A stretch of 64,000 nucleotides of DNA from a bacterium (GTDB taxonomy: Bacteria; Hinthialibacterota; Hinthialibacteria; OLB16). The translations under genes and the position numbers were made by a program. Under the pieces are notes generated by a model. The model had not been told where the DNA came from, did not search any database, and saw only the letters and a program-made list of their open reading frames with translations. The stretch is from NCBI GenBank assembly GCA_022072055.1, contig JAJVIK010000006.1, positions 1 through 64,000 of the forward strand, read 5' to 3'. Shown piece after piece: positions 1 through 64,000 of the stretch. Each line of letters begins with the position of its first letter. Position 1 is the first letter of the stretch.

Positions 1-211
1 CCACGCCCTCCTCGACCACCGACTACGCGTATGTGTATGATCCGGTCGGGAATGTGTGGGTGATCCTCTCCGACATGGGGGAAGAGGTGTACTGGTTCAG
101 CCAGGACGCGTTCGGAAACGAACTGTCAATCTCCCCCTTCGCGGGAACCTCGTGGCAGACCGCGCGCAACGCGGGGATTACCGAACACCAGACGGGGAAA
201 TGGATCGACCC
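1..211 (+). repeat. Rhs core-end direct repeat, copy 1
   Basis: This stretch matches 2295-2505 at a constant offset of 2294 nt with about ten mismatches (roughly 95% identity). The match runs off the left window edge, so the true repeat is longer. Identity ends at the codons for WIDP, just before the TGLYYFQARW block. Duplicated core ends of this kind are known from rhs loci, where they recombine to exchange C-terminal tips. Confidence 0.9.
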
Positions 212-836
212 GTTCACGGGGTTGTATTATTTCCAGGCGCGGTGGCTGGACGCGGGAGTGGGGAGGTTTGTGGGGAGGGATCCGATTGGATTTCAAGAGG
301 AATATGTATTAACGCATAACATGCCAACACGTTTCGTTGATGTTGATGGAGCAGAATGCAAAGATCCTCGAGTATTTACAAAGAGGCTAGAGTTTTGGAC
401 CAGTCAGAACTTCTGGGGACACCAGTGGGTTGAGTGGCCAGGAGGAAGTGCGGGGAAGTATGAAGATGTGCCAGAGGGCGGCGATAGTTGTACCGGTTAC
501 GGGGGTGGGCATATTGCATCGCCCGATCCTCGAGGTGGACAAGCGTGCCATAAATGGTGGGAAAGCCGATATGTGTCAACCGGACACATACACCCGCAAG
601 CACCCGGGATTCCATATAATCCAACAGGGACTACTCGTGGTGGTATGCCATGCTGTATTGCAACATGTCAGGACATATATGATTGCTTGAAGGATGAGGC
701 ACAGAAGGGTGACCCGGGCCTGTACGTTTTCCCGGTCGCAACCTGCAGAGGTTGGACCGACACGATTCTATCCAAGTGTTGTCTAAGGCGAGGTAAACAG
801 CATAAGGGATCCCTGAATGGGGGCACTGAGCCATAG
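3..836 (+). CDS. Rhs-family protein, C-terminal part with Cys-rich tip (5' end outside window)
   Basis: The frame is open from the window edge, so only the last ~277 residues of a larger Rhs/YD-repeat protein are seen. The core end is recognisable: YVYDPVGNVW, then TGLYYFQARW and the conserved closing block GRFVGRDPIGF at about nt 262-291. In this family that block marks autoproteolytic release of a variable C-terminal effector. What follows is ~180 residues with no family I recognise: about ten Cys (including CC pairs), a GHIHP motif and GGGHIAS. Base composition drops to near-equal AT/GC just after the core, which fits a swapped-in tip. The gene stops 22 nt before a lipoprotein gene. Toxic activity is inferred from family architecture only. 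Confidence 0.8.
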   Translation, partial: TPSSTTDYAYVYDPVGNVWVILSDMGEEVYWFSQDAFGNELSISPFAGTSWQTARNAGITEHQTGKWIDPFTGLYYFQARWLDAGVGRFVGRDPIGFQEEYVLTHNMPTRFVDVDGAECKDPRVFTKRLEFWTSQNFWGHQWVEWPGGSAGKYEDVPEGGDSCTGYGGGHIASPDPRGGQACHKWWESRYVSTGHIHPQAPGIPYNPTGTTRGGMPCCIATCQDIYDCLKDEAQKGDPGLYVFPVATCRGWTDTILSKCCLRRGKQHKGSLNGGTEP

Positions 837-858
837 AGAGAGGCTGTACGATAAAGCG

Positions 859-1764
859 ATGCCGCTGCTTCTTATGTGGTGTGTGTGTCTATCTGTAGTA
901 TCGCTATGGGGGTGTGCGGGAGATGTTCCTTCAATGAGTGCCAATGTTGAGAGCCCTGTTGAACCCCTCACTCCTCCACGTCTCGTTCTGACGTGGGATA
1001 AGGAGACTCTGTTCCGAGTCGATACCTCCTCCCGTCAGTTAGCATTGCTTTACAGACATCCGGGGCATATTCGAGATGTAGCGATTGATCACAAGGCCGA
1101 GCGCCTTTCAATAATTGCTGACGCAACCACCGCTAGAGGACTGACAATCTACGACCTCGTGCTTTCATCAACCTATAACCGCCTCCAAGGGTTAGATGTA
1201 AGGGGAGCAGCTTGGCTTGATGATGGATCAGGATTAATTGTAACCTCGTACAAGAAGAGTCAGAATGGCATTGGGGAGGTCCGCTTACATCGATATGACC
1301 TAACCTCCGACGAACGCCGGCAGTTATATGTATGGCCGTGCAGTAGTGACACCCAATGCATAAGGCCTCTGATATCTGCAGATCACGTATTCATTGCGAT
1401 CGGTGGAGCGATATTCTCCTGGTCGCCCTCCGTGAAGCAGCCGGTGGCAATTGGTAGAGGTGACTCGATTTTTGCGATTGATGAGAATCACATCGGTATT
1501 ATGTCCTGGAATGGTCAGAGGACAAAAAAGGTATTGCGAAAACTAAATCTATTGTCATTGGATGACACTATCCTCTGCAGTCTAGATCTTGCCTGGGATG
1601 GTGCGTATTATTGTCCAGATGCAAACACGTATTGGATATGTGGCTCTATCGATGAACCATTTCAGAAGCGTCCACAGTTCCATTTATATGTATATCAAGA
1701 AGCTTCTCATAAGCTAACGAATACTAGGGTACCCCTGAAATACTCTCTGGTGTGTAAGCAATGA
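859..1764 (+). CDS. Putative lipoprotein with beta-propeller-like repeats; candidate Rhs partner
   Basis: I chose the ATG at 859 because it places a signal peptide at the N terminus (MPLLLMWCVCLSVVSLWGC); an in-frame ATG at 817 would overlap the Rhs gene. The LWGC box resembles a lipobox but has Trp at -2, so lipidation is likely rather than certain. The ~280-residue mature part has repeating strand-rich segments such as RDVAIDHKAERLSIIAD and AAWLDDGSGLIVTSY, as in WD40/TolB-like propellers. Its composition is AT-richer than the chromosome, like the Rhs tip just upstream. The position directly behind an Rhs tip is where immunity genes normally lie, but no homology proves that. It could equally be a passenger gene. 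Confidence 0.55.
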   Translation: MPLLLMWCVCLSVVSLWGCAGDVPSMSANVESPVEPLTPPRLVLTWDKETLFRVDTSSRQLALLYRHPGHIRDVAIDHKAERLSIIADATTARGLTIYDLVLSSTYNRLQGLDVRGAAWLDDGSGLIVTSYKKSQNGIGEVRLHRYDLTSDERRQLYVWPCSSDTQCIRPLISADHVFIAIGGAIFSWSPSVKQPVAIGRGDSIFAIDENHIGIMSWNGQRTKKVLRKLNLLSLDDTILCSLDLAWDGAYYCPDANTYWICGSIDEPFQKRPQFHLYVYQEASHKLTNTRVPLKYSLVCKQ

Positions 1765-1873
1765 AGCGGTTATAGACCTGTAGAAGTGAGTGAAAGTGGC
1801 GTGAGATCTGTATTCCGTCGACCTCTTGAAGGGTGATCTGATCGGGGGTTGGGTCGTCTCTGGCGGTGGGTGA

Positions 1874-2521
1874 CTCCTAGGCGATCCTGGCCTGACCATC
1901 GCCGAGAAGCAGAACGGATCGAGCGTCAAGCAGGAGAAGTGGGTGTACACCTGGAATCCGAGGGATCAGATGACCAAGGCGGAGAAGTTCACCGGAACCT
2001 CCGACACCTACGCGGGCAAGGTTGAGTACGAGTACTGCCTGTCCTGCGATGGGGCGCTCTCCAAGCGGCGCGAGTACAGCACGAGCCAGTCCGGGAACAT
2101 CATCGAGGAGCGGCGCTATGAGTACGACGGCCTCAACCTCTTGCGCGTGGATCAGCGGGTGGACACGGACGGCGATGGGGTGATCGAGGCGGGCGAGACC
2201 GCTTGGCGGCATGTGGAGGTGAACAGCCACCGCCCCGGCGCGCTCGGCGCAGAGCTCGGCAAACGCGCCTACCTCTACGCCAACGGCCAGAGCACCACGC
2301 CCTCCTCGACCACCGACTACGCGTATGTGTATGATCCGGTCGGGAATGTGTGGGTGATCCTCTCCGACATGGGGGAAGAGGTGTACTGGTTCAGCCAGGA
2401 CGCGTTCGGAAACGAACTGTCGATCTCCCCCTTCGCGGGGACCTCCTGGTCCACCGCGCGCAACGCTGGGATCACGGAACACCAGACCGGGAAATGGATC
2501 GACCCTCATTACGCAGAATAA
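1874..2521 (+). pseudogene. Displaced Rhs core fragment, truncated
   Basis: From 1874 the frame is open and reads as Rhs core (GLTIAEKQNGSSVKQEKW, then YTWNPRDQMTKAEKF and YEYDGLNLLRVDQRVDTDGD), but no convincing start or ribosome site precedes it; a GTG at 1943 is the first possible start. The last ~70 residues duplicate the start of the window. After WIDP the sequence diverges and stops within four codons (HYAE), so the closing GRFVGRDPIGF block and any C-terminal tip are missing. It is best read as an orphan core remnant left by rhs tip exchange or deletion. Its higher GC matches the Rhs core rather than the AT-rich lipoprotein gene before it. Confidence 0.75.
2295..2505 (+). repeat. Rhs core-end direct repeat, copy 2
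   Basis: Partner of the repeat at 1-211. The left side of this copy continues into Rhs core sequence that lies outside the window for copy 1. The right boundary is abrupt at nt 2505. Confidence 0.9.
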
Positions 2522-2549
2522 AGAGGTGTACGGGGCGTCGAGGGAAGGT

Positions 2550-2577
2550 TTGACAGGAATCACAATATTGTGATAGA
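2550..2577 (+). promoter_or_regulatory. higBA promoter with overlapping palindromic operator
   Basis: A perfect -35 TTGACA (2550-2555) is followed after 16 nt by GATAGA (2572-2577), preceded by the TGT of an extended -10. A perfect 16-bp palindrome ATCACAATATTGTGAT (2559-2574) fills the spacer and touches the -10. Autoregulated toxin-antitoxin operons commonly have this layout, with the HTH antitoxin bound over the promoter. The predicted start of transcription is near 2584, about 50 nt before the toxin start. Confidence 0.65.
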
Positions 2578-2633
2578 GTTTAGATTAGCATGGCCGGAGG
2601 GAGTACGGAGGCTGAACAGGATGGATGGTCGAA

Positions 2634-2994
2634 ATGCCAAGAACAAGGGTCGTGTTCTTCGCCCAAAAGGGTAAGGCGCCGCTCTTGGAGTGGCTGGATG
2701 AGCAAAGTGAAAAGGTCCAGGACAAGTGCTTGGTGCGCATCGAACGGCTGGCGGAGCTGGGGTACGAGCTGCGGAGCCCGGAAGCGGACTTCCTTGCGCG
2801 ATGGAATCTATGAGCTGCGGGCTTCGTGCCGGCGCGTGCAGTACCGGATGCTCTATTTCTTTCAGGAAGGAACGGCTGTCTTGTCGCACGGCCTGACGAA
2901 GGAGGATGAGGTTCCGGATGTGGAAATCGAAAGGGCGATCCGGAACATGAAAGCGTGCCAAAAGAGCCCCACGGACCATACGTATGAGGAGTAG
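2634..2994 (+). pseudogene. higB: HigB/RelE-type toxin, frameshifted
   Basis: The first frame reads MPRTRVVFFAQKGKAPLLEW to SPEADF and then runs into a stop at 2811-2813. The next frame continues the same protein from nt ~2797 (LRDGIYELRA, RVQYRMLYFF, AVLSHGLTKE) to the stop at 2992-2994. Joined, the two give a ~119-residue Gp49/HigB-like toxin, a family of ribosome-dependent mRNA interferases. One extra base in the run CTTCCTT (about 2789-2796) accounts for the break. The YELR and YRMLYFF blocks typical of the fold lie in the second half, so the truncated first product should be inactive. It could be a real inactivating mutation, a sequencing indel, or (less likely) programmed frameshifting. 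The antitoxin gene follows after 4 nt. Confidence 0.75.
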
Positions 2995-2998
2995 ACAC

Positions 2999-3385
2999 AT
3001 GTCAGGAGGGAAAACTGGGAGTGATGCAGCGTCGATCCTTCACCGTCGCTACGTGAAGGGAGAGCCCGCGCGAGAGGCTTCGATTGAAAAAGAACGAGTG
3101 AATGCACGGGTGGCGACGATGATTTACTGCCTCAGAACCGAAGCGAACTTGACACAGAAAGAGCTCGCGGATCTGGTCGGGACCAAGCAATCGGCCATCA
3201 GCCGATTGGAAGACGCGGACTATGAGGGGCATTCGCTTTCGATGTTGAACCGGATCGCTGAAGCGCTGAAGCGGAGATTGGTAGTGGAGATGGCAGTCCC
3301 GGATCCTCGTCCGTCCGACTCAAATAGCGAGACCGCCGGGCGCGGAAATAACCACGCAACCCGGCGGCCTCGGATCGGGAGTTGA
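2999..3385 (+). CDS. higA: HigA-type XRE-family antitoxin
   Basis: 128 residues from the ATG at 2999, four nt after the toxin stop; an ATG at 2984 would overlap the toxin. The centre (residues ~45-95) is an HTH_3/XRE helix-turn-helix, with NLTQKELADLVGTKQSAISR as the recognition unit, followed by LNRIAEALKRRLVVEMAVP. The order toxin then antitoxin is the HigBA order. It should neutralise HigB and repress the promoter at 2550-2577. The C terminus (PDPRPSDSNSETAGRGNNHA) is polar and probably disordered. The gene looks intact although its toxin partner is broken. The stop lies 3 nt from the stop of the convergent gene. Confidence 0.85.
   Translation: MSGGKTGSDAASILHRRYVKGEPAREASIEKERVNARVATMIYCLRTEANLTQKELADLVGTKQSAISRLEDADYEGHSLSMLNRIAEALKRRLVVEMAVPDPRPSDSNSETAGRGNNHATRRPRIGS
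3333..3367. terminator. Possible hairpin terminator between convergent genes
   Basis: CCGCCGGG (3333-3340) pairs with CCCGGCGG (3360-3367), and the intervening bases can partly extend the stem. It sits at the very end of higA, next to the stop of the convergent gene. There is no clear T-run on either side, so intrinsic termination is uncertain. Confidence 0.3.
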
Positions 3386-3387
3386 TC

Positions 3388-6300
3388 TCAGGGACTCTCT
3401 ACCAGAACCGGAACGAACGGAATCACAAAGTCCTGAACCACCGTCTCGCCCACATGGACCTCCACGGTCTCCCGCAATGGGTCCCCGAACGGCAGCACCA
3501 CAATCACTCGATACGGACCCGGAGGCACATTGTCAAAGCGATAGTGTCCCTCCAGATTGGAGCGGGTGGAGCGGACTGCGTTCTCCTGCACGCTCGATTC
3601 AAGGCGACGCAGCCTCACCTCCAAGCCGGGCGCGGGTTGCATTCCAAGTCCCGGAACTTCGACTGTAAGCGCCCCTTCCACAACCCCCGCCTCCGCGTTC
3701 ACCGGCAGGAGCTGGAAGTTCAGGATCACATCCCCTCCCGGCGGCAGGAACACATGGTCTCCCTTTGGAACATACCCCTCCGCCTGGACCCCCACCTCAT
3801 ATTCACCCGGTGGAACATTCTCGAAGGCGTAATGGCCCTCCGAGTCGGTCTGGGTGGTTCGGGAGGGCTGTTCGTTGAACAACGGGGATAGAACCACCGT
3901 CGCGCCGGAGATCGGGATCCACACATCCAGCGGGCCCACATCCTCGCTCACATTCCCCTGGAGTCTCGCGCCCTCGCCCGGGTCTTCCCGAAGGAGCAGG
4001 AAGTCTTCGTGGGCCGTCTGACCGGGGGCCACATGCCCGTGACGGGTCTCCGGGAGGAATCCGTTTGCCTCCGCTGTCAGCGTATAGGTTCCGGGCGTCA
4101 CCTCTCCGAACGCGAAGCGTCCATCATGGTCGGTCTCGCGCATGCGCACATCGCCGTCCGATTCCACGAGGGTCACCTTCGCGCCCGCGATTGGGATGTT
4201 GCCCGGCAAAATAAACACCGCGAATTCGGAAACCGTTCCCTCGATCCGGCCCATGCCCATGCCTCTCGGCTCAAGGACCCAATCGCGTTGGAGCTCGTCC
4301 CCAGGGGGGAGGTCAATGTGCCCGAAGGCGGTGTCGAAGCCCTCCTTGAAGACATACGCCGAATACCCGCCGGCGGGGATGTTTCTGAATTCATAATATC
4401 CACGCTCATCAGTGATTCGGTCATAGCCAACATTTGGGGGCGGGAACACGGCCGGGACCACCATGTCATCCGGAACCAGGCGAACCGTGGCCCCGGCAAT
4501 CGGAACCAGCCCGTTCGTGCCGTCCGTTCCCGCTTGTTCGTCTCCCGCGCCGCCCGGCGCGGCGAACGAAACAAGACCGAACAGGGTCCCAGCCCCCTCA
4601 TGCCCTTCAGGCAGGAGCTCCACATCCTGACGGACCTCCGAATTCGGCGGAATTGGGACCGGGATTTCAGCCCGCTGATAGCCCTCGGCCTTCACCTTAA
4701 GGAGATAAAACCCCGGGCGCACACGCGGGAAATCGTACCGCCCATCCGGGCCGGTGCGGGTGACCAGGTCACCCTGACCATCCGGTGGCTCGTTCTCGTG
4801 CTTGTCCTCATTGGGATTGCCTTGAGGGATCAGCTTGACCTCAGCCCCCTCGATCAGGATCGGCGCGAAGGTCGGATCATCCGAATGTCCGGTGACCACG
4901 CCACGGAGGCTTGAACTCTCGCCTCCGCCACCCCCAAGGGGACTCAGATAGAGGTCCACCACCGAGGTCTCCCCCGGTTCGATTCGGGTCCGAGCGAAGC
5001 CTGGCTCAAAGCCCTCTGCCACGGCGATAATCGCAACGGGCCCGGCCGGGATGCCATCAAACTCAAACGATCCATCCGGTCGGGTGTAGGCGAACTGGAA
5101 GGGACACCCCTCGCCGCCTGGAACGGGGGGGTCAAAGACTCCATTCTCGGGAATCGGCGGTGGCTCATCCCCACACAGCGGGACCACGATCACCAGCGCG
5201 CCCCCGATGGGAGCGGGGAGGATATCCATGTGGGGTCCGCCGGCGGCGAAGACACGGCCCTCCAGCGATCCGGTTTCTCCCACCGGCGGCCTTGGGGTGA
5301 GCTCCACATTGATCGTGTTCAGGGAGCCCGGCTCGACAATCACCGGCTGACGATCCTTGTGGAAGCCCTCCTTTTCGACCTCAAGGAGGTAAACCCCCGG
5401 CGGAACCCGCGGGAACTCGAAGAATCCCGCCTCATTGGTCCGGGTCTCGAAGATGAGGATCGGTGGGAAATCGGGGTCATCTTCGCCCTCGTGCTTGTCA
5501 GGCAGGAACGGCACCGGAACGTTCGCGCCGATCAGTCGCACATGAGCCCCCGGAACAGGAACCGCCATGTTCTGGTCCGGGCGATGAGTGAACACCGTGC
5601 CCATCACAATCCCAGGTCCGGAGGGGAGCGGCCGGAGCACAAAGTTTGCCGTGTGCTGAACCGCGGGGAGCAGCTCCAGCCGAAGCTCGCCTGGCTGGAA
5701 GCCGCGCGCCAGCGCGATGATCCGGTAGGGGCCCGGCGGCAGGGCTGGGAACTCATAGAATCCGGAAGCGTCGCTCACCGCCTCGAAATGCGGCGGGATC
5801 GGACGGTCCGGGTGCGGACCGTCATGCTTTAAGACCGGAATGCCACTGTCATCCCATTCGGGACGCGCCGGGATCGCGAGCACATGCGCCCCTTGAAGCG
5901 GACCCGTCGCGTCTGAAACACCGGAAGCTCCAAAGACATGCCCGCTCAACGACGCCGGGGGTGGGGGCGGGCGATGGATGATCAAAAGATCCACAATCGT
6001 GGTCTGATCCGCGATCACCGCCGCCGCGCCGGTGGCCGCGCCCCAACCTCGGGCGGTGGCCACGACCAGGTAATTCCCCTCCGGAACCTCGGGGAACAGA
6101 TACTCCCCATTGCCATCGGTGGTGGTGGCGCGAACCCTGGCCGCCGCGAGCAAGTCCTCCGGCGGGAAGGGGATCGGGTCATGCACGTTCCTGCGCGGCA
6201 CCAGGTGAACGACCGCGTCCTCGAGCGGGACCGGATTCACCAGGCCGGGCGTGATCCCGGTCACCGTGCCCGCCACCGCGCCGGTGGGGACTAGGATCAC

Positions 6301-7518
6301 TTCCAGAGTGAAGTCCTGCCTGGTGGTTTGGCCGGAGGCGACCTCAATCGTGGCGGTCGCCGGATAGTGCCCGCGCGCGATGGCGTGGGCGATGTAAGCG
6401 CCCGGGAGCACCCCTCGAATGAGGTAGTGACCGGAAGCGTCCGTGACCCCTTCATACCGCGGGCGATGGTTCGGATCGGGTTCGTTCTCGTGCTTGTCCG
6501 AATCCACTCCCGTGGCGGGATCGATCAGCAGTGGCTCCAGCACCACATGCGCCCCCGCGAGCGGGGGATCCATCGGGCGCATCGAAAGCGGGTGGTGCGA
6601 GCGCACCATTCCCTCCACTCGCCCGAATCGTTGAACCGCCGGAAGCAGGAGGAAGTCCTCAAAGTGTTCCGATTCTCCCTCCGCGATCTCAATGTGACGC
6701 TCCTCGGCCTCATAGTCACGGGCGCTGACAACCATCAGATATCGTCCGGGCGGGAGGTCGTGTATCTCGTATCGGCCCGCCTCGTTGGTGATCGCCACCT
6801 GGTGCGGGTCTTCCTCGCCTGGGTTGTGGCCCACATTGAAATCGCCGATGGGACCTGTTTCACCCAGGGGCATCACGCGAACCATCGCGCCCTGAAGCGG
6901 AGCGGGCAATCCGGAATCCTGCAGGCCGCGAACAAATCCCGACAAATCGGTCAGGTCCTCGCGCTTCCGGGGCAGGGTCAGTATGACCAACTCGGCCTCG
7001 CCCGCCTCCAGATGGACAGTCGCTCGACGCTGATGGTAATCCGGGTGTTTGGCGGTGACTCGCACCTCTCCCGCGGGGACCCCCTCAAAGCGGAAGGAGC
7101 CATCCGGGCCGCTGTGGGTGCTCATCCGGAAGCCATGCTCGGTCCCAACCCAGACCTCCGCTCCGGCGATGGGGATTTCGACCGTCAGGTCCCCCGCGTC
7201 CTCGCGGACCACCCCCTCGATGACCCCGGTTTCGGAGGGATCCGGAGCGGGCGGGCCGTGCTGCATCCGCCGCCCCATGATGGCCAGGCTCAGATCGCGA
7301 TGGTCAATGCGGTCATCGCTGTTGCAGTCGGCCTCCGGAGAGAACCGGCGCCCGGATGGGTCAAATTCCTGGAGGAACTGAAAGAAATCGACACTGTTCG
7401 TGACCGCGTCGCGGTTCAGATCACCGGGCGTGACCTGCTCCTGAGCCCAGGCGCAAAAACCTCCAAAAGCAATCGACAGACAAAGAAATACAGCTGGGGT
7501 GAAGCGTGCGCGCACCAT
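3388..7518 (-). CDS. Giant secreted protein: N-terminal dockerin-like segment plus 12 carboxypeptidase-regulatory-like repeats
   Basis: 1376 residues. Signal peptide about residues 1-25 (FLCLSIAFGGFCAWA|Q). Residues ~30-80 read GDLNRDAVTNSVDFFQFLQEF then DCNSDDRIDHRDLSLAI, two Ca-binding loops as in type I dockerins and EF-hand-like export modules. From ~95 to the end I count 12 beta-sandwich units of the CarboxypepD_reg type. Each has a strand like VEGVV, a PIAGAxV core, a DxxGxYxFxxVPPGxY turn and a closing strand pair ending xDFxL. Five units carry an inserted His/acid loop (for example DKHENEP). No catalytic domain, membrane anchor or sorting signal is seen. Such repeats usually serve as structural or adhesion modules outside the cell. 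The start fits the signal peptide. A promoter lies at 7642-7671. Confidence 0.8.
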   Translation of the reverse strand: MVRARFTPAVFLCLSIAFGGFCAWAQEQVTPGDLNRDAVTNSVDFFQFLQEFDPSGRRFSPEADCNSDDRIDHRDLSLAIMGRRMQHGPPAPDPSETGVIEGVVREDAGDLTVEIPIAGAEVWVGTEHGFRMSTHSGPDGSFRFEGVPAGEVRVTAKHPDYHQRRATVHLEAGEAELVILTLPRKREDLTDLSGFVRGLQDSGLPAPLQGAMVRVMPLGETGPIGDFNVGHNPGEEDPHQVAITNEAGRYEIHDLPPGRYLMVVSARDYEAEERHIEIAEGESEHFEDFLLLPAVQRFGRVEGMVRSHHPLSMRPMDPPLAGAHVVLEPLLIDPATGVDSDKHENEPDPNHRPRYEGVTDASGHYLIRGVLPGAYIAHAIARGHYPATATIEVASGQTTRQDFTLEVILVPTGAVAGTVTGITPGLVNPVPLEDAVVHLVPRRNVHDPIPFPPEDLLAAARVRATTTDGNGEYLFPEVPEGNYLVVATARGWGAATGAAAVIADQTTIVDLLIIHRPPPPPASLSGHVFGASGVSDATGPLQGAHVLAIPARPEWDDSGIPVLKHDGPHPDRPIPPHFEAVSDASGFYEFPALPPGPYRIIALARGFQPGELRLELLPAVQHTANFVLRPLPSGPGIVMGTVFTHRPDQNMAVPVPGAHVRLIGANVPVPFLPDKHEGEDDPDFPPILIFETRTNEAGFFEFPRVPPGVYLLEVEKEGFHKDRQPVIVEPGSLNTINVELTPRPPVGETGSLEGRVFAAGGPHMDILPAPIGGALVIVVPLCGDEPPPIPENGVFDPPVPGGEGCPFQFAYTRPDGSFEFDGIPAGPVAIIAVAEGFEPGFARTRIEPGETSVVDLYLSPLGGGGGESSSLRGVVTGHSDDPTFAPILIEGAEVKLIPQGNPNEDKHENEPPDGQGDLVTRTGPDGRYDFPRVRPGFYLLKVKAEGYQRAEIPVPIPPNSEVRQDVELLPEGHEGAGTLFGLVSFAAPGGAGDEQAGTDGTNGLVPIAGATVRLVPDDMVVPAVFPPPNVGYDRITDERGYYEFRNIPAGGYSAYVFKEGFDTAFGHIDLPPGDELQRDWVLEPRGMGMGRIEGTVSEFAVFILPGNIPIAGAKVTLVESDGDVRMRETDHDGRFAFGEVTPGTYTLTAEANGFLPETRHGHVAPGQTAHEDFLLLREDPGEGARLQGNVSEDVGPLDVWIPISGATVVLSPLFNEQPSRTTQTDSEGHYAFENVPPGEYEVGVQAEGYVPKGDHVFLPPGGDVILNFQLLPVNAEAGVVEGALTVEVPGLGMQPAPGLEVRLRRLESSVQENAVRSTRSNLEGHYRFDNVPPGPYRVIVVLPFGDPLRETVEVHVGETVVQDFVIPFVPVLVESP

Positions 7519-7641
7519 TTCAGCCTCCTACAAAAGTTGTTCAGGCGAGGATTGAGGATGGGAATTGGTTTGCCCCGTCCCGTACATGAACGCCTCTCTT
7601 GGGGACCCTGTGTCCCCGAGACAGATTTGCACCCCGGACTC

Positions 7642-7671
7642 ATTATAACTCCACCCGTTTTCAACTGTCAC
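7642..7671 (-). promoter_or_regulatory. Promoter of the giant repeat-protein gene
   Basis: On the minus strand GTGACA (7671-7666) is followed after 18 nt by a perfect TATAAT (7647-7642). Transcription would start near 7635, leaving a leader of ~115 nt. The leader contains a short hairpin, GGGGAC/GTCCCC at 7601-7606 and 7612-7617. The 257-bp gap also serves the divergent gene at 7776, for which I see no convincing promoter. Confidence 0.55.
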
Positions 7672-7775
7672 GTCGAAATGCAGCCGCGCGCTAAGGCTAA
7701 GCTTGGGAGTCCACTAGACTTACCCCCCGAAATCTGGACCCTAATCCCCAACTTCCCCGCCCCTTGGAGGTGAAC

Positions 7776-10121
7776 ATGAGGCGCTTCCCCCAGTCTCAGA
7801 ATCCCCATCCGGCCCTCCGCAAGTGGTTTCTTGAACCGCTCACATGTGTCTTTCTGGTCATCCTGTCTGGGGAAGCGCGTTGCGCGGAATGGCCCGCCCT
7901 GTTCCCCAGGACTTCCCCGCCATCGGGCCAAACTGCTTCCGCCGCGCTGCCGCTCCCGCGTGAGGCGGACCCCGCCTTCTTGGATGCCCTTCCGGATGGA
8001 GGCGTCCGGATCGGCGGGACCCTGGTCCAGGCCCAGCCGGTGGGTTGGTATGAGGGCAAGTCCTCCCCTCGCCGCGCGATCCTGCGCTGGACCGGCGAGT
8101 CGCTCCCTGAAACGTTGGATGGGGAGATTCAACTTGGCTCGTCACCAGGGAGGGATGCCGGCTGGTCCTTCGCTTACAAGCTGGTGGCAAGCAGCTCCGG
8201 CGACCCCCCCTGGAAGAGCGCCATCCGCAATGTCCCCCTCGAGGAAACCTCCTACGAGATGTACCAGCTCAACCTCTCGCACCAGGGGCGCGAGCTCGGT
8301 CTCCGCTTGGGTCTGCGCCACAACGACCGTCTCTACTGGTGGCAGTATGTCCGCGCGGACTTTGTTCAACGCGGTCCGGTTTTCGATCTTCTTAGGGTCG
8401 GTGGACCGATCTACAACGAGGAATCCTCCATTCAGGCGGATGTGTTCCTGGTCCTGTACGCGAACGGGCTGATCGAGGCTTATGCCCATTTCATCAACAA
8501 TCAGCGGGAGGGACCGGGGGTTGAGGCGCATGGAATCCCCGTGCTGGCCTTCGACATCCCGGAGTCGGGGGAGGTCAACCATTCGGTCGATGGAGCTCGG
8601 ACCCATTTCACCCTTGGGGGCGTTCGACTCAACCTCTCTCCCAGTCTCGGTTATGTGGACAAGGAACGGCCGGGATCGCTCAGGACCGAGGAGGGGTTGG
8701 TGGTTTGGCAACCTTGGCTCGACCAGGAGGTGTTCGGCGATATCCTGGTCGAAAAAGCGGGCATCCCCGAACATCGCATCGATGGGGGGATCGGCGAGGC
8801 TCAGCAGTTTGTGGCCACTCGTCGCGGCGAGGTGGACCGCTACTGGCTCGCCAAGATTGGGGATGCGGCGATTCCGCGCGGTCTCGCGCGGACAGTCCGG
8901 TTCTACCTCAGCCTGGGAAACACCCCCCCGGAGGTGATCCGCTATCAGGCTCCCGGCTGGTGGCACTCCCAGTGCGAGGCGCTGCCCACCGGGAACCGTC
9001 ACCTCCCCGTGGACTGGTGGGCGATCCGTCGCGCGCGGGAGATCAGCGCGAGCTACCACGAGGCGGACACCGGTGTGACCCCCTTTGAGGCGGGACGCAG
9101 CGGGCGCGACACCGATGGGACCCTCGGCGCGGCGCTGCTCATGCTCGGAAACCTGGTCGGATCCCCCACCCACGCCGAGCGCGCCCCCGCCGTGGCCTAT
9201 TGGTGGGCGGACATCGCGGTGGACCATGTCGATTTCACCTGCCATGAAATCCCCAAGTACAGTTGGCAGTGGATCGTTCAGCCCTACATGCGATGGATGG
9301 AATTGGTGCATGTGTATTGGGAACTGGGCGACCCGTACCTCTTGGAAACCGCCAAGTTCGTGGCGGATGCCTACTACCGCTTTTTCTGGACCAACCGTCC
9401 CCACCGCTTTGTGGGGAGGGATTCGCTCGGCTGCGCGGACATGCTCGCCCTCTATCACGCCACGGGGGAGCGGATGCACCTGGACCGGACCCGGGAAATC
9501 CTTGCCGAGGCGAGACGCTCCTATGGGCAGATTGAGGAATACATGCCGGGGCACCAGTCCGGAGTGGGTCCCAACGGGATCGCGCGCGTTCCCTCTTTCG
9601 ATTACATCCCGATGCTGATCGCCCGCCTGCATGTTCAGATGATTGAAGCCGCGCGCGGGACTCTCCCAGGCGAGGAGGAGGAAGAGGCTTGGAAGGCGAT
9701 CCGCATGTTGGCTGAACTTGTGGCTGAAAAGGTGAGCAAGGAGGGGTGGACCGTGCGCATGACCGACCTCTCCTACATGGTCTTGACCGCGCTGGCCGAC
9801 AAGTATCCGGAGGAGAGCGACAAATGGATCGGGATGCTCAACCGCTACAACCGGGACTATGATCTGCCCGGAAAGCACGATGGCGGGAAGGCCTTTTCCT
9901 GGATGAACAGCGCCATTCGGCTGGATGCCTGGGCCTGGGGCGCGACCTGGAGCAGGGGCACGCTCCACCTTCGTCCGCGCTCGATTCTGGAGGACCCTCA
10001 CGCGCCCAAAACCGCGCGGGTCTGGACCCCCAAGGGGTGGGTGGAACTTCAATTCAAGGATGGGAAAATCACTCCCATCGGGGAGTGTTCCCTCGAGATC
10101 AAAGTGGAGAGCGTCAATTGA
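7776..10121 (+). CDS. Secreted protein with predicted six-hairpin (alpha/alpha toroid) C-terminal half
   Basis: 781 residues. I chose the ATG at 7776 because GGAGG lies 5 nt upstream; the TTG at 7764 lacks such a site. A hydrophobic stretch LTCVFLVILSGEARCAEW at ~25-40 is a signal peptide. The first ~370 residues look like beta-sandwich. The second half has helix-rich segments full of Trp/Tyr/His (YSWQWIVQPYMRWMELVHVY, RFFWTNRPHRFVG, GCADMLALYHATG), as in glycoside hydrolases and lyases with an (alpha/alpha)6 barrel. The last ~40 residues (TARVWTPKGWVELQFKDGKI) resemble the small beta-domain that closes many rhamnosidase-type enzymes. No family is certain and catalytic residues were not assigned. 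It overlaps the next hydrolase gene by 1 nt, so both probably act on the same exported substrate. Confidence 0.6.
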   Translation: MRRFPQSQNPHPALRKWFLEPLTCVFLVILSGEARCAEWPALFPRTSPPSGQTASAALPLPREADPAFLDALPDGGVRIGGTLVQAQPVGWYEGKSSPRRAILRWTGESLPETLDGEIQLGSSPGRDAGWSFAYKLVASSSGDPPWKSAIRNVPLEETSYEMYQLNLSHQGRELGLRLGLRHNDRLYWWQYVRADFVQRGPVFDLLRVGGPIYNEESSIQADVFLVLYANGLIEAYAHFINNQREGPGVEAHGIPVLAFDIPESGEVNHSVDGARTHFTLGGVRLNLSPSLGYVDKERPGSLRTEEGLVVWQPWLDQEVFGDILVEKAGIPEHRIDGGIGEAQQFVATRRGEVDRYWLAKIGDAAIPRGLARTVRFYLSLGNTPPEVIRYQAPGWWHSQCEALPTGNRHLPVDWWAIRRAREISASYHEADTGVTPFEAGRSGRDTDGTLGAALLMLGNLVGSPTHAERAPAVAYWWADIAVDHVDFTCHEIPKYSWQWIVQPYMRWMELVHVYWELGDPYLLETAKFVADAYYRFFWTNRPHRFVGRDSLGCADMLALYHATGERMHLDRTREILAEARRSYGQIEEYMPGHQSGVGPNGIARVPSFDYIPMLIARLHVQMIEAARGTLPGEEEEEAWKAIRMLAELVAEKVSKEGWTVRMTDLSYMVLTALADKYPEESDKWIGMLNRYNRDYDLPGKHDGGKAFSWMNSAIRLDAWAWGATWSRGTLHLRPRSILEDPHAPKTARVWTPKGWVELQFKDGKITPIGECSLEIKVESVN

Positions 10122-11338
10122 TGAAATACTCCAACCTCCTCCTTATCCTCTGCCTGTCCTCAACGATATCCCTTGCCGGAGAAAGAGCCGCCATGGACAT
10201 CTCGAAAGACCCCACCGACCTGGGTAATCAGAGCAAACTCCTCATGAAGATCGAGGGGCGCTCGGAGTTCAATCTTTCGTGGCTCCGCGAGGAGTTCACC
10301 GATTACGCGGTCTGGTCCAAACAGGCCCGCGCCAAAGTCCTGGATCTGCTTCATTATTGCCCCGCGCCGGCGGATCCGAGCCCCGAAACAGTCGAGCGGA
10401 CCGACATGGGGGACTACATCCGCGAAAAGGTCCATTTCAACACCACGCCGGACATTCGCGTCCCAGCCTATGTCCTCATTCCCAAGAGCATCCAACCTCC
10501 CTTTCCCGCGATCGTGGCGTTGCATGATCACGGCGCGATGTATTACTGGGGCAAGGAGAAGATTGTGGCCACCGAGGCGGACAGCCACCCGGTCCTCGCG
10601 GAATTCAAGAACAAGTATTACGGCGGCAACAGCTACACCACCGACCTGGTCAAGGCCGGTTACCTCGTGGTCGCCATCGACATGCTCTATTGGGGGGAGC
10701 GCAAGACCGACTTCCGCCTGGTTTCGCATCTCAAGGATAGAATGGTGGGAGAGCCGGGTTCGGTGGATTATGTGAAGACCCACAACCAGCTCTCGATGGA
10801 GCACATCGAGACCCTCGCGCGGGGAATCTATGCCGCCGGCGCGACCTATGCCGGGATTATGGCCTGGGATGACATTCGCACGGTGGATTATCTGCTCGGT
10901 CGAGGGGATGTGGATCCCTCCCGGATCGGCTGTATCGGTCTGTCAGTGGGGGCCTTCCGGACCAACTTTCTGACCGCCTTTGATCCGCGCGTCAAGGCGG
11001 CGGTGGCGGTGTGTTGGATGACCACCTTCCGGGAGGCTTTCCCGCACAATGTCTACAACACAATCGGCTGGATGAAGATGATTCCGGGAATGCACGAATA
11101 CCTGGACTTACCGGACATGATGGCGCTGGCGATTCCGCGCCCATATTTGGTGATCGAGGGTCAACAGGATGGTCTCTTCCCGAGGAAGGGGGTCGAGGCG
11201 GCCTTCGACAAGATTCGTCGCGCCTACGAGAAAGCGGGTTGCCCGGACCACTTCAAGGCGAGCTCCCACAACACGCCGCACGAGTTCAACCGGGAGATGC
11301 AGGCGGAAGCTCTGGCGTGGTTCAAGAAGTGGCTGTAA
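10121..11338 (+). CDS. Secreted alpha/beta hydrolase (acetyl-esterase/dienelactone-hydrolase-like)
   Basis: 405 residues. The start ATG at 10121 shares its A with the TGA stop of the previous gene, giving translational coupling. Signal peptide residues ~1-19 (LLLILCLSSTISLAG). The catalytic set of an Abhydrolase_7/acetyl-xylan-esterase-like enzyme is visible: nucleophile in GLSVGA, acid in EGQQDGLF, His in NTPHEF near the C terminus, and an oxyanion-side HDHG after strand 3 (AIVALHDHGAMYYWG). Substrate is unknown. The pairing with the putative carbohydrate-active protein upstream suggests deacylation of a polysaccharide. It ends 12 nt from the convergent gspF-like gene with no clear terminator between. 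Confidence 0.8.
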   Translation: MKYSNLLLILCLSSTISLAGERAAMDISKDPTDLGNQSKLLMKIEGRSEFNLSWLREEFTDYAVWSKQARAKVLDLLHYCPAPADPSPETVERTDMGDYIREKVHFNTTPDIRVPAYVLIPKSIQPPFPAIVALHDHGAMYYWGKEKIVATEADSHPVLAEFKNKYYGGNSYTTDLVKAGYLVVAIDMLYWGERKTDFRLVSHLKDRMVGEPGSVDYVKTHNQLSMEHIETLARGIYAAGATYAGIMAWDDIRTVDYLLGRGDVDPSRIGCIGLSVGAFRTNFLTAFDPRVKAAVAVCWMTTFREAFPHNVYNTIGWMKMIPGMHEYLDLPDMMALAIPRPYLVIEGQQDGLFPRKGVEAAFDKIRRAYEKAGCPDHFKASSHNTPHEFNREMQAEALAWFKKWL

Positions 11339-11350
11339 CCGCCTTCCGCC

Positions 11351-12601
11351 TCATTTCCCTCCGATGGCGCTCACCAGGCTGAACACCGGCATGTAAAGCG
11401 CGATCACCACGAAACCGATGATCCCTCCAAGGATCACAATCAGCAGCGGCTCGATCAGCTTGGCGAGACCATCCACCGCGTCATCGACCTCGCGCTCATA
11501 GAATTCCGCCACCTTGTTGAGCATCGTGTCGATCGCGCCGGTCTCCTCGCCGACCGCCACCATGTGGACCACCAGCGGCGGGAAAATGCTGAACTTCTTG
11601 AGCGGGTCGCTGATCGACTCGCCCTCCTTGATCGAGTTGTGAACCTCCAGCACCGCGCGCGAGATCACCTCGTTGCCGGCCGTGTCCTTCACAATGATCA
11701 GGGTCTGCAGGATCGGCACTCCCGCCTCCAGGAGGGTTGCGAAGGTCCGCGCCCAGCGCGCGATCGAGGCTTTCTGGAGAATCTTCCCCATGACCGGCAG
11801 GCGCAGCAGGAAGGTGTCCGTCCCATATCGTCCCCAGTCGTAACGTCGCAGGAACTTCCAGATCATCACGAAGAACCCGATGGTCAGCACCACCACCCAG
11901 AATCGATCCGTGGCGATCTCGCTGGCCTTGATCAGCATCATGGTCATGCCCGGCAGCTCCGCCCCGAGGTCGTCATAGATGTCCACGAACTGCGGCACGA
12001 TATAGATCAGAATTCCGGACAGAATCGCTCCCGCGATTCCCATGACAAACCCCGGGTACCACATGGCGGACTTCACCTTGCTACGGATCGCCGCCGATTT
12101 CTCGGCGAAAATGGCCAGACGGTCGAGCACCGCCTCCAGTGCGCCGCCGATCTCCCCGGCGCGGATCATGTTCACGAAAAGCCGATCGAACACCGAGGGA
12201 TACTTGGACATCCCCTCGGAAAGCGTGTTTCCGGATTCAATCTCGTTGGCGATGCCGAGGAGCGCCTCCTTGAGGTTGGCGTTTTCGGTCTGCTCGGAGA
12301 GGATTCGTATTCCGCGCAGGAGCGGCAATCCGGCCCCGATCAGCACCGCGAGCTGACGGGTGAAGGGCATCATCGACTTGAGCGGAACCTTGCCTCGGGT
12401 CAGCAGCTTCATGAACTGCTTGATGCCCGGGATGTCTTCCAGGGCGAGGTTGCCGACCCCTTCCTTGGCCTTCTTCACCTCGGTCGGGAAATAGCCCATG
12501 CCGCGAAGTCGGTCGATGACCACCTCTTCGGTGGAGGCCTCGATCTGGCCGCGGATCTCCTTGCCCGACCGGTCCATGGCACGGTAGCTGAATGCCGCCA
12601 T
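11351..12601 (-). CDS. Type II secretion/type IV pilus inner-membrane protein, GspF/PilC family
   Basis: 416 residues, normal length for GspF/PilC. I chose the ATG at 12601 because AAGGAGCAGACA sits just before it and the protein then begins MAAFSYRAMDRSGKEIRG, the usual family start. Two GspF domains are visible: residues ~70-195 (FTRQLAVLIGAGLPLLRGIR, AGEIGGALEAVLDRLA) and ~275-395 (WARTFATLLEAGVPILQTL, AVGEETGAIDTMLNKVA). Three membrane helices are present, the last being LIVILGGIIGFVVIALYMPVF. In such machines it links the cytoplasmic ATPase to pseudopilin assembly. No GspE, pilin or secretin gene lies next to it; the ExeA-like ATPase at 43292 is the only other candidate secretion gene here. 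Confidence 0.93.
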   Translation of the reverse strand: MAAFSYRAMDRSGKEIRGQIEASTEEVVIDRLRGMGYFPTEVKKAKEGVGNLALEDIPGIKQFMKLLTRGKVPLKSMMPFTRQLAVLIGAGLPLLRGIRILSEQTENANLKEALLGIANEIESGNTLSEGMSKYPSVFDRLFVNMIRAGEIGGALEAVLDRLAIFAEKSAAIRSKVKSAMWYPGFVMGIAGAILSGILIYIVPQFVDIYDDLGAELPGMTMMLIKASEIATDRFWVVVLTIGFFVMIWKFLRRYDWGRYGTDTFLLRLPVMGKILQKASIARWARTFATLLEAGVPILQTLIIVKDTAGNEVISRAVLEVHNSIKEGESISDPLKKFSIFPPLVVHMVAVGEETGAIDTMLNKVAEFYEREVDDAVDGLAKLIEPLLIVILGGIIGFVVIALYMPVFSLVSAIGGK

Positions 12602-12664
12602 TGTCTGCTCCTTCCTTCGCCTGGGGACTCCTAGCCCAGCTTGCACAAGCCCCCAATCCCCCTA

Positions 12665-12693
12665 AATGTATCCATCGGCGGCCCGCAAGTCAA
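12665..12693 (-). promoter_or_regulatory. Promoter of the gspF/pilC-like gene
   Basis: On the minus strand TTGACT (12693-12688), 17-nt spacer, TACATT (12670-12665). Five of six and four of six positions match consensus with ideal spacing. The leader to the ATG at 12601 would be ~55 nt. Confidence 0.6.
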
Positions 12694-12835
12694 ATCGAAG
12701 ACCAGTCCCCTCCAGGCTCATCCTCCCGGTTTTCTCCCCCTTGTGGTATCCTTCCCCCGATTTGCGGGATTTCTCCCGGGATGACATGCCGGGGATTCAG
12801 CCATGGGTCCCATCCAACTTAAGGAGAGTGTTTCG

Positions 12836-13762
12836 ATGAAACCCAAGATCACCGTGGTCGGCGCGGGCAATGTCGGGGCAACCGCCGCGCTCTATCTCGC
12901 CCAGCAAGGGCTCGGCGACATTGTCCTTTTCGACATTGTGGAGGGGGTTCCCCAAGGGAAAGCCCTCGATATCCTAGAGGCCGCTTCCCCGCTCGGAGTG
13001 GATATCGCCATCCGGGGCACGAACGATTTCGCGGAGGCGGAAGGCTCCGACATAGTCCTGGTCACCGCGGGCATGCCCCGCAAACCCGGCATGGACCGTC
13101 TCGACCTGCTCAAGATGAACGCCGACATCTGTGGCGGCATCGCTGAGAAGATCAAGGTTCACGCCCCGAATTCGATTGTGATCGTGGTCTCCAACCCGAT
13201 CGACATCATGGTGTACCACACCTGGAAAATCACCGGTTTTCCCTCGGAGCGGGTCATCGGCCAGGCGGGAGTTTTGGACTCCTCGCGCTTCGTGGCTTTC
13301 GTCGCAATGGAGCTTGGCTGCGCCGCGACCGATGTTCAGGCGATGGTCCTCGGGGGGCATGGGGACACCATGGTCCCGCTCCCGCGTTACACCACCGTGT
13401 CGGGCGTGCCCGTCACCCAATTGATCCAGGCGGACCGGATCCAGGCCATCAGCGACCGCACCCGCAACGGCGGCGCGGAGATTGTGAATCTCCTCAAGAC
13501 CGGCAGCGCCTACTACGCCCCCGCCGCCTCGACCGTGAAGATGGCCGCCTCGATCCTCAAGGACACCCACCATCTGCTCCCGTGCAGCGCGCTGCTCTCC
13601 GGACAGTATGGTCTCTCCGGAGTCTATGTCGGCGTGCCCTGCCGGCTGGGACGCAAGGGGCTTGAGAAGATTGTGGAGATCGAGCTCACCCCGGAGGAGA
13701 CCAAGGCTCTGCACGATTCCGCCGCGGTCTACCAAGCGACCCTCAAGGACATCGGATACTAA
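12836..13762 (+). CDS. mdh: Malate dehydrogenase (LDH-like type)
   Basis: 308 residues, typical for the lactate-dehydrogenase-like malate dehydrogenases. It oxidises malate to oxaloacetate with NAD in the citric acid cycle. The N-terminal Rossmann fold shows VVGAGNVGAT (residues 7-16). The mobile loop has GMPRKPGMDR, where Arg82 in place of Gln specifies malate over lactate, with Arg88 as partner. VVSNPIDIM, SSRF (Arg151) and the catalytic His175 in GGHGDTM are all present. I chose the ATG at 12836 because it is preceded by AAGGAG and gives MKPKITVVGAG; an upstream ATG at 12803 would add a non-family extension. The next gene begins ~50 nt downstream. Confidence 0.95.
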   Translation: MKPKITVVGAGNVGATAALYLAQQGLGDIVLFDIVEGVPQGKALDILEAASPLGVDIAIRGTNDFAEAEGSDIVLVTAGMPRKPGMDRLDLLKMNADICGGIAEKIKVHAPNSIVIVVSNPIDIMVYHTWKITGFPSERVIGQAGVLDSSRFVAFVAMELGCAATDVQAMVLGGHGDTMVPLPRYTTVSGVPVTQLIQADRIQAISDRTRNGGAEIVNLLKTGSAYYAPAASTVKMAASILKDTHHLLPCSALLSGQYGLSGVYVGVPCRLGRKGLEKIVEIELTPEETKALHDSAAVYQATLKDIGY

Positions 13763-13811
13763 GAAGAAGTTGGCCCACCCCCGGCGCCGGCCGGGGGTGG
13801 GGAATCCCGCC

Positions 13812-14792
13812 GTGGACATCTCCGTCATCATCCCCACCTGTTCCGAAAAGGCCCCCCTGGAGGCCTGCCTCCGTTCCCTTGCCCACCAGAGCCTCGCCCC
13901 CAGCCGCTACGAGATCCTGGTGGTCAACAATGGGGGACCGCGCCACTCCGACCGGTTTTTGAAACCGCTTCTCGCTCCGTTCAGCGGTCGCGCCCGACTC
14001 ATCGAGACGGGAGGGAACCTCGGCTTCGCGGGCGGTTGCCGAGCGGGGGTCGAAGCCTCACAGGGGGAGTTTCTCGCCTTCCACAACGATGATTCCATCG
14101 CCGATCCGGCGTGGCTCGCGCTGGCGTGGGCCGAGATGAAGGCATCAAGCGATGTGGCGGTGGCGGCGAGCCGGATTGTGAATGTGGATGGTCCCACGCT
14201 GCAGCATGAGGGGGTGATTCAGACTCATCCGCATGGACTCTTCTGGCAGGTTGGGTGGGGAACCCCGGACACCGTCAACGCGAGAAAGGATTCACGCGCC
14301 GGCGATGGGGATATCCCCGCTGGGCCGAGAATCCCTTCTCGGCCCCCAGCCACTCACTCCCGCGATGTGGACTTCTTCAGCGGCTGTGTATGGATGACCC
14401 CCCGCGCGATCTGGGAGGAGGTCGGCGCCCTTTCCACCGCCTATCATCCCGGATATTACGAGGACACCGAATACGGCCTGCGTTGCCGCCAGCTTGGCTA
14501 CCGTATCCGGGTCCTCCTCTCCGCCACCTGCGGGCACCACGGCAGCGCCACGCTCGAGTATGGGAGCGGGAAGTTCTGGGTGACCTTCCACCGCTCGCGC
14601 TATCTTTTCCTCGCTCGCAATCTCACGGGGTGCACCCTGGGAGAAACCCTCCGCTCGGAGGCCGCCTGGTGGCGCGATCACCACGCCGGACACGCGGCGC
14701 TCCCGTGCCTCGCCGGTCTTCTCTCCGCGCTCCCCGCGATGCCACGCGCGCTCCTGAACCGGCGACGGTTCAGGAAGCGTCTTGCCCGCTGA
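13812..14792 (+). CDS. Family 2 glycosyltransferase (rhamnosyltransferase-like)
   Basis: 326 residues if the GTG at 13812 is used. That gives MDISVIIPTCSEKAPLEACL, the normal GT2 beginning, with GGGGTGGGG about 10 nt upstream. GTG 13797 and TTG 13770 are alternatives. The GT-A fold is clear: nucleotide-binding start SVIIPT, then EILVVNNGG, the metal-binding FHNDDSIADP, and a C-terminal YEDTEYGLRCRQLGY that matches the base-containing ED motif of WcaA/RfbF-like enzymes. It probably adds a sugar to an envelope or extracellular glycan on the cytoplasmic side. It follows mdh on the same strand but the functional link is not obvious. Confidence 0.85.
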   Translation: MDISVIIPTCSEKAPLEACLRSLAHQSLAPSRYEILVVNNGGPRHSDRFLKPLLAPFSGRARLIETGGNLGFAGGCRAGVEASQGEFLAFHNDDSIADPAWLALAWAEMKASSDVAVAASRIVNVDGPTLQHEGVIQTHPHGLFWQVGWGTPDTVNARKDSRAGDGDIPAGPRIPSRPPATHSRDVDFFSGCVWMTPRAIWEEVGALSTAYHPGYYEDTEYGLRCRQLGYRIRVLLSATCGHHGSATLEYGSGKFWVTFHRSRYLFLARNLTGCTLGETLRSEAAWWRDHHAGHAALPCLAGLLSALPAMPRALLNRRRFRKRLAR

Positions 14793-14801
14793 AACCCGGA
14801 A

Positions 14802-16229
14802 TCACGCCTCCTCGACCACCTCGAAGCCCATCAGCGCGCCCAGATCCTCCAGGCTCTTCCTGTGGTTGCCGTAGAACACCACCCGATGGAGCAGGGTCAT
14901 GACCCCTCCCTGGATCCGGTCCGCCCCCCAGTTCTGGAACATCTTGGCCGCGTCCGCCACCTCGGTCACAAACTGGGTTCGGCAACCGAGCGGATCATGC
15001 GTGACATCGATGATCTTCCCGGTTGAGACCAGCATGGTGTCGAGGTTGATCAGCTTCGCGCATGTCACCTCCTGACCGATTCGGTTTTCCACATCCAACG
15101 AGACCCCGCGCCCGCTGTCGCTCTGAGTCCGGATGGTGAATGGGAGACGTTCCCCCCCCGGGCCATCCATCCTGGTCGCGCAGGTGCAGTGGAAATGGAT
15201 CAGGGCGTTCCGCGCGGTGTCGAACACCGGGTCGGTGATGAACCCGGGTTTGGCGAAGGCATACTGGAACATGAGCATGGTTAGGGTCGAATCCATGTCC
15301 CCCTCGCAGGCCCCCACGAGCCCGAGATCGTTGAGTTTGCTGAAGGCCAGGCAACCCTTGGCCGGATCGGCCATGCAATTTGAACTCGTCACCGCCTGCG
15401 CCCGCTCGCGTTTCATGAGGTTGCGCAAGGCCAAATAGAACCGCGCGGCGTTGATGATCTCCTCGCGCGAGGGTTCGATGATCCGCTTGGCGTCCTTGAG
15501 CCAGTACTGCTCGGCCTCGGCTTCGGCCTCCTTGGGATCGACCGCGCGGTGCGCTTCGAGGGTCTCCTCCACGCTGATCGGGATCATCTCCGCACCCAAG
15601 CGCTCCTTGACCCGCGCGGAGTCGCAAGCGGCGGGGGTCCCTTGCGGACCGTGGACCACCAGAATTCGTGTTGCGCGCAGATGCGGGGCCACGCGCATGA
15701 GTCCCGCCACCCGATCCAGTTCGCTCCAATCGCTGGAGGGAAGCAGGACCACTCTTTTGCCCTCTTTTCGCCAAGCCGGGAAATACATCCAGCCATGCCC
15801 GCTGAACGGCTGCGAGAACACCGCCGTGGGGAGACCCACCTCGATGATCTGGTCCATCGCCTTCTTGGGGGCATCCCCACCGTGCCCTGAAAGATGGAAC
15901 AGGATCACCCCGTCGGCTTCCTTGAGCTTCGGGATGACCTCGGCGGCGTCCGTGGGAGGGACTGTCTCGCCCCCGACGAACTTCACATTTCCAACGCGTC
16001 CCTCCACCTCATCCAGATATGCGTTGAACTTGCCGATCTCCTCTGTGGGGCGGGAGAGGTAAATGTCGCCGGTTCTGCCGATGTAAACCTTGTGGATCTT
16101 GACCGGGGAAAGCTCCACCAGAGTTTCCGTCGGCGCGGATGGGGCGCTCGCGGCTCGAAACGCCTGCGCCACCAAGGCTCCCCCCGCGGCGGTTCCCAGA
16201 AACTCTCGTCGACTCAGCGCGCAACCCAT
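14802..16229 (-). CDS. Tat-exported protein resembling L-fucose/L-arabinose isomerase-type sugar isomerases
   Basis: 475 residues from the ATG at 16229, preceded by AAGGAGGGAATC; a start at 16265 would bury the signal. The N terminus LSRREFLGTAAGGALVAQAF is a twin-arginine signal, so the protein is exported folded. The N-terminal half looks like a Rossmann-type domain (KVYIGRTGDIYL, KEADGVILFHLSGHGGDAPK). The second half has NCMADPAKGCLAF, GACEGDMDSTLTMLMFQYAF and ALIHFHCTCATRMDGPG. These resemble the C-terminal domains of FucI/AraA-like isomerases, where Glu, Asp and His bind the metal. An exported sugar isomerase is unusual, so activity is uncertain. Similar signals occur on other proteins here (61727-62917), suggesting periplasmic sugar chemistry. 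Confidence 0.6.
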   Translation of the reverse strand: MGCALSRREFLGTAAGGALVAQAFRAASAPSAPTETLVELSPVKIHKVYIGRTGDIYLSRPTEEIGKFNAYLDEVEGRVGNVKFVGGETVPPTDAAEVIPKLKEADGVILFHLSGHGGDAPKKAMDQIIEVGLPTAVFSQPFSGHGWMYFPAWRKEGKRVVLLPSSDWSELDRVAGLMRVAPHLRATRILVVHGPQGTPAACDSARVKERLGAEMIPISVEETLEAHRAVDPKEAEAEAEQYWLKDAKRIIEPSREEIINAARFYLALRNLMKRERAQAVTSSNCMADPAKGCLAFSKLNDLGLVGACEGDMDSTLTMLMFQYAFAKPGFITDPVFDTARNALIHFHCTCATRMDGPGGERLPFTIRTQSDSGRGVSLDVENRIGQEVTCAKLINLDTMLVSTGKIIDVTHDPLGCRTQFVTEVADAAKMFQNWGADRIQGGVMTLLHRVVFYGNHRKSLEDLGALMGFEVVEEA

Positions 16230-16378
16230 GATTCCCTCCTTGTGGTTGGATTGGGCGGCGCACAAACAGGGGTATTATCGAACTTCCGATTCGGTTAATC
16301 CAGCTCGAGGCGGGACCCGGAGGGGAATCCACCCGCCTGTCACCGCCTCGCACGCCGTGACTTCCCGCTCCTCGTCGA

Positions 16379-16384
16379 TATACT
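16379..16384 (+). promoter_or_regulatory. -10 element of a probably leaderless promoter (solute-binding-protein operon)
   Basis: TATACT ends 6 nt before the ATG at 16391, with a weak -35 GTGACT at 16357-16362. Transcription would begin at or next to the start codon. There is no Shine-Dalgarno sequence between them. Confidence 0.5.
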
Positions 16385-16390
16385 CCCCCC

Positions 16391-17488
16391 ATGATCGTCT
16401 CACATCGCCTCGCGCTGCTTGGCGCTTGGATTCTGACGTTCACGCTTGTCGGCTGTGGCGGAGGTCCCCCGGCGCCGGAGGGAGGGCCCTCGGCCCAGAG
16501 CTCCACCACTTCTCATGGGCTGGAGAACAAGGTGGTGGTCTACTCCCCGCATGGCAAGGAGATCCTCGGGGAGTTCAAGGATCGTTTTGAACAGACCTAT
16601 CCGGGAACCACGGTCGATTTCCTCTATCTCCCCTCGCAACAGTGCCTGGAACGGGTCCGGAACGAGCGACAGTCCCCCCAGGCGGATGTTTGGTGGGGCG
16701 CGGGGCACACCGCCTTTATCCAAGCGGCGTCGGAAGGTCTGCTCGCAAGGTACCGCCCCACCTGGAGCGACCAGGTTTCCCATGCTTGCCGGGACTCCCT
16801 CGACCGCTGGTATGCCTCGTTCCTGTCCCCCGAAATCATTTTCTACAACCGTGACTTGGTCGAACCGAACGAGGCCCCGACCGACTGGGGGGACCTTGCG
16901 GATCCCAAGTGGGAAGGGCAGATTCTGCTTCGGTTCCCGATTCCCTCGGACACCATGCGAGCCATCTTTTTCGGGATAATTTCCAGGTCCCTCGCGGAGA
17001 CCGGGGGAGTGGAAAAGGCCTTTGAGTGGATGAAGGGCGTGGATGCCAACACCAAGGAATACGTTTCCGGAGGGGAGCTCCTATTCCGGAAGATGGCGCA
17101 GCGCCTGGGATCGCTGAGTGTCTGGACCCTTTCTGACATCATGCTCCAGAAGAGCCAGTACGATTATCCCTTTGAGGTGGTTTTCCCGAGGAGCGGCTCG
17201 CCGGTCATCCTGGACGGGATTGCCCTGGTGGCCGGTTCCCCTCACCCGAAAGCGGCGGCCGCTTACTATGAGTTCGTGACCTCGATCTCCAGCGCCGTTC
17301 GACTGGCCAGTCACCCCTACTACAGGATCTCAACCCGCCGCGATGTTCCGAGGGAATCCCTGCCGGAGTGGATGCGAAACCTGGAATATGAATCCCAGCC
17401 GCTCGATTGGGGGCTCTACATGGCCAAGATGAACGAGTGGATGCGTCGGTGGGATGAAGAGATCAAGGGCCAGGGAAAACGATCTTGA
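16391..17488 (+). CDS. Extracellular solute-binding lipoprotein, iron/polyamine-type ABC importer
   Basis: 365 residues. Signal and lipobox LTFTLVGC put Cys ~22 as the lipidated residue. The mature protein has the family 1/13 layout: KVVVYSPHGKEILGEFKDRF, QADVWWGAGHTAFIQAASEG, FYNRDLVEPNEAPTDWGDL, and a second-lobe segment LDGIALVAGSPHPKAAAAYY. That is the pattern of Fe(III)-, 2-aminoethylphosphonate- and thiamine-type binding proteins; the ligand cannot be told from sequence. The gene heads a tight operon, its stop overlapping the TTG start of a histidine kinase by 4 nt. No permease gene is present. A matching ATPase lies at 23458-24597 on the other strand. Confidence 0.88.
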   Translation: MIVSHRLALLGAWILTFTLVGCGGGPPAPEGGPSAQSSTTSHGLENKVVVYSPHGKEILGEFKDRFEQTYPGTTVDFLYLPSQQCLERVRNERQSPQADVWWGAGHTAFIQAASEGLLARYRPTWSDQVSHACRDSLDRWYASFLSPEIIFYNRDLVEPNEAPTDWGDLADPKWEGQILLRFPIPSDTMRAIFFGIISRSLAETGGVEKAFEWMKGVDANTKEYVSGGELLFRKMAQRLGSLSVWTLSDIMLQKSQYDYPFEVVFPRSGSPVILDGIALVAGSPHPKAAAAYYEFVTSISSAVRLASHPYYRISTRRDVPRESLPEWMRNLEYESQPLDWGLYMAKMNEWMRRWDEEIKGQGKRS

Positions 17489-18996
17489 CCGAATCCGGCC
17501 TTACACGCGCCCTGTTGTCCTCCTTGCGGGATGCCATCCTTGAGATGGATGAGCGGGGGAGCCTGCTCTGGGCCAACCCCACGGCCGAGCTGCTCCTCTC
17601 CGGTGGCGTGCCGCCGGCGGGACTGAGCCTGGCGAGCTTCGCGGCCAGACCCGAGGAAGGGGCCGAGCTGCTCGCCGATCTCGCGTGCGCGGGGAGCGGG
17701 GAGTTGGGATGCTCCCTCGAACTGATGGGAGCGAAGGGCCAGCCTTTTCCCTGTGACCTCCTGGTCTTCCGGGAGGAGGGTTGGAGGCATTTCCTGGCGG
17801 TTATCCGACCCCATTCGGGCGAGGGGGAGTCCAGCGCGCATCTCGCCGAGCAAATCCTCGATCTGACGCATCGCCTCGCCGCGGTCCAGAAGACAGTCAA
17901 CGATCTGAGCCTGGAGCTGATCGATAAGACTGTCCAACTGGCCGAGGAGCGCAATAAGACCGAGGCGGTGCTCGCCAGCATGGGCGAGGGGCTGGTGGTG
18001 GTGGAGCCTTCGGGTCGGATCTCCCAGATCAACTCCGCCGCCTGCCGGATTTTGGACACCACCCCCGAGCTGGCCGTTGGGAAGAGCTTGGGAGAGCCAT
18101 CCCTGGGGGCCAAGCTCAGCGCCCTCGCGGATTCGCTTCGCGCCTTTTCGGAAAGCCGCGCGTTGACCGACACCCCCATGGACCGCCTCACCGTTCAGGA
18201 AAAGGTGATCGAGCTTTCGCTGGCGTCGATCCAAGACCGGGAGGGCGGCGCCGAGAGTGTGGGCACGGTGGTCAATGTCCGCGATATCACTCGGCGGGCG
18301 GAGATCGACCGGATGAAGGAAGAGCTCATCTCGGTGGTGTCGCACGAACTCCGCGCCCCCCTGGCGAACGTGATCGGATACATCGACCTCTTGCTCAACG
18401 AGGCCGCCGCGTTTCTCTCAAAAGAACACCTGGACTTTGTCGCGGTGGCCCGCAAGAACGCCGAGCGGTTGATCCACCTGGTGGATGAGATGCTGGATCT
18501 CTCGCGCCTGGACGCGGGCGCCGTCCGCATGGACATCCAGCGTGTGGATATGGCGGGGATGATCGATTATGCCCTCACCTCGTTCCGCGCGGTGGCCGAA
18601 AGCCGTCGCCTGACCATTACCAGGCGGATCGAGGGGGAGGTCGCCGCCGCTGCGGATGTCGAGCGGCTCCAACAAGTCTTGCACAACCTGATCAGCAACG
18701 CGGTCAAGTACAGCCGGGATGGCGGCGAAGTGGTGATCGCCTGCCGAAGAGAGGGAAGGGAGGTGGTCATCACCGTGGCCGACAATGGAATCGGGATTCG
18801 GCCCGAGGATCAGGCGCGCCTGTTCCAGCGTTTCTTCCGCGTTCGCGGCGGGGAAACCCGTTCGATCAAGGGGACCGGACTGGGCCTTTCCATCGCCAAA
18901 TCCATTGTGGACTCGATGTCGGGTCGCCTGACTGTCACCAGCGAGTATGGGAAAGGGAGCGCGTTTTCGGTGATCTTGCCCGCATGGAGGGAGTGA
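17485..18996 (+). CDS. Soluble PAS-type sensor histidine kinase
   Basis: 503 residues, start TTG at 17485 overlapping the previous stop (TTGA). No membrane helix is visible, so the kinase is cytoplasmic. Order: PAS-like fold ~5-110 (ILEMDERGSLLWANPTAELL), coiled coil ~115-160, second PAS ~160-265 (LASMGEGLVVVEPSGRISQI), HisKA with SVVSHELRAPLANVIGY (phospho-acceptor His287), then HATPase with NLISNAVKYS, VADNGIGIRPEDQARLFQRF and GTGLGLSIAKSIVDSM. All ATP-lid motifs are intact. No response regulator is adjacent. Translational coupling to a solute-binding lipoprotein suggests they sense or respond to the same ligand, but a cytoplasmic kinase cannot contact that lipoprotein directly. Confidence 0.93.
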   Translation: MTESGLTRALLSSLRDAILEMDERGSLLWANPTAELLLSGGVPPAGLSLASFAARPEEGAELLADLACAGSGELGCSLELMGAKGQPFPCDLLVFREEGWRHFLAVIRPHSGEGESSAHLAEQILDLTHRLAAVQKTVNDLSLELIDKTVQLAEERNKTEAVLASMGEGLVVVEPSGRISQINSAACRILDTTPELAVGKSLGEPSLGAKLSALADSLRAFSESRALTDTPMDRLTVQEKVIELSLASIQDREGGAESVGTVVNVRDITRRAEIDRMKEELISVVSHELRAPLANVIGYIDLLLNEAAAFLSKEHLDFVAVARKNAERLIHLVDEMLDLSRLDAGAVRMDIQRVDMAGMIDYALTSFRAVAESRRLTITRRIEGEVAAAADVERLQQVLHNLISNAVKYSRDGGEVVIACRREGREVVITVADNGIGIRPEDQARLFQRFFRVRGGETRSIKGTGLGLSIAKSIVDSMSGRLTVTSEYGKGSAFSVILPAWRE

Positions 18997-19003
18997 GCGC
19001 GCC

Positions 19004-20164
19004 ATGTGCCTCACCCCGCCCATTCCGATCGCCTTCAGCGAGCCGCTGAGCTCGCCCCCGCGCCTGACTTACGCTCTCCTTGGGATCAACGGGGCGGTGT
19101 TCGTGTTCTTCCGAGTTCTCATCGTGGCGGGAATGTTGGGTTTTGTGTCCACCGAGCTCCCCGAGAAGATCGTGCACTGGGTGGGCTACATCGATTCCCG
19201 GCGCGACCCTTGGACCTATCTCACCGCATCCTTCTGCCATGTGGAATTCCTCCACCTCCTCGGCAACCTCCTGTTCCTGTGGATGTTCGGGAGCTATGTC
19301 GAGGACCGGCTTGGGTTGTGGCCCTATGGGTTTCTGGTCCTAGGCGGGGCGTTGTTCGGGTCCATTGGGCATTCGGTGAGCTTGGAAATGACCCACGCCG
19401 TTGCGGACATGCAGAAGCCCGCCATCGGCGCCTCGGACATCGTCGCCGCGATCTTGGGCGCCCACCTGATTCTCAACCCCGGACTCGAAACCAAGTTCTT
19501 TTCGGTCCTGATCTGGATCCCTTTTCGTGTCATCCCGCTTACTTGGTCCATGCCGGCCATCTTCTACATCCCCTGTTGGATCGCGATGGAGTCCTACAGC
19601 GCCTATTCCGTGGGGTCGAGCGCGGGGGTGGCGCACGCCGCCCATCTCGGAGGGGTCGCCTATGGGGTCGTCTTCGGCATTGCCTGTCGCCTCTTGCCGA
19701 AGACCGGTTGGGCGGCCAAGCGGAGGATTCGAGAGGAGGAGGAGCGAGCCCTCAGACTCGCCGAAACGGAGTATGCCAACTTCCAGGATGCCCTTTCGAA
19801 GGGGGCCGCGGAGTTCGCCCTCCATCTCTTTCGCCGCGAGGAGCGCGGGCAGCCTCCCCTCCCGGTCACCCCGACGGAGAAGTTGACCCTGGCGCATCAA
19901 CTTCGGGAGCGCGGAGAGCATTTCGTGGCGGCCAAGCTTTACCGGGAGATGCTGGCCGATGAGTCCAACCCGGAGTTCCGCCTTGAGGCCGGTCTGCGCC
20001 TCGCGGAAATCACCCTCGACCGCGAGCATGACATCGAGGGGGCCAAGCGCCTTCTCAGGGTGCTCCACCAAAGGTATAAAGCCCACCCCGGCTATCCCGA
20101 GGTGCACGCGCTGATTGAGCGAGTGAAACGGGCGGAAAGGAACCTGTTCAAACGGCCCTCATGA
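19004..20164 (+). CDS. Rhomboid-family intramembrane serine protease with helical C-terminal tail
   Basis: 386 residues, ATG 7 nt after the kinase stop. Residues ~20-235 form the rhomboid core. The loop/TM2 signature HVEFLHLLGNLLFLWMFGSY is followed by GASDIVAAILGAHL with the catalytic Ser, and VAHAAHLGGVAYG with the catalytic His. The residue after the Ser is Asp where most family members have Gly. About 150 cytoplasmic residues follow, rich in Arg/Glu/Leu with helix pairs (LAHQLRERGEHFVAAKLYREML, EAGLRLAEITLDREHDIEGA) that look like TPR units. Many bacterial rhomboids carry such tails. The substrate is unknown; the preceding lipoprotein and kinase are candidates by context only. Its stop overlaps the next start by ATGA. 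Confidence 0.85.
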   Translation: MCLTPPIPIAFSEPLSSPPRLTYALLGINGAVFVFFRVLIVAGMLGFVSTELPEKIVHWVGYIDSRRDPWTYLTASFCHVEFLHLLGNLLFLWMFGSYVEDRLGLWPYGFLVLGGALFGSIGHSVSLEMTHAVADMQKPAIGASDIVAAILGAHLILNPGLETKFFSVLIWIPFRVIPLTWSMPAIFYIPCWIAMESYSAYSVGSSAGVAHAAHLGGVAYGVVFGIACRLLPKTGWAAKRRIREEEERALRLAETEYANFQDALSKGAAEFALHLFRREERGQPPLPVTPTEKLTLAHQLRERGEHFVAAKLYREMLADESNPEFRLEAGLRLAEITLDREHDIEGAKRLLRVLHQRYKAHPGYPEVHALIERVKRAERNLFKRPS

Positions 20165-21294
20165 AGATTGTCTTTATCGGTCATTCCGGCATCCAGTACC
20201 CCCACACCCGAGTTCGGTGTTATGGCTTCGCCAAGGCCCTCAAGGAGCGGGGCTTCGACACGGAGGTCCTGTCGTTCAAGGACCACCTGGCTCCCCATCT
20301 CAAGGAAGAGGACATGTATGCCAAGCTCCGCGACCGCGACAAGATGCGCCTGGTCCTTTCCGCCGCGCGCCGATTGTTCGGCAAACGGGATGCCCTCTTC
20401 TATGTCCAGAAGGCGCATTTTCATTCGGCCGCGCCCTACCTGCTGTCGCGATTCTTCGGCGCCAGGTACATCCTGGATTATGATGATTACGATGTGCCCC
20501 TCTCCAATTTCTTCCATCGCGGTCGCTGGAACCGTCTGCTGTTCGGAACTCACCGCTGGGACGTCATCACCGAGCGTCTGGCCCGAAAGGCGGTCGGGTG
20601 CGTGGTCAGCAGCCATTACCTCGAGGAATACATGCGGCCCCTCAACCCGCGCGTGGCGCGCGTGGAAACCGGAGTGGACACAGGAGACTTTCACCCCCCG
20701 CGAACCGAGCATCCCGAGGATGCCCCCCTCACCTTCTTCTGGAACGGCATCGTTTGGGGGGATGAAATCCATCGTTCCGTGATGCTGGCGGTTCGGGCCT
20801 TCGCTCGCGTTCACCGCGAGGTCCCCAACAGTCGCCTGCTGCTGGTCGGCGGCGGCTTCCACTGGCAGCGGCTGGTGGAGTCCGCGCGGGCGGATCATGA
20901 CGATATCCCGATCGTTTTCCGGGGCTGGTTTCCACCCGAGGCGATGCCGAGTCTGTTCCGCGAGGCGGATGTGGGGCTGCTTCCCTTCGCGCTCGACAAC
21001 GAGTGGGTGCGCGGAAAGTCCCCCACCAAACTGTTCGAGTATCTGGCGACCGGGCTTCCCGTGGTGGCCACCGCCGTCGGCGAGGTCCGCCATGTCCTCC
21101 GGCACGGAGAGAACGGGCTTCTGTCGGAAAGCGAGGACCAGATGGTCGAGGGAATGCTCCGCTTGGCGCGTGACCGGGATTTCCGCGGGCAAGTGGGGAG
21201 GAACGCGCGGGAGACCGCGATCACCCACTACAGCCAGGAGGTCCTGGGAGACCGCTTGGCGGAGTTCCTGAAGCAGTTCGAGAGACGGTTGTGA
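20161..21294 (+). CDS. Family 4 glycosyltransferase (GT-B)
   Basis: 377 residues, ATG overlapping the rhomboid stop. N-terminal acceptor domain: MKIVFIGHSGIQYPHTRVR, then ARYILDYDDYDVPLSNFFHR. C-terminal donor domain: NGIVWGDEIHRSVMLAVRAF, RLLLVGGGFHWQRLV, and the nucleotide-sugar binding segment SPTKLFEYLATGLPVVATAV. The usual EX7E motif is represented by SPTKLFEYL. It likely transfers a sugar to an envelope glycan or lipid at the inner membrane. As the last gene of the 16391-21294 operon it stops directly against the stop codon of the convergent gene, with no room for a separate terminator. Confidence 0.88.
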   Translation: MKIVFIGHSGIQYPHTRVRCYGFAKALKERGFDTEVLSFKDHLAPHLKEEDMYAKLRDRDKMRLVLSAARRLFGKRDALFYVQKAHFHSAAPYLLSRFFGARYILDYDDYDVPLSNFFHRGRWNRLLFGTHRWDVITERLARKAVGCVVSSHYLEEYMRPLNPRVARVETGVDTGDFHPPRTEHPEDAPLTFFWNGIVWGDEIHRSVMLAVRAFARVHREVPNSRLLLVGGGFHWQRLVESARADHDDIPIVFRGWFPPEAMPSLFREADVGLLPFALDNEWVRGKSPTKLFEYLATGLPVVATAVGEVRHVLRHGENGLLSESEDQMVEGMLRLARDRDFRGQVGRNARETAITHYSQEVLGDRLAEFLKQFERRL

Positions 21295-22071
21295 TTACAG
21301 GGCGTCCTGCAGGGCCAGGAACAAACCCCTGTAAAACTTGAGCAGCCGGAGCGGGTCCGAGGAGCCCTGTATTTCCGCCATGCACCATCCCTCGTACCTG
21401 ATCTCATGGAGACGTTCAAACAGTCTTCGGTAAGGGTAATTGGGTTTATAGAGCTCGTTGATGTGGACATGGCGGATCTTGTCCTTCACCATGTCAAACC
21501 CGGCGTCAAACCCGCCATCCTCCAGGTCCGATTCGTTGGAGTTCCAATTCACCACCACGGCGGAATGATTGGCGATCTCCATGATCTTGCGGATCCGGGG
21601 CAAGCGCGAGGTCCCTTTCCCGTGGACCTCGAGTCGGACTTCCACCCCCTGACCGGACGCGAATTCCCCCACCTCTCGGAGCGAGCGCCCAATCTGCTCC
21701 AGGGTGGCCTCCTCGGGGACCCCTTCGGGGAGGCCGTTGGGACGAACCTTGATTCCCGAAGCCCCGACATCATGCGCGAGGACCGCGTATTCCTTGGCGC
21801 CCTCGATGGATAGCCGGAGCTCCTCCGGAGAGCGGGTGTGAAAATCGAACGCGCTGCCGAGTTGCACCAATTCCAGTGGCGAATCCTCAAACCGTTTTCG
21901 GACCTTTTCCCGGTCTTCCTTGGAAAGCCCCACCTCGACCCCGTGGGCGTGGGTCGTTCGGAGCTCCACCCCGTGAATCTCGATCTCCTCCAAGTTCTTG
22001 AAGATCTCCTCCAAGGTCCAGTCCTTGGCGATGTTGTAGGTTACAATCCCGAGCTTGAGTGGGGTGGCCAT
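21295..22071 (-). CDS. Sugar phosphate isomerase/epimerase-like TIM-barrel protein
   Basis: 258 residues, ATG 22071 behind AAAGGAGCC. It has the xylose-isomerase-like/AP-endonuclease-2 barrel: KLGIVTYNIAKDWTLEEIFK, GVELRTTHAHGVEVG, GASGIKVRPNG, VRLEVHGKGTSRLPRIRKIM, VVNWNSNESDLEDGGFD, IRHVHINELYKPNYPY, GWCMAEIQGS. Glu, His and Glu positions of a divalent metal site are present (LEVHGK, HINE, AEIQG). Such proteins isomerise or epimerise sugars or inositols, often in clusters with Gfo/Idh oxidoreductases; two of those lie at 58420 and 61727. The substrate is not identifiable. Confidence 0.82.
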   Translation of the reverse strand: MATPLKLGIVTYNIAKDWTLEEIFKNLEEIEIHGVELRTTHAHGVEVGLSKEDREKVRKRFEDSPLELVQLGSAFDFHTRSPEELRLSIEGAKEYAVLAHDVGASGIKVRPNGLPEGVPEEATLEQIGRSLREVGEFASGQGVEVRLEVHGKGTSRLPRIRKIMEIANHSAVVVNWNSNESDLEDGGFDAGFDMVKDKIRHVHINELYKPNYPYRRLFERLHEIRYEGWCMAEIQGSSDPLRLLKFYRGLFLALQDAL

Positions 22072-22223
22072 CGGATGAGGCTCCTTTCTTGACCTGGAGG
22101 CGTGTGAGAGAGAACATAGAACGGTTCCTCCCCCGCGGGCAACCCTATTGCCTGACCGCGCCGGAGGAGTGGCTGAAGGATTCCCGACAGGGTCGGGAGT
22201 GTAAAAAGGAGGAGGCCGTGCTC

Positions 22224-23036
22224 ATGATGAAGAAAGGCCATTTCCCCGTGGTGGCAGGCAGTATCCTGGGCCTCCTCACGATCGGACTTGTTGGAGCGCT
22301 GACCCTGCTTGAGGCCGGAGCGGCCTGGGCGGACCACGTTTTCTCCCCGACCCGGTCCCGGGTCGAGCTGCGAACCTATCCTGTGACCGAGCTGCGCATG
22401 GTCCGCGAACCGGGGAACTATCACTTCATTCAGGCCAATGATGGGGAATATATCCTCTCGGACTATTGGTGGCGGGAGGTCAAGGTCGGAGAGCGTCGGT
22501 ACACGGGCGGCCCCGGCGGTCCGGTCGGCGGACCTCCGCCGTACGGCGGCCCGGGAGGACCGGGGGCGTTTCAGGCCCGCAAGGTCTTCGTCGAGATCAT
22601 TTCCGGCAAGGGGCGCGAATTCTTCAGCCGCGAGCGCATCCGCCCGACCTCCTTCACTCTGATTGAGGACCTCCCGCGCAATGTCACCATCCGCTTTGGG
22701 AACTCCCGGGGGACCCTGAACGCAGTGTATGACGGCTACCATGTGGACCTTGGCCTGGAAAACGCCGCCAAGGTGGTTCCGGGGTTCAATGGAGTCCCCC
22801 AGATGCTTGGCGATGGCCCCGGGATCGAGGATGTGGTCGTCTCGGTCTACTGGGAGGAGGATGAGCGCGGGGATGTGATCTACTACCGGGAGGCGGCGAG
22901 CTACGATTCCTCCGGGGCCGAGGCCGACACTTGGGGCTCGACCCTCAAATCCAAGGTCATATCCAAGCAAAAGCAACAGCCTCAGCAGTCCCAGCCGGCG
23001 GCGCCCTCCGCCCCCCCGGCGCAGAGTCCGAACTAA
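22224..23036 (+). CDS. Hypothetical secreted or membrane-anchored protein with Pro/Gly-rich loop
   Basis: 270 residues. I take the ATG at 22224, with AAAAAGGAGGAGG ~8 nt upstream; GTG 22218 and ATG 22227 are alternatives. A hydrophobic helix (VVAGSILGLLTIGLVGALTL) precedes AAWADHVF, a likely signal-peptidase site. The mature part has strand-like segments RVELRTYPVTELRMVREPGN and FIQANDGEYILSDYWWREV, interrupted by a loop of Gly, Pro and Tyr at ~90-110 (GGPVGGPPPYGGPGGPG). It ends in a Gln/Ala/Pro-rich tail. I recognise no family. It is followed after ~18 nt by a cyclic-nucleotide-domain gene on the same strand, so the two probably form an operon. Confidence 0.6.
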   Translation: MMKKGHFPVVAGSILGLLTIGLVGALTLLEAGAAWADHVFSPTRSRVELRTYPVTELRMVREPGNYHFIQANDGEYILSDYWWREVKVGERRYTGGPGGPVGGPPPYGGPGGPGAFQARKVFVEIISGKGREFFSRERIRPTSFTLIEDLPRNVTIRFGNSRGTLNAVYDGYHVDLGLENAAKVVPGFNGVPQMLGDGPGIEDVVVSVYWEEDERGDVIYYREAASYDSSGAEADTWGSTLKSKVISKQKQQPQQSQPAAPSAPPAQSPN

Positions 23037-23054
23037 CGAAAGGTGGGTGAGGCA

Positions 23055-23522
23055 ATGACCCCGATGGCGGAGGCAATCCATCAGATATCCATCTTCCACG
23101 ATCTCTCGGAGGATGAGGCGAGTCGCGTGGCCGCGGTCTGCGGCGAGCGGACCTACCACGAAGGCGAGATCATCTTCGTGGAACACACCGAAGGGAATGA
23201 ACTCTTCTTGATTCTGGAGGGGGAGGTCAGCATTCAACTGGAGCTCACCAATCAGGATGATGTCATGCCGCTGGTCACCCTCGGCCCCGGGGATGTCTTC
23301 GGGGAGCTTTCGGTGGTGGACGAAGCCCCGCGATCCGCCACCGCGCGGTGTGTCCGAAACGCAAGCGTGCTGGTGCTCGCGAAAGAGGACTTCGACCGCT
23401 TGATCGAGTCGGACCACGACCTCGGACTCAAGGTCATGCGCAATGTGGCCCAGCTTGTCAGCCGCCGTGTCCGCCAAGCCAACCAGAAGATTCTGGATAA
23501 TGTGAGCTGGGGGATGATTTAG
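23055..23522 (+). CDS. Stand-alone cyclic-nucleotide-binding (cNMP/CAP_ED) domain protein
   Basis: 155 residues, ATG 23055 behind GTGGGTGAGG. The whole protein is one cupin-like cNMP domain: IFHDLSEDEASRVAAVCGER, EGEIIFVEHTEGNELFLIL, GEVSI, LGPGDVFGELSVVDEAPRSA (the phosphate-binding cassette GELSxxxxxPRSA) and a C-terminal helix ending NVAQLVSRRVRQANQ. There is no DNA-binding or kinase domain, so it is a sensor or regulatory subunit of unknown partner. The last 65 nt overlap the 3' end of the convergent ABC ATPase gene. Confidence 0.87.
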   Translation: MTPMAEAIHQISIFHDLSEDEASRVAAVCGERTYHEGEIIFVEHTEGNELFLILEGEVSIQLELTNQDDVMPLVTLGPGDVFGELSVVDEAPRSATARCVRNASVLVLAKEDFDRLIESDHDLGLKVMRNVAQLVSRRVRQANQKILDNVSWGMI

Positions 23523-24597
23523 AGGGGACTCCCAACAGGACCACATCCTCGTGGGCCACTGTCCATTCCAGAGTCTCACCCTCCCGATGCGGAGCATGCG
23601 TTTCCAGGACACGGAGAGTCGGTCCGGCTCCCTCCGCCGCGATTTCGACCCGATGCTGGGTCACTTCGCCCAGATAGATTGATGAACTCACCCGCCCCCG
23701 GAAGCGGTTGACCGCGCCATCCGGGGCGCCTCCCACGCGCGCCGCTTCCGGCCTTACCCCGCACAGCACCCGCTGCCCCGCTTGGAGGGACTCCCCGGAG
23801 CGCCCTTTCCAAACCAGGTCCGCGCCATCGAGACGAACCTGACAGAAGCAGTCCGTTTCGATCTCAAGCACCGTGGCGGGGAAGAGATTCATGTCGCCCA
23901 GAAACTCCGCCACGAAACAATTGCCCGGCCTTTCGTAGAGCTCGCGCGGGGTTCCAACCTGCTCGATCCGACCCTCGCGCAGAATCGCGCAGCGGTCCGC
24001 CATCGCGAGCGCCTCGTTCCGGTCATGGGTGACATACACCGCGGTGTGGTCGCCGCGCTTGATGATCTCGCGGATTTCCGTCCGCATTTCCTGACGCAGC
24101 CGTGCATCCAGGTTGGAAAGCGGCTCATCAAGCAGAACCAACGCGGGGCGCACCACCAGCGCGCGCGCCAGCGCCACCCGCTGCTGCTGCCCCCCGGAAA
24201 GCTGCGCGGGACGGCGCTCGCCGTGGTCCTCCATCCGCGCCATCGCAAGCGCCTCGCGGACCCGCCGCGCCCGCTCGCCCTTCGCGATTCCCTGAGCCTC
24301 CAGCCCGAAGGCGACATTCTCGAACACGGAAAGGTGAGGCCAGAGGGCGTAATTCTGGAACACCATCCCCGTGCTCCTTTTTTCGGGCGGAGTCCCGGAG
24401 ACATTCCGACCATCGAAGCAAATCTCCCCCTCATCCGGGTCCTCGAACCCCGCGAGCATCCGCAGAAGCGTGGTTTTTCCGCACCCGGAGGGTCCCAGCA
24501 GGAAGAAGAACTCCCCCTCCTCCACAGCCAGGGTGACCCCATCCACCGCGACCACCGGACCGAAGCGCTTGGATACGCGCAGCAGGTCAATCCGCAT
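23458..24597 (-). CDS. ABC importer ATPase, Fe/spermidine/sugar class (PotA/UgpC/FbpC-like)
   Basis: 379 residues from the ATG at 24597, which overlaps the stop of the upstream channel gene by 11 nt. The nucleotide-binding domain has Walker A LLGPSGCGKTTLLRM (~32-46), Q-loop MVFQNYALWPHLSV, signature LSGGQQQRVALARAL, Walker B VLLDEPLSNLD and H-loop VYVTHDRNEAL. A TOBE-type beta-domain follows from ~245 (VRLDGADLVWKGRSGESLQ). It should energise uptake of a small solute at the inner membrane. No permease gene lies in the window; the solute-binding lipoprotein at 16391 is a plausible partner but is 6 kb away on the other strand. The final residues, SKSSPSSHYPESSGWLGGHG, are encoded antisense to the neighbouring gene and lie beyond the TOBE fold. 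Confidence 0.92.
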   Translation of the reverse strand: MRIDLLRVSKRFGPVVAVDGVTLAVEEGEFFFLLGPSGCGKTTLLRMLAGFEDPDEGEICFDGRNVSGTPPEKRSTGMVFQNYALWPHLSVFENVAFGLEAQGIAKGERARRVREALAMARMEDHGERRPAQLSGGQQQRVALARALVVRPALVLLDEPLSNLDARLRQEMRTEIREIIKRGDHTAVYVTHDRNEALAMADRCAILREGRIEQVGTPRELYERPGNCFVAEFLGDMNLFPATVLEIETDCFCQVRLDGADLVWKGRSGESLQAGQRVLCGVRPEAARVGGAPDGAVNRFRGRVSSSIYLGEVTQHRVEIAAEGAGPTLRVLETHAPHREGETLEWTVAHEDVVLLGVPSKSSPSSHYPESSGWLGGHGG

Positions 24598-26965
24598 CTT
24601 TTTCCGCCGTTTCTTGTTCGCGCAGAAGGCGAACATCCAGCGGCTCGCCGGACCGGATTCGGAGGTCGCGGTGGGGGAAGGGAATCTCGATCCCCGCCTC
24701 ACGGAAGTACTTGTCGATCATGAAGCGCAGATCGCTCTCCACCACCAGCCGGTTGGTGTCCGCGGACTGCTGAATCCAGAACTGAAGAACGAAATCAAGT
24801 CCGTTGTCCCCGAAGTTTGTCAGCAGAACCAACGGCTCGGGCTTCTTAAGTACCTTCCCGTGTTCGTCCGCAACCTTGCGCAGAACCTTGGCTACTTCCC
24901 GGGTGGCGCTCCCATACGCAACGGACACGGCGATCTGGGTCCGCACCGTGGAGTCCGAGGCCGTCCAGTTGATCACGTTGTTCTGAAGCAGGGAACTGTT
25001 CGGAACAAAGATGTCCACATTGCTCGCGGTGCGCACATGGGTGCAGCGCGGTCCGATCCGCACCACGCTGGCCATGGTTCCGGAGAGGTCGATCAGGTCG
25101 CCCTCCTGTATCGGACGCTCGATGAGCAGGATCAACCCGCTGATGAAGTTGTTGATGACATGCTGGCTCCCGAACCCGAAGCCGATGGCCAGCGCTCCGC
25201 CCACGAAGGTGAACAGGGTCAGGGGAACATTGGCCACCTTGAGCGCAATCACGCTGGAAAGCGCGAGCAGCACGTAATACGTGATGGACCGGAGCGCCGA
25301 GGCCGCTCCCTTGGCCAAACGCGAGCGCTTCAGGACACGCTCCTCGAACGATCGCGTGAGGCGGCGCGAGACAAAAAACCCAAACACGAATAGGATCGCC
25401 GCGGTGAGAATCTTCCCCACAGTGACCCCCTGGCTCTCGATCAGGGGGAAGTTCCACCCCCAAGCCAGGACCTTACGAATCTGCTTGAACCATTCCCGCG
25501 GACTCCAATCCGCCACATCGCGCGAAATCTCCGCGATCAGCTTTTCATTTAGCCTCCGGGTCTCCTCGATGCTCTGAAGGTTGTCCTCCTCCAGGCGGAC
25601 CAGGGCGGTGAGATGTCTCTGCTGCGCCTCCAACCATCGGACCACTGCGGGATCGGGCGCCGGACTTCCCTCCTTGGCGGTCGCGATCCGCTCCTCCAAG
25701 GCGCGCAAGTCTCGTCGCAGATCGGCAATCACCGAGGCTTGGCGGCCATGCGCGAAGGTGAGCTGCTCCAGGGTTTCGCGCGAGGCCTTCTCCCAGGCGC
25801 CCAATTCTTCGGGAACGGTCTCCTCGTTGACCGTGACCTTGCGGCGGCGCCAGACCTCGCGCTGATCCGACAGGCGTTGAAGACGCTCGCCGAGGATTGC
25901 CACCTCACGCTGGCGCAGGGCGCGTTCGCGACGGCGCGCCTCGACCTCTTCCTTGAGCGCCGGGTCCGCTCCGCCCGAGGCCTCCAGCCGCTCCCGCGCC
26001 CGCGAAAAGATCGCCTCGGAGTCCACCCGCTCCATTTCCGCCGCGGCCTTGCGTGTGTTCAGGTCAAACTCGCGTCTGCGGATGGTCGCGAGCGCCTCCT
26101 CCAGATCCTGTTGGGTGAAAAGCGCCGCTTCCTCCAACTGGTTCACGCGCGCCCGAAGGCCCGATAGCCGCAACCGAAAAAGGTCCCGCTCGGCCCTTTC
26201 GCCATCCAGCTCATACTCGCGCAGGCGGAGGGTTTCGGAGGCCGCTCGAGTCTCCGCCTCCGCCGCATTCCACTTCTCGGACAAGAGGATGCGCGCGGCC
26301 TCATCGCTGCTGCCGTCCAACGCCTCTCGGGCGGCTTTGGAGGCTCGTTCGGCCTCCTGAAACGACTTGCGCGCGTCCGCAACCGCCGATTCCCGACCCT
26401 TGACCCGCTCCTCAACCGTCTTCTCACGGCCCTCCTCGGCGGCGAGGTCATCGCGCAGCTTGTCGAGAACCAGAAAGGAGGGTTTGGCAAGGTCGGCCTG
26501 TTGGTTCTGGACAATCTCCAGCTCCACCTGGGGTTTGCTTCCGGCCAGTGTCTGACCGGTCTGCAAGGCGGCGGCCTGCTGGCCGAGAACCAGACGGATT
26601 CGTTCGAGGACCTCGAGGCGATGGTCGAGGGTGGTTTTGAACTCGGAGGTGTCGGTCGCCGCGAGGGTCTTGAGCGTGGCGCTGACCGCGGCGATCTCCT
26701 CCGCCAGCGCGGCGCGTTTTTCCTCAACCCGCAGCTCTTTGGGTGAGATTTGGGTTGCGGTCGGGCTGGGTCCCACGGTCGGCGTGGGAGTTGGTCTCTG
26801 CGTGCGGGTCGCGCGGGGCTGCGCCTCTGCCGCCTCGCCCGCGAAGAGACGCGCCGCAAACGCCGGAAGGCAGTCGCGTATCCCGCCGCCACCAAAGATG
26901 CCGCAAGTGGCAAGCGCTACAGGCAGCAGCCGTAACCATTGAACTTGAAGGTGGTTCTTACGCAC
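24587..26965 (-). CDS. MscS-family mechanosensitive channel with long periplasmic coiled coil
   Basis: 792 residues, GTG start. Signal peptide ~1-45, then a Pro/Thr-rich linker (TPTPTVGPSPTATQIS). Residues ~75-480 are almost entirely heptad coiled coil, as in the large MscK/YbiO-like members. Membrane helices follow at ~510-590 (ILTAAILFVFGFFVSRRL, YYVLLALSSVIALKVANVPL). The MscS core is unmistakable: GGALAIGFGFGSQHVINNFI, LIERPIQEGDLIDLSGTMAS, ASNVDIFVPNSSLL, then a cytoplasmic vestibule. It should open under membrane tension to release solutes. The stop overlaps the ABC ATPase start by 11 nt, so the two are translationally coupled. The start codon is 6 nt from a TAGACT -10. Confidence 0.92.
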   Translation of the reverse strand: MRKNHLQVQWLRLLPVALATCGIFGGGGIRDCLPAFAARLFAGEAAEAQPRATRTQRPTPTPTVGPSPTATQISPKELRVEEKRAALAEEIAAVSATLKTLAATDTSEFKTTLDHRLEVLERIRLVLGQQAAALQTGQTLAGSKPQVELEIVQNQQADLAKPSFLVLDKLRDDLAAEEGREKTVEERVKGRESAVADARKSFQEAERASKAAREALDGSSDEAARILLSEKWNAAEAETRAASETLRLREYELDGERAERDLFRLRLSGLRARVNQLEEAALFTQQDLEEALATIRRREFDLNTRKAAAEMERVDSEAIFSRARERLEASGGADPALKEEVEARRRERALRQREVAILGERLQRLSDQREVWRRRKVTVNEETVPEELGAWEKASRETLEQLTFAHGRQASVIADLRRDLRALEERIATAKEGSPAPDPAVVRWLEAQQRHLTALVRLEEDNLQSIEETRRLNEKLIAEISRDVADWSPREWFKQIRKVLAWGWNFPLIESQGVTVGKILTAAILFVFGFFVSRRLTRSFEERVLKRSRLAKGAASALRSITYYVLLALSSVIALKVANVPLTLFTFVGGALAIGFGFGSQHVINNFISGLILLIERPIQEGDLIDLSGTMASVVRIGPRCTHVRTASNVDIFVPNSSLLQNNVINWTASDSTVRTQIAVSVAYGSATREVAKVLRKVADEHGKVLKKPEPLVLLTNFGDNGLDFVLQFWIQQSADTNRLVVESDLRFMIDKYFREAGIEIPFPHRDLRIRSGEPLDVRLLREQETAEKDAD

Positions 26966-26971
26966 GAGCCC

Positions 26972-26977
26972 AGTCTA
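26972..26977 (-). promoter_or_regulatory. -10 element of a probably leaderless promoter (MscS-type gene)
   Basis: TAGACT on the minus strand lies 6 nt from the GTG start codon at 26965, without a Shine-Dalgarno sequence. No good -35 is seen at 16-18 nt, so the element is suggestive rather than proven. Confidence 0.35.
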
Positions 26978-27068
26978 CACAACCTACCACAGGGATTGCC
27001 CTCTTGGCAGGCTGCCCTCACAACGAGGCTACCGGAACGTAATTCTCCGAAAAGATTTTATTTTACAC

Positions 27069-27096
27069 TTGACAAATTTCATGTGCGGTATAGACT
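27069..27096 (+). promoter_or_regulatory. Promoter of the LVIVD/dockerin-like gene
   Basis: A perfect TTGACA (27069-27074) is followed after 16 nt by TAGACT (27091-27096). The surrounding 60 bp are AT-rich compared with the window. The leader to the ATG at 27121 is ~18 nt. Confidence 0.6.
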
Positions 27097-27120
27097 TAAT
27101 CAGCGTGGGGGTGATGAACG

Positions 27121-28257
27121 ATGAGACCTTTCCAGACCTTCCTGTTTCCCTGCTCCCTCTTCCTGTTCACCGGCGTGGCTCTGAATGGGCCGGTCACAGC
27201 CCAAGGATACAATGTGGACTTGCTGCTATCTCGGGAAGTAACGGGTGTTGGGAACTCGGCTTCCGACATGGCCCTTGTCGGTGACAAGATCTACTTTTCC
27301 ACCAGCGGGGGGAATGTTTACTACTCCCTCCTGGAGGCGAGTACGGGCGAAACCCCATTTGGACCACCGCAGATCATTTCCAATGGCTTCCCGTGGTTGG
27401 CGGGAGGCGCGAGCCATATCTACACTCTGGGAGCAGACATGCGGATCTGGGAGCACCAACCGGGAGACCAACCTCCCGACCTGATCTCAAATAAGGCTTA
27501 CGAGGGCGCGCTGCCAAGAATGTCCACCGGCAACGATTATGCCCTGCTCGTTACAACTCTCATCCAACCTCCCCATAACCTCGACCTGTTCCAGGTCTGG
27601 AGCCTCGCCGATCCCGCGGATCCGACTTTCCTGGGGGCAGTTGAAATCCCGCCCGCGGAGAACAAACCCGGTCCGGTCATCGAGCCGGATGCCCCCCTGC
27701 GGATCGGCGCTCGCGCTCTCGTTCCCGGAGGCATGGCGGGCATGCTGGTGATCGATATTTCGGACCCTAGCTCTCCTGTCTTGGAGAATATCGTCATGAC
27801 TCCAGACTACCTTTCCGATATCGAGGTCAGCGGGTCTGTCGGTTATTTGGCGGTTGGCGATTCCGGTGTCCAAGTCGTGGACCTGGCCGATCCAGGCAAC
27901 CCTCAGTTGATCGGCCGGATCGACACCACGGACCAAAGTCGGTTTGTCCATTGTTGGCGTGATGACCTGCTCCTGGTCGGCGAAAACGAGACAGCCTTGC
28001 TTGTGTTTGATGTCTCCGACCCAAGCAAACCCAAACTTGTGGGAAGGTGGGGCGGCGGACCGAAACAAACCTTTGCGCTGACCGCCAGGGTCTCCTTGAT
28101 CTACGGCCTATTCCACTCACACGGCGCCACCATCTCAGCCTTCGGCTACCGTGGGCCCACCCCCATCCCCGGAAGGCAGGCCCCGCATGATGTCAATGGA
28201 GATAAGCGAATCAACGCCAGCGACCTCCTCATCCTCGCCGAGGAATGGAATCCCTAA
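27121..28257 (+). CDS. Secreted LVIVD-repeat protein with C-terminal dockerin-like EF-hand
   Basis: 378 residues. Signal peptide ~1-28 (FLFPCSLFLFTGVALNGPVTA|Q). The body has LVIVD-type propeller repeats: MLVIDISDPSSPVLENIV, VGYLAVGDSGVQVVDLADPG and LLVFDVSDPSKPKLVGRW. The last ~25 residues, HDVNGDKRINASDLLILAEE followed by WNP, form one dockerin-like Ca loop (DVNGDKRINASDL), the tail typical of cell-surface proteins in Planctomycetota and Hydrogenedentota-like genomes. It is a likely surface or matrix protein; no enzyme motif is seen. A strong promoter is at 27069-27096. Downstream a 14-bp palindrome occurs before the next gene. Confidence 0.82.
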   Translation: MRPFQTFLFPCSLFLFTGVALNGPVTAQGYNVDLLLSREVTGVGNSASDMALVGDKIYFSTSGGNVYYSLLEASTGETPFGPPQIISNGFPWLAGGASHIYTLGADMRIWEHQPGDQPPDLISNKAYEGALPRMSTGNDYALLVTTLIQPPHNLDLFQVWSLADPADPTFLGAVEIPPAENKPGPVIEPDAPLRIGARALVPGGMAGMLVIDISDPSSPVLENIVMTPDYLSDIEVSGSVGYLAVGDSGVQVVDLADPGNPQLIGRIDTTDQSRFVHCWRDDLLLVGENETALLVFDVSDPSKPKLVGRWGGGPKQTFALTARVSLIYGLFHSHGATISAFGYRGPTPIPGRQAPHDVNGDKRINASDLLILAEEWNP

Positions 28258-28290
28258 GAACCTGACCTGGCGCGTCATCCTGGTTGACGG

Positions 28291-28304
28291 TGGGGTTAAC
28301 CCCA
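28291..28304. other. Perfect 14-bp palindrome TGGGGTTAACCCCA
   Basis: It lies in the 156-bp gap between the LVIVD gene and the DUF2298 gene. It could be an operator for the gene at 28414 or a short stem ending the upstream transcript. No T-run follows, so I do not call it a terminator. Confidence 0.45.
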
Positions 28305-28413
28305 TCGCCCCGGCCCGCTAGGATTCCCGATCACCCGGCGGTCCAGAGCCTCGGCCCGCGGATCGCCGGTCGTTTCCAGTTCCCGCTTCTTCACCTGATG
28401 GAGGACCCTTGCG

Positions 28414-31400
28414 ATGGGTGACCTTCTGCGCTGGTGGCTGACCCTGGAATTCTTCGGGATGGTGGGTCTTCCGCTCGTGGCTTGGCTCTTTCCCGGCTTG
28501 CGGGATCGAGGCGTCAGTCTGTGTCGGATTGTCGGGCTCGTGACAGTCGCCTATCCGGTCTGGCTTCTCTCCCATGCCGGGGACATCTTCAGCACCGCGC
28601 TCATCGTGGTTCTCTTCTTTCTTCTCGGGCTGGTTTCGCTCGTGGTCTTTCTTCTCGATCTCCCGCGCTGGCGCGAGGCCATGGAGAGGCCCGGCGAGCT
28701 GATTGTCTCCGAACTTGTTTTCCACTCCGCCTTTCTCCTCCTCGCGCTGATCCGAGCCTATAACCCCGAAATCGAGGGGATGTGGAAGGGCGGCGGGTCC
28801 GAGAAATTCATGGACCTGAATTTCGTCAACAGCATCCTCAACAGCGCCGGGTTCCCCCCGCGCGACAACTGGCTCGCCGGATTCCCGATCAATTACTACT
28901 ACTACGGCTACTACCTCGCGGCGGTGCTCATCAAGCTCACGGGGGTGCTCCCCCATGTGGGCTACAATCTGATGGTGGTGACCGTGTACGCCCTCGCGGT
29001 TCAAGGGCTGTGGGGGCTGCTGCGAAACCTCGGCTGCAAGTGGTATTGGGCCCTTGCCGGGATCTGGTTCGCCTTCTTCGCCACCAATCTGAAGGCGCCG
29101 GGTCTGTCCATCGAGGAGCACGGAACCATGCTCCCCTGGCGCGCGAGTCGCGTGATCGACCTCCCGAACGACCGCACCATCAATGAGTTCCCTTGGTTCA
29201 GCTTTCTGTGGAGCGACCTTCATGGCCACCTCTCCGGCTTTCCTTTCCAGACCGCCCTACTCGGTTTGTGCTGGGGCGCGGTGGCCTCGGCCGGAGCGAT
29301 CCGCGCCTCGCGAGCCGTCTGGAGCGCGCTGCTCCTCTCGCTGGTCTATGGGGCCAGCGTCGTGGGAAACGCCTGGGATGCCCCGGCCTTCGCGGTGGTC
29401 ATTGTCTTCTCCGCGCTCGCCTCGTTTCCCGTTGTGGCCATTTCAAGTCGGATCAAGGACTTGGTTTTCTCGCTGTTTCTCAGGCTGCTTGCCGTGGCGG
29501 GAGTCTTTCTGCTGTTCTACCGCCCCTTCTTCAGCCACTTCATCCCGCCCACCTCGGGGTACAACCTGGTTCCCTGGGAAACAAAGACTCCGCTCGGCCT
29601 GCTTCTTCTGATCTTCGGAGCGGCCTTCGGCGCCCTCCTACTCCCGACTGTAGGGAATGCCGCGCGTGTCCTATCCGATCTGTTCTCCGCGAAAATATCC
29701 GCCGAAGCCGACACGCGCCAAGGCCAGTCCGGCAGAACGGTGATCCTCGTGGCCACGGTGGTGGGAACGCTCGTGTGGGCGGTCGGACTCCTGTATGTCA
29801 GGAGCAGAACGGGGACCCTCTCGGGGACCCTTTCCCCGGCGCTGCTCGGCTCCCTCCTGCTTCTGGCGCTTCTATGGCTCCTGCGCTGCTGGGCGGGGGA
29901 TCGCGGCGAAAAGGAGGAAGCCGGCGCGGAGCGCTTTGTGAGTCTGCTCCTGTTCCTCGCGACCGGCCTGATCCTGACCTGCGAGTTTGTGGTGGTGAAG
30001 GATTTCTATGGCGGGGACTCGCTGAGGATGAACACCATCTTCAAGTTTCACCTCCAGGCCTGGGTGCTTCTCGCCATCACCCTCGCGTTCGCGAGCGACC
30101 GCTTCCTCACCTTGATGCGTGGCGTCATTCCCGATCGGCGCGCCCTGGGGCTCACAGGCGCGGTTCTTCAGGCCGGGATCGTGGTTGTTTTCGTGGTCTG
30201 GACCGCGGTCGGATCCTGGAAACTCCTGGTGGTCAAGTGCTCCCACTTTGAGTCCAAACCGACCCTTGATGGACTTGCTTACGCTTTCCCGGAGGAGAGC
30301 GAAAGGAGGGTGGTTGGAGAGCGCGATATGAGCACCGAGGATGGCCGCGCGATCCTCTGGCTGCTCGACCTTCAGCGCTTCGAGTATGACCCCAAGCGAA
30401 TCATCCTGGAGTCCCCCGGCGATCCCTATTCGATCTATGGGAGAGTCTCCGCTTTCTCGGGCATCCCCACCCCGCTTGGCGTCCCGAACCATGAGGGCAT
30501 CTGGAACGGAAAGAAGGTCGAGGCGAGCTCCGAAATCAAGGCCCGGAGCCGGGATGTGGAAACCATCTATCGGACCAACGATTTCCGAAAGGCCAAGCAG
30601 CTGCTCGAGAAGTACGGTGTCACCCATGTGTTCTGGGGGACTGTCGAAAGGCGCAAGTTTGGGGCCGCCGCGCGGAAGAAGTTCGAGAAATACATGGTTG
30701 CCCTCAAGACCTTCGAGGACACCACGATCTACTCCGGCTACCAGGATGTCCCGATCCAAGAGGATTTTGTGGAGGAAGTCCCGCCGCGTCCGCTGGCCGA
30801 GGCGCGGGAACTCGTTGACCCCAGCCACCCGTTCGATCAGCCGCGCGGGATCACGGTCGGACCGGATGGATCCGTGTATGTCTGCAACAGCAAGAAAGGG
30901 ACAGTCGAGGTCTTCTCCGCCGAGGGAACCTGGCGGCGGACCATCGGCGCGCCGGGGCAATCTCCGGGGAGCGGGCAGCTTTCCCCCGAGTATTCCGGTC
31001 CCGGAGGGGTCGCGGTGGGACCGGATGGGGCCCTCTATGTGGCCGACACCTGGAACCACCGCGTGGCGGTCTTCGCCCCGGATGGAACTTACCAACGCGA
31101 GATCCAGGGGGACTTTTGGGGACCCCGGAACTTGGCCTTCTTCAAGGACCTCCTGATTGTGGCCGACACCGGGAAGCACCGCTTGGTGGCGCTTCGACCG
31201 GATGGGAGCGCCCCACGTCCGATTGGACAGCAGGGCAGGGGCCTTGGGGAGTTCACCGAGCCTGTCGGGCTGGCGGTTCATGGGGACAGCCTCTTTGTCG
31301 CCGATGTGGGCAACCAACGTGTCCAGGTTCTTGGTCCGGACTTCCTGCCTCGCGCGGAGTTCCCGGTTCTGGGGTGGGAGGATCAGGTCGGGACCGAGGC

Positions 31401-31620
31401 CTACATGGCGTTTGATTCCGCTGGGCGGCTCTGGTTGACCGACTCCGGGGGAAATCGTGTCCAGAGGTATTCGGCGGAGGGGAAACTGGAGGCGGTTTTT
31501 GGCCCCGTGTGTCCCCCGACGGGGACTCTGCGCGCCGTCAAGGGGATCGCCCTTCGTGGGGAGGAGATCCTCCTCTCTGATTTCGGGAACAACCGTTTGG
31601 TGATCTGGAGGGAGAACTAG
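28414..31620 (+). CDS. DUF2298 (Chlor_Arch_YYY) polytopic membrane protein fused to NHL repeats
   Basis: 1068 residues, ATG 28414 behind GGAGGACCC. Residues ~1-600 hold a dozen or more membrane helices and the hallmark Tyr run INYYYYGYYLAAVLIKL (Tyr 161-164), with FPWFSFLWSDLHGHLSGFPF further on. The family is known from Chloroflexi and archaea and has no established function; the topology resembles GT-C glycosyltransferases. Residues ~620-790 form a soluble segment. From ~800 there are five or six NHL-type propeller repeats (GITVGPDGSVYVCNSKKGTV, GVAVGPDGALYVADTWNHRV, GLAVHGDSLFVADVGNQRVQ), probably facing outward. A glycan- or protein-modifying role is an inference from topology. The stop codon lies inside a dispersed repeat (31617-31644). 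Confidence 0.85.
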   Translation: MGDLLRWWLTLEFFGMVGLPLVAWLFPGLRDRGVSLCRIVGLVTVAYPVWLLSHAGDIFSTALIVVLFFLLGLVSLVVFLLDLPRWREAMERPGELIVSELVFHSAFLLLALIRAYNPEIEGMWKGGGSEKFMDLNFVNSILNSAGFPPRDNWLAGFPINYYYYGYYLAAVLIKLTGVLPHVGYNLMVVTVYALAVQGLWGLLRNLGCKWYWALAGIWFAFFATNLKAPGLSIEEHGTMLPWRASRVIDLPNDRTINEFPWFSFLWSDLHGHLSGFPFQTALLGLCWGAVASAGAIRASRAVWSALLLSLVYGASVVGNAWDAPAFAVVIVFSALASFPVVAISSRIKDLVFSLFLRLLAVAGVFLLFYRPFFSHFIPPTSGYNLVPWETKTPLGLLLLIFGAAFGALLLPTVGNAARVLSDLFSAKISAEADTRQGQSGRTVILVATVVGTLVWAVGLLYVRSRTGTLSGTLSPALLGSLLLLALLWLLRCWAGDRGEKEEAGAERFVSLLLFLATGLILTCEFVVVKDFYGGDSLRMNTIFKFHLQAWVLLAITLAFASDRFLTLMRGVIPDRRALGLTGAVLQAGIVVVFVVWTAVGSWKLLVVKCSHFESKPTLDGLAYAFPEESERRVVGERDMSTEDGRAILWLLDLQRFEYDPKRIILESPGDPYSIYGRVSAFSGIPTPLGVPNHEGIWNGKKVEASSEIKARSRDVETIYRTNDFRKAKQLLEKYGVTHVFWGTVERRKFGAAARKKFEKYMVALKTFEDTTIYSGYQDVPIQEDFVEEVPPRPLAEARELVDPSHPFDQPRGITVGPDGSVYVCNSKKGTVEVFSAEGTWRRTIGAPGQSPGSGQLSPEYSGPGGVAVGPDGALYVADTWNHRVAVFAPDGTYQREIQGDFWGPRNLAFFKDLLIVADTGKHRLVALRPDGSAPRPIGQQGRGLGEFTEPVGLAVHGDSLFVADVGNQRVQVLGPDFLPRAEFPVLGWEDQVGTEAYMAFDSAGRLWLTDSGGNRVQRYSAEGKLEAVFGPVCPPTGTLRAVKGIALRGEEILLSDFGNNRLVIWREN

Positions 31621-31644
31621 AGCGCTTCTCATTCGGATGTAGAG
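31617..31644 (+). repeat. Dispersed intergenic repeat, copy A
   Basis: It begins CTAGAGCGCTTCTCA, overlapping the stop codon of the preceding gene, and matches 63924-63951 at 22 of the first 26 positions. Weaker similarity continues for ~50 nt. It is followed by a gap with no gene before the pal stop at 31743. Confidence 0.65.
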
Positions 31645-31742
31645 CTCGTTCCTGGAGAGGTGCGGTCTCTCGCCCCCGGACACAACCGAGCGTGCCCCTC
31701 CAAGGCCCTACACGATAACGTCAACCGCTCTGGTTCGGAAAA

Positions 31743-32339
31743 CTACCCCGCGACTTTGAACTCCACCCTTCGGTTCTGGCTCCAGGCGGATTCGCCGCTC
31801 CCCGGCATTGCGGGTCGCAGCTCCCCGTAGGAGATAATGTCGATTCGGCTGGGGCTGATTCCCTGGCTGATCAGGTACTCCCGGACCGCCAGGGCGCGGT
31901 TTTCGCCGAGCGCTTGGTTGTATTCCTCGGTGCCCCGTTCATCGCAGTGACCCTCGAGCAGGACACGCACCGAGGACCGTGAGCGGAGATAGCTCACATT
32001 GTCCGACAAGACGCGGCGCGCCTCGGAGGAGAGGTCGTAGCGGTTGTAAGCGAAGTAAACCGTGGCAAGGTTCGGGTCGCTCGACCATTCCCCAGAGTAA
32101 GGACGATCGGTCAAACCCTGCTCCCCGGTCATCCCGCTCCATTCATCCTCCCCGGCGGGCGCCCCGGACCGATCTGAACCCAGTCCGGAATCCGCGAAGC
32201 TGTCTTCCGCCGGTTCATCAAAGTCGGACCCGAAATCCGAGAGACTTGGGCTGGTTTGCTTGGCCTTCTTGGAGCAACCCTCCGAAAACAACGCGACCAG
32301 TGCGACAAGCGCGAGCACAAGAAAACTGAATCGATTCAT
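31743..32339 (-). CDS. pal: Peptidoglycan-associated lipoprotein, OmpA/Pal family
   Basis: 198 residues from the ATG at 32339, preceded by GAAGGGTGTCACC. Lipobox LFSEGC puts Cys ~21 as the anchor. A ~75-residue Asp/Ser/Gly-rich linker follows, then the OmpA-like domain: TVYFAYNRYDLSSEARRVLS, VRVLLEGHCDERGTEEYNQA, LGENRALAVREYLISQGI, RIDIISYGELRPA. The conserved Asp and Arg that hold diaminopimelate are present (CDERGT, SQNRRVEF). It tethers the outer membrane to peptidoglycan as part of Tol-Pal and so supports a Gram-negative envelope. No other tol gene is adjacent. A promoter lies at 32413-32440. Confidence 0.92.
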   Translation of the reverse strand: MNRFSFLVLALVALVALFSEGCSKKAKQTSPSLSDFGSDFDEPAEDSFADSGLGSDRSGAPAGEDEWSGMTGEQGLTDRPYSGEWSSDPNLATVYFAYNRYDLSSEARRVLSDNVSYLRSRSSVRVLLEGHCDERGTEEYNQALGENRALAVREYLISQGISPSRIDIISYGELRPAMPGSGESAWSQNRRVEFKVAG

Positions 32340-32412
32340 GGTGACACCCTTCAATCGTTGCGGGCCGCGGAGGCCGAAACACCCCGCCGCCGGGGCCTTT
32401 GGGAAACGAAGT

Positions 32413-32440
32413 ATTCTAGCCGGATGCGCAAAACCCTCAA
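32413..32440 (-). promoter_or_regulatory. pal promoter
   Basis: On the minus strand TTGAGG (32440-32435), 16-nt spacer, TAGAAT (32418-32413), with a leader of ~65 nt to the pal ATG at 32339. It lies before the stop of the kinase gene, so pal can be transcribed on its own. Confidence 0.5.
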
Positions 32441-32469
32441 GCCGGTTCGTTGAAAATCCATCCGGTCGC

Positions 32470-34749
32470 CTACTGCACCACACGGAGGTGGGAAAGGTCC
32501 CCCCCGGATTTCATCCGCTCCTCCAGCCGCCGCAGGGCCCAGCCCAGCTCCTCGAACGAGGAATACCGCAAATCGCGATCCTTCGACAGGCAGCGCATGA
32601 CAATCCGCTCGAACTCCTCGGGGATATCCGGTCGGCGGTGACGCATTCGTTCGGGCTCCTTGCTCAGCACGCTCATATACAGGCTGATCGAGTCCTCATC
32701 GGTGAAGGGCGGATGTCCCACCGCGCCCTCGTACAGCACCGCGCCCACCGCGTAGATGTCCGCGCGCGCGTCCACATGCTTGGCATCCTTGACTTGCTCC
32801 GGGGCCATGTATTTGAGGGTCCCCAGCCCGACCTTCTCGCGGGTCAGGTTGGTGGGGGCCTCCGCCGCCTTGGCGAGTCCGAAATCGGTAATCTTAATGA
32901 CCCCGTCGTAGGTCAGCATGATGTTGCCCGGCTTGATATCGCGGTGAACCACCCCGATCATGCCGCCCCCAAAATCCTTGGTGGCGGCATGCTGCATCCC
33001 CTCGCAGATCTGGATTCCCCAAGAGACAAGGCTCGCCAGCGGCGGCGGCGGACCCGGGCGTGAGAAAACTTCCTCCAGGTCGGTTCCATCGATGTATTCC
33101 AGGAACAACAACGGGCGAGACGCAACCTCGCGGTAGTACATGGCCTGGACCACATTGGGGTGGTGACCCAAACGGATCCAGGTCTTGGCCTCCGAGGTGA
33201 ACCGCGCGACCGCCTCGGGGTGGTTCCTCAGGTCATCGCGCAAGGTCTTGACCGCGTATCGAACCTCCGAGAATTCATCGGTGACAATGAACACCACTCC
33301 CATGCCGCCGCGATGGATCTGGTCGATCCGGTATTGGCCATCGATCTTCTTCCCGATCTCAAACTCAATCGGCGCCTCCACCTCGGGGCGTGGGACAATG
33401 GGTTGGCCCGGAACCGGCTTCTGCTCCTTCTCACCGGTCTCCCAGCGGAGTTTGCGACCATCGGGAAGGACTCCCTCCCACTCCAGGTCCACCTTGTCGC
33501 GCCAGCTCTTGAGGCGCACCGATGGCCCTTCGACCGGGCCGGCGGACGCGCCCGCCGCCGGAGCGGGCCCAGCCGGGTAGCGCAGACGCATCTCCGAGGG
33601 GGTGGGGATCCTGAACGAGGACCCGGTGGCCGGCGAGTGCTCACGCGCCGGCTCGGGAAGGTGGTACGAAAACTCCTGCGGCATGGTGGGATCGCCGTGA
33701 TAATGCAGCGCCACGATCGGCAAAAGAATCAGCGCCGAGACACAGTCCATCGCCAGGAGGAAGGGGGAATAAAGCCCCGGGATCAGGAGCGTGAGGCCGC
33801 CCTGAAGCCCCGCAAGCGATAGCAATCCCACCAGGACTCCAAGCGGGCCGCTGAAGGGGCGTAGCGAACCCGAACCCGCCGTCTGCCCTTCGCGGGAGAG
33901 GTATTCGAGCGCCAAGCGGTCCTGGAATCGAACCGGTCGATAGATCAAACCCACGATCCAGATCACCCCCGCCGCCAATGCCGTGTGGATCAGAAACGGC
34001 CATAACAGCACATCCTTCCCGACCAGCGCCTCGCTGATCGCGTAAAAGGCCTTCCCGTTGGCCTCCAAGATCGGCGCGGTGAAGGGCGGATTGGCGATGT
34101 CCGTTCGGGTCAACCAGTCGAATTCCTCAAAAACGCTCCGATCCTCGAAATTGAACCGAGGGATCGAACCCCGCACCAGACCGATGGCGACCACCCAGAG
34201 GTAAGTCGTCGTGGTGAGGGCGATGGCCCGCGCGGTGGGATAGAAACAGGCAAAGCCGATCGGCGCGAGCGCGCCAAGGCCAAGGAACGACTCCAGGTAA
34301 GGCAGCGCCACCAGCGCCGCCATCGCGCCGCGTTGGGGACGGACCGCGAACCATGAGGCCAAGGTGACCAACAGCAGGAGAAGCGCCGGTCCCATGATCT
34401 CAGGCGTGTAAACCACCACTAGCCCACCCAGGAACAGGAAGAACGAGACCCCACCCCAGAAGGGGGCGATGAAACAAATCCAGGAGCAGAAGAGGCCCGC
34501 GAACATCCCGACGACCGGCGCCTGTGGGAGATAAACCCGCCACCCGGGATCAGGGCCGGGCTCGCGATTCAACCAGATTCCGTTGGCGGCGATCAGCAAC
34601 CCCAATCCCAGGCACAACGCGAACAGGCTTTTCTTCCCGAGGTCCTTGCGCAGAAAAAGGGCGTACGCGATCCGGTCACGAACGGCATAGAGGGAATCGA
34701 GGCGGCCGGATTCGCGGGACTCCACCGGATCGGCGTCTCCACGGCTCAC
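32470..34749 (-). CDS. Membrane Ser/Thr protein kinase with N-terminal polytopic domain
   Basis: 759 residues. The first ~330 residues hold about eight membrane helices (LFALCLGLGLLIAANGIWL, ALLLLLVTLASWFAV, WPFLIHTALAAGVIWIVGL). A Pro/Ala-rich linker follows, then a PknB-like kinase domain from ~470 to ~745. The glycine loop is IHRGGMGVV, the ATP Lys is in RYAVKTL, the catalytic loop is VVHRDIKPGNIM, the DFG is TDFGLAKAA and the substrate segment is GTLKYMAPEQVKD. All catalytic residues are present. In most bacterial kinases of this class the kinase is N-terminal with a membrane helix after it; here the order is reversed. No sensor domain is recognisable outside the membrane part. It sits between pal and the bshA cluster. 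Confidence 0.88.
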   Translation of the reverse strand: MSRGDADPVESRESGRLDSLYAVRDRIAYALFLRKDLGKKSLFALCLGLGLLIAANGIWLNREPGPDPGWRVYLPQAPVVGMFAGLFCSWICFIAPFWGGVSFFLFLGGLVVVYTPEIMGPALLLLLVTLASWFAVRPQRGAMAALVALPYLESFLGLGALAPIGFACFYPTARAIALTTTTYLWVVAIGLVRGSIPRFNFEDRSVFEEFDWLTRTDIANPPFTAPILEANGKAFYAISEALVGKDVLLWPFLIHTALAAGVIWIVGLIYRPVRFQDRLALEYLSREGQTAGSGSLRPFSGPLGVLVGLLSLAGLQGGLTLLIPGLYSPFLLAMDCVSALILLPIVALHYHGDPTMPQEFSYHLPEPAREHSPATGSSFRIPTPSEMRLRYPAGPAPAAGASAGPVEGPSVRLKSWRDKVDLEWEGVLPDGRKLRWETGEKEQKPVPGQPIVPRPEVEAPIEFEIGKKIDGQYRIDQIHRGGMGVVFIVTDEFSEVRYAVKTLRDDLRNHPEAVARFTSEAKTWIRLGHHPNVVQAMYYREVASRPLLFLEYIDGTDLEEVFSRPGPPPPLASLVSWGIQICEGMQHAATKDFGGGMIGVVHRDIKPGNIMLTYDGVIKITDFGLAKAAEAPTNLTREKVGLGTLKYMAPEQVKDAKHVDARADIYAVGAVLYEGAVGHPPFTDEDSISLYMSVLSKEPERMRHRRPDIPEEFERIVMRCLSKDRDLRYSSFEELGWALRRLEERMKSGGDLSHLRVVQ

Positions 34750-34860
34750 TTGTCCCTGGCTCCTTGCTCACGGATCGGTTGGGCATTGCCCGGGGAGCCC
34801 GCATGGTCCGCCCACCCTTACACTGGCCCATCCCGAAATGCTCTCACCACTGGGGAATCG

Positions 34861-35289
34861 TCATTGGAGGTCGGAAGGGTCCGGTGTCGCTTTTCGGGGT
34901 TCACTGGAATCCCCATGCCCCTGTTCGGAGGGTTCAGGTCCGGCTCTCTTGGAACCCTTCCCACCCCACCAGGAAAGCAGCAGTACCGCGACTCCCGTGA
35001 CAATCATAAGGAGGAAGGTCCAGCGCTGCAAGGGCCGATTGAGCGGATTTGGAGGGCGAACCGACCGAGGAGTGTCTCTCCCGGACTGAATCTCGTTTTC
35101 CAGGAGAAGGAGCCGATAACGAAGCTCCTCTTCGCGATTTCTGATGGACTTGTACTCACCCCCGACGGAGGGTCCCTCCTCGTCCAGGAGGCGCCCCTGA
35201 ATCAGCCTCTGGCGCGCGCGGAACAACTCCTCGGCCTCCAACTCGATCCGGTCGCGCTCCCTCTGGGTCTCCTCCGGGCCGAACCTCAT
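34861..35289 (-). CDS. Hypothetical tail-anchored coiled-coil protein
   Basis: 142 residues. The ATG at 35289 overlaps the stop of the upstream serine hydrolase gene (ATGA). Residues ~5-70 are charged and helical (ETQRERDRIELEAEELFRAR, RNREEELRYRLLLLENEIQS), consistent with a coiled coil. One membrane helix at ~89-106 (WTFLLMIVTGVAVLLLSWW) is followed by a short polar tail. No family is recognised. Its tight coupling suggests that it belongs with the hydrolase. Confidence 0.65.
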   Translation of the reverse strand: MRFGPEETQRERDRIELEAEELFRARQRLIQGRLLDEEGPSVGGEYKSIRNREEELRYRLLLLENEIQSGRDTPRSVRPPNPLNRPLQRWTFLLMIVTGVAVLLLSWWGGKGSKRAGPEPSEQGHGDSSEPRKATPDPSDLQ

Positions 35290-36386
35290 TTCCCAGCCGT
35301 CATCCCTTGCCTGGAGATCAACCGGCACACCACTTCATGAAAGGGTTTGCGAAAGCCCGACGGATTGGCCTTGTCTCGGTTGGGATGAATGGCGTTGGCG
35401 AGCAGAATGACAAGGGCCTGGTTCTCCGGGTCGATCCAAAGGCTGCAGCCGGTGAACCCGGTGTGTCCGAAGGACCTATCCGAGGGGAGAAACACGGTGG
35501 CGTCGAAATCGCTTCGACGAAGCCACCAACCGAGCGCTTGGCGGATTTCGCCGTGGACCGGCTGCTGAGTCACCATCTCTTGAGAAAGGGCGCGAGTAAG
35601 CGGCCAACCGGCGCCGGGCTTCCCCGCGTTGAGAAAGGCCCGCGCGAACTTCGCCAGATCCTCCAGTGTGGAAAACAACCCTGCGTGACCGGCCACTCCC
35701 CCCTGGGACCAGGCGTTTTCATCATGGACCTCGCCTCGAATCACCCTTCCGCGGAAGGGGCAGTCCTCCGTGGCCGCGGTCCGTTTCCGCCACGCGCGCG
35801 GGGGGTTGAAGCGCGTGTGGCGAAGCCCGAGCGGGCGACAGATCTCGCGGTCCACAAAACGGTCCAGCGAAAGGCCGCTCACCGCCTCGACCAGCCACCC
35901 CAGGGTCATGTACCCAAGGTCGCTGTAAACCCGTGTCGCTCCGGGAGGGTTTTCGAGGTCGGCGTCAAACAGCGCTTCCTGAAAAGCCTCTTTCCCGCGC
36001 AATTCCTTGAACCAAGGACGGTAATTCGGCAGCCCTGATGCGTGGGTCAGCAACTGGCGGACAGTAATCCGCTCCTTTCCCCGACAACCGAAGGGTTTGA
36101 GATAACTCCAGACCGGTCCATCCAGTCGGACCAACCCTCGATCCACAAGGATCAGAACCGCCGTGGTGGTGGCCACCGCCTTGGTCACCGAGGCCAGGTC
36201 GAAGACAGTTCCAGGCCGAAGCGGTTCCGCCTTCGGAACCTTGGCGGCAAATCCGAACGCCGAGCGGAACACCACCTCCCCGCGGATTTCCACCCATCCC
36301 TCCACCCCCGCGGTGTCGCCTCGCGCCACGGCATCCTCGAGGATTTCATCAAGCACGCTCAGCGGGGCTTGGAATCGGGGGGACAT
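35286..36386 (-). CDS. Serine hydrolase of the beta-lactamase/penicillin-binding-protein-like family
   Basis: 366 residues. Class C-like active-site motifs: SxxK as SVTK (Ser66, Lys69), YSDLGYMTLGW in the place of YxN, and a C-terminal GHTGFTG standing for the KTG box. These enzymes include D-aminopeptidases, esterases and carboxypeptidases as well as beta-lactamases, and this resembles the EstB/AmpC-related esterase branch. There is no clear signal peptide, so a cytoplasmic location is possible. It starts 14 nt after the bshA stop and overlaps the next gene by 4 nt. The substrate is unknown. Confidence 0.85.
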   Translation of the reverse strand: MSPRFQAPLSVLDEILEDAVARGDTAGVEGWVEIRGEVVFRSAFGFAAKVPKAEPLRPGTVFDLASVTKAVATTTAVLILVDRGLVRLDGPVWSYLKPFGCRGKERITVRQLLTHASGLPNYRPWFKELRGKEAFQEALFDADLENPPGATRVYSDLGYMTLGWLVEAVSGLSLDRFVDREICRPLGLRHTRFNPPRAWRKRTAATEDCPFRGRVIRGEVHDENAWSQGGVAGHAGLFSTLEDLAKFARAFLNAGKPGAGWPLTRALSQEMVTQQPVHGEIRQALGWWLRRSDFDATVFLPSDRSFGHTGFTGCSLWIDPENQALVILLANAIHPNRDKANPSGFRKPFHEVVCRLISRQGMTAGK

Positions 36387-36400
36387 CCGGGATCCTCAAG

Positions 36401-37609
36401 TCAATTCGGCCTTCGGGTCAGGTCAACGGGGGCGCCTTTGAGGAGTTCATCGCAGAGGAGTCCCTCGCCCCTTGATCCGTCTCTTCCCTTACCCTTGCCG
36501 TCAAACAATCTCTGGTAAAGCTTCTCGTACTGTTCCGCGATCATGGCGTGACCGAACTTGGATTCGATGCGAGCCCTCGCGTTGCGGCCGTAAGTTCCGG
36601 CAAGTTCCGGATCGGAAAGGATGGCCCCGATCGCGCGGGCCGCCGCGCACAGGTCCCCCTCGTTCACCAAGCGTCCTTGGACCCCATCCTCGACCACCTC
36701 GGGAATTCCCCCCACGCGGTAGGCCACCACCGGAAGTCCGGTGGCCATCGCCTCGGCAATGGACATCCCGAAAGACTCCATGCTCGAGGTGGAAAGGAGC
36801 AGGTCGCCCTGCCGCAACCACTCTTCGATCTTCTGAGCGGAACCGGCAAAGGTGACCAGGTCCTGCACCCCAAGCTGCTGTGCGGTCCGTTCCGCCAGGG
36901 TCCGGTCCGGGCCATCCCCAAGGAAGACCAGCCGCGCCGGCCGGCAGTTCCTAACCAAGTCCAGAATCTTCACCGCATCCTGGACGCGTTTGACCGGACG
37001 GAAATTGGAGATGTGCAGAATGGTCTTGGAGAGATCCTCCTCGACCGCGCTCTCCCGGGGGCGGAACACGTGAGTGTCAATCGGGTTGTAAATGACCTCG
37101 ATCTCCCGCTCGATCCGGAATTTCTCGAGGGTCGCCCGCTTCAGGTATTCCGACACGGCGGTGACCGCGTCGCTGGTGTTGATGCTGTACTCCACGATGG
37201 TCCGGTAGCTCGGCTCCCAGCCCACCAAGTCGATATCGGTTCCGTGCAGCGTGGTGACAATCTTGAGATCGCGACGGTTGTAGTGGCAGACCATCAGCTT
37301 CGCGAGCAGCGCGCTGGTCGAATGGGGGATGGCGTAATGCACATGGATGACATCGAGCTGCTCTCTATCCGCGACCTCGGCCAGACGAGTCGCCAGCGCC
37401 AGCGTGTATGGCGGGAATCGGAACACCGGGTAAAGCGGGACATCCACGTGGTGGAAGTTGAAGAGTCTGCCATCGCCGATCAGACGATGCGGCAAGTCGT
37501 ATGAGAAGAAATGGATCTCGTGCCCGCGATCCATCAGCCCCTTGCCGAGCTCGCTGGCGACAATCCCGCTCCCCCCGATGGAGGGGTAGCACACAATCCC
37601 GATTTTCAA
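36401..37609 (-). CDS. bshA: N-acetyl-alpha-D-glucosaminyl L-malate synthase, bacillithiol pathway
   Basis: 402 residues, close to known BshA lengths. It joins UDP-GlcNAc and L-malate, the first step of bacillithiol synthesis. The N terminus MKIGIVCYPSIGGSGIVASE with HEIHFFSYDLPHRL is characteristic of BshA among GT4 enzymes. HVHYAIPHSTSALLA and TTLHGTDIDLVG in the acceptor domain and STSSMESFGMSIAEAMATGL in the donor domain (ESFG standing for EX7E) agree. No bshB or bshC gene is recognised nearby. The malate it needs is also the product or substrate of the mdh gene in this window. The gene follows an unknown 222-residue protein by 3 nt and begins a cluster with the serine hydrolase. Confidence 0.85.
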   Translation of the reverse strand: MKIGIVCYPSIGGSGIVASELGKGLMDRGHEIHFFSYDLPHRLIGDGRLFNFHHVDVPLYPVFRFPPYTLALATRLAEVADREQLDVIHVHYAIPHSTSALLAKLMVCHYNRRDLKIVTTLHGTDIDLVGWEPSYRTIVEYSINTSDAVTAVSEYLKRATLEKFRIEREIEVIYNPIDTHVFRPRESAVEEDLSKTILHISNFRPVKRVQDAVKILDLVRNCRPARLVFLGDGPDRTLAERTAQQLGVQDLVTFAGSAQKIEEWLRQGDLLLSTSSMESFGMSIAEAMATGLPVVAYRVGGIPEVVEDGVQGRLVNEGDLCAAARAIGAILSDPELAGTYGRNARARIESKFGHAMIAEQYEKLYQRLFDGKGKGRDGSRGEGLLCDELLKGAPVDLTRRPN

Positions 37610-37612
37610 GGA

Positions 37613-38281
37613 TCAACCCTCCGCGCGGTTGAAGACTTCCTGGAGGAACGACACGGACCGCTCCCTCAGGAAATCGTACGCCGACATGAGCCTCGCGCGA
37701 AGGTCCTCGGGATTCTGAATGGGTTGGAGGAATCGGGAGTTCAATTCGAGATAGAGCCGTCGCGGCTCGCGGAAATAAGGCTCAATCCGCAGCTGGAGCT
37801 GCGTGGGATCCTCCGGGAGGGGAGGGAACTCGATCCGCAGGCACAGCCCCAAAACCGGCCGTCCGAAGCGCTCCAAGGCGGAGTCGGAGATATTGTACAG
37901 GTGCTCACGCAGCGCGGGTTGAACCGCCATGTCGAAGGGCAACAGGAAACGCAGGTTGGTCTGTTGGAGCATCCAAACCGGGATCCCCAACCGTCGCTTG
38001 ATCTCCGCCAGCGTCGGGATGACCTGCTCCACATACTCCTCGAATGTTCGCTGCGTGGGCTGTTCCTTGATGGCCACCCTGTCCGAGTGGATCTCGCATG
38101 CCCTGCGGTCCGCTTCCCGAAGGATCGCCCCCTGTCCACCCGGCAGGATTTCAAACTGGGTGTATCGCGAGCACTCGGAGAGGCTCAGATACAGCTCCTT
38201 AAGCGGGCGCTCCTCGAAGGTCTGGGGAGGCGAATGCAGCTGCGTGAAGAAGCCAAGAGGGATGATATGCTCCACCAGCAT
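37613..38281 (-). CDS. Hypothetical protein upstream of bshA
   Basis: 222 residues using the ATG at 38281; another ATG at 38299 is possible, but a GATAAT -10 ends 6 nt before 38281 and would lie inside the coding region of the longer form. No signal peptide or membrane helix. It is a mixed alpha/beta protein (HIIPLGFFTQLHSPPQTFEE, IKRRLGIPVWMLQQTNLRFL, LRIEFPPLPEDPTQLQLRIE). I recognise no family. It is co-oriented with bshA and separated by only 3 nt, so a role linked to the bacillithiol cluster is possible. It is not an evident BshB or BshC. Confidence 0.6.
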   Translation of the reverse strand: MLVEHIIPLGFFTQLHSPPQTFEERPLKELYLSLSECSRYTQFEILPGGQGAILREADRRACEIHSDRVAIKEQPTQRTFEEYVEQVIPTLAEIKRRLGIPVWMLQQTNLRFLLPFDMAVQPALREHLYNISDSALERFGRPVLGLCLRIEFPPLPEDPTQLQLRIEPYFREPRRLYLELNSRFLQPIQNPEDLRARLMSAYDFLRERSVSFLQEVFNRAEG

Positions 38282-38287
38282 TGGAGT

Positions 38288-38293
38288 ATTATC
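38288..38293 (-). promoter_or_regulatory. -10 element of a probably leaderless promoter (bshA cluster)
   Basis: GATAAT on the minus strand is separated by 6 nt (ACTCCA) from the ATG at 38281, with no Shine-Dalgarno sequence. The -35 is not convincing. Confidence 0.45.
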
Positions 38294-38331
38294 CCTCAAA
38301 ACGGGGGCGGTTTATAGAATCCACGCGGAAA

Positions 38332-39426
38332 TCATCCTAACTTCCGCTGAAAATCCTTCATGAATTCCGCTAGCGCCTGCACTCCCGCAAGCGGCATGGC
38401 GTTGTAAATCGAGGCGCGAATCCCGCCCACCGAGCGATGCCCCTTAAGGCCGTCCAAGCCGAGCTTGGTCGCCTCGGAAACAAACTGCTTTTCGAGGTTT
38501 TCGTCCGGAAGCCTCCAGGTCACATTCATCAGTGAGCGCGAAGCCGGATCGGCGTGACCCCGATAGAAACCCCCGCTCGCGTCGATGACCTCGTAAAGCA
38601 GGCCCGCCTTGCGGCGATTGATTTCGCCCATCTTCTCCAAACCGCCGATCTCTTCGAGTAGCCAGCGGGTGACCAGCATCATGATGTAGATCGCGAAAAC
38701 CGGAGGCGTATTGTAGAGCGATTTGTTCTCCACATGGACCCGGTAGGAGAGCATGGTCGGGAGGTTTTCCGCCGATTTGGCGACAAGGTCCTCCCGGATG
38801 ATCACCAGGGTCAGTCCCGCCGGGCCGATGTTCTTTTGCGCCCCGGCGTAAATCAGGCCGTACCGGCTGACATCGAGCGGTCTGGAAAGGATGTCCGAGG
38901 AGGCGTCACACACCAGCGGCGCCCCGCCGCTCTCCGGCTCGGAGGCGAACTGGACCCCTTGGATGGTTTCGTTCGAGGTGAAATGAACATACGTGGAGTC
39001 CGCGGAAAGCTCCAGTTCTTCGTTGGTGGGGACCCGAACAAAGTTGGATTCCTTGCCGGTCCAGACGACACGGGTGGTCCCCTCCTTCTTGGCCTCCTTG
39101 ATCGCCTTCTCTCCCCAAGAGCCGGTGAGGATGTAATCGGCCGAACGTCCCTCCCCGCGCAACACGTTCATTGGGACCATGGAAAACTGAAGGCTCGCGC
39201 CGCCCTGAAGGAACAGGACCTTGTAGTTCTCCGGCAGCTGAAGGAGCTCGCGAAGGTTTCGCTCGGTGGTCTCGAAGATCTCATCCGCCGCCTTGCAGCG
39301 GTGGCTGATCTCCATGACCGACATGCCCAGACTCGGGAGCGCGACCAAGTCCTTTTGCGCCTGCTTGAGAACGGGAACCGGAAGGATGGCGGGACCCGCC
39401 GAGAAATTGTGAATGCGGTTTTCCAT
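38332..39426 (-). CDS. serC: Phosphoserine aminotransferase
   Basis: 364 residues from the ATG at 39426, preceded by a G-rich ribosome site; ATG 39441 is an alternative. It converts 3-phosphohydroxypyruvate and glutamate to phosphoserine, in serine and pyridoxal phosphate synthesis. Family marks: MENRIHNFSAGPAILPVPVL at the start, MEISHRCKAADEIFETTERN, LFLQGGASLQFSMVPMNVL, and the PLP lysine in YAGAQKNIGPAGLTLVI, then HRSVGGIRASIYNAMPLAGV. The length fits class V SerC. It follows rplI on the same strand with a gap of ~80 nt. Confidence 0.95.
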   Translation of the reverse strand: MENRIHNFSAGPAILPVPVLKQAQKDLVALPSLGMSVMEISHRCKAADEIFETTERNLRELLQLPENYKVLFLQGGASLQFSMVPMNVLRGEGRSADYILTGSWGEKAIKEAKKEGTTRVVWTGKESNFVRVPTNEELELSADSTYVHFTSNETIQGVQFASEPESGGAPLVCDASSDILSRPLDVSRYGLIYAGAQKNIGPAGLTLVIIREDLVAKSAENLPTMLSYRVHVENKSLYNTPPVFAIYIMMLVTRWLLEEIGGLEKMGEINRRKAGLLYEVIDASGGFYRGHADPASRSLMNVTWRLPDENLEKQFVSEATKLGLDGLKGHRSVGGIRASIYNAMPLAGVQALAEFMKDFQRKLG

Positions 39427-39504
39427 GAGATTTCCCCCCATTAGAGACCTCTTGAACCTCTCCCGCGCGGAATGTCCCGCGCGGGTCCGTGGAAACGCGA
39501 GTGG

Positions 39505-40038
39505 CTACTGCTCTTCCGTCGATTCGGGAGCCTCGGTCGACTCCTCCACCATCGGGGCGGGTTCACTGAACAGGGCGGGCTCCTGGACCGAATCGGCGGA
39601 GGGCGAGACATTCACCTTGAGCGAGGCGCTCACGCGCGGGTCCACGCGGACTTTGACCGCGTGCATGCCGAGCTCGCGAATCGGGTGCTCCAGCACGATC
39701 TTGCGACGGTCGAGCTTGATTCCTTGGGCTTCCAGGGCCTCGGCGATCTGCGCGGTGGTGACACTGCCGTAGAGCTTGTCCTTCTCTCCGGCGCGCGCGG
39801 TGATTTCGATCTGAGTCTGCTCCAACCGGTCCCGAACCGACTCGGCGGTCTTGAGCTCGGTGAGACGCTTCTTTTCCGCGAGACGTCGGATGTGCTCCAG
39901 GTGACGTTTGGTCCCGAGCGTCGCGGGCGCGGCCAGATTGCGCGGGAACAAATAGTTCCTGGCATAACCGTCCTTGACATTCACAACACTTCCCGCCTCG
40001 CCCAGATTGTCGAGGGTTTCTCTCAGAATCACCTGCAT
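39505..40038 (-). CDS. rplI: 50S ribosomal protein L9 with acidic C-terminal extension
   Basis: 177 residues from the ATG at 40038 (MQVILRETLDNLGEAGSVVN). The N-domain shows VKDGYARNYLFPRNLAAPAT, the L9 signature, then the long connecting helix and the C-domain with AGEKDKLYGSVTTAQIAEAL. Usual length is ~150; here ~30 extra residues follow, rich in Glu, Pro and Ser (VQEPALFSEPAPMVEESTEA). It is a large-subunit protein near the L1 stalk that limits frameshifting. It lies 27 nt after nadB rather than beside rpsF and rpsR as in many genomes. Confidence 0.95.
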   Translation of the reverse strand: MQVILRETLDNLGEAGSVVNVKDGYARNYLFPRNLAAPATLGTKRHLEHIRRLAEKKRLTELKTAESVRDRLEQTQIEITARAGEKDKLYGSVTTAQIAEALEAQGIKLDRRKIVLEHPIRELGMHAVKVRVDPRVSASLKVNVSPSADSVQEPALFSEPAPMVEESTEAPESTEEQ

Positions 40039-40065
40039 CGAACGATCCTCCAAAAGGGTCTCGGC

Positions 40066-41694
40066 TCAAACTCCGTCGGGCGGGGTGAGCACGGTGTCAT
40101 GCGCTTCTTCGGGCCGTGTTTCGGGGTAATCGAGAGTTGTGTGCAACCCTCGGCTTTCTCGGCGGCGAAGCGCGGACTGTACCACAATCCAGGAGGTTTG
40201 CACAATATTCCTCAAGAGCGCCACCCCCTCGGTCACCCAACCCCGCTCAAAGTACCCTTCGGCCTCTTTCAAAAGGATTTCCAGGCGCTCGGCCGCCAGC
40301 TTGAGGCGCTCGGTGCTCCGAACAATGCCTACATAATCCCACATCAGGGTTCGGACCTCGTGGGTGCAATGCTCCACCCGAACCCCCTCAAGCTCCATCG
40401 TCGGGTCAAACCGTTGGAACCACTCCGGAATCTCCGGAATCGGCGTGGGGGGAGACGGCTCCGCTTTCATCGCGGACTGAGCCGCCCGATGGCTGAAGAC
40501 CAGCGCCTCAAGCAGGGAATTGCTCGCCAACCGGTTGGCCCCATGCACCCCGGTGAACGCGGTCTCTCCGACCACATAAAGCCCCGCGAGCGCGGTTCTT
40601 CCCACCGAGTCCGTGACCACCCCCCCGCAGGAGTAATGCGCGGCGGGAACCACCGGAATCGGCTCAAGCGGCGGGTGGACTCCATGACGGACACACAGCT
40701 CGCGAATCGCCGGGAAGCGCTCCGAAAAAAACTCCTCCGACATGTTCGAGCAGTCCAGGAGCACATGGCTCTCTCCATGACGTTTCATCTCCGTGTCGAT
40801 TGCGCGGGCCACAATGTCTCGAGGCGCCAGGCATCCGCGTTCATCATAGAGCTCCATGAAGCTCTCCCCACCCAGTCGACGCAGGATCGCTCCCTCCCCT
40901 CGGACCGCCTCGGAGATCAGAAAGGTCTCCCCGCCGGTCGCGTTGTAGAAGGCTGTGGGATGAAACTGGACAAACTCCAGGTTGGCCACGGGCAGACCGG
41001 CGCGCCAAGCCATCGCGATCCCATCCCCGGTGGCGATCGGGGGGTTGGTGGTGTGCTGGTAGATCCTGCCGATTCCCCCGGTGGCCAAGACCACGATGGG
41101 CGCGCGGAACACTTTGACTTCCAGGGCGGGAGCATCCAGGGCATGGACCCCCGAGCAGCGCTTATTCGGGGACTTGCCCTCGGTGATCAGGTCAAGGGCC
41201 AGGTGATGCTCAAGGAAGGTGACATTCGAGTGTTCGCGGAGACACTTGAGCAAGGCGCGTTCGACCTCGCGCCCGGTGAGGTCTTTTGAGTGGAGGATCC
41301 GCCGGTGAGAATGCCCCCCCTCCCGGCCCAGGTCATAGAGCTCCAGGCTTCCGAGAGGAGAGTCCGCGCTCGATTTGGGCGTGGTGGTGAAGCGCACCCC
41401 CCAGTCGATCAGTTGACGGACCAGGTCGGGCCCCTCGCGGACCAGTGTGCGGACCACCTCCTCATGGCAGATCCCCGCCCCCGCGATGAGCGTGTCGCGG
41501 ACATGGTCCTCGAAGGAGTCCTCCGCCGAGGCCACACAGGCAATCCCGCCTTGCGCGTAATTGGTGTTGGACTCGAAGTCCTCTTTCTTGGTGAGGATGG
41601 TGACCTTGCCGCTCGCGGCGGCCTCCAGCGCGAAGCAAAGCCCCGCGATCCCGCTGCCGACCACAATGAAATCCGAATGGCGCTCGTGGACCAT
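40066..41694 (-). CDS. nadB: L-aspartate oxidase
   Basis: 542 residues. FAD-dependent oxidation of L-aspartate to iminoaspartate, first step of NAD synthesis. The dinucleotide fold is at the N terminus (DFIVVGSGIAGLCFALEAAA). The flavoprotein segments TNYAQGGIACV, EGGHSHRRILHSKDLTGREV, VLATGGIGRIYQHTTNP and the active-site region HYSCGGVVTDSVGRTAL with GANRLASNSLLEALVFSHRA all match NadB, as does the C-terminal helical domain. No nadA or nadC is next to it. It leads a nadB-rplI-serC group on the minus strand. Confidence 0.94.
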   Translation of the reverse strand: MVHERHSDFIVVGSGIAGLCFALEAAASGKVTILTKKEDFESNTNYAQGGIACVASAEDSFEDHVRDTLIAGAGICHEEVVRTLVREGPDLVRQLIDWGVRFTTTPKSSADSPLGSLELYDLGREGGHSHRRILHSKDLTGREVERALLKCLREHSNVTFLEHHLALDLITEGKSPNKRCSGVHALDAPALEVKVFRAPIVVLATGGIGRIYQHTTNPPIATGDGIAMAWRAGLPVANLEFVQFHPTAFYNATGGETFLISEAVRGEGAILRRLGGESFMELYDERGCLAPRDIVARAIDTEMKRHGESHVLLDCSNMSEEFFSERFPAIRELCVRHGVHPPLEPIPVVPAAHYSCGGVVTDSVGRTALAGLYVVGETAFTGVHGANRLASNSLLEALVFSHRAAQSAMKAEPSPPTPIPEIPEWFQRFDPTMELEGVRVEHCTHEVRTLMWDYVGIVRSTERLKLAAERLEILLKEAEGYFERGWVTEGVALLRNIVQTSWIVVQSALRRRESRGLHTTLDYPETRPEEAHDTVLTPPDGV

Positions 41695-41733
41695 GACGGG
41701 ATGATAAGGCCGAACCAGGCGTGAGCGTATCCC

Positions 41734-43047
41734 TCAGGCGCGCGGCTTGTCCTTGGTGGCGGAGCGCACCCGGAAGACCAGAACCACCATCAGGACGGCA
41801 AACAAGACGCTCATCGAGAGGGCCAGGAGATTCGTGTTCCGAATCCCCTCATGCACATCCCCGCGCATCAGCCAGCCGATGACTTCCTCCTGTATCACCG
41901 GGCCGATGCTCCCAAACCCGTTGACAATTCCCGCCACCGCAACCCCATTGACCGGCCCGGCGACCTGGATGGCCGCGGCCCCCACCAGCAACGTGTCCGG
42001 ACCGTAGATCATGAATCCCACCAGCCCGAAGCAAATCGCGGTGGCCAAAGGCGAGGTTCCGAAGTAGATCACCGAGTAGTAACCCCCGATCATTCCGACC
42101 CCCATGAGCAAGCACACCATGGCCCAGTTCCCCCTGAAGAAGCGGTCCAGCACATACCCCGCCACCACCGCCCCCCCCAGACCGGCAAAGTCGAAGATCT
42201 GCGAGTAGTACGCCGCCGTGTCGGCATCCAAACCTTGGATATCCAAAAAAGCCGGAAGCCAAGAATCAAGGGCGTAGCGCAGAAATTTGATGCAGAAATA
42301 CGCCATCCCCATGACCAGGATCACCGGATTGAGGGCCAGCCGGTTGTACTCCCGGAGCGAGACCTTGGCTTCCTGCGATGCCTCGACCGCGTGGGTCTCC
42401 TTGGCCTCTTTGGCGACGATCGCTTCCAGACCGACATCCTCCGGTCGATTCCTCTGCCACAAGTACACCAGGAACCAGAGCCCCACCGTGGCCAGGGTCA
42501 ATCCCCAAAATGACCAACGCCAGCCATAGGCCCCCAGCAGCGCCCCGCCCAAGGATTTCACCAGCATGTTGCCCACCAGGTACGAGGTGGACCAGACCTC
42601 CATGAAGGTCCCCCGCTCTTGCTTTCGCAGCCACGCGGAGACCCCACCCACCGACCCCGGCCAACCGCTGGCCTGGACCAACCCATTGAAGAACATGAAC
42701 ACCAGGAAAGTGCCGTAAGAGTTCCCAAAGCCCAGGATCGTGTTGAAGATCATGGACAGCCCTAGCCCGCCGAGGAGCAGGAAGCGTGGACCCTTTTCGC
42801 GCCCGATGAAGCTGCACAGGAATTGCCCGACCAGATAGGCGACCAAATACGCGGTCCAGAGGTGGGCGACATCCTGGAGGCTCCATCCGAAATCCTCCGC
42901 AATGGTCTTCTTGCAAATCGTGAACGCCTTGCGGGTCAGGTAATACCCGGCGTAGGCCATGTAGGTGGCGACCAGGACCCGCCAGCGCCAGAGGTTCTGC
43001 TCACGTGAGAGCGCGGGAGGCGCGGGTAGGGCGGCGGATGACGACAC
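41734..43047 (-). CDS. MFS transporter, organophosphate:phosphate antiporter (GlpT/UhpT-like) family
   Basis: 437 residues if translation begins at the GTG at 43047, which has GAGGAG six nt upstream; earlier in-frame starts would add ~96 residues lying over the promoter and are rejected. Twelve membrane helices are visible. Family marks are YAGYYLTRKAFTICKKTIAE near TM1 with a conserved Arg, FFNGLVQASGWPGSVGGVSA, and the loop with GTFMEVWSTSYLVGNMLVKS. OPA antiporters exchange sugar phosphates or glycerol 3-phosphate for phosphate at the inner membrane; the substrate here is not known. It is divergent from the ExeA-like gene. Confidence 0.87.
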   Translation of the reverse strand: MSSSAALPAPPALSREQNLWRWRVLVATYMAYAGYYLTRKAFTICKKTIAEDFGWSLQDVAHLWTAYLVAYLVGQFLCSFIGREKGPRFLLLGGLGLSMIFNTILGFGNSYGTFLVFMFFNGLVQASGWPGSVGGVSAWLRKQERGTFMEVWSTSYLVGNMLVKSLGGALLGAYGWRWSFWGLTLATVGLWFLVYLWQRNRPEDVGLEAIVAKEAKETHAVEASQEAKVSLREYNRLALNPVILVMGMAYFCIKFLRYALDSWLPAFLDIQGLDADTAAYYSQIFDFAGLGGAVVAGYVLDRFFRGNWAMVCLLMGVGMIGGYYSVIYFGTSPLATAICFGLVGFMIYGPDTLLVGAAAIQVAGPVNGVAVAGIVNGFGSIGPVIQEEVIGWLMRGDVHEGIRNTNLLALSMSVLFAVLMVVLVFRVRSATKDKPRA

Positions 43048-43104
43048 GGAAATCTCCTCACCAAGAAAAAGGAATGGAAGCGGCCTGAAGCCCCGGATCA
43101 AACG

Positions 43105-43133
43105 ACTATAGCCATCCCGGCACCCGCATGCAA
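43105..43133 (-). promoter_or_regulatory. Promoter of the MFS transporter gene
   Basis: On the minus strand TTGCAT (43133-43128), 17-nt spacer, TATAGT (43110-43105). The leader to the GTG at 43047 is ~50 nt. Confidence 0.6.
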
Positions 43134-43213
43134 TCAAGGAAATCCACATCCTGGCTTGAGACTGCCCATTGGACGCGCCCTTAAACCGCGCGGGAGGTAG
43201 GCCGATTTCCCGC

Positions 43214-43242
43214 TTGACATGGGAGGTCAAGTCACCTACAGT
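43214..43242 (+). promoter_or_regulatory. Promoter of the ExeA-like ATPase gene
   Basis: A perfect TTGACA (43214-43219), 17-nt spacer, TACAGT (43237-43242). Transcription should begin near 43250, ~42 nt before the GTG at 43292. It is back to back with the MFS promoter, 80 bp apart. Confidence 0.65.
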
Positions 43243-43291
43243 AAACTCAGGGGAATTAGGGAATTCTGAGCTAGTCTGGGAGGGGGAGATT

Positions 43292-45046
43292 GTGAAAGAG
43301 CCGAAGCCCGCCAACACCGGCGGCGCCGCCGCCATTCAGTCCGCGCCGGATGAGGAGTTCGAGAGCCTCACGCGCGAGCAGCAGTCCGTTCTCAACCGCT
43401 TGATCAACAAGTTCCGCGAAGGGGCCATGGTCCAGGTTCTCACCGGCGCTCACGAAACCGGGAAGACCAAGGTCGCGGAGCTCGTCGGCAGGCGCCTTGA
43501 ATCTCAAGCGGTGACTGTCCACATCAACAAGCAAACCGATCAACCGCCAGGAACCAAACGTCTCATGCAGGAGGCCTATGGCTCCTATCCGTTCCTGCTG
43601 GCGGCGATCCTCAAGCAGGTCGGCTTCTATGCCCGCGGAGAGGAAACTGATCTGGTTGAGCAGATGGTCGAGCGCCTGCGCGCGCTCCGTCAGGAGGAGA
43701 AACGCCTGCTCATCGTGCTCGATGATGCTCAAGACATCACTCCCGGAGTGTGGAAACGTCTCCAATCCTGGCTCGATTATCAAGACCGTGGAATGAAGAT
43801 GATCCAGGTCCTGCTGGTCGGCTCGCCGATGGTCCGCAAGATGATGGGCGAGCCGATTCTGCGCGGATGGCGGCGGTGGGTTCATGGCACCTACGAACTC
43901 CATCTGCTCAAAGGGGGTCGAGGCGTCGAGGAGGCGCGCAGGGCGCTGCGGAACGCCTGCGATTCAATCAACGCCCGCGCGCGAAGCGAGGAGCCGCTCA
44001 ATCCGCCGCATCTTTCGTGGTTTGCAATCCGAAAAATACTGCACGAGGCCGGCGGTCGCCCCGGGCGCATGAATGAGCTTGTCCGCCGCGCGCTCGCCGC
44101 CTCGATTCGCGAGGGAGGTGTCAGCATCACGCGACGTTTTCTGTCCCATGCGGATGCGCTCCGCTCGCACGCTGTCCGGGTTCAGGCGGTTCGCAAGGCC
44201 CCGGAGAAGGGAGCGGAAAAGGGCGCCGTGAAGACCCCGGATCAGGCGCCGCGTCCGCGACCCCCCAAGGGGTCTGCCACCGGCCTGGACTGGATGCGGT
44301 ACGCGCTCGGGGCGCTGCTGGTCGTGTTCATTCTGGGAGCGGGGTGGGGTATCACCGCCTGGCTTTCCCTGCCCAAATCCGGGGAGGCTCCGAACGAAGT
44401 GGTTGAGGCCACCCCGGAGGAATCACTCCCGGAGACGGCTGATCTTGATTCGCCCTCCACCTCCCTTGAGGACCCCTTCGCTCCCGCGCCTGAACAGGTT
44501 CCGGTCGGGAGTGGCGATTCCCTTGCGGCCGCTCCAGAGGTCACCGGCGTGAGTTCCTCAAGCCAACCCAGCCTTCAGTCCTTTATTGAGGGCGCGGCGC
44601 TCCCCTCGATCCCAGAAGAGGAGCCGGGTGGGATCTGGAATCCCATCGATGAGGTCGCCAAGTCCAAGGTTCTCTCCACCTCTTTGGAGCATGACCTCCT
44701 GGATGTGACTTCCGAGTCAACGAGCGCGCCGACGGGAACTGACCTCGCCCCCGCGCTCCCAAGCGGCGTGACCGCGCCGAATGAACCAAGCGCCCCGGAT
44801 TCCACGGAGACAGTCGCCAAGGCCACTGAACCGGAGGCCCCAGTGTTGCCGGAAATGAAGGCCGAACCCGTGGCGGCCGTTCCGCCCGCCCCGGCGATGG
44901 AGAAGTCCTCGCCGCGAAAGGCCGAGCCGGCGGTGATCCCGTCCAAGGCCAAGTCGGAGCCTTCTTCGGAGACCAAGCCCACTCAGCGGCCAAGACTCAA
45001 GAAGAAGACCCTTGAGGCGTTGGCCAGACTTGAAAAGAAACTTTAG
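43292..45046 (+). CDS. ExeA/GspA-like AAA ATPase with membrane helix and long Pro/Glu/Ser/Thr-rich tail
   Basis: 584 residues from the GTG at 43292, preceded by GGGAGGGGGA and placed correctly behind the promoter at 43214; the open frame upstream is not used. Walker A is GAHETGKTK (~50), Walker B is RLLIVLDDAQDI (~130), and the C-helical part of the ATPase ends near ~300. One membrane helix at ~335-355 (YALGALLVVFILGAGWGITA) is followed by ~230 residues rich in Glu, Pro, Ser, Thr and Ala with a basic end (RPRLKKKTLEALARLEKK). In ExeA-type proteins the ATPase is cytoplasmic and the C-terminal part is periplasmic and binds peptidoglycan to help seat a secretin. Here no peptidoglycan-binding domain is visible in the tail. 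Confidence 0.8.
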   Translation: MKEPKPANTGGAAAIQSAPDEEFESLTREQQSVLNRLINKFREGAMVQVLTGAHETGKTKVAELVGRRLESQAVTVHINKQTDQPPGTKRLMQEAYGSYPFLLAAILKQVGFYARGEETDLVEQMVERLRALRQEEKRLLIVLDDAQDITPGVWKRLQSWLDYQDRGMKMIQVLLVGSPMVRKMMGEPILRGWRRWVHGTYELHLLKGGRGVEEARRALRNACDSINARARSEEPLNPPHLSWFAIRKILHEAGGRPGRMNELVRRALAASIREGGVSITRRFLSHADALRSHAVRVQAVRKAPEKGAEKGAVKTPDQAPRPRPPKGSATGLDWMRYALGALLVVFILGAGWGITAWLSLPKSGEAPNEVVEATPEESLPETADLDSPSTSLEDPFAPAPEQVPVGSGDSLAAAPEVTGVSSSSQPSLQSFIEGAALPSIPEEEPGGIWNPIDEVAKSKVLSTSLEHDLLDVTSESTSAPTGTDLAPALPSGVTAPNEPSAPDSTETVAKATEPEAPVLPEMKAEPVAAVPPAPAMEKSSPRKAEPAVIPSKAKSEPSSETKPTQRPRLKKKTLEALARLEKKL

Positions 45047-45107
45047 GGAACCGCGCCTCCTTGGCCGCGCTATCGGATGGCGGAGTGCGCGGAGGACCCC
45101 CACCCAG

Positions 45108-45129
45108 CCTCCCCCGCGCGCGGGGGAGG
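45108..45129. repeat. GC-rich perfect palindrome, REP-like (1)
   Basis: A perfect 22-bp palindrome: CCTCCCCCGCG in 45108-45118 and its complement in 45119-45129. It lies in the 205-bp gap after the ExeA-like gene and is related to the palindrome at 45186-45207. Such elements occur as repeated intergenic hairpins in many GC-rich genomes. Confidence 0.7.
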
Positions 45130-45185
45130 AGTGAAGACGGATTGGGAGTGCTTGCTCCGAATTCACTGCGAGCTCGGTACCAGCC

Positions 45186-45207
45186 CCCTTCCCGCGCGCG
45201 GGAGGGG
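45186..45207. repeat. GC-rich palindrome, REP-like (2)
   Basis: The core TCCCGCGCGCGGGA (45190-45203) is perfect and extends imperfectly to 22 bp. Together with the palindrome at 45108 it flanks ~55 bp without a gene. Read as RNA, either could end transcription from the ExeA-like gene. Confidence 0.6.
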
Positions 45208-45238
45208 TAGGGGGAGGGTTCCCTCCCGCCCCAGGCGC

Positions 45239-45244
45239 TATAGT
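45239..45244 (+). promoter_or_regulatory. -10 element of a probably leaderless promoter (FAD oxidoreductase)
   Basis: TATAGT ends 7 nt before the ATG at 45252. There is no Shine-Dalgarno sequence and no consensus -35. Confidence 0.45.
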
Positions 45245-45251
45245 CTTCCCC

Positions 45252-47168
45252 ATGCGCGCATGTCTCTACCTCTCACTGGTCGTTTCCACCCTCCTCCCAC
45301 CCTACGCCCGCGCGAGTGAGCGATTCGATGTGGTCGTCATCGGTGGTACCCCCGGCGGCATCGCTTCGGCGCTTGCCGCCGCGCGGCATGGTCGAAGCGT
45401 GGCCCTGGTCGAGTATCACGCCCACCTCGGAGGGATGACCACCAGCGGATTGGGCAAGTCCGACATCGAGACCACTGGGGCCATCGGTGGGATCTGGGAT
45501 GAATTCGTCCGGAGAGTGTACTCCCACTATCTCGAATCGTATGGCGCGGATTCCGAGCAGGTGAAAGCCTGTCGCCAGGGCTACTTCTATGAGCCCTCGG
45601 TGGCTGAAAAGGTCCTCAACCGGATGGTCGCGGAGCATCCCGCGATTCAAGTCTTCGTCCGCCACCGTTTGGAGGAGGTGGTTCGGAATGGGATGAAGGT
45701 GGTCTCGGTTCGGGTCAAGAATCGCGATTCGGGCGAGATCCTCGAACTGCGCGCGGGGGTGTTTGTCGATGCCACCTACGAGGGGGACCTCCTGGCGGGC
45801 GCCGGCGCGGAATATCGCCTCGGGCGAGAGGGCCGGGCCGATTTCGGCGAGGTTCATGCCGGAGTGATCTACATGGACCACCAGACTCGCGCGTTTCTCC
45901 CGGGATCAACCGGGGAAGGGGACATGCGCCTCCCGGCCTACACCTACCGCTTGTGCCTGAGCTCGGATCCCGCCAACCAAATGTTTCCCGAAAGACCACC
46001 GGACTATGACCGCAACCGCTACAGCCATTACCTGCTTGACCTCAAGCTGGGACGCCTCAAGTCCGCGGTGGATGCCCTCTCCATCGCGCCTGTGCCGAAC
46101 CGGAAGCATGACGCCAACATGAAGCCCTGGCCGCTTGGTTTCCCCTTCGCGGAAGAGAATGTGGGATACCCGGAAGCTTCCTGGGAAAAGCGCGAGGAGA
46201 TCATGGCGCGCATCCGCAACCTGACCCTGGGCCTGCTGTATTTCCTTCAGAACGACCCGGAGGTTCCCGAGGCGGACCGCGCGCGCGCCCGTCAGTATGG
46301 GCTCGCGGCGGATGAGTTCACCGATAACGGCAACTTCCCCTTCCAGTTCTATGTCCGGGAGGCGCGCCGCTTGGTCGGCGAATACACCCTCAGCGAGCGG
46401 GACCTGACCTACGCCCCCGAATCCTTTAGGGCCCCGGTCCACGACGACTCGATCAGCGCCGGGGAGTTCCCCATCGATGCCTTTCCCACGCGCAAGTACG
46501 AACCGGGGCGCGAAGCTGCGCTGGAGGGGTACATCCTCATGCTCAAGCAGTTCACTCGTCCTTATCAGATCCCCTACCGGACGCTGGTCCCCAAGGAGGT
46601 CGAGGGGCTGATTGTGCCTGTGGCGGTCTCCGCGACCCATATCGGTTTCTCTTCCGTGCGGCTCGAACCCACCTGGATGAGCCTCGGACAGGCCGCCGGG
46701 ACAGCCGCTCATCTGGCCCTGGAACTGGGAGTTCCCCTACGCAAGGTTCCGATCCCGCGTCTCCAAAGGGAGTTGATCCGACAACGCCAGGTGATTTCCT
46801 ATTTCGAGGATGTGCCCAAGGACAGCCCGTATTTTGAGTGTCTGCAGTTCTTGGGGACCAAAGGGTTCTTTCAGGACTATCAAGCGCGCCCCGATGACCC
46901 GCTCTCCGCCAGGGACGGGAAGCGGTGGGTTGAGCTTATACTCGCGGCGGCGGGTCGCGCCGAGGAGCCGTTTCCGGGAGAGGAGTCGGACCAACCGCTT
47001 TCGGAGTCCGAGTTTTCCGTGCTGCTTCACTCCACCGCACGGAAGCTGGGGCTTGATCCGGAGCAGTCCAAAGCCTGCAAGGAAATCGGAATGGACGCGG
47101 GCCGCACGCTCACCCGGGTCGAGGCCTGCCAAGCCTTCCATGAGCTATTGGGCGAGGTCACGGAGTGA
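45252..47168 (+). CDS. Secreted FAD-dependent oxidoreductase
   Basis: 638 residues. Signal peptide ~1-22 (YLSLVVSTLLPPYARAS). The FAD-binding fold begins FDVVVIGGTPGGIASALAAA, then VALVEYHAHLGGMTTSGLG, the pattern of the FAD_oxidored family often found next to carbohydrate-active genes in Planctomycetota and Bacteroidetes. Other segments: VFVDATYEGDLLAGAGAEYR, a Tyr/Arg-rich middle, and IVPVAVSATHIGFSSVRLEP towards the second FAD contact. The last ~110 residues form a separate helical domain of unknown role. The substrate is unknown; similar proteins are thought to act on sugars or glycans outside the cytoplasm. Confidence 0.82.
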   Translation: MRACLYLSLVVSTLLPPYARASERFDVVVIGGTPGGIASALAAARHGRSVALVEYHAHLGGMTTSGLGKSDIETTGAIGGIWDEFVRRVYSHYLESYGADSEQVKACRQGYFYEPSVAEKVLNRMVAEHPAIQVFVRHRLEEVVRNGMKVVSVRVKNRDSGEILELRAGVFVDATYEGDLLAGAGAEYRLGREGRADFGEVHAGVIYMDHQTRAFLPGSTGEGDMRLPAYTYRLCLSSDPANQMFPERPPDYDRNRYSHYLLDLKLGRLKSAVDALSIAPVPNRKHDANMKPWPLGFPFAEENVGYPEASWEKREEIMARIRNLTLGLLYFLQNDPEVPEADRARARQYGLAADEFTDNGNFPFQFYVREARRLVGEYTLSERDLTYAPESFRAPVHDDSISAGEFPIDAFPTRKYEPGREAALEGYILMLKQFTRPYQIPYRTLVPKEVEGLIVPVAVSATHIGFSSVRLEPTWMSLGQAAGTAAHLALELGVPLRKVPIPRLQRELIRQRQVISYFEDVPKDSPYFECLQFLGTKGFFQDYQARPDDPLSARDGKRWVELILAAAGRAEEPFPGEESDQPLSESEFSVLLHSTARKLGLDPEQSKACKEIGMDAGRTLTRVEACQAFHELLGEVTE

Positions 47169-47253
47169 AGGGGGAAGAGAACAGAACCGCCTCATTCAGG
47201 AATCGTATTTCACCTTAATGTCGCGCGCAACAGTGGCTCTCTCCCCCCTCTCA

Positions 47254-47283
47254 TTGCCCAACCCCCGGCCCTTGGGGTATCTT
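47254..47283 (+). promoter_or_regulatory. Promoter of the HldE/PfkB-type kinase gene
   Basis: TTGCCC (47254-47259), 18-nt spacer, TATCTT (47278-47283), ending 11 nt before the ATG at 47295. The leader would be only ~5 nt. Confidence 0.4.
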
Positions 47284-47294
47284 CCCTTTCTGCC

Positions 47295-48353
47295 ATGAAC
47301 ACGAACCGTCTGCGCGAAATCCTTGAGAAGCTCCCTTCGCTCCGAATCGGGGTGCTGGGTGACTTCTGTCTCGACCGCTATTTCGACATCGAACCGACCC
47401 TGGAGGAGATCTCCCGCGAAACCGGGCGGCCCTGCCATCAGGTCTTCCGGGTGCGCTGCTCACCCGGAGGGGCGGGGAATGTCTCTTGGAATGTGGCTGA
47501 CCTGGGGGTCGGGACCGTCTGCGCCCTGGGCCCGACCGGGGATGATGGCGAAGGCTATGCCCTCCGCGAGGCGCTTCGGCGAGTGCGGGTCTCCCTCGAT
47601 CATCTGATCGCCCACCCGACGTATCTCACTCCCACCTACAACAAACCTCTGGTCATCTATCCGGACGCCGAACCGGTGGAACTCGACCGGATCGACATTC
47701 GCACGCGCGGGCGGATCGACACGGACCTGGAAGACCGGCTGCTCGCGGCCCTGGAGGAGACCTTTCCGACCCTGAACGGCCTGCTGGTCGCGGATCAATT
47801 CGAGGAGCGCAATCACCACGCGGTCACCGACAGGATTCGCGCCCGGGTGATCGAACTTGCCGGGAAACACCCGGAGAAGATCGTGTTCGCGGACTCCCGA
47901 GCGCGCACCGGGGAGTTCCGCAATGTCTTCCTCAAACCCAACGCCGCGGAGGCCGCGCTGGCCCTTGGGGTGTCTGGCGCGCCCGAAACCCTGCCCGATA
48001 TCGCGGGCATGGGCAAACGTCTCGCAGAGCAGTGCGGAAAACCCGCTTATATCACCCTGGGAGAGAAAGGGGTGCTGCTCTGCGAGCCGGGCGAAGCGGC
48101 CGCCCATCACATTCCGGGATTCCCGGCGCCCCCTCCCGTGGACATTTGCGGTGCAGGGGACACCACCATCGCGGCGATGGCCTCCGCCCTGTGCGCGGGC
48201 GCGACCCTGGTCGAAGCGGGCATTCTCGGCTGCCTGGCCGCCTCGATTTCGGTCCAGAAGATCGGCATCACCGGCACCGCGAATCCGGAGGAGCTCCTCA
48301 AGCGGCTGGCTGAATACCAGGCGGCCGGATACTCGGTTTCTCAGGTGACCTGA
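47295..48353 (+). CDS. PfkB-family sugar kinase, D-beta-D-heptose-7-phosphate kinase (HldE/RfaE1)-like
   Basis: 352 residues. N-terminal LRIGVLGDFCLDRYFDIEPT and SPGGAGNVSWNVADLGVGTV are typical of RfaE domain I, and the C-terminal anion-hole motif is DICGAGDTTIAAMASALCAG with the catalytic Asp in GAGD. It should phosphorylate a sugar phosphate, possibly for a heptose precursor of lipopolysaccharide or glycoprotein. It lacks the nucleotidyltransferase second domain that full HldE has. The central insert (FPTLNGLLVADQFEERNHHA) is longer than in RfaE, so a different sugar is possible. It heads an operon with two large membrane proteins; the next start is 3 nt after its stop. Confidence 0.78.
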   Translation: MNTNRLREILEKLPSLRIGVLGDFCLDRYFDIEPTLEEISRETGRPCHQVFRVRCSPGGAGNVSWNVADLGVGTVCALGPTGDDGEGYALREALRRVRVSLDHLIAHPTYLTPTYNKPLVIYPDAEPVELDRIDIRTRGRIDTDLEDRLLAALEETFPTLNGLLVADQFEERNHHAVTDRIRARVIELAGKHPEKIVFADSRARTGEFRNVFLKPNAAEAALALGVSGAPETLPDIAGMGKRLAEQCGKPAYITLGEKGVLLCEPGEAAAHHIPGFPAPPPVDICGAGDTTIAAMASALCAGATLVEAGILGCLAASISVQKIGITGTANPEELLKRLAEYQAAGYSVSQVT

Positions 48354-48356
48354 CCG

Positions 48357-50453
48357 GTGTCCACCGGGGACCGACCCACTCCGTCTCGTCTCTTCCCGGG
48401 AACATGGGCGCTGACCGCGTGCGGAGTCCTCGTGGCCGGAGGCGCCCTGGGCGGCTTCTTCTTTCGCTGGATCGCCACCGAATCCAATTACCCGCATCTC
48501 CTCGAGAACGGGAAGGCTTGGGTCCACACGGTCTCCGCGCTGTTGCCCCATGGGGAGCTCTTTGCTCAAAGGTGGAGCGGCACCGCCCTTTCACGCTTCA
48601 CCGCGTATTTTCCGGGACTCTTGATCGGCTCGCTGATGGTCCCGCTCGCGTGGGCGCTGCTCGCCCTGCGCGCCTCTTGGCAGAATTGCCTCCTCTTTTC
48701 ACGAGCGCTTCTGCAATCTGGATGGGCCCTTTTCCCGCTCCTGCTCTATGGCCCCCTTTGCTTGCTCCAGGATCCGCGCGGGAAGCCGATTGCATTCGGA
48801 CTTGCGCTGGTCCCGTTTGCGGCTTCCGCGTTTCTTCTGCACCGGGTTCTCACCCGAATCCGCCTCCGGTGTCTCCCAGACTCCTCGCAACGGATCGCGC
48901 CCAAGGCGGAAACCGGGTTCCTCTCAAAGGGCTTGGTGTGGTTTGGCTCCAGCCTGCTCTTCCTGCTCTGGTCCTGGCTCGCGCTTACACGGCACTGGCA
49001 TTACCACAGCCAGGGCTATGACCTCGGACTGATGGCGCATGTCCTCAACCGCTTTGTCACCGGGCATGGCCTGACATCTTCTTTGATTGTCTCGGGGGGG
49101 AGTTTCCTGGGCCACCACTTCTCGCCGACTCTGGTCCTTTTTTCCCCGCTGTATTTCTTTTGCCCGCATCCGGAGGTGCTCCTCGTGACTCAGGCCGGAG
49201 CAGTGGCCTTTGCCTCGATTCCGCTCTACCACCTCGCCGCGCGATGTCTCGGACCTTCGAGTGGAGCGGCGATCTCCCTCTTGTACCTGTTTCTACCGGG
49301 GCTTTCCGATGGAGTCTTGTCGGACTTCCATGCCATTTCCCTGGCGCCTTGCTTGTTCTTCTGGCTGGTCTTGGAATGCGGAACCCCTTGTCGATGGCGA
49401 TTCGGGATTCCCCTCATCCTGCTTCTTGCGGTTCAAGAGAACCTCTTCCTCTACAGCGCGGCCCTGGGCTTGTTCCTTGTCTTGGCGGGAAGCTGGTTTG
49501 GGGTGACCCGGAAAAGGGGTGTTTTCGTCCTGCTGGCTTCTCTCGCATGGGGAGTTTTGGTCTTTGGAGTCATTCAGCCGCTCGTGCAGCCCCATGCGGA
49601 GGCCGGATATGGGTTTGTCAAACGCTACCGGGATTTCATTCCGGAAGGGATGGACCCGAAGGACCTTGGCGTGGCCGGATTGGCCGGGCAAGCGCTCTCC
49701 CACCCGCTCAGGGCTCTCGCGCTCATCTTCAGCGAGGAGCGCCTGGAGGTCTATGAGCGATTCTGGCGCGGAATCGGATACTTGCCGCTATGGAATCCGC
49801 TGTCTTGGATCCTGCTGCTGCCATGCCTTGAAAACAGCCTCTCCAGCGAGGCTTTCCTGTATGTCTGGAGTGGCCACTACGCCTTCGGGCCGATGATGGT
49901 CACCGCGCTGGGGGTGGTTTCGAGCTTGAGGCTCCTCGCGCGGTGGAAGTTCCCGGCCAGGATACTCCCTCCGATTGCCTGGACTTTCGCTTGGGCCGCG
50001 CTCCTGTGGACCGTGACCGTGGCGCCGTTTCCACTCTCTCGAGCCAATCCCGCGCATGCCCTCAAGACCGCGTGCGCCTTTCCTGAGGCCGGGTCCATCC
50101 TACGAACAAAGCTTCCGCTGGGGTGTTCGGTTTCCGCGCAATCCGTGCTGCTTCCCCACCTCACGCATGAGGACAGTTTGTACTTGCTTCCCCCGGGAGT
50201 CCCCCTCACCAACCCCGGTGAGATTTCCCCTGACGCGAACGAATTCGAGCGCCTGGTCCCGAGCTCCGGTTGGCCTGACTTCCTGGTTTTCGACCGAAAA
50301 TCAAACTGCTTCGGCTCCTGGTACAACCTCTGGTTCTATTCCAAGGAAGAGACCCTCGAATGGCTGGATTGGCTGGTGGCGAGCGGAAGGTATCGGCTGT
50401 ACCATGCCCATCTCTCCCTCACCATCCTGGAGAGAGCGCCGGAGCAGCCATGA
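48357..50453 (+). CDS. DUF2079 polytopic membrane protein
   Basis: 698 residues, GTG start 3 nt after the kinase stop. Twelve or so membrane helices. The family signature is SQGYDLGLMAHVLNRFVTGH, then GGSFLGHHFSPTLVLFSPLY, where His and Asp face the outside as in GT-C enzymes. A C-terminal segment FLVFDRKSNCFGSWYNLWFY is soluble. DUF2079 proteins have no proven activity; distant similarity to GT-C glycosyltransferases suggests lipid-linked sugar transfer. The kinase before it could provide a sugar precursor, but this is inference. The stop overlaps the next start by ATGA. Confidence 0.8.
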   Translation: MSTGDRPTPSRLFPGTWALTACGVLVAGGALGGFFFRWIATESNYPHLLENGKAWVHTVSALLPHGELFAQRWSGTALSRFTAYFPGLLIGSLMVPLAWALLALRASWQNCLLFSRALLQSGWALFPLLLYGPLCLLQDPRGKPIAFGLALVPFAASAFLLHRVLTRIRLRCLPDSSQRIAPKAETGFLSKGLVWFGSSLLFLLWSWLALTRHWHYHSQGYDLGLMAHVLNRFVTGHGLTSSLIVSGGSFLGHHFSPTLVLFSPLYFFCPHPEVLLVTQAGAVAFASIPLYHLAARCLGPSSGAAISLLYLFLPGLSDGVLSDFHAISLAPCLFFWLVLECGTPCRWRFGIPLILLLAVQENLFLYSAALGLFLVLAGSWFGVTRKRGVFVLLASLAWGVLVFGVIQPLVQPHAEAGYGFVKRYRDFIPEGMDPKDLGVAGLAGQALSHPLRALALIFSEERLEVYERFWRGIGYLPLWNPLSWILLLPCLENSLSSEAFLYVWSGHYAFGPMMVTALGVVSSLRLLARWKFPARILPPIAWTFAWAALLWTVTVAPFPLSRANPAHALKTACAFPEAGSILRTKLPLGCSVSAQSVLLPHLTHEDSLYLLPPGVPLTNPGEISPDANEFERLVPSSGWPDFLVFDRKSNCFGSWYNLWFYSKEETLEWLDWLVASGRYRLYHAHLSLTILERAPEQP

Positions 50454-52960
50454 TCGAATTCCTGTTCGATGCCGAGCGGCGGATGCGCGTGATAGCGTGG
50501 ACCGGACTCGCCTTGGTGACATTCCAATGGTGGGCCGTCCCCTTGCTGGATGAACCCAGCTCGGCGAAGTGGCTGTGGGCCTTGGATCCGTCACGATACT
50601 TCCCGCTCTGGTTTCGCCTTGTGATTCCGCCGGCGGTCCTGCTTGTCCCCTGGCGCAAATGGCTGGGGGGCGTGTTCAGGCGCTTCCTGTCCGAACCCTC
50701 GCGCGCGCGCCTCATCCTCCGACTCTCCCTTGGCGGGGGTGTGTTGTTCTGGGTTTTCCGAGTGGGAACGCTCGAACTCGGCGATGCCAAGCTGATCATG
50801 GACTACTTTGTGGCCCTGACCACCTACGCCTCGGTTCGCGAACCGCTGGAGTCGGTCCTTCACACCGATTTCGCCGCGCTCTTGTTTCACGCCTGGGGGA
50901 TTCATCCTCAAACCAGCTTCCAGCTGCTCTCCTGCCTGTGGGGGGCGCTCATGCTGGCCGTGGCGGGAGTTGGATTGGCTTGGTGGAACGGGAAGGACCA
51001 GAACCGTCTTCCCCTGATCGGGACTCTCTTTCTGGTGGCCCCAATCCACCTCTTCTTCGGTTATATCGAGTGGTACACCCAGCTCGCCCTCGGGCTGATC
51101 GTGTTCGAGATCTTCGCGCTCCGTCAGCTGATCGAGGGGAAGGGGCTCTTGGTCGCGCTGGCGGGACTGGCTTTCGCCTCCGCCAGCCACCTGATCGGAG
51201 TCGGTTTTCTCCCCGCGGCGGTCGTGCTGCTTTTCTTTGTGAGGAAACCGGAAACCGCCCTCCGCGACACCATCCTCCTGGTCACCGTCTTCGCCATTGC
51301 CATCGCCTTCACCCTCGTGTGGATCGAGCGCCATATCGCCTTCGGGCACAGCGCGCGCGCCACCGCCAATCTGTTCACCACCCTGCTCCCGCTGATGCGC
51401 GAGGACAGCCCCAACAACCCGCCCGGCGCGTGGCAGTACCCCTGGCTTTCGCCCAATCACCTTGCGGACCTGGCCAACCAAGTCCTTTTCTGCGGCCTCT
51501 TCCCCATGCTTGTGCTCCTGGGATCTGCTCCGGGAAATCGCCTGTATCAACGCGTGAAAACCGCCTTGCGGGTCGGTGAGGCGCTTGCCCGGCGTGACCG
51601 CGAATCCGCCCTGATCCTGTTTTTCCTGCCGCAGATTCTCCTCGGGTGTGTGTTTCTCTTGGTGTGGAACCCGTGGTTGGGATTTCCGGGAGACTGGGAC
51701 CTGTTCTCCTTCTTTGCCTGGCCGCTGCTGGCGTGCGCGCTACTCGCGGCGCATGCCTGGCTGGACCCGGAAAGTCGCTCCCGGTTGCTCTGGTGCGCCG
51801 GGGTTCCGGCGGCCTCGCTGGTTTTCGCCTGGGTGATTGCCTATCACCGAGGGACTCTTCCCTCGATCGAGGACCTGCGCGCGCGCGCGAGCGGCTCCCT
51901 GGCCGAGCTTCGCTGGGAGCAGGCGGAGCGCGCCAAGCTCGCGGGGGATTGGCCCACCGCCTTCCGCCGCGCCGAGGAGGCCCTCGTGGAGGACCCGAGG
52001 CGCGGAAAGCAGGCCCTCGATCTGTTCGATGTGGAGACGATCCAAAAGATGGCGGACGAGTGGCCCGCCAAGGACCACCTAACCCGGATGGCGGTCGATT
52101 TCGAGATTGTGTCCGCCTCACCCAGCCAGCAGCTCTTTGTGATGGACTGCTGGGGCCGTGTCTTCTTCTGGGAGGGGGGCTATTACAACCTCTGGTCGCC
52201 GAACGGGATCCCGGATATCCCGCGCCGTCACGCGGTCGGGATGGAAATCGTCCCATGGCGTGGAGCCGCGGTGATCCTCGCGGATGATGGGTCCCTCTTC
52301 GAGGTCCCCGCGCCGAGCTGGGTGGACCCGGAGCCTTCCAAGCCACGTCTCACCCACAAACTCACCCCTCCGACCGAGCGCCCGTTAAGTCCCATCGGGA
52401 ATCTGTTCGTGGATTACGCCGGAAAGCCGATGGGGCCAGGGGCGCGGGCGGTGGACCTTGCGGTCGAGCCGCGCAACCGCATGCTTGTCGCGCTGGACTC
52501 CTCCGGGAACCTCACCGCCGACCTCCCGCATGTGGATTTCGAGGTCAAGCGCCCGGCGCCGTTTTCCACCCGGGATGCCGAAGTGAGGCTTGGCGGAGGG
52601 CTTGCGTTCATCATGGACTGGTTTGGGTGGGTTCAGGCCTGGCCGGGAGAGTACCCCTCGATTCCGGTCACGCTCGATTTCAACTGGCCCGCGATGGCGG
52701 ACCTCGAAATCGGGCCGGGTGGGGAGGAACTCTATCTCCTGGATGTCCAAGGCGGCCTGTTCCCCTTTACCAAGGGAGGCCCTCCCTCCATCGACTTCAC
52801 CAGGCTGGTCCACTTCTCGCCGCAAGGCCAGGAAGAAAAGTACGCCCCCTATGTGACCGAGCCGATGGATTTCTTCCATGACCTCGAGCTGGTTCCCGGA
52901 GAAAAGGCGTTCTACCGGATGAATTGGAACTTCCGGATTCACTACTCGGAGCAACGCTAA
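50450..52960 (+). CDS. GT-C-like polytopic membrane protein with large C-terminal soluble domain
   Basis: 836 residues, ATG at 50450 overlapping the previous stop. Residues ~1-495 hold about twelve membrane helices (LIGTLFLVAPIHLFFGYIEW, LLVALAGLAFASASHLIGVG, LFSFFAWPLLACALLAAHAW). GDAKLIMDYFVALTTYAS and FGYIEWYTQ recall loops of mannosyltransferase-like GT-C proteins. From ~500 a helical segment (LAELRWEQAERAKLAGDWPT) is followed by ~300 residues of beta-rich repeats (FFWEGGYYNLWSPNGIPDIP, LAFIMDWFGWVQAWPGEYPS, GGEELYLLDVQGGLFPFTKG) that resemble a propeller. I recognise no exact family. The layout parallels the DUF2298-NHL protein at 28414. Confidence 0.7.
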   Translation: MIEFLFDAERRMRVIAWTGLALVTFQWWAVPLLDEPSSAKWLWALDPSRYFPLWFRLVIPPAVLLVPWRKWLGGVFRRFLSEPSRARLILRLSLGGGVLFWVFRVGTLELGDAKLIMDYFVALTTYASVREPLESVLHTDFAALLFHAWGIHPQTSFQLLSCLWGALMLAVAGVGLAWWNGKDQNRLPLIGTLFLVAPIHLFFGYIEWYTQLALGLIVFEIFALRQLIEGKGLLVALAGLAFASASHLIGVGFLPAAVVLLFFVRKPETALRDTILLVTVFAIAIAFTLVWIERHIAFGHSARATANLFTTLLPLMREDSPNNPPGAWQYPWLSPNHLADLANQVLFCGLFPMLVLLGSAPGNRLYQRVKTALRVGEALARRDRESALILFFLPQILLGCVFLLVWNPWLGFPGDWDLFSFFAWPLLACALLAAHAWLDPESRSRLLWCAGVPAASLVFAWVIAYHRGTLPSIEDLRARASGSLAELRWEQAERAKLAGDWPTAFRRAEEALVEDPRRGKQALDLFDVETIQKMADEWPAKDHLTRMAVDFEIVSASPSQQLFVMDCWGRVFFWEGGYYNLWSPNGIPDIPRRHAVGMEIVPWRGAAVILADDGSLFEVPAPSWVDPEPSKPRLTHKLTPPTERPLSPIGNLFVDYAGKPMGPGARAVDLAVEPRNRMLVALDSSGNLTADLPHVDFEVKRPAPFSTRDAEVRLGGGLAFIMDWFGWVQAWPGEYPSIPVTLDFNWPAMADLEIGPGGEELYLLDVQGGLFPFTKGGPPSIDFTRLVHFSPQGQEEKYAPYVTEPMDFFHDLELVPGEKAFYRMNWNFRIHYSEQR

Positions 52961-53041
52961 TTCGGTTCCACTTGCCCAGTCGCCCCCGAGGCGGTATAAG
53001 CTTTGGCCCATAGGGTATTGTCGCACAGGGGGAGATCATCC

Positions 53042-54781
53042 ATGCCTCGGACTACCGCGCCCGACCGGCAAATCAACCTTTTTGAGATCCGGACTGTCCC
53101 GGAGGAAGAAGTCGAGGTCCCCAAGAAGAACGGGACCCACAAGTCCGCCGGAGAGGGGAACCACGCGCAACGTCTCGCCGGCAAGCAACGCGAGATCTCG
53201 GTTTCAGAATTCTTCACCAAGAACCGCCACTTGCTCGGCTTTGACAACCCGCGCAAGGCCCTTCTCACCACGGTCAAGGAGGCGGTCGACAACTCGCTGG
53301 ATGCTTGCGAGGAGGCGGGCATCCTGCCCGAGCTCCAGGTTCGGCTCGAGGTTCTCAGCGAAAACCGCATGCGGGTGACCATCGCCGACAACGGCCCCGG
53401 GATCGTCAAAACCCAGATTCCCAAGATCTTCGCCAAGCTCCTCTATGGCTCCAAGTTCCACTCCCTCAAGCAGAGTCGCGGCCAGCAAGGAATCGGGATT
53501 AGCGCGGCCGGGATGTATGGCCAACTCACCACCGGCAAGCCCATTGTCATCACCTCCAAACCCCAGCCGCGCAAGCCCGCCCATTACTATGAGCTCCATA
53601 TCGACACCCGCCGCAACAATCCGGAGATTGTCAAGGAAATGGATGTGGAGTGGGATTTCGCCAAGACCGGGACCGAGGTGACCATCGAACTGGAGGCGAA
53701 GTACTTCAAGGGCAAGCGCTCCGTGGACCAGTACATCGAGGCCACCGCGCTTGCCAATCCGCACGCCCGCGTTCAGTACATCACCCCCGAGGGGGAAATC
53801 CTCGACTATCCCCGTGAGAGCCACCAACCGCCGAAGCAGCCGATGGAGATCAAGCCGCACCCCTATGGGGTCGAGCTCGGCATGCTGATCAAGATGCTCC
53901 GCGACACCCAGGAGAAGCACCTCTCCGGATTTCTCCAGCATGAGTTTTCGCGGGTGGGTCCCAAGGTCGCCGAGGAGATCTGCCAGAAGGCCGGTTTCAC
54001 CACGAGGACTTACACCTCGGTCGCGGTGGGCGGCGCGGAGCGCCTCTACAAGGCCATCAACGAAACCAGGATCATGGCTCCGCCGACCAACTGCATCTCC
54101 CCCATCGGGGAGGAGCTGATCACCAAGAGCCTGACCGGAAAGATCAAAGCCGATTTCACCGTGGCGGTTTCACGGCCCCCTTCGGTTTACCGGGGCAATC
54201 CCTTTCTGGTGGAGGCGGGGATCGCCTGGGGCGGAGACCTCCCCCAGGAAGACCTGGTGACACTCTATCGTTTCGCCAATCGGGTCCCGCTCCTCTATCA
54301 ACAGTCCGGCTGCGCGATCACCAACGCGGTGGTCGGCACGGACTGGCGCAACTATGGTCTTTCCCAATCCAAGGGGGCGCTTCCAGCCGGTCCGGCGGTG
54401 ATCTTTGTCCATATCGCCTCGGTTTGGGTCCCGTTCACCTCGGAAAGCAAGGAGGCCATCGCCGATTACGACGAGATCGAGAAGGAGGTCAAACTCGCCC
54501 TCCAGGAATGCGGGCGGCGGCTGGCGAGTCATATCCGGTTGCGCAGACGTCAGGCTGACGAGCGACGCAAGCGGGGTTATATCGAGAAATACCTCCCCCA
54601 TATCGGGATCGCCATCCAGGAGATCCTCGGGGTTTCGGACAAGGAGCGGGATCGAGTGGTTGGGAACCTGACCGAGGTCCTTGAAGCCACCCGCGGAGGG
54701 GGCGAGGCGGTTGGGGAGGAGGAGCCGGAGACCCCTTGCGAGGCGGAGGCTGAAGCGGAGCAGGTCGAGGAGGAGGCTTAG
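53042..54781 (+). CDS. top6B: Type II DNA topoisomerase VI, subunit B
   Basis: 579 residues, ATG 53042 behind GGGGGAGATCATCC. Subunit B is the ATPase of topoisomerase VI, best known from archaea and plants. The GHKL fold is complete: KEAVDNSLDACEEAG with the catalytic Glu and the Mg-binding Asn, IADNGPGIVKTQIPKIFAKL, and the lid SRGQQGIGISAAGMYGQLTT. H2TH-like insertion at ~275-335 (MLIKMLRDTQEKHLSGFLQH), then MAPPTNCISPIGEELITKSL and the transducer with QSGCAITNAVVGTDWRNYGL. The last ~35 residues are acidic. No Top6A/Spo11-like gene, whose product cleaves DNA, is in the window; the next gene is acpP. Confidence 0.93.
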   Translation: MPRTTAPDRQINLFEIRTVPEEEVEVPKKNGTHKSAGEGNHAQRLAGKQREISVSEFFTKNRHLLGFDNPRKALLTTVKEAVDNSLDACEEAGILPELQVRLEVLSENRMRVTIADNGPGIVKTQIPKIFAKLLYGSKFHSLKQSRGQQGIGISAAGMYGQLTTGKPIVITSKPQPRKPAHYYELHIDTRRNNPEIVKEMDVEWDFAKTGTEVTIELEAKYFKGKRSVDQYIEATALANPHARVQYITPEGEILDYPRESHQPPKQPMEIKPHPYGVELGMLIKMLRDTQEKHLSGFLQHEFSRVGPKVAEEICQKAGFTTRTYTSVAVGGAERLYKAINETRIMAPPTNCISPIGEELITKSLTGKIKADFTVAVSRPPSVYRGNPFLVEAGIAWGGDLPQEDLVTLYRFANRVPLLYQQSGCAITNAVVGTDWRNYGLSQSKGALPAGPAVIFVHIASVWVPFTSESKEAIADYDEIEKEVKLALQECGRRLASHIRLRRRQADERRKRGYIEKYLPHIGIAIQEILGVSDKERDRVVGNLTEVLEATRGGGEAVGEEEPETPCEAEAEAEQVEEEA

Positions 54782-54826
54782 AAATCACGGGGAAATTCCG
54801 GGATTTTCGGCTAGCCGGGGGATGCC

Positions 54827-54854
54827 TTGCCAGCGGGGGTGGATTTGGTATAGT
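54827..54854 (+). promoter_or_regulatory. Promoter of the acpP-fabF-rnc operon
   Basis: TTGCCA (54827-54832), 16-nt spacer, TATAGT (54849-54854), five of six matches in both hexamers. The leader to the acpP ATG at 54945 is ~85 nt and contains two stable hairpins. Confidence 0.65.
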
Positions 54855-54867
54855 CGCAAGTCGTTTT

Positions 54868-54910
54868 GCGCCGGAAACGGCGCTTAGATGGAGGGGCGCG
54901 GATTCGCCCC
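54868..54910 (+). other. Two tandem hairpins in the acpP leader
   Basis: GCGCCG (54868-54873) pairs with CGGCGC (54878-54883) around a GAAA tetraloop. GGGGCG (54893-54898) pairs with CGCCCC (54905-54910). Both lie between the promoter and the ribosome site AGGAG. They may protect the 5' end or serve as a regulatory fold; no known riboswitch or leader family is recognised. Confidence 0.5.
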
Positions 54911-54944
54911 GCCGAGTCTTTAGCATTCGATCTAGGAGTCCTTG

Positions 54945-55193
54945 ATGAGCAGCGTGGAAGAGAAAGTCAAAGGCATCATTGTGGAGAAACTGAAGGTCGA
55001 TGCGGCCGATGTCACCAACGACAAGGAGATTGTCCGCGACCTCGGCGCCGACTCCCTCGACCAGGTCGAGCTGGTGATGGAGCTGGAGGAGCAGTTCGGG
55101 GTGGATGAAATCCCCGAGGAAGAAGCCGCCCAACTCAAGACAGTCGGCGATGTCATCCGGTATGTGACCGAGAAGACCGGATCGCCGGCTTGA
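54945..55193 (+). CDS. acpP: Acyl carrier protein
   Basis: 82 residues from the ATG at 54945, with AGGAG 6 nt upstream; TTG 54942 is too close to it. The phosphopantetheine attachment Ser37 is in [16 protein letters not shown], and helices II and III are normal ([20 protein letters not shown]). It carries growing acyl chains for fatty acid synthesis. It is followed after ~40 nt by fabF, the usual order. Confidence 0.97.
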
Positions 55194-55232
55194 TCTCGCC
55201 TCGCGCCTCTAATCAGGAGAAACCCGGTTTTC

Positions 55233-56477
55233 ATGTCCTCCCCGCGCGTGGTCGTCACCGGTCTGGGCGCAGTCACTCCAATCGGGATCGGAGTCGAAAA
55301 CTTCTGGCGCGGCCTTGCGGAGGGGAAGTCGGGAGGGGGGCCGATCACCTATTTCGACGCCTCCGCGTTTCCCACCCGCATTGCCTGCGAGCTCCAGGGC
55401 TTCAATCCCAAGGATTGGGTCCCGGAAAAGGAGATCGACCGGACCGACCCGTTTGTCTGGTTCGCGATGGCGGCCGCGGAGATGGCGGTCTCCGAGTGCG
55501 GTCTTAAGGACGCCGGATATGATCCCAACGATGTGGGAGTCCTGATCGGCTCCGGCATCGGCGGCCTTCAGACCATCGAGAACTCCAAGATTGTCCTTGT
55601 GGAGAAGGGGCCGCGGCGGATCACCCCGTTCCTGATCCCGATGCTGATTGGGGACATGGCCTCCGGGATGGTCTCGATCCGGTACGGTTTCAAGGGGCCG
55701 AACATCTCAATCGCCTCCGCCTGCGCCACCGGGAATCACGCCATCGGCGAAGCCTATCGGATGATTCAGCGCGGCGAGGCCAAGGTCATGGTCACGGGAG
55801 GGGCCGAGGCCGCGATTACCCCGCTTGGACTCGCCGGTTTCACCCAGATGAAAGCCATGTCCCGTCGCAATGAGGATCCCGCCAGGGCTTCACGGCCCTT
55901 CGATAAGGGCCGGGATGGCTTTGTAGCGGGCGAGGGCGCCGGGGTGGTGGTGCTGGAGGAGTTGGAGGCGGCCCGGAAACGCGGCGCGCCGATCCACGGC
56001 GAGGTGGTGGGCTATGGGCAGAGCGCGGATGCCTTCCACATGACTGCGCCCGCGCCCGATGGCGAAGGCGCAAGGACCGCGATGAACAAGGCTCTCGCGG
56101 ACGCCCGGCTCTCCCCGGAGGAGGTCCACTACTTGAACGCGCATGGCACCTCCACTCCGATGAACGATTCCATCGAGACCACCGCGATCAAGGCCGTGTT
56201 TGGCGGCCATGCCTACAAGCTTCCGGTGAGCTCCACCAAATCGATGACCGGCCACCTGCTGGGCGCGGCGGGCGGCGTGGAGTTTGTGGCCTGCTGCCTC
56301 GCGCTCGAGAACCGGGCGATTCCCCCGACAATCAACTACGAAACCCCCGACCCGGAATGCGACCTCGACTATGTCCCCAACACCGCGAGGGAGTTCGCGG
56401 GCCGGGTTTGCATGTCGAACACCTTCGGCTTCGGCGGTCACAACGCGGTCCTCGTCGTCCGCAAGTTCGAGGGGTGA
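55233..56477 (+). CDS. fabF: 3-oxoacyl-[acyl-carrier-protein] synthase II
   Basis: 414 residues. Condensing enzyme that extends acyl-ACP with malonyl-ACP. Catalytic triad: Cys164 in [17 protein letters not shown], His in [12 protein letters not shown], His in [16 protein letters not shown]. The start [20 protein letters not shown] and the end [20 protein letters not shown] are typical. It follows acpP and precedes rnc by 15 nt. Confidence 0.97.
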
Positions 56478-56492
56478 GACACGGTAGACCCC

Positions 56493-57248
56493 ATGAGCGT
56501 GGATGAGTCCGAGGCTCTGATTGACGCGTTATTGGCGGAGGCAGGCATCCGCCCCAACAACCCCCGCCTCTTTCGCCAAGCCATGACCCACTCGTCCTAC
56601 CTGAACGAGCGCGGCCTGCCCCCTTGGGAGGGGAATGAACGCCTGGAGTTCCTCGGGGATGCCGTGATCGGCCTGGTGGTGACCCGCACGCTCTTTGAGA
56701 TGTATCCCGAAAAGAAGGAGGGGGAGCTCTCCAAGATCAAGTCCGTGGTGGTCAGCCGGGCCACCCTCGCGCATTGCGCGCGGGAGATGCGCCTGGGCCG
56801 CCCGCTCAAGCTCGGGGTGGGCGAGTCGCGCTCCGGCGGCGAGAGCCGCCATTCGATCCTGGCCGCGGTGTACGAGAGCTTTGTCGGCGCGGTTTACCTG
56901 GATCAGGGCCTGGATGCCGCCGCCGAGTTCTGCCTGCGTCAGCTCAAGCCTTACATGGTGGACCTGGGTCTCGGCAACCGCGCCCAGGATGACAAGTCCC
57001 GCCTCCAGGAGCTGATCCAGCGCCGGACCGGACAGATCCCGCGCTACCGAGTCATCAAGTCGGATGGACCCGACCACGACAAATGGTTCGTGGTCGAGGC
57101 GAGCTTGCGCGGACAGGTGCTAGCCGTCGGCGAAGGCTCCAGTAAGAAAAGCGCCGAACAATCCGCCGCCCGCTCCGCGCTGGCGCTCATTGAGGAGCAG
57201 GGCGAGGAACTGCTTGCCAAGAATGGAGAGATGAACCATGAAGATTGA
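56493..57248 (+). CDS. rnc: Ribonuclease III
   Basis: 251 residues. Cleaves double-stranded RNA, including rRNA precursors. The signature NERLEFLGDAVIGLVVTRTL carries the metal-binding Glu and Asp; a second acidic cluster is in ILAAVYESFVGAVYLDQGLD. The C-terminal dsRNA-binding domain runs from ~165 (DKSRLQELIQRRTGQIPRYR, VGEGSSKKSAEQSAARSALA). The acpP-fabF-rnc order is common in bacteria. The stop overlaps the next start by 11 nt. Confidence 0.96.
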   Translation: MSVDESEALIDALLAEAGIRPNNPRLFRQAMTHSSYLNERGLPPWEGNERLEFLGDAVIGLVVTRTLFEMYPEKKEGELSKIKSVVVSRATLAHCAREMRLGRPLKLGVGESRSGGESRHSILAAVYESFVGAVYLDQGLDAAAEFCLRQLKPYMVDLGLGNRAQDDKSRLQELIQRRTGQIPRYRVIKSDGPDHDKWFVVEASLRGQVLAVGEGSSKKSAEQSAARSALALIEEQGEELLAKNGEMNHED

Positions 57249-58413
57249 GACCGCCGACCGCCTCCGGCATTTTCCGGTGTACCTTTTCGATGACCTCGAC
57301 AACCAGAAGGCCGCCGCCCAGGCCAAGGGGATCGATGTGATCGATCTCGGCGTGGGGGACCCCGACCGGCCGACCCCGGATTACATCATCGATGTTCTCT
57401 GTGAGAAGGCCCGCGATGACCGTCACCACCACTACCCCTCTTACAAGGGGCTCCCTGAATACCGTAAGGCGGTCGCGCATTGGTACAAGCAGCGCTTCGG
57501 GGTCGACCTCGACCCGAACTCGGAGGTTCTCGGGCTGATCGGCTCCAAGATCGGGGTGGCGCTTCTGCCGATGGCGCTCTGCAACCCCGGGGATATCGTC
57601 CTGATCCCCAACCCCTGCTACACGGCCTACCGTCCGGGCATCACCATGGCGGGGGCCGAAATCGCCGAGCTGCCCCTGCTCGAAAAGAACGGGTTCCTCC
57701 CGGACCTTTCCGCGATTCCCTCGGATGTGGCAAGGAAAGCCAAGTTGATGCTCCTCAATCATCCGGGGAATCCCACGGCCGCGCTGGCCACGCCGAAATT
57801 CTTCTCCGATGTGGTGAAGTTCGCCAACGACCACAACATCGCAATCTCCCATGACGCCCCCTATAGCGAGGCCACCTTCGATGGCGAGGTGGCGCTGTCC
57901 TTCCTCGAGACTCCAGGGGCCAAGGATGTGGGGGTCGAGTTCCACTCCTGCTCGAAGGTTTTCAACATGCCGGGATGGCGCTGCGCCTATGCCTCCGGGA
58001 ACGGGGAGATCCTCGCGGCCCTCGGTAAGGTTCGCTCGAATATCGACATGGGGCAGTTCGAGCCGGTCCAACTCGCCGCCGCCGCGGCGCTCAACGGACC
58101 GATGGATCATCCGAGGAAGATGGCCAAGATGTACCAAGAGCGCCGGGATGCCCTGTGCGCCGGTCTCGATGAACTCGGCTGGAAGGTGATCTGGCCCAAG
58201 GCGACCTTCTTTGTCTGGACCCGAGTTCCGACCGACATGAAGAGCGGCGATTTCGTCAAGGAGCTTTTAGCCAAGGCCGGGGTCTTGATCTCGCCGGGAA
58301 CCGGTTTTGGAGCCCTGGGCGAGGGCTACATCCGGATCGCGCTGACCGTGGAGGTGGACCGTCTCAAGGAGGCGGTGAAGCGGATCAGGGACGCGGGGTT
58401 TGTCTACTCGTAA
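57238..58413 (+). CDS. dapL: LL-diaminopimelate aminotransferase-type class I/II aminotransferase
   Basis: 391 residues. The start KIETADRLRHFPVYLFDDLD with DVIDLGVGDPDRPTPDYIID is the DapL pattern; the enzyme converts tetrahydrodipicolinate to LL-diaminopimelate for peptidoglycan and lysine. The PLP lysine is in HSCSKVFNMPGWRCAYASGN, and the cofactor Tyr/Asp segment is ISHDAPYSEATFDG. Length and motifs fit the shorter DapL2 group; other class I aminotransferases remain possible. Coupled to rnc by overlap. Confidence 0.83.
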   Translation: MKIETADRLRHFPVYLFDDLDNQKAAAQAKGIDVIDLGVGDPDRPTPDYIIDVLCEKARDDRHHHYPSYKGLPEYRKAVAHWYKQRFGVDLDPNSEVLGLIGSKIGVALLPMALCNPGDIVLIPNPCYTAYRPGITMAGAEIAELPLLEKNGFLPDLSAIPSDVARKAKLMLLNHPGNPTAALATPKFFSDVVKFANDHNIAISHDAPYSEATFDGEVALSFLETPGAKDVGVEFHSCSKVFNMPGWRCAYASGNGEILAALGKVRSNIDMGQFEPVQLAAAAALNGPMDHPRKMAKMYQERRDALCAGLDELGWKVIWPKATFFVWTRVPTDMKSGDFVKELLAKAGVLISPGTGFGALGEGYIRIALTVEVDRLKEAVKRIRDAGFVYS

Positions 58414-58419
58414 GCGGCC

Positions 58420-59574
58420 TCAATGGAACGAGGCGGTCATGTCTTCCTTGGCCGCCTCGCGGAGGGTCTTGCGGTAAGTTGAATTCGCGCAAAGCTCGTC
58501 CAGCAGCGCCTTGTACTCGACTCCATCCAAGGGCAGTTCCACCCACTTGTCTCGCAGGCCCGAAAGGAGCATGGCGTTGCTCAGGGCCAGCGAGCGGACT
58601 CCATCCTCGCCCGGGGCGACCAGCGGCTCCTGGTAAAGGATGGCGTTCACAAAGTTCTGGGTCAGTTCCGGGTGCAACCCCTTACCCGTGTCCGGGGCGA
58701 TCTCAACCGCCGTGGCCTCGGGCGCCGCGAAGCGGTTGTCGCTTGTACGGATGAATTCATCCGCCGGGACTGAGTTCCGGTGGAGCGTGACCTTCCCGCC
58801 CTCAATCACGATCTTCCCTGAGTTTCCAATCAGCTCCACCCTATTCGTTCCCGGCGCTTCCAGAGTGCTCGTGAGGAAAACCCCCGTGGCCCCATTCTCC
58901 CATTCCAGATAAGCGGTCACATCATCCTCGACCTCGATCCGGTGCCCCTTGCCGAGGTGACAATGGGCGCGAACCCGTTTCGGCATCCCGACCAACCATT
59001 GCAGCAAGTCCAGGCTGTGCGGCGACTGATTCAGCAACACCCCCCCGCCCTCCCCGGTCCAGGTGGCGCGCCATCCTCCGCTGTCATAATACGCCTGAGT
59101 CCGGAACCAATCGGTGTTGATCCATACCACGCGGGTAAGTTCGCCGATCTCGCCCGCCTGGATCAGCGCCCGGACTGTCTTGTTGATCCCCGCCATCCGC
59201 ATCTGAAACATGACCGAGTACGCCAACTCCGGATGCTGGGCGTGGACCCGATTCGCCTCCTCGGCCTGATGGGTGTAAACCCCGATGGGTTTCTCGCAGA
59301 GGACATGTTTCCCCGCGCGCATGGCGTCGATGCTCATCGGCGGGTGCAAATAGTGCGGCGTGGCGATCAGGACCGCGTCAACAGACTCGCTGTCCAGGAG
59401 TTCCCGGTGGTTGATGAATCCGGGGACATGGAACTGCTCGGAGAGGGCCCGAACACGCTCCGCATCAATGTCGCACACCGCGGCCAGATCAAGGCCCGCG
59501 ACCTCCGCGAAGCTCTTGCAGTGGTGTTCTCCCATGCCGCCGACACCAATCACCGCAAGCCGAACCCTGTCCAC
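58420..59574 (-). CDS. Gfo/Idh/MocA-family oxidoreductase
   Basis: 384 residues using the GTG at 59574, which has AGGAGG seven nt upstream and starts at the Rossmann strand (RVRLAVIGVGGMGEHHCKSF). An upstream ATG at 59667 would add a non-family extension. Then LIATPHYLHPPMSIDAMRAG and the EKP motif HVLCEKPIGVYT with the catalytic Lys; the C-terminal domain has GGVLLNQSPHSLDLLQWLVG with a conserved His. NAD(P)-dependent oxidation or epimerisation of a sugar or inositol is expected; the substrate is unknown. No signal peptide, so it is cytoplasmic, unlike the relative at 61727. Confidence 0.88.
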   Translation of the reverse strand: MDRVRLAVIGVGGMGEHHCKSFAEVAGLDLAAVCDIDAERVRALSEQFHVPGFINHRELLDSESVDAVLIATPHYLHPPMSIDAMRAGKHVLCEKPIGVYTHQAEEANRVHAQHPELAYSVMFQMRMAGINKTVRALIQAGEIGELTRVVWINTDWFRTQAYYDSGGWRATWTGEGGGVLLNQSPHSLDLLQWLVGMPKRVRAHCHLGKGHRIEVEDDVTAYLEWENGATGVFLTSTLEAPGTNRVELIGNSGKIVIEGGKVTLHRNSVPADEFIRTSDNRFAAPEATAVEIAPDTGKGLHPELTQNFVNAILYQEPLVAPGEDGVRSLALSNAMLLSGLRDKWVELPLDGVEYKALLDELCANSTYRKTLREAAKEDMTASFH

Positions 59575-59802
59575 CGCGTGGCCTCCTTGAGCCGGTCCTT
59601 TCAGAACCCATGAGTCTTGGGGATCGTAGTGGGATGCCCACTGGCGAACAACCGGAGGCTTTCTCAATATCCCCCTTGGGACTGCTTGTAGGATCAGTTA
59701 GTCAGCCCGAAAACGCGCCATTGTGGCTCATCTGAGGTGGGCATGGGGCATGCGTGCTGATGGAACCTGAGATAAATCAATCAGTTACCGTTGTCCCGAG
59801 AT

Positions 59803-59818
59803 TGGCACGGGGTTTTCA
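59803..59818 (+). promoter_or_regulatory. Sigma-54-like (-24/-12) promoter of the hsp20 pair
   Basis: TGGCACGGGGTTTTCA matches the consensus TGGCACRNNNNTTGCW at all fixed positions but one (T instead of G in the -12 element), with correct spacing. It is ~55 nt before the first hsp20 ATG. Sigma-54 needs an enhancer-binding activator; no activator gene or site was recognised. The rest of the 297-bp gap holds no gene that I can see. Confidence 0.55.
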
Positions 59819-59871
59819 CTATGGGGGGGCAGAAGTCGTTCAGATGAACGCGAGGAAAGGAGAAAGGAGCC

Positions 59872-60339
59872 ATGGTGATGTTCAGAGACACATTGCATGA
59901 GTTCGACCGGCTGCGTCGGGAAATGGATCAACTCTTCAACCAGGTCGGCTTCGGTTTCCCGGTCGCCCCGCGTCCGAGGAGCGCTTTCCTCCCCGGGGTT
60001 TCAGCGCGCGCGTATCCGCTGATCAACATCCGGGATGAGGGCGAGGGCTACAGGGTCGAGGCGCTTGCGCCCGGAGTGAACCCCGAGACTCTGTCGGTGA
60101 CCGCCAATCGGGACACTCTCACCATCAGTGGCGAGAAGCCCGCTCCGGAGGGGGTCCGTCCCGAGCAGTATCACCGCTCCGAGCGCTCGGCCGGGAAGTT
60201 CACCCGGACCTTCACCCTCCCGGGGGTCATTGATGTGAACCGGATCGTGGCCGAATACAAGAACGGATTGCTTGCGGTGACCGTGCCCAAGGCCGAGGAA
60301 TCGAAACCCAAGGCCATCTCAGTGGCGGTCGCGAATTGA
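59872..60339 (+). CDS. Small heat-shock protein, Hsp20/alpha-crystallin family (first)
   Basis: 155 residues, start ATG behind GGAGAAAGGAGCC; ATG 59878 is also possible. The alpha-crystallin domain spans ~45-150: INIRDEGEGYRVEALAPGVN, TLSVTANRDTLTISGEK, the FTRTFTLPGVIDVNRIVAEY strand and the AxxxNGLLxVxxPK motif KNGLLAVTVPKAEE. The C-terminal IXI anchor is represented by AISVAVAN. It holds unfolded proteins under stress. A second hsp20 gene follows after 40 nt. Confidence 0.94.
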   Translation: MVMFRDTLHEFDRLRREMDQLFNQVGFGFPVAPRPRSAFLPGVSARAYPLINIRDEGEGYRVEALAPGVNPETLSVTANRDTLTISGEKPAPEGVRPEQYHRSERSAGKFTRTFTLPGVIDVNRIVAEYKNGLLAVTVPKAEESKPKAISVAVAN

Positions 60340-60379
60340 CGGTCGAAGGACGGATGACAGACAGAAAGGAGACACGCTC

Positions 60380-60802
60380 ATGGTCAAGAACACTGCTGAA
60401 AGCACAGTCCCGGTCGCGGTCCCCGATACGTCGGTTCGCGCCGCGGAAGAGACCACCCGCGAGCCGGAGCGCTACCTGGCCCCCGCAGTGGACATTTATG
60501 AAACCGGGGATGGCCTGACACTCTTAGCCGATCTGCCGGGAGTGGACGCCAAGGACCTCTCGGTGACCGTGGAGGATGGAATCCTCACCCTTCAAGCCAA
60601 GCGGGAGGAGGTCACGAACGGCCAGGAGAACGCCCATCTCTGGCGTGAGTATCGACTGACCAATTTCTGGCGCCAGTTCCAGCTCTCGGATGAGGTGGCG
60701 CAGGACAAGATCAAGGCCGATCTGAAGAACGGGGTCCTGACCCTGCTTCTGCCCAAGGCCGAGGAAGTCAAACCGAAGAGGATCGAGGTGAGGGTGGCGT
60801 AA
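60380..60802 (+). CDS. Small heat-shock protein, Hsp20/alpha-crystallin family (second)
   Basis: 140 residues, ATG behind AAAGGAGACACGCTC. Alpha-crystallin domain ~35-140: PAVDIYETGDGLTLLADLPG, LSVTVEDGILTLQAKRE, FWRQFQLSDEVAQDKIKADL and KNGVLTLLLPKAEEVKPKRI. The N-terminal arm is short. It is the partner of the first gene; paired class A/B-like sHsps often form mixed oligomers. A strong intrinsic terminator follows. Confidence 0.94.
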   Translation: MVKNTAESTVPVAVPDTSVRAAEETTREPERYLAPAVDIYETGDGLTLLADLPGVDAKDLSVTVEDGILTLQAKREEVTNGQENAHLWREYRLTNFWRQFQLSDEVAQDKIKADLKNGVLTLLLPKAEEVKPKRIEVRVA

Positions 60803-60836
60803 ACTCTCTCGTTCGGTCTCCCTGTTTCCACGAATC

Positions 60837-60879
60837 GGGTCCCCCTCTCCGCTCATGCCAGTGGAGAGGGGGACCCTTT
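60837..60879 (+). terminator. Rho-independent terminator of the hsp20 operon
   Basis: A perfect 14-bp stem (60837-60850 with 60863-60876: GGGTCCCCCTCTCC and its complement) is extended by three more pairs around a short loop and followed by TTTGTC. It is the clearest intrinsic terminator in the window. Confidence 0.85.
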
Positions 60880-60963
60880 GTCATCATCCCAAACGCACCC
60901 GGCCGCGACTGTATGGGAGCGGAGAGTGCCACAGTGCCACCTCCCTCGCTTCCCGGACCCGTC

Positions 60964-60984
60964 TATAATGGAACGTGGACACGT
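60964..60984 (+). promoter_or_regulatory. -10 and overlapping operator of the Phd/PIN operon
   Basis: A perfect TATAAT (60964-60969) is followed after 3 nt by the interrupted palindrome ACGTG-GA-CACGT (60973-60984), which would cover the transcription start. The -35 is weak. A Phd-type antitoxin bound here would autoregulate the operon. The ribosome site AAAGGAGAG follows, then ATG at 61000. Confidence 0.5.
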
Positions 60985-60999
60985 AAAGGAGAGAGTGGA

Positions 61000-61353
61000 A
61001 TGACCAAGACAATCACCGCCTCGGAGCTTGCCTCGAACCTGGCTGATGTGATTGATTCAGTCCGCCTGCATGGGGACCGGTATGTGGTGGAGGACGGGAA
61101 AGGGCCGGTCGCGGCGATTGTGCCCGTGTCGGAGGAGGAGGCAGGCCGGTCGACCACGGAAAGGCTGGTCCACCTCATGGAGACCGTTGCGGAAAGGAAT
61201 CGAGATATCCCACCTGAGACAATCGCGGCTGCTATTGATCAGGCGGTCCGGGAGGTCCGTGCCGACAGAAGGCATGATGCGGGTCGTCGTGGACACGAAC
61301 GTAATCATCAGCGGTCTTTTCCAACCCGAGGGCATCCCCGGAACCATCCGTAA
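61000..61353 (+). CDS. Phd/YefM-type antitoxin
   Basis: 117 residues from the ATG at 61000, behind AAAGGAGAG; upstream starts would span the promoter. The N terminus MTKTITASELASNLADVIDS and the segment DRYVVEDGKGPVAAIVPVSE are the Phd/YefM DNA-binding fold. The C-terminal half (TTERLVHLMETVAERNRDIP) is helical and should bind the toxin. The frame continues ~80 nt into the PIN gene, giving an Arg/His-rich tail (RHDAGRRGHERNHQRSFPTR). Confidence 0.78.
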   Translation: MTKTITASELASNLADVIDSVRLHGDRYVVEDGKGPVAAIVPVSEEEAGRSTTERLVHLMETVAERNRDIPPETIAAAIDQAVREVRADRRHDAGRRGHERNHQRSFPTRGHPRNHP

Positions 61354-61720
61354 ACTGATTGGTAAAAGAACCTTCGATCTGTGCCTCTCCCGCCCGTTGA
61401 TCGAGGAGATCTCCGAGGTGCTTGATCGACCGTCAATCAGACCCAGGCTGAAGGTCCAAGACTGGGAGGTGGAAGAATTCCTCCAGCTGCTTTCCCGATT
61501 GGAAGGAGGAATGGCTTCGCCAAGGCCCATCGATCCTACAGTCCTCGCGGACCCTGATGACGACATGATTCTCGCCACCGCCCTGGCCGCCAAGGCGGAT
61601 GTCATCGTTTCCGGCGACCGCCACTTGCTGGATCTTCAGTCCTATCAGGGGATTCCAATTCTATCCCCACGCCAATTCTTGGATCGAGTGGAACTTGGCG
61701 AATCCGGGAAAGGGACGTAA
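61274..61720 (+). CDS. PIN-domain toxin (putative ribonuclease, COG1569-like)
   Basis: 148 residues from the ATG at 61274; ATG 61277 is equally possible. A PIN fold with the acidic residues expected at the Mg site: first Asp in RVVVDTNVIISGLF, Glu in LIEEISEVLDRP, Asp cluster in DPDDDMILATALAAKADVIV and SGDRHLL. PIN toxins cut RNA; the target is unknown. It overlaps the antitoxin gene by 80 nt in another frame. Phd antitoxins pair more often with Doc or RelE-like toxins. Confidence 0.82.
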   Translation: MMRVVVDTNVIISGLFQPEGIPGTIRKLIGKRTFDLCLSRPLIEEISEVLDRPSIRPRLKVQDWEVEEFLQLLSRLEGGMASPRPIDPTVLADPDDDMILATALAAKADVIVSGDRHLLDLQSYQGIPILSPRQFLDRVELGESGKGT

Positions 61721-61726
61721 ATCCTA

Positions 61727-62917
61727 TTACCCCCACCTGGTGAGCGGGTGGGTTCGCTCCTTGAGCGGGAGCTCGATGCGACCCCCCGCCATGTGCGCCG
61801 CATAGGCCGCGTGGATCATCTCCAGCGCGTCACGCCCTTTTTGCAGGCTCACTCCCGGCTCACGGTTCTCGTCGATTGAGGCCAGGAGGTCATCGACCGC
61901 GTATCCGTTCATCGTCAGGATCAACTCCGGACCTACCGGCAACGCCGGGGGGGCATCCGGCAAACGCTCCCATGTGGGCGCTGTTTCGCCCGGCGCCCAG
62001 GAGGTCGTCTTGGTCATCCAGATGTCCGGTTCGGCCCCCATCCGGATCGTGACAATCCCCTTGGTCCCGTAAATGTCCAAACCCCACCGCCCACCGTCTC
62101 CATCAACTGTCTTCTTGGTTCCGAAGAAGCCGTGCAAGCCGTTCTCGAATCCGTAGGTCACCTGGATGTTGTCGCCCACCACGGGGCCGAGCGGTTCCGT
62201 GGGGTCGTGGATGTCCGCCTTGGTGGCTGGGCGCTCCTCGACCGTGATGTCGGCGGCCACCCACTTGGGTTTGCCCACGAAATAGAGCATCAGGTCCATG
62301 ATGTGCGTTCCGAGCACAAGCAGGTCCTCGCCGCCGGCCCGGTCATCTTCCTTACCGCGCCCGCGCATCTCCAGCACCTCGCCGATAATCTTGTCCTCAA
62401 AGATCAATTTCTTGGCGTGGGCCACATGCGGGGTGGCGCGCTTCTGATGGGCCACTCCCCATTTCAAGTTCTTGGCCTCAGTGGCCGCCACCATCGCATC
62501 CGCCTCGGCCAGATCGGTCGCCACCGGCTTCTCCATGTAGCCATGCGCTCCGATCTCCGCGCAAGCGAGCACATATTCCTTGTGCCTGGTGGTGATCCTT
62601 GGTCCGACCGCGACCAGGTTGGGTTTCTCTTTCTCCAGCATCTCTATGTAATCGGCGTAGGTCCGCGCCGCGCCGCATTCCTTGGAAAACTTCTTCCGCG
62701 CCTTCTCGTGCGGATCGGCCAGCCCCACAACCTCCACATCTGAGCGCTTCGAGAAGGCCATGTGCAACGAGTGGCCATACCCGCCGTTATCCCAATCGCC
62801 GATCACACAGGCCTTGTATTTCTTGGCTTCTTGGGCAAATGCGGATCGCCCCAGGAATGGTGAAGTGAGCGAGAGAACGGCGGCTCCGGCGAGGAATTCT
62901 CGGCGACTTTGGGACAT
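61727..62917 (-). CDS. Tat-exported Gfo/Idh/MocA-family oxidoreductase
   Basis: 396 residues, ATG behind GGAGGCCACCCCC. The Tat signal is MSQSRREFLAGAAVLSLTSP, cleaved near SAFAQ|E. The Rossmann start is KACVIGDWDNGGYGHSLHMA, somewhat changed from GxGxxG. The catalytic EKP motif is GYMEKPVATDLAEADAMVAA. The C-terminal domain has EDLLVLGTHIMDLMLYFVGK with the conserved His and IQVTYGFENGLHGFFGTKKT. Export in folded form suggests that bound NAD(P) travels with the enzyme, as in glucose-fructose oxidoreductase. The substrate is unknown. Confidence 0.86.
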   Translation of the reverse strand: MSQSRREFLAGAAVLSLTSPFLGRSAFAQEAKKYKACVIGDWDNGGYGHSLHMAFSKRSDVEVVGLADPHEKARKKFSKECGAARTYADYIEMLEKEKPNLVAVGPRITTRHKEYVLACAEIGAHGYMEKPVATDLAEADAMVAATEAKNLKWGVAHQKRATPHVAHAKKLIFEDKIIGEVLEMRGRGKEDDRAGGEDLLVLGTHIMDLMLYFVGKPKWVAADITVEERPATKADIHDPTEPLGPVVGDNIQVTYGFENGLHGFFGTKKTVDGDGGRWGLDIYGTKGIVTIRMGAEPDIWMTKTTSWAPGETAPTWERLPDAPPALPVGPELILTMNGYAVDDLLASIDENREPGVSLQKGRDALEMIHAAYAAHMAGGRIELPLKERTHPLTRWG

Positions 62918-63153
62918 GGGGGTGGCCTCCGGATTAGGTCTTTGATGAACTTGATTTCAAGGAGGAAATGAGAATCTTCGGGGCGATGTTTGTCAACAGT
63001 TTGCTCATTCGCACCCCCCGGCGGGACTCCCGGACCCAATTGGCGGCTGCTGACAGGGAGACGCTTGACGCCCAACAAACCCACCGACAGACTCAGCGCA
63101 TGGTCAGACGATTCGGTTCCCAGTCCGGCACGCGGACCCTTGAGGAAGGCAGG

Positions 63154-63927
63154 GTGGTCGTGCATGGCCTTCTCCCGGACGTGGTCTTCGGCCCGGTCGA
63201 TTCACGGCGCTATGGGAAGTCTCTAGGAGTGAATCCCTTTCCGCTCGGAGAGAAGATCTGCTCCTTCAATTGCCCTTATTGCGAGTGCGGCTGGACCAAC
63301 AAGCTCTGGGTGGGGATGCATGAGGAGATTGTCTGGCCGAGCGTCAGCCAGATCGCCTCGGAGATCGAAACCCGACTCCAAAAGATGCTTGAGCATGGCG
63401 AGAGCCTGGGGGCGATTACCTTCGCGGGCAACGGCGAGCCCACCCTCCATCCCGAATTCCCAGCCTTGATCGATGCCGGCATCAGCCTCCGCGACCACCT
63501 CGCCCCGTGCGCAAAGGTTGTGGTTCTGACCAATGCCACGGAATTGGGCCGTCGGGAGATTCGCGAGGCGCTTCTGCGCGTGGAGGAGCCGTGCATGAAG
63601 CTCGACGCGGTCTCCACTCAGGTGGTGAGCCGGATCAACAAGCCGCATGCCTCCGTGGAGATGGCGAGGATTATCGAATGGATCGCGGACTTCCCAAGCC
63701 CGATCATCCAGTCGATGTTCGTCCAGGGTCCCGCCGACAACACCGGCGAGAAGGAGGTCACCCTCTGGCTGGATGCACTCAAGCAAATCCGACCGGCCCG
63801 TGTCGACATCTATAGTCTCGACCGAACTCCCCCGGACCGCCGTCTCACCAGGGTCTCCTCTGAAGAGCTGGAAGAGATCGCCTCACGCGCCCGCGAAGTC
63901 CTGAACGTTCCGGTGGGGGTTTACTAG
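63154..63927 (+). CDS. Radical SAM protein, COG0731-like Fe-S oxidoreductase
   Basis: 257 residues using the GTG at 63154 (GAGGAAGG just upstream); ATG 63100 or an earlier start would add a tail not usual in the family. The core motif VVFGPVDSRRYGKSLGVNPF leads into the 4Fe-4S cluster motif CSFNCPYCECG (CxxxCxxC). Then ITFAGNGEPTLHPEFPALID (GGE-like motif), VVVLTNATELGRREIREALL and KLDAVSTQVVSRINKPHASV, as in the TYW1-related group of small radical SAM enzymes. It generates a 5'-deoxyadenosyl radical; the substrate is unknown. The stop lies inside a dispersed repeat. Confidence 0.87.
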   Translation: MVVHGLLPDVVFGPVDSRRYGKSLGVNPFPLGEKICSFNCPYCECGWTNKLWVGMHEEIVWPSVSQIASEIETRLQKMLEHGESLGAITFAGNGEPTLHPEFPALIDAGISLRDHLAPCAKVVVLTNATELGRREIREALLRVEEPCMKLDAVSTQVVSRINKPHASVEMARIIEWIADFPSPIIQSMFVQGPADNTGEKEVTLWLDALKQIRPARVDIYSLDRTPPDRRLTRVSSEELEEIASRAREVLNVPVGVY

Positions 63928-63951
63928 AGCGTTTCTCACGCGAATGTAGCG
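63924..63951 (+). repeat. Dispersed intergenic repeat, copy B
   Basis: It begins CTAGAGCGTTTCTCA over the stop codon of the radical SAM gene and matches 31617-31644. Related GC-rich sequence (GGAGGG and GTGCCGGGGCCCC) runs on to the window end, so the element may be longer. Confidence 0.6.
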
Positions 63952-64000
63952 TTGGAGGGACGCGCGCGCCATCGCGTGCCGGGGCCCCGCAAGACCTGCC

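Follow-up and report, generated by a model that had tools for sequence, protein, structure and literature searches.

A four-gene operon of one Hinthialibacteria family joins a solute-binding lipoprotein to a soluble PAS histidine kinase

The window analysed here is a 64-kb stretch of a genome of the OLB16/Hinthialibacteria lineage. Four tightly packed open reading frames, all on the plus strand, occupy positions 16391-21294. The first, at 16391-17488 (365 aa, ATG start), encodes a solute-binding lipoprotein (SBP) of the SBP_bac_6 type, in the iron/2-aminoethylphosphonate/polyamine-type cluster. It is followed by a soluble PAS histidine kinase (HK) at 17485-18996 (503 aa, TTG start), a rhomboid protease with a TPR-like tail at 19004-20164 (386 aa, ATG start), and a GT4 glycosyltransferase of the family with the conserved motif PHTRVRCYGFA at 20161-21294 (377 aa, ATG start). 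The SBP and HK genes overlap by 4 nt (TTGA, 17485-17488), the HK and rhomboid genes are separated by 7 nt (18997-19003), and the rhomboid and GT4 genes again overlap by 4 nt (20161-20164). The coordinates of the reading frames therefore bear out the original prediction of four genes joined by 4-nt overlaps or a 7-nt gap. A weak promoter-like site (9 of 12) lies before the SBP gene at 16357-16384 on the plus strand; the background is about one such site per region, and the site is not evidence of function. The scan revealed no convincing terminator inside the operon, the terminator and promoter scans both being at or below background. The protein encoded on the minus strand at 14802-16265 has no Pfam match; it carries a twin-arginine-like signal (SRREFLG) and shows weak similarity to the sulfoquinovose isomerase SftI (1.6e-7), far below the cut-off.

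The SBP is matched by Pfam SBP_bac_6 (1.9e-18) and, below the cut-off, by NCBIfam phnS2, and its PDB relatives are Fe3+/PLP/iron-binding SBPs. Both the fold and the lipoprotein signal of an ABC importer SBP (SBP_bac_6/8) are present, the lipobox reading LVGC in the window and AAGC and VSGC in two relatives from the family. The kinase is composed of a PAS-like N-terminal region of about 110 aa, one Pfam PAS domain (2.5e-9), a coiled coil, HisKA (6e-16) and HATPase_c (5e-31); NCBIfam PnpS and PhoR are among its best matches, below the cut-off. Its H box (SHELRAPL) and its N and G boxes (NLISNAVKYS, DNGIGI, GTGLGLS) are intact. No segment of TM-like hydropathy was seen in the window HK (maximum 1.39), nor in its orthologues in the class, apart from one stretch of the PAS core reaching 1.69 in the second genus of the family. 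A cytoplasmic kinase lacking a response regulator had been proposed, and this description stands: neither a response regulator or receiver domain nor a second kinase was found among the reading frames of the window.

The rhomboid protein is matched by Pfam Rhomboid (1.1e-23). Residues H79, H84, N88, G142, S144 and H214 are invariant in the alignments, and the motifs HxxxxHxxxN, GAS (GAS144) and the C-terminal AHxxHxGG are kept, the GAS motif extending to GASD in the window and the second genus and to GASG in the third. Judged from these alignments, the protein has the features of a predicted active rhomboid, namely the fold, the GxS serine, the catalytic histidine and HxxxxHxxxN in TM2. Residues 235-382 are predicted to form a helical, TPR-like tail, with an AlphaFold pLDDT of mostly 85-94. 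Foldseek matches for the model are to GlpG and to TPR; the membrane part of this model is weak, only two sequences being alignable. The last protein is matched by Glyco_trans_1_4 (2e-19).

For comparison, 2 other genomes of the same family and 11 further genomes of the class were available. Identical order, SBP-HK-rhomboid-GT, is seen in a second genus (G001; L078 8986-13850), the nearest named relative with the operon (OLB16 contig LMZT01000011, Candidatus Hinthialibacteria). There the spacings are 2, 7 and 11 nt, and identities to the window proteins are 62% for SBP, 53% for HK, 42% for rhomboid and 67% for GT. In the third genus (G002; L080), HK-rhomboid-GT is kept with a 9-nt gap and then a 4-nt overlap; the contig ahead of the kinase is too short for the SBP gene, and the apparent start of a divergent secreted gene is located there. 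The SBP gene of this genome (64% identity) is on a separate contig, flanked by a convergent gene for serine hydroxymethyltransferase and a divergent one for ferritin. JAJDBZ010000658, which was submitted under the name Candidatus Omnitrophota, matches the other family member. Close spacing retained in genera so diverged is not chance. Beyond the family, neither the SBP search of 61 genomes plus genome contigs nor the GT, kinase and rhomboid searches of 386 genomes each revealed the four genes in order. On the sample at hand, the four-gene operon is a trait of the family. The order that the original prediction proposed to look for in other genomes thus recurs in related genera and was not seen beyond them, and co-occurrence of the four genes largely ends at close relatives, which that prediction had itself named as evidence against it.

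Outside the family, GT, rhomboid and SBP each occur in other contexts. GT4 orthologues exist in most genomes of the class and in several other phyla; among class genomes outside the family the gene was found in 10 of 11, with identities near 50%; in one of the ten, G005, it is broken into two parts. In a second family of the class (f2) it usually has a gene for a protein of about 1000 aa upstream and one for a protein of about 670 aa downstream, the larger of which is O-antigen-ligase-like in G011 (Wzy_C plus TPR by Pfam). In other phyla (L145, L146, L147), members of this GT4 family appear as tandem pairs in clusters of further glycosyltransferase-like genes. No rhomboid orthologue exists in the 11 class genomes outside the family, where the best matches are generic rhomboid domains; outside the family no HK locus contains the gene, and at the retrieved loci of its best relatives in other phyla no kinase was located within 1.5 kb. 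Clear SBP relatives (34-45%) are present in 4 of the 11, in other gene contexts.

The distribution of the kinase is wider, an orthologous soluble HK being held by 11 of the 14 class genomes. A profile built from the three family HKs alone recovered orthologues of nearly full length from eight genomes of the class (E 1e-99 to 1e-118), and other kinases of the same clade gave partial matches (E 1e-27 to 1e-70). With a profile of all eleven HKs, scores were 630-753 bits for the orthologues against 286 for the next kinase, a second figure inflated by construction. Outside the class, mostly the PAS-HisKA-HATPase core alone was matched, at no more than 333 bits. These sequence comparisons indicate a kinase older than the four-gene operon.

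In two of the three genera of the family, SBP lies beside HK. A comparable neighbor was found in the second family, where five genomes (G003, G006, G007, G009, G011) carry a conserved secreted protein of about 300 aa, with 27-44% mutual identity, directly upstream of HK. This secreted family (L206, L207, L208, L211, L212, L227) stands ahead of the orthologous soluble HK in 5 of 6 genomes; in the sixth (G010) the secreted protein is kept and the kinase lost, a FlgN-like gene and a PAS-kinase/response regulator pair being found there. Neither Pfam nor PDB gave a direct match for the secreted protein. Its profile is matched by distant relatives in G004 and G008 (E 4e-11 and 4e-14), which also match the phosphonate-binding proteins of PF12974 (E 1e-15 and 1e-9); through these intermediates, the secreted protein is likely a PF12974-related type II binding protein. 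Homology with the window SBP was not seen (hhalign probability 1%). In G004 (L230 5897-8074), a PF12974-type binding protein gene precedes by 3 bp an HK with two membrane spans, which is a conventional arrangement.

Roughly one percent of genes encode binding proteins, so chance does not readily explain why an orthologous soluble HK stands beside two unrelated secreted binding proteins, one in each of two families. This recurrence argues for coupling of binding protein and kinase, probably by way of an ABC importer or of the ligand it takes up. The HKs of G005, G008 and G013 have no binding-protein neighbor, and the pairing is therefore not obligatory. Pairs of the second family are often near flagellin or FlgN genes, and this adjacency may reflect another regulon. 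Beyond the pair, neighbors mostly differ between genera of that family, two of which share a downstream flagellin. The predicted link of an extracytoplasmic binding protein to a soluble kinase is thus upheld, in two of three genera of the family and, with a different binding protein, in five second-family genomes; past close relatives, co-occurrence holds for this kind of pair and fails for the four-gene set.

No transporter gene lies within the operon. SBP homologues elsewhere adjoin ABC genes: SBP-ATPase-permease in Planctomycetota (L068), SBP-ATPase in Latescibacterota (L067), and SBP followed by a permease in Thermoactinomyces (L066). At two of these loci, Thermoactinomyces L066 7127-11038 and Planctomycetota L068 1127-3190, PIG-L deacetylase-family genes adjoin the SBP homologue, a hint at ligand chemistry. 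A candidate permease of the window genome, chosen by similarity only, is encoded outside the operon at G000:C17:66310-68094. The best permease counterparts in all three family genomes are 60-64% identical to one another and about 42% to that of L066, and each lies directly 3' of a soluble PAS-GGDEF gene, overlapping it by 4-22 nt; the PAS-GGDEF call was made by Pfam in G000 and G002 and from a blastp homologue in G001. These pairs (G000:C17:65399-68094, or L164 5399-8094; G001 L165 3307-5981; G002 L166 171-2881) constitute, in three genera, a candidate transporter/second-messenger pair of a two-domain ABC permease and a diguanylate cyclase. With SBP and the PAS kinase, importer parts adjoin cytoplasmic PAS sensors twice.

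A candidate ATPase for the orphan SBP is encoded at 23458-24594, 2.2 kb past the operon: a lone ABC ATPase with a TOBE domain by Pfam and no permease adjoining. It is 55% identical to the ATPase whose gene immediately follows that of the SBP homologue in L067. As a unique partner it was rejected, other ATPases of the genome being about equally similar to the Planctomycetota partner. Within 23043-24594, the 3' ends of this gene (minus strand) and of a plus-strand gene encoding a stand-alone cyclic-nucleotide-binding domain overlap by about 65 nt.

Given the SBP relatives with ABC genes and the permease after PAS-GGDEF, the simplest mechanism would be importer-coupled sensing. The lipoprotein would capture a solute outside the cell and most likely feed an ABC importer; the gene for its permease, and perhaps that for its ATPase, would lie elsewhere. 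The cytoplasmic HK would read the imported ligand or the state of the importer through its PAS region and phosphorylate a response regulator encoded at another locus. The remaining two proteins, the rhomboid with its cytosolic TPR-like tail and GT4, would be co-transcribed envelope functions, likelier as outputs or passengers than as a signal relay. The sequences show the gene order, its conservation, the domain content, the lack of membrane spans in HK and the repeated pairing of this kinase with secreted binding proteins from two families; transport, which way the signal runs and what rhomboid and GT do are inferred. On this reading, the four genes would be a family-level operon put together from separately evolving genes around a class-wide soluble PAS HK, and for the scheme as a whole the chances appear about even.

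It is also possible, with a clearly smaller though substantial probability, that this is an ordinary operon of functionally unrelated genes, clustered in one lineage behind a shared promoter and not connected in a pathway. Confinement of the order to one family, the unlinked SBP in G002, the O-antigen-ligase-like TPR neighbor of GT in another family and the lack of a kinase beside rhomboids elsewhere all agree with this; however, the close spacing has been retained across genera at 37-67% protein identity, and the pairing of HK with a binding protein recurs in another family with a second, unrelated one. The original prediction went further and had rhomboid cleavage relay the outside signal, ligand binding leading to cleavage of a membrane substrate and then to kinase activation. 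For such a relay one may cite HK-rhomboid-GT in three genera, intact catalytic residues and a TPR-like cytoplasmic tail that could recruit a partner. It nevertheless appears very unlikely, as the operon encodes no transmembrane substrate: kinase and GT are without a membrane span, and SBP has only its lipoprotein signal peptide. Kinase loci outside the family, where the pairing persists, also lack the rhomboid.

The rhomboid, co-regulated with SBP and GT, might instead regulate the importer or the envelope glycan machinery, or control their quality. The precedent of YqgP (PMC7231995), the importer component in the operon and a tail suited to adaptor function speak for such a role, which is still improbable, as the importer permease lies outside the operon and no substrate came to light. 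Equally doubtful is a class-wide module in which interchangeable, unrelated secreted binding proteins control the PAS HK through importer status and the TPR-tailed rhomboid of one family, as membrane partner, connects the outside to the soluble HK. Returning to importer-coupled sensing, if the pairing reflects function, a cell would sense the outside with a kinase lacking a membrane sensor, and control of a kinase through an importer could be put to the test in an uncultured phylum. Overall, the operon is real at the level of the family, and one of its links, that of binding protein and HK, is of wider interest.

A search of an open-access literature library turned up no operon of a rhomboid plus a histidine kinase. 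Importer-coupled sensing is represented by PstS/PstSCAB-PhoR, in which a membrane-anchored kinase, PhoR, reads importer status. The window operon shares with it the PhoR/PnpS-like kinase core and the binding protein outside, but its HK is soluble, its importer is not co-encoded and no PhoU is in the operon. NtrB, a soluble PAS kinase that adjoins NtrC and senses PII, has the same cytoplasmic PAS-HisKA-HATPase arrangement, whereas the window HK has no adjoining response regulator and has a binding protein upstream. YqgP of Bacillus subtilis is a rhomboid regulating the Mg transporter MgtE with FtsH; as in the window, a rhomboid with an extramembrane part is linked to a transporter, although the operon gives no FtsH or MgtE evidence. 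In our analysis, this transporter-regulating rhomboid would be a better precedent than a relay. In the three-component system CuaDSR of Ruminiclostridium cellulolyticum, an SBP acts with a membrane HK and a response regulator (PMC10384115). Here also a lipoprotein SBP gene adjoins the HK gene (4-nt overlap in the window, 2-nt gap in G001); in contrast to CuaDSR, the window HK is without TM spans or an extracytoplasmic sensor domain and so cannot touch SBP directly, and rhomboid and GT take the place of the response regulator. The window operon may therefore work somewhat like a three-component system, yet it is not a member of that group.
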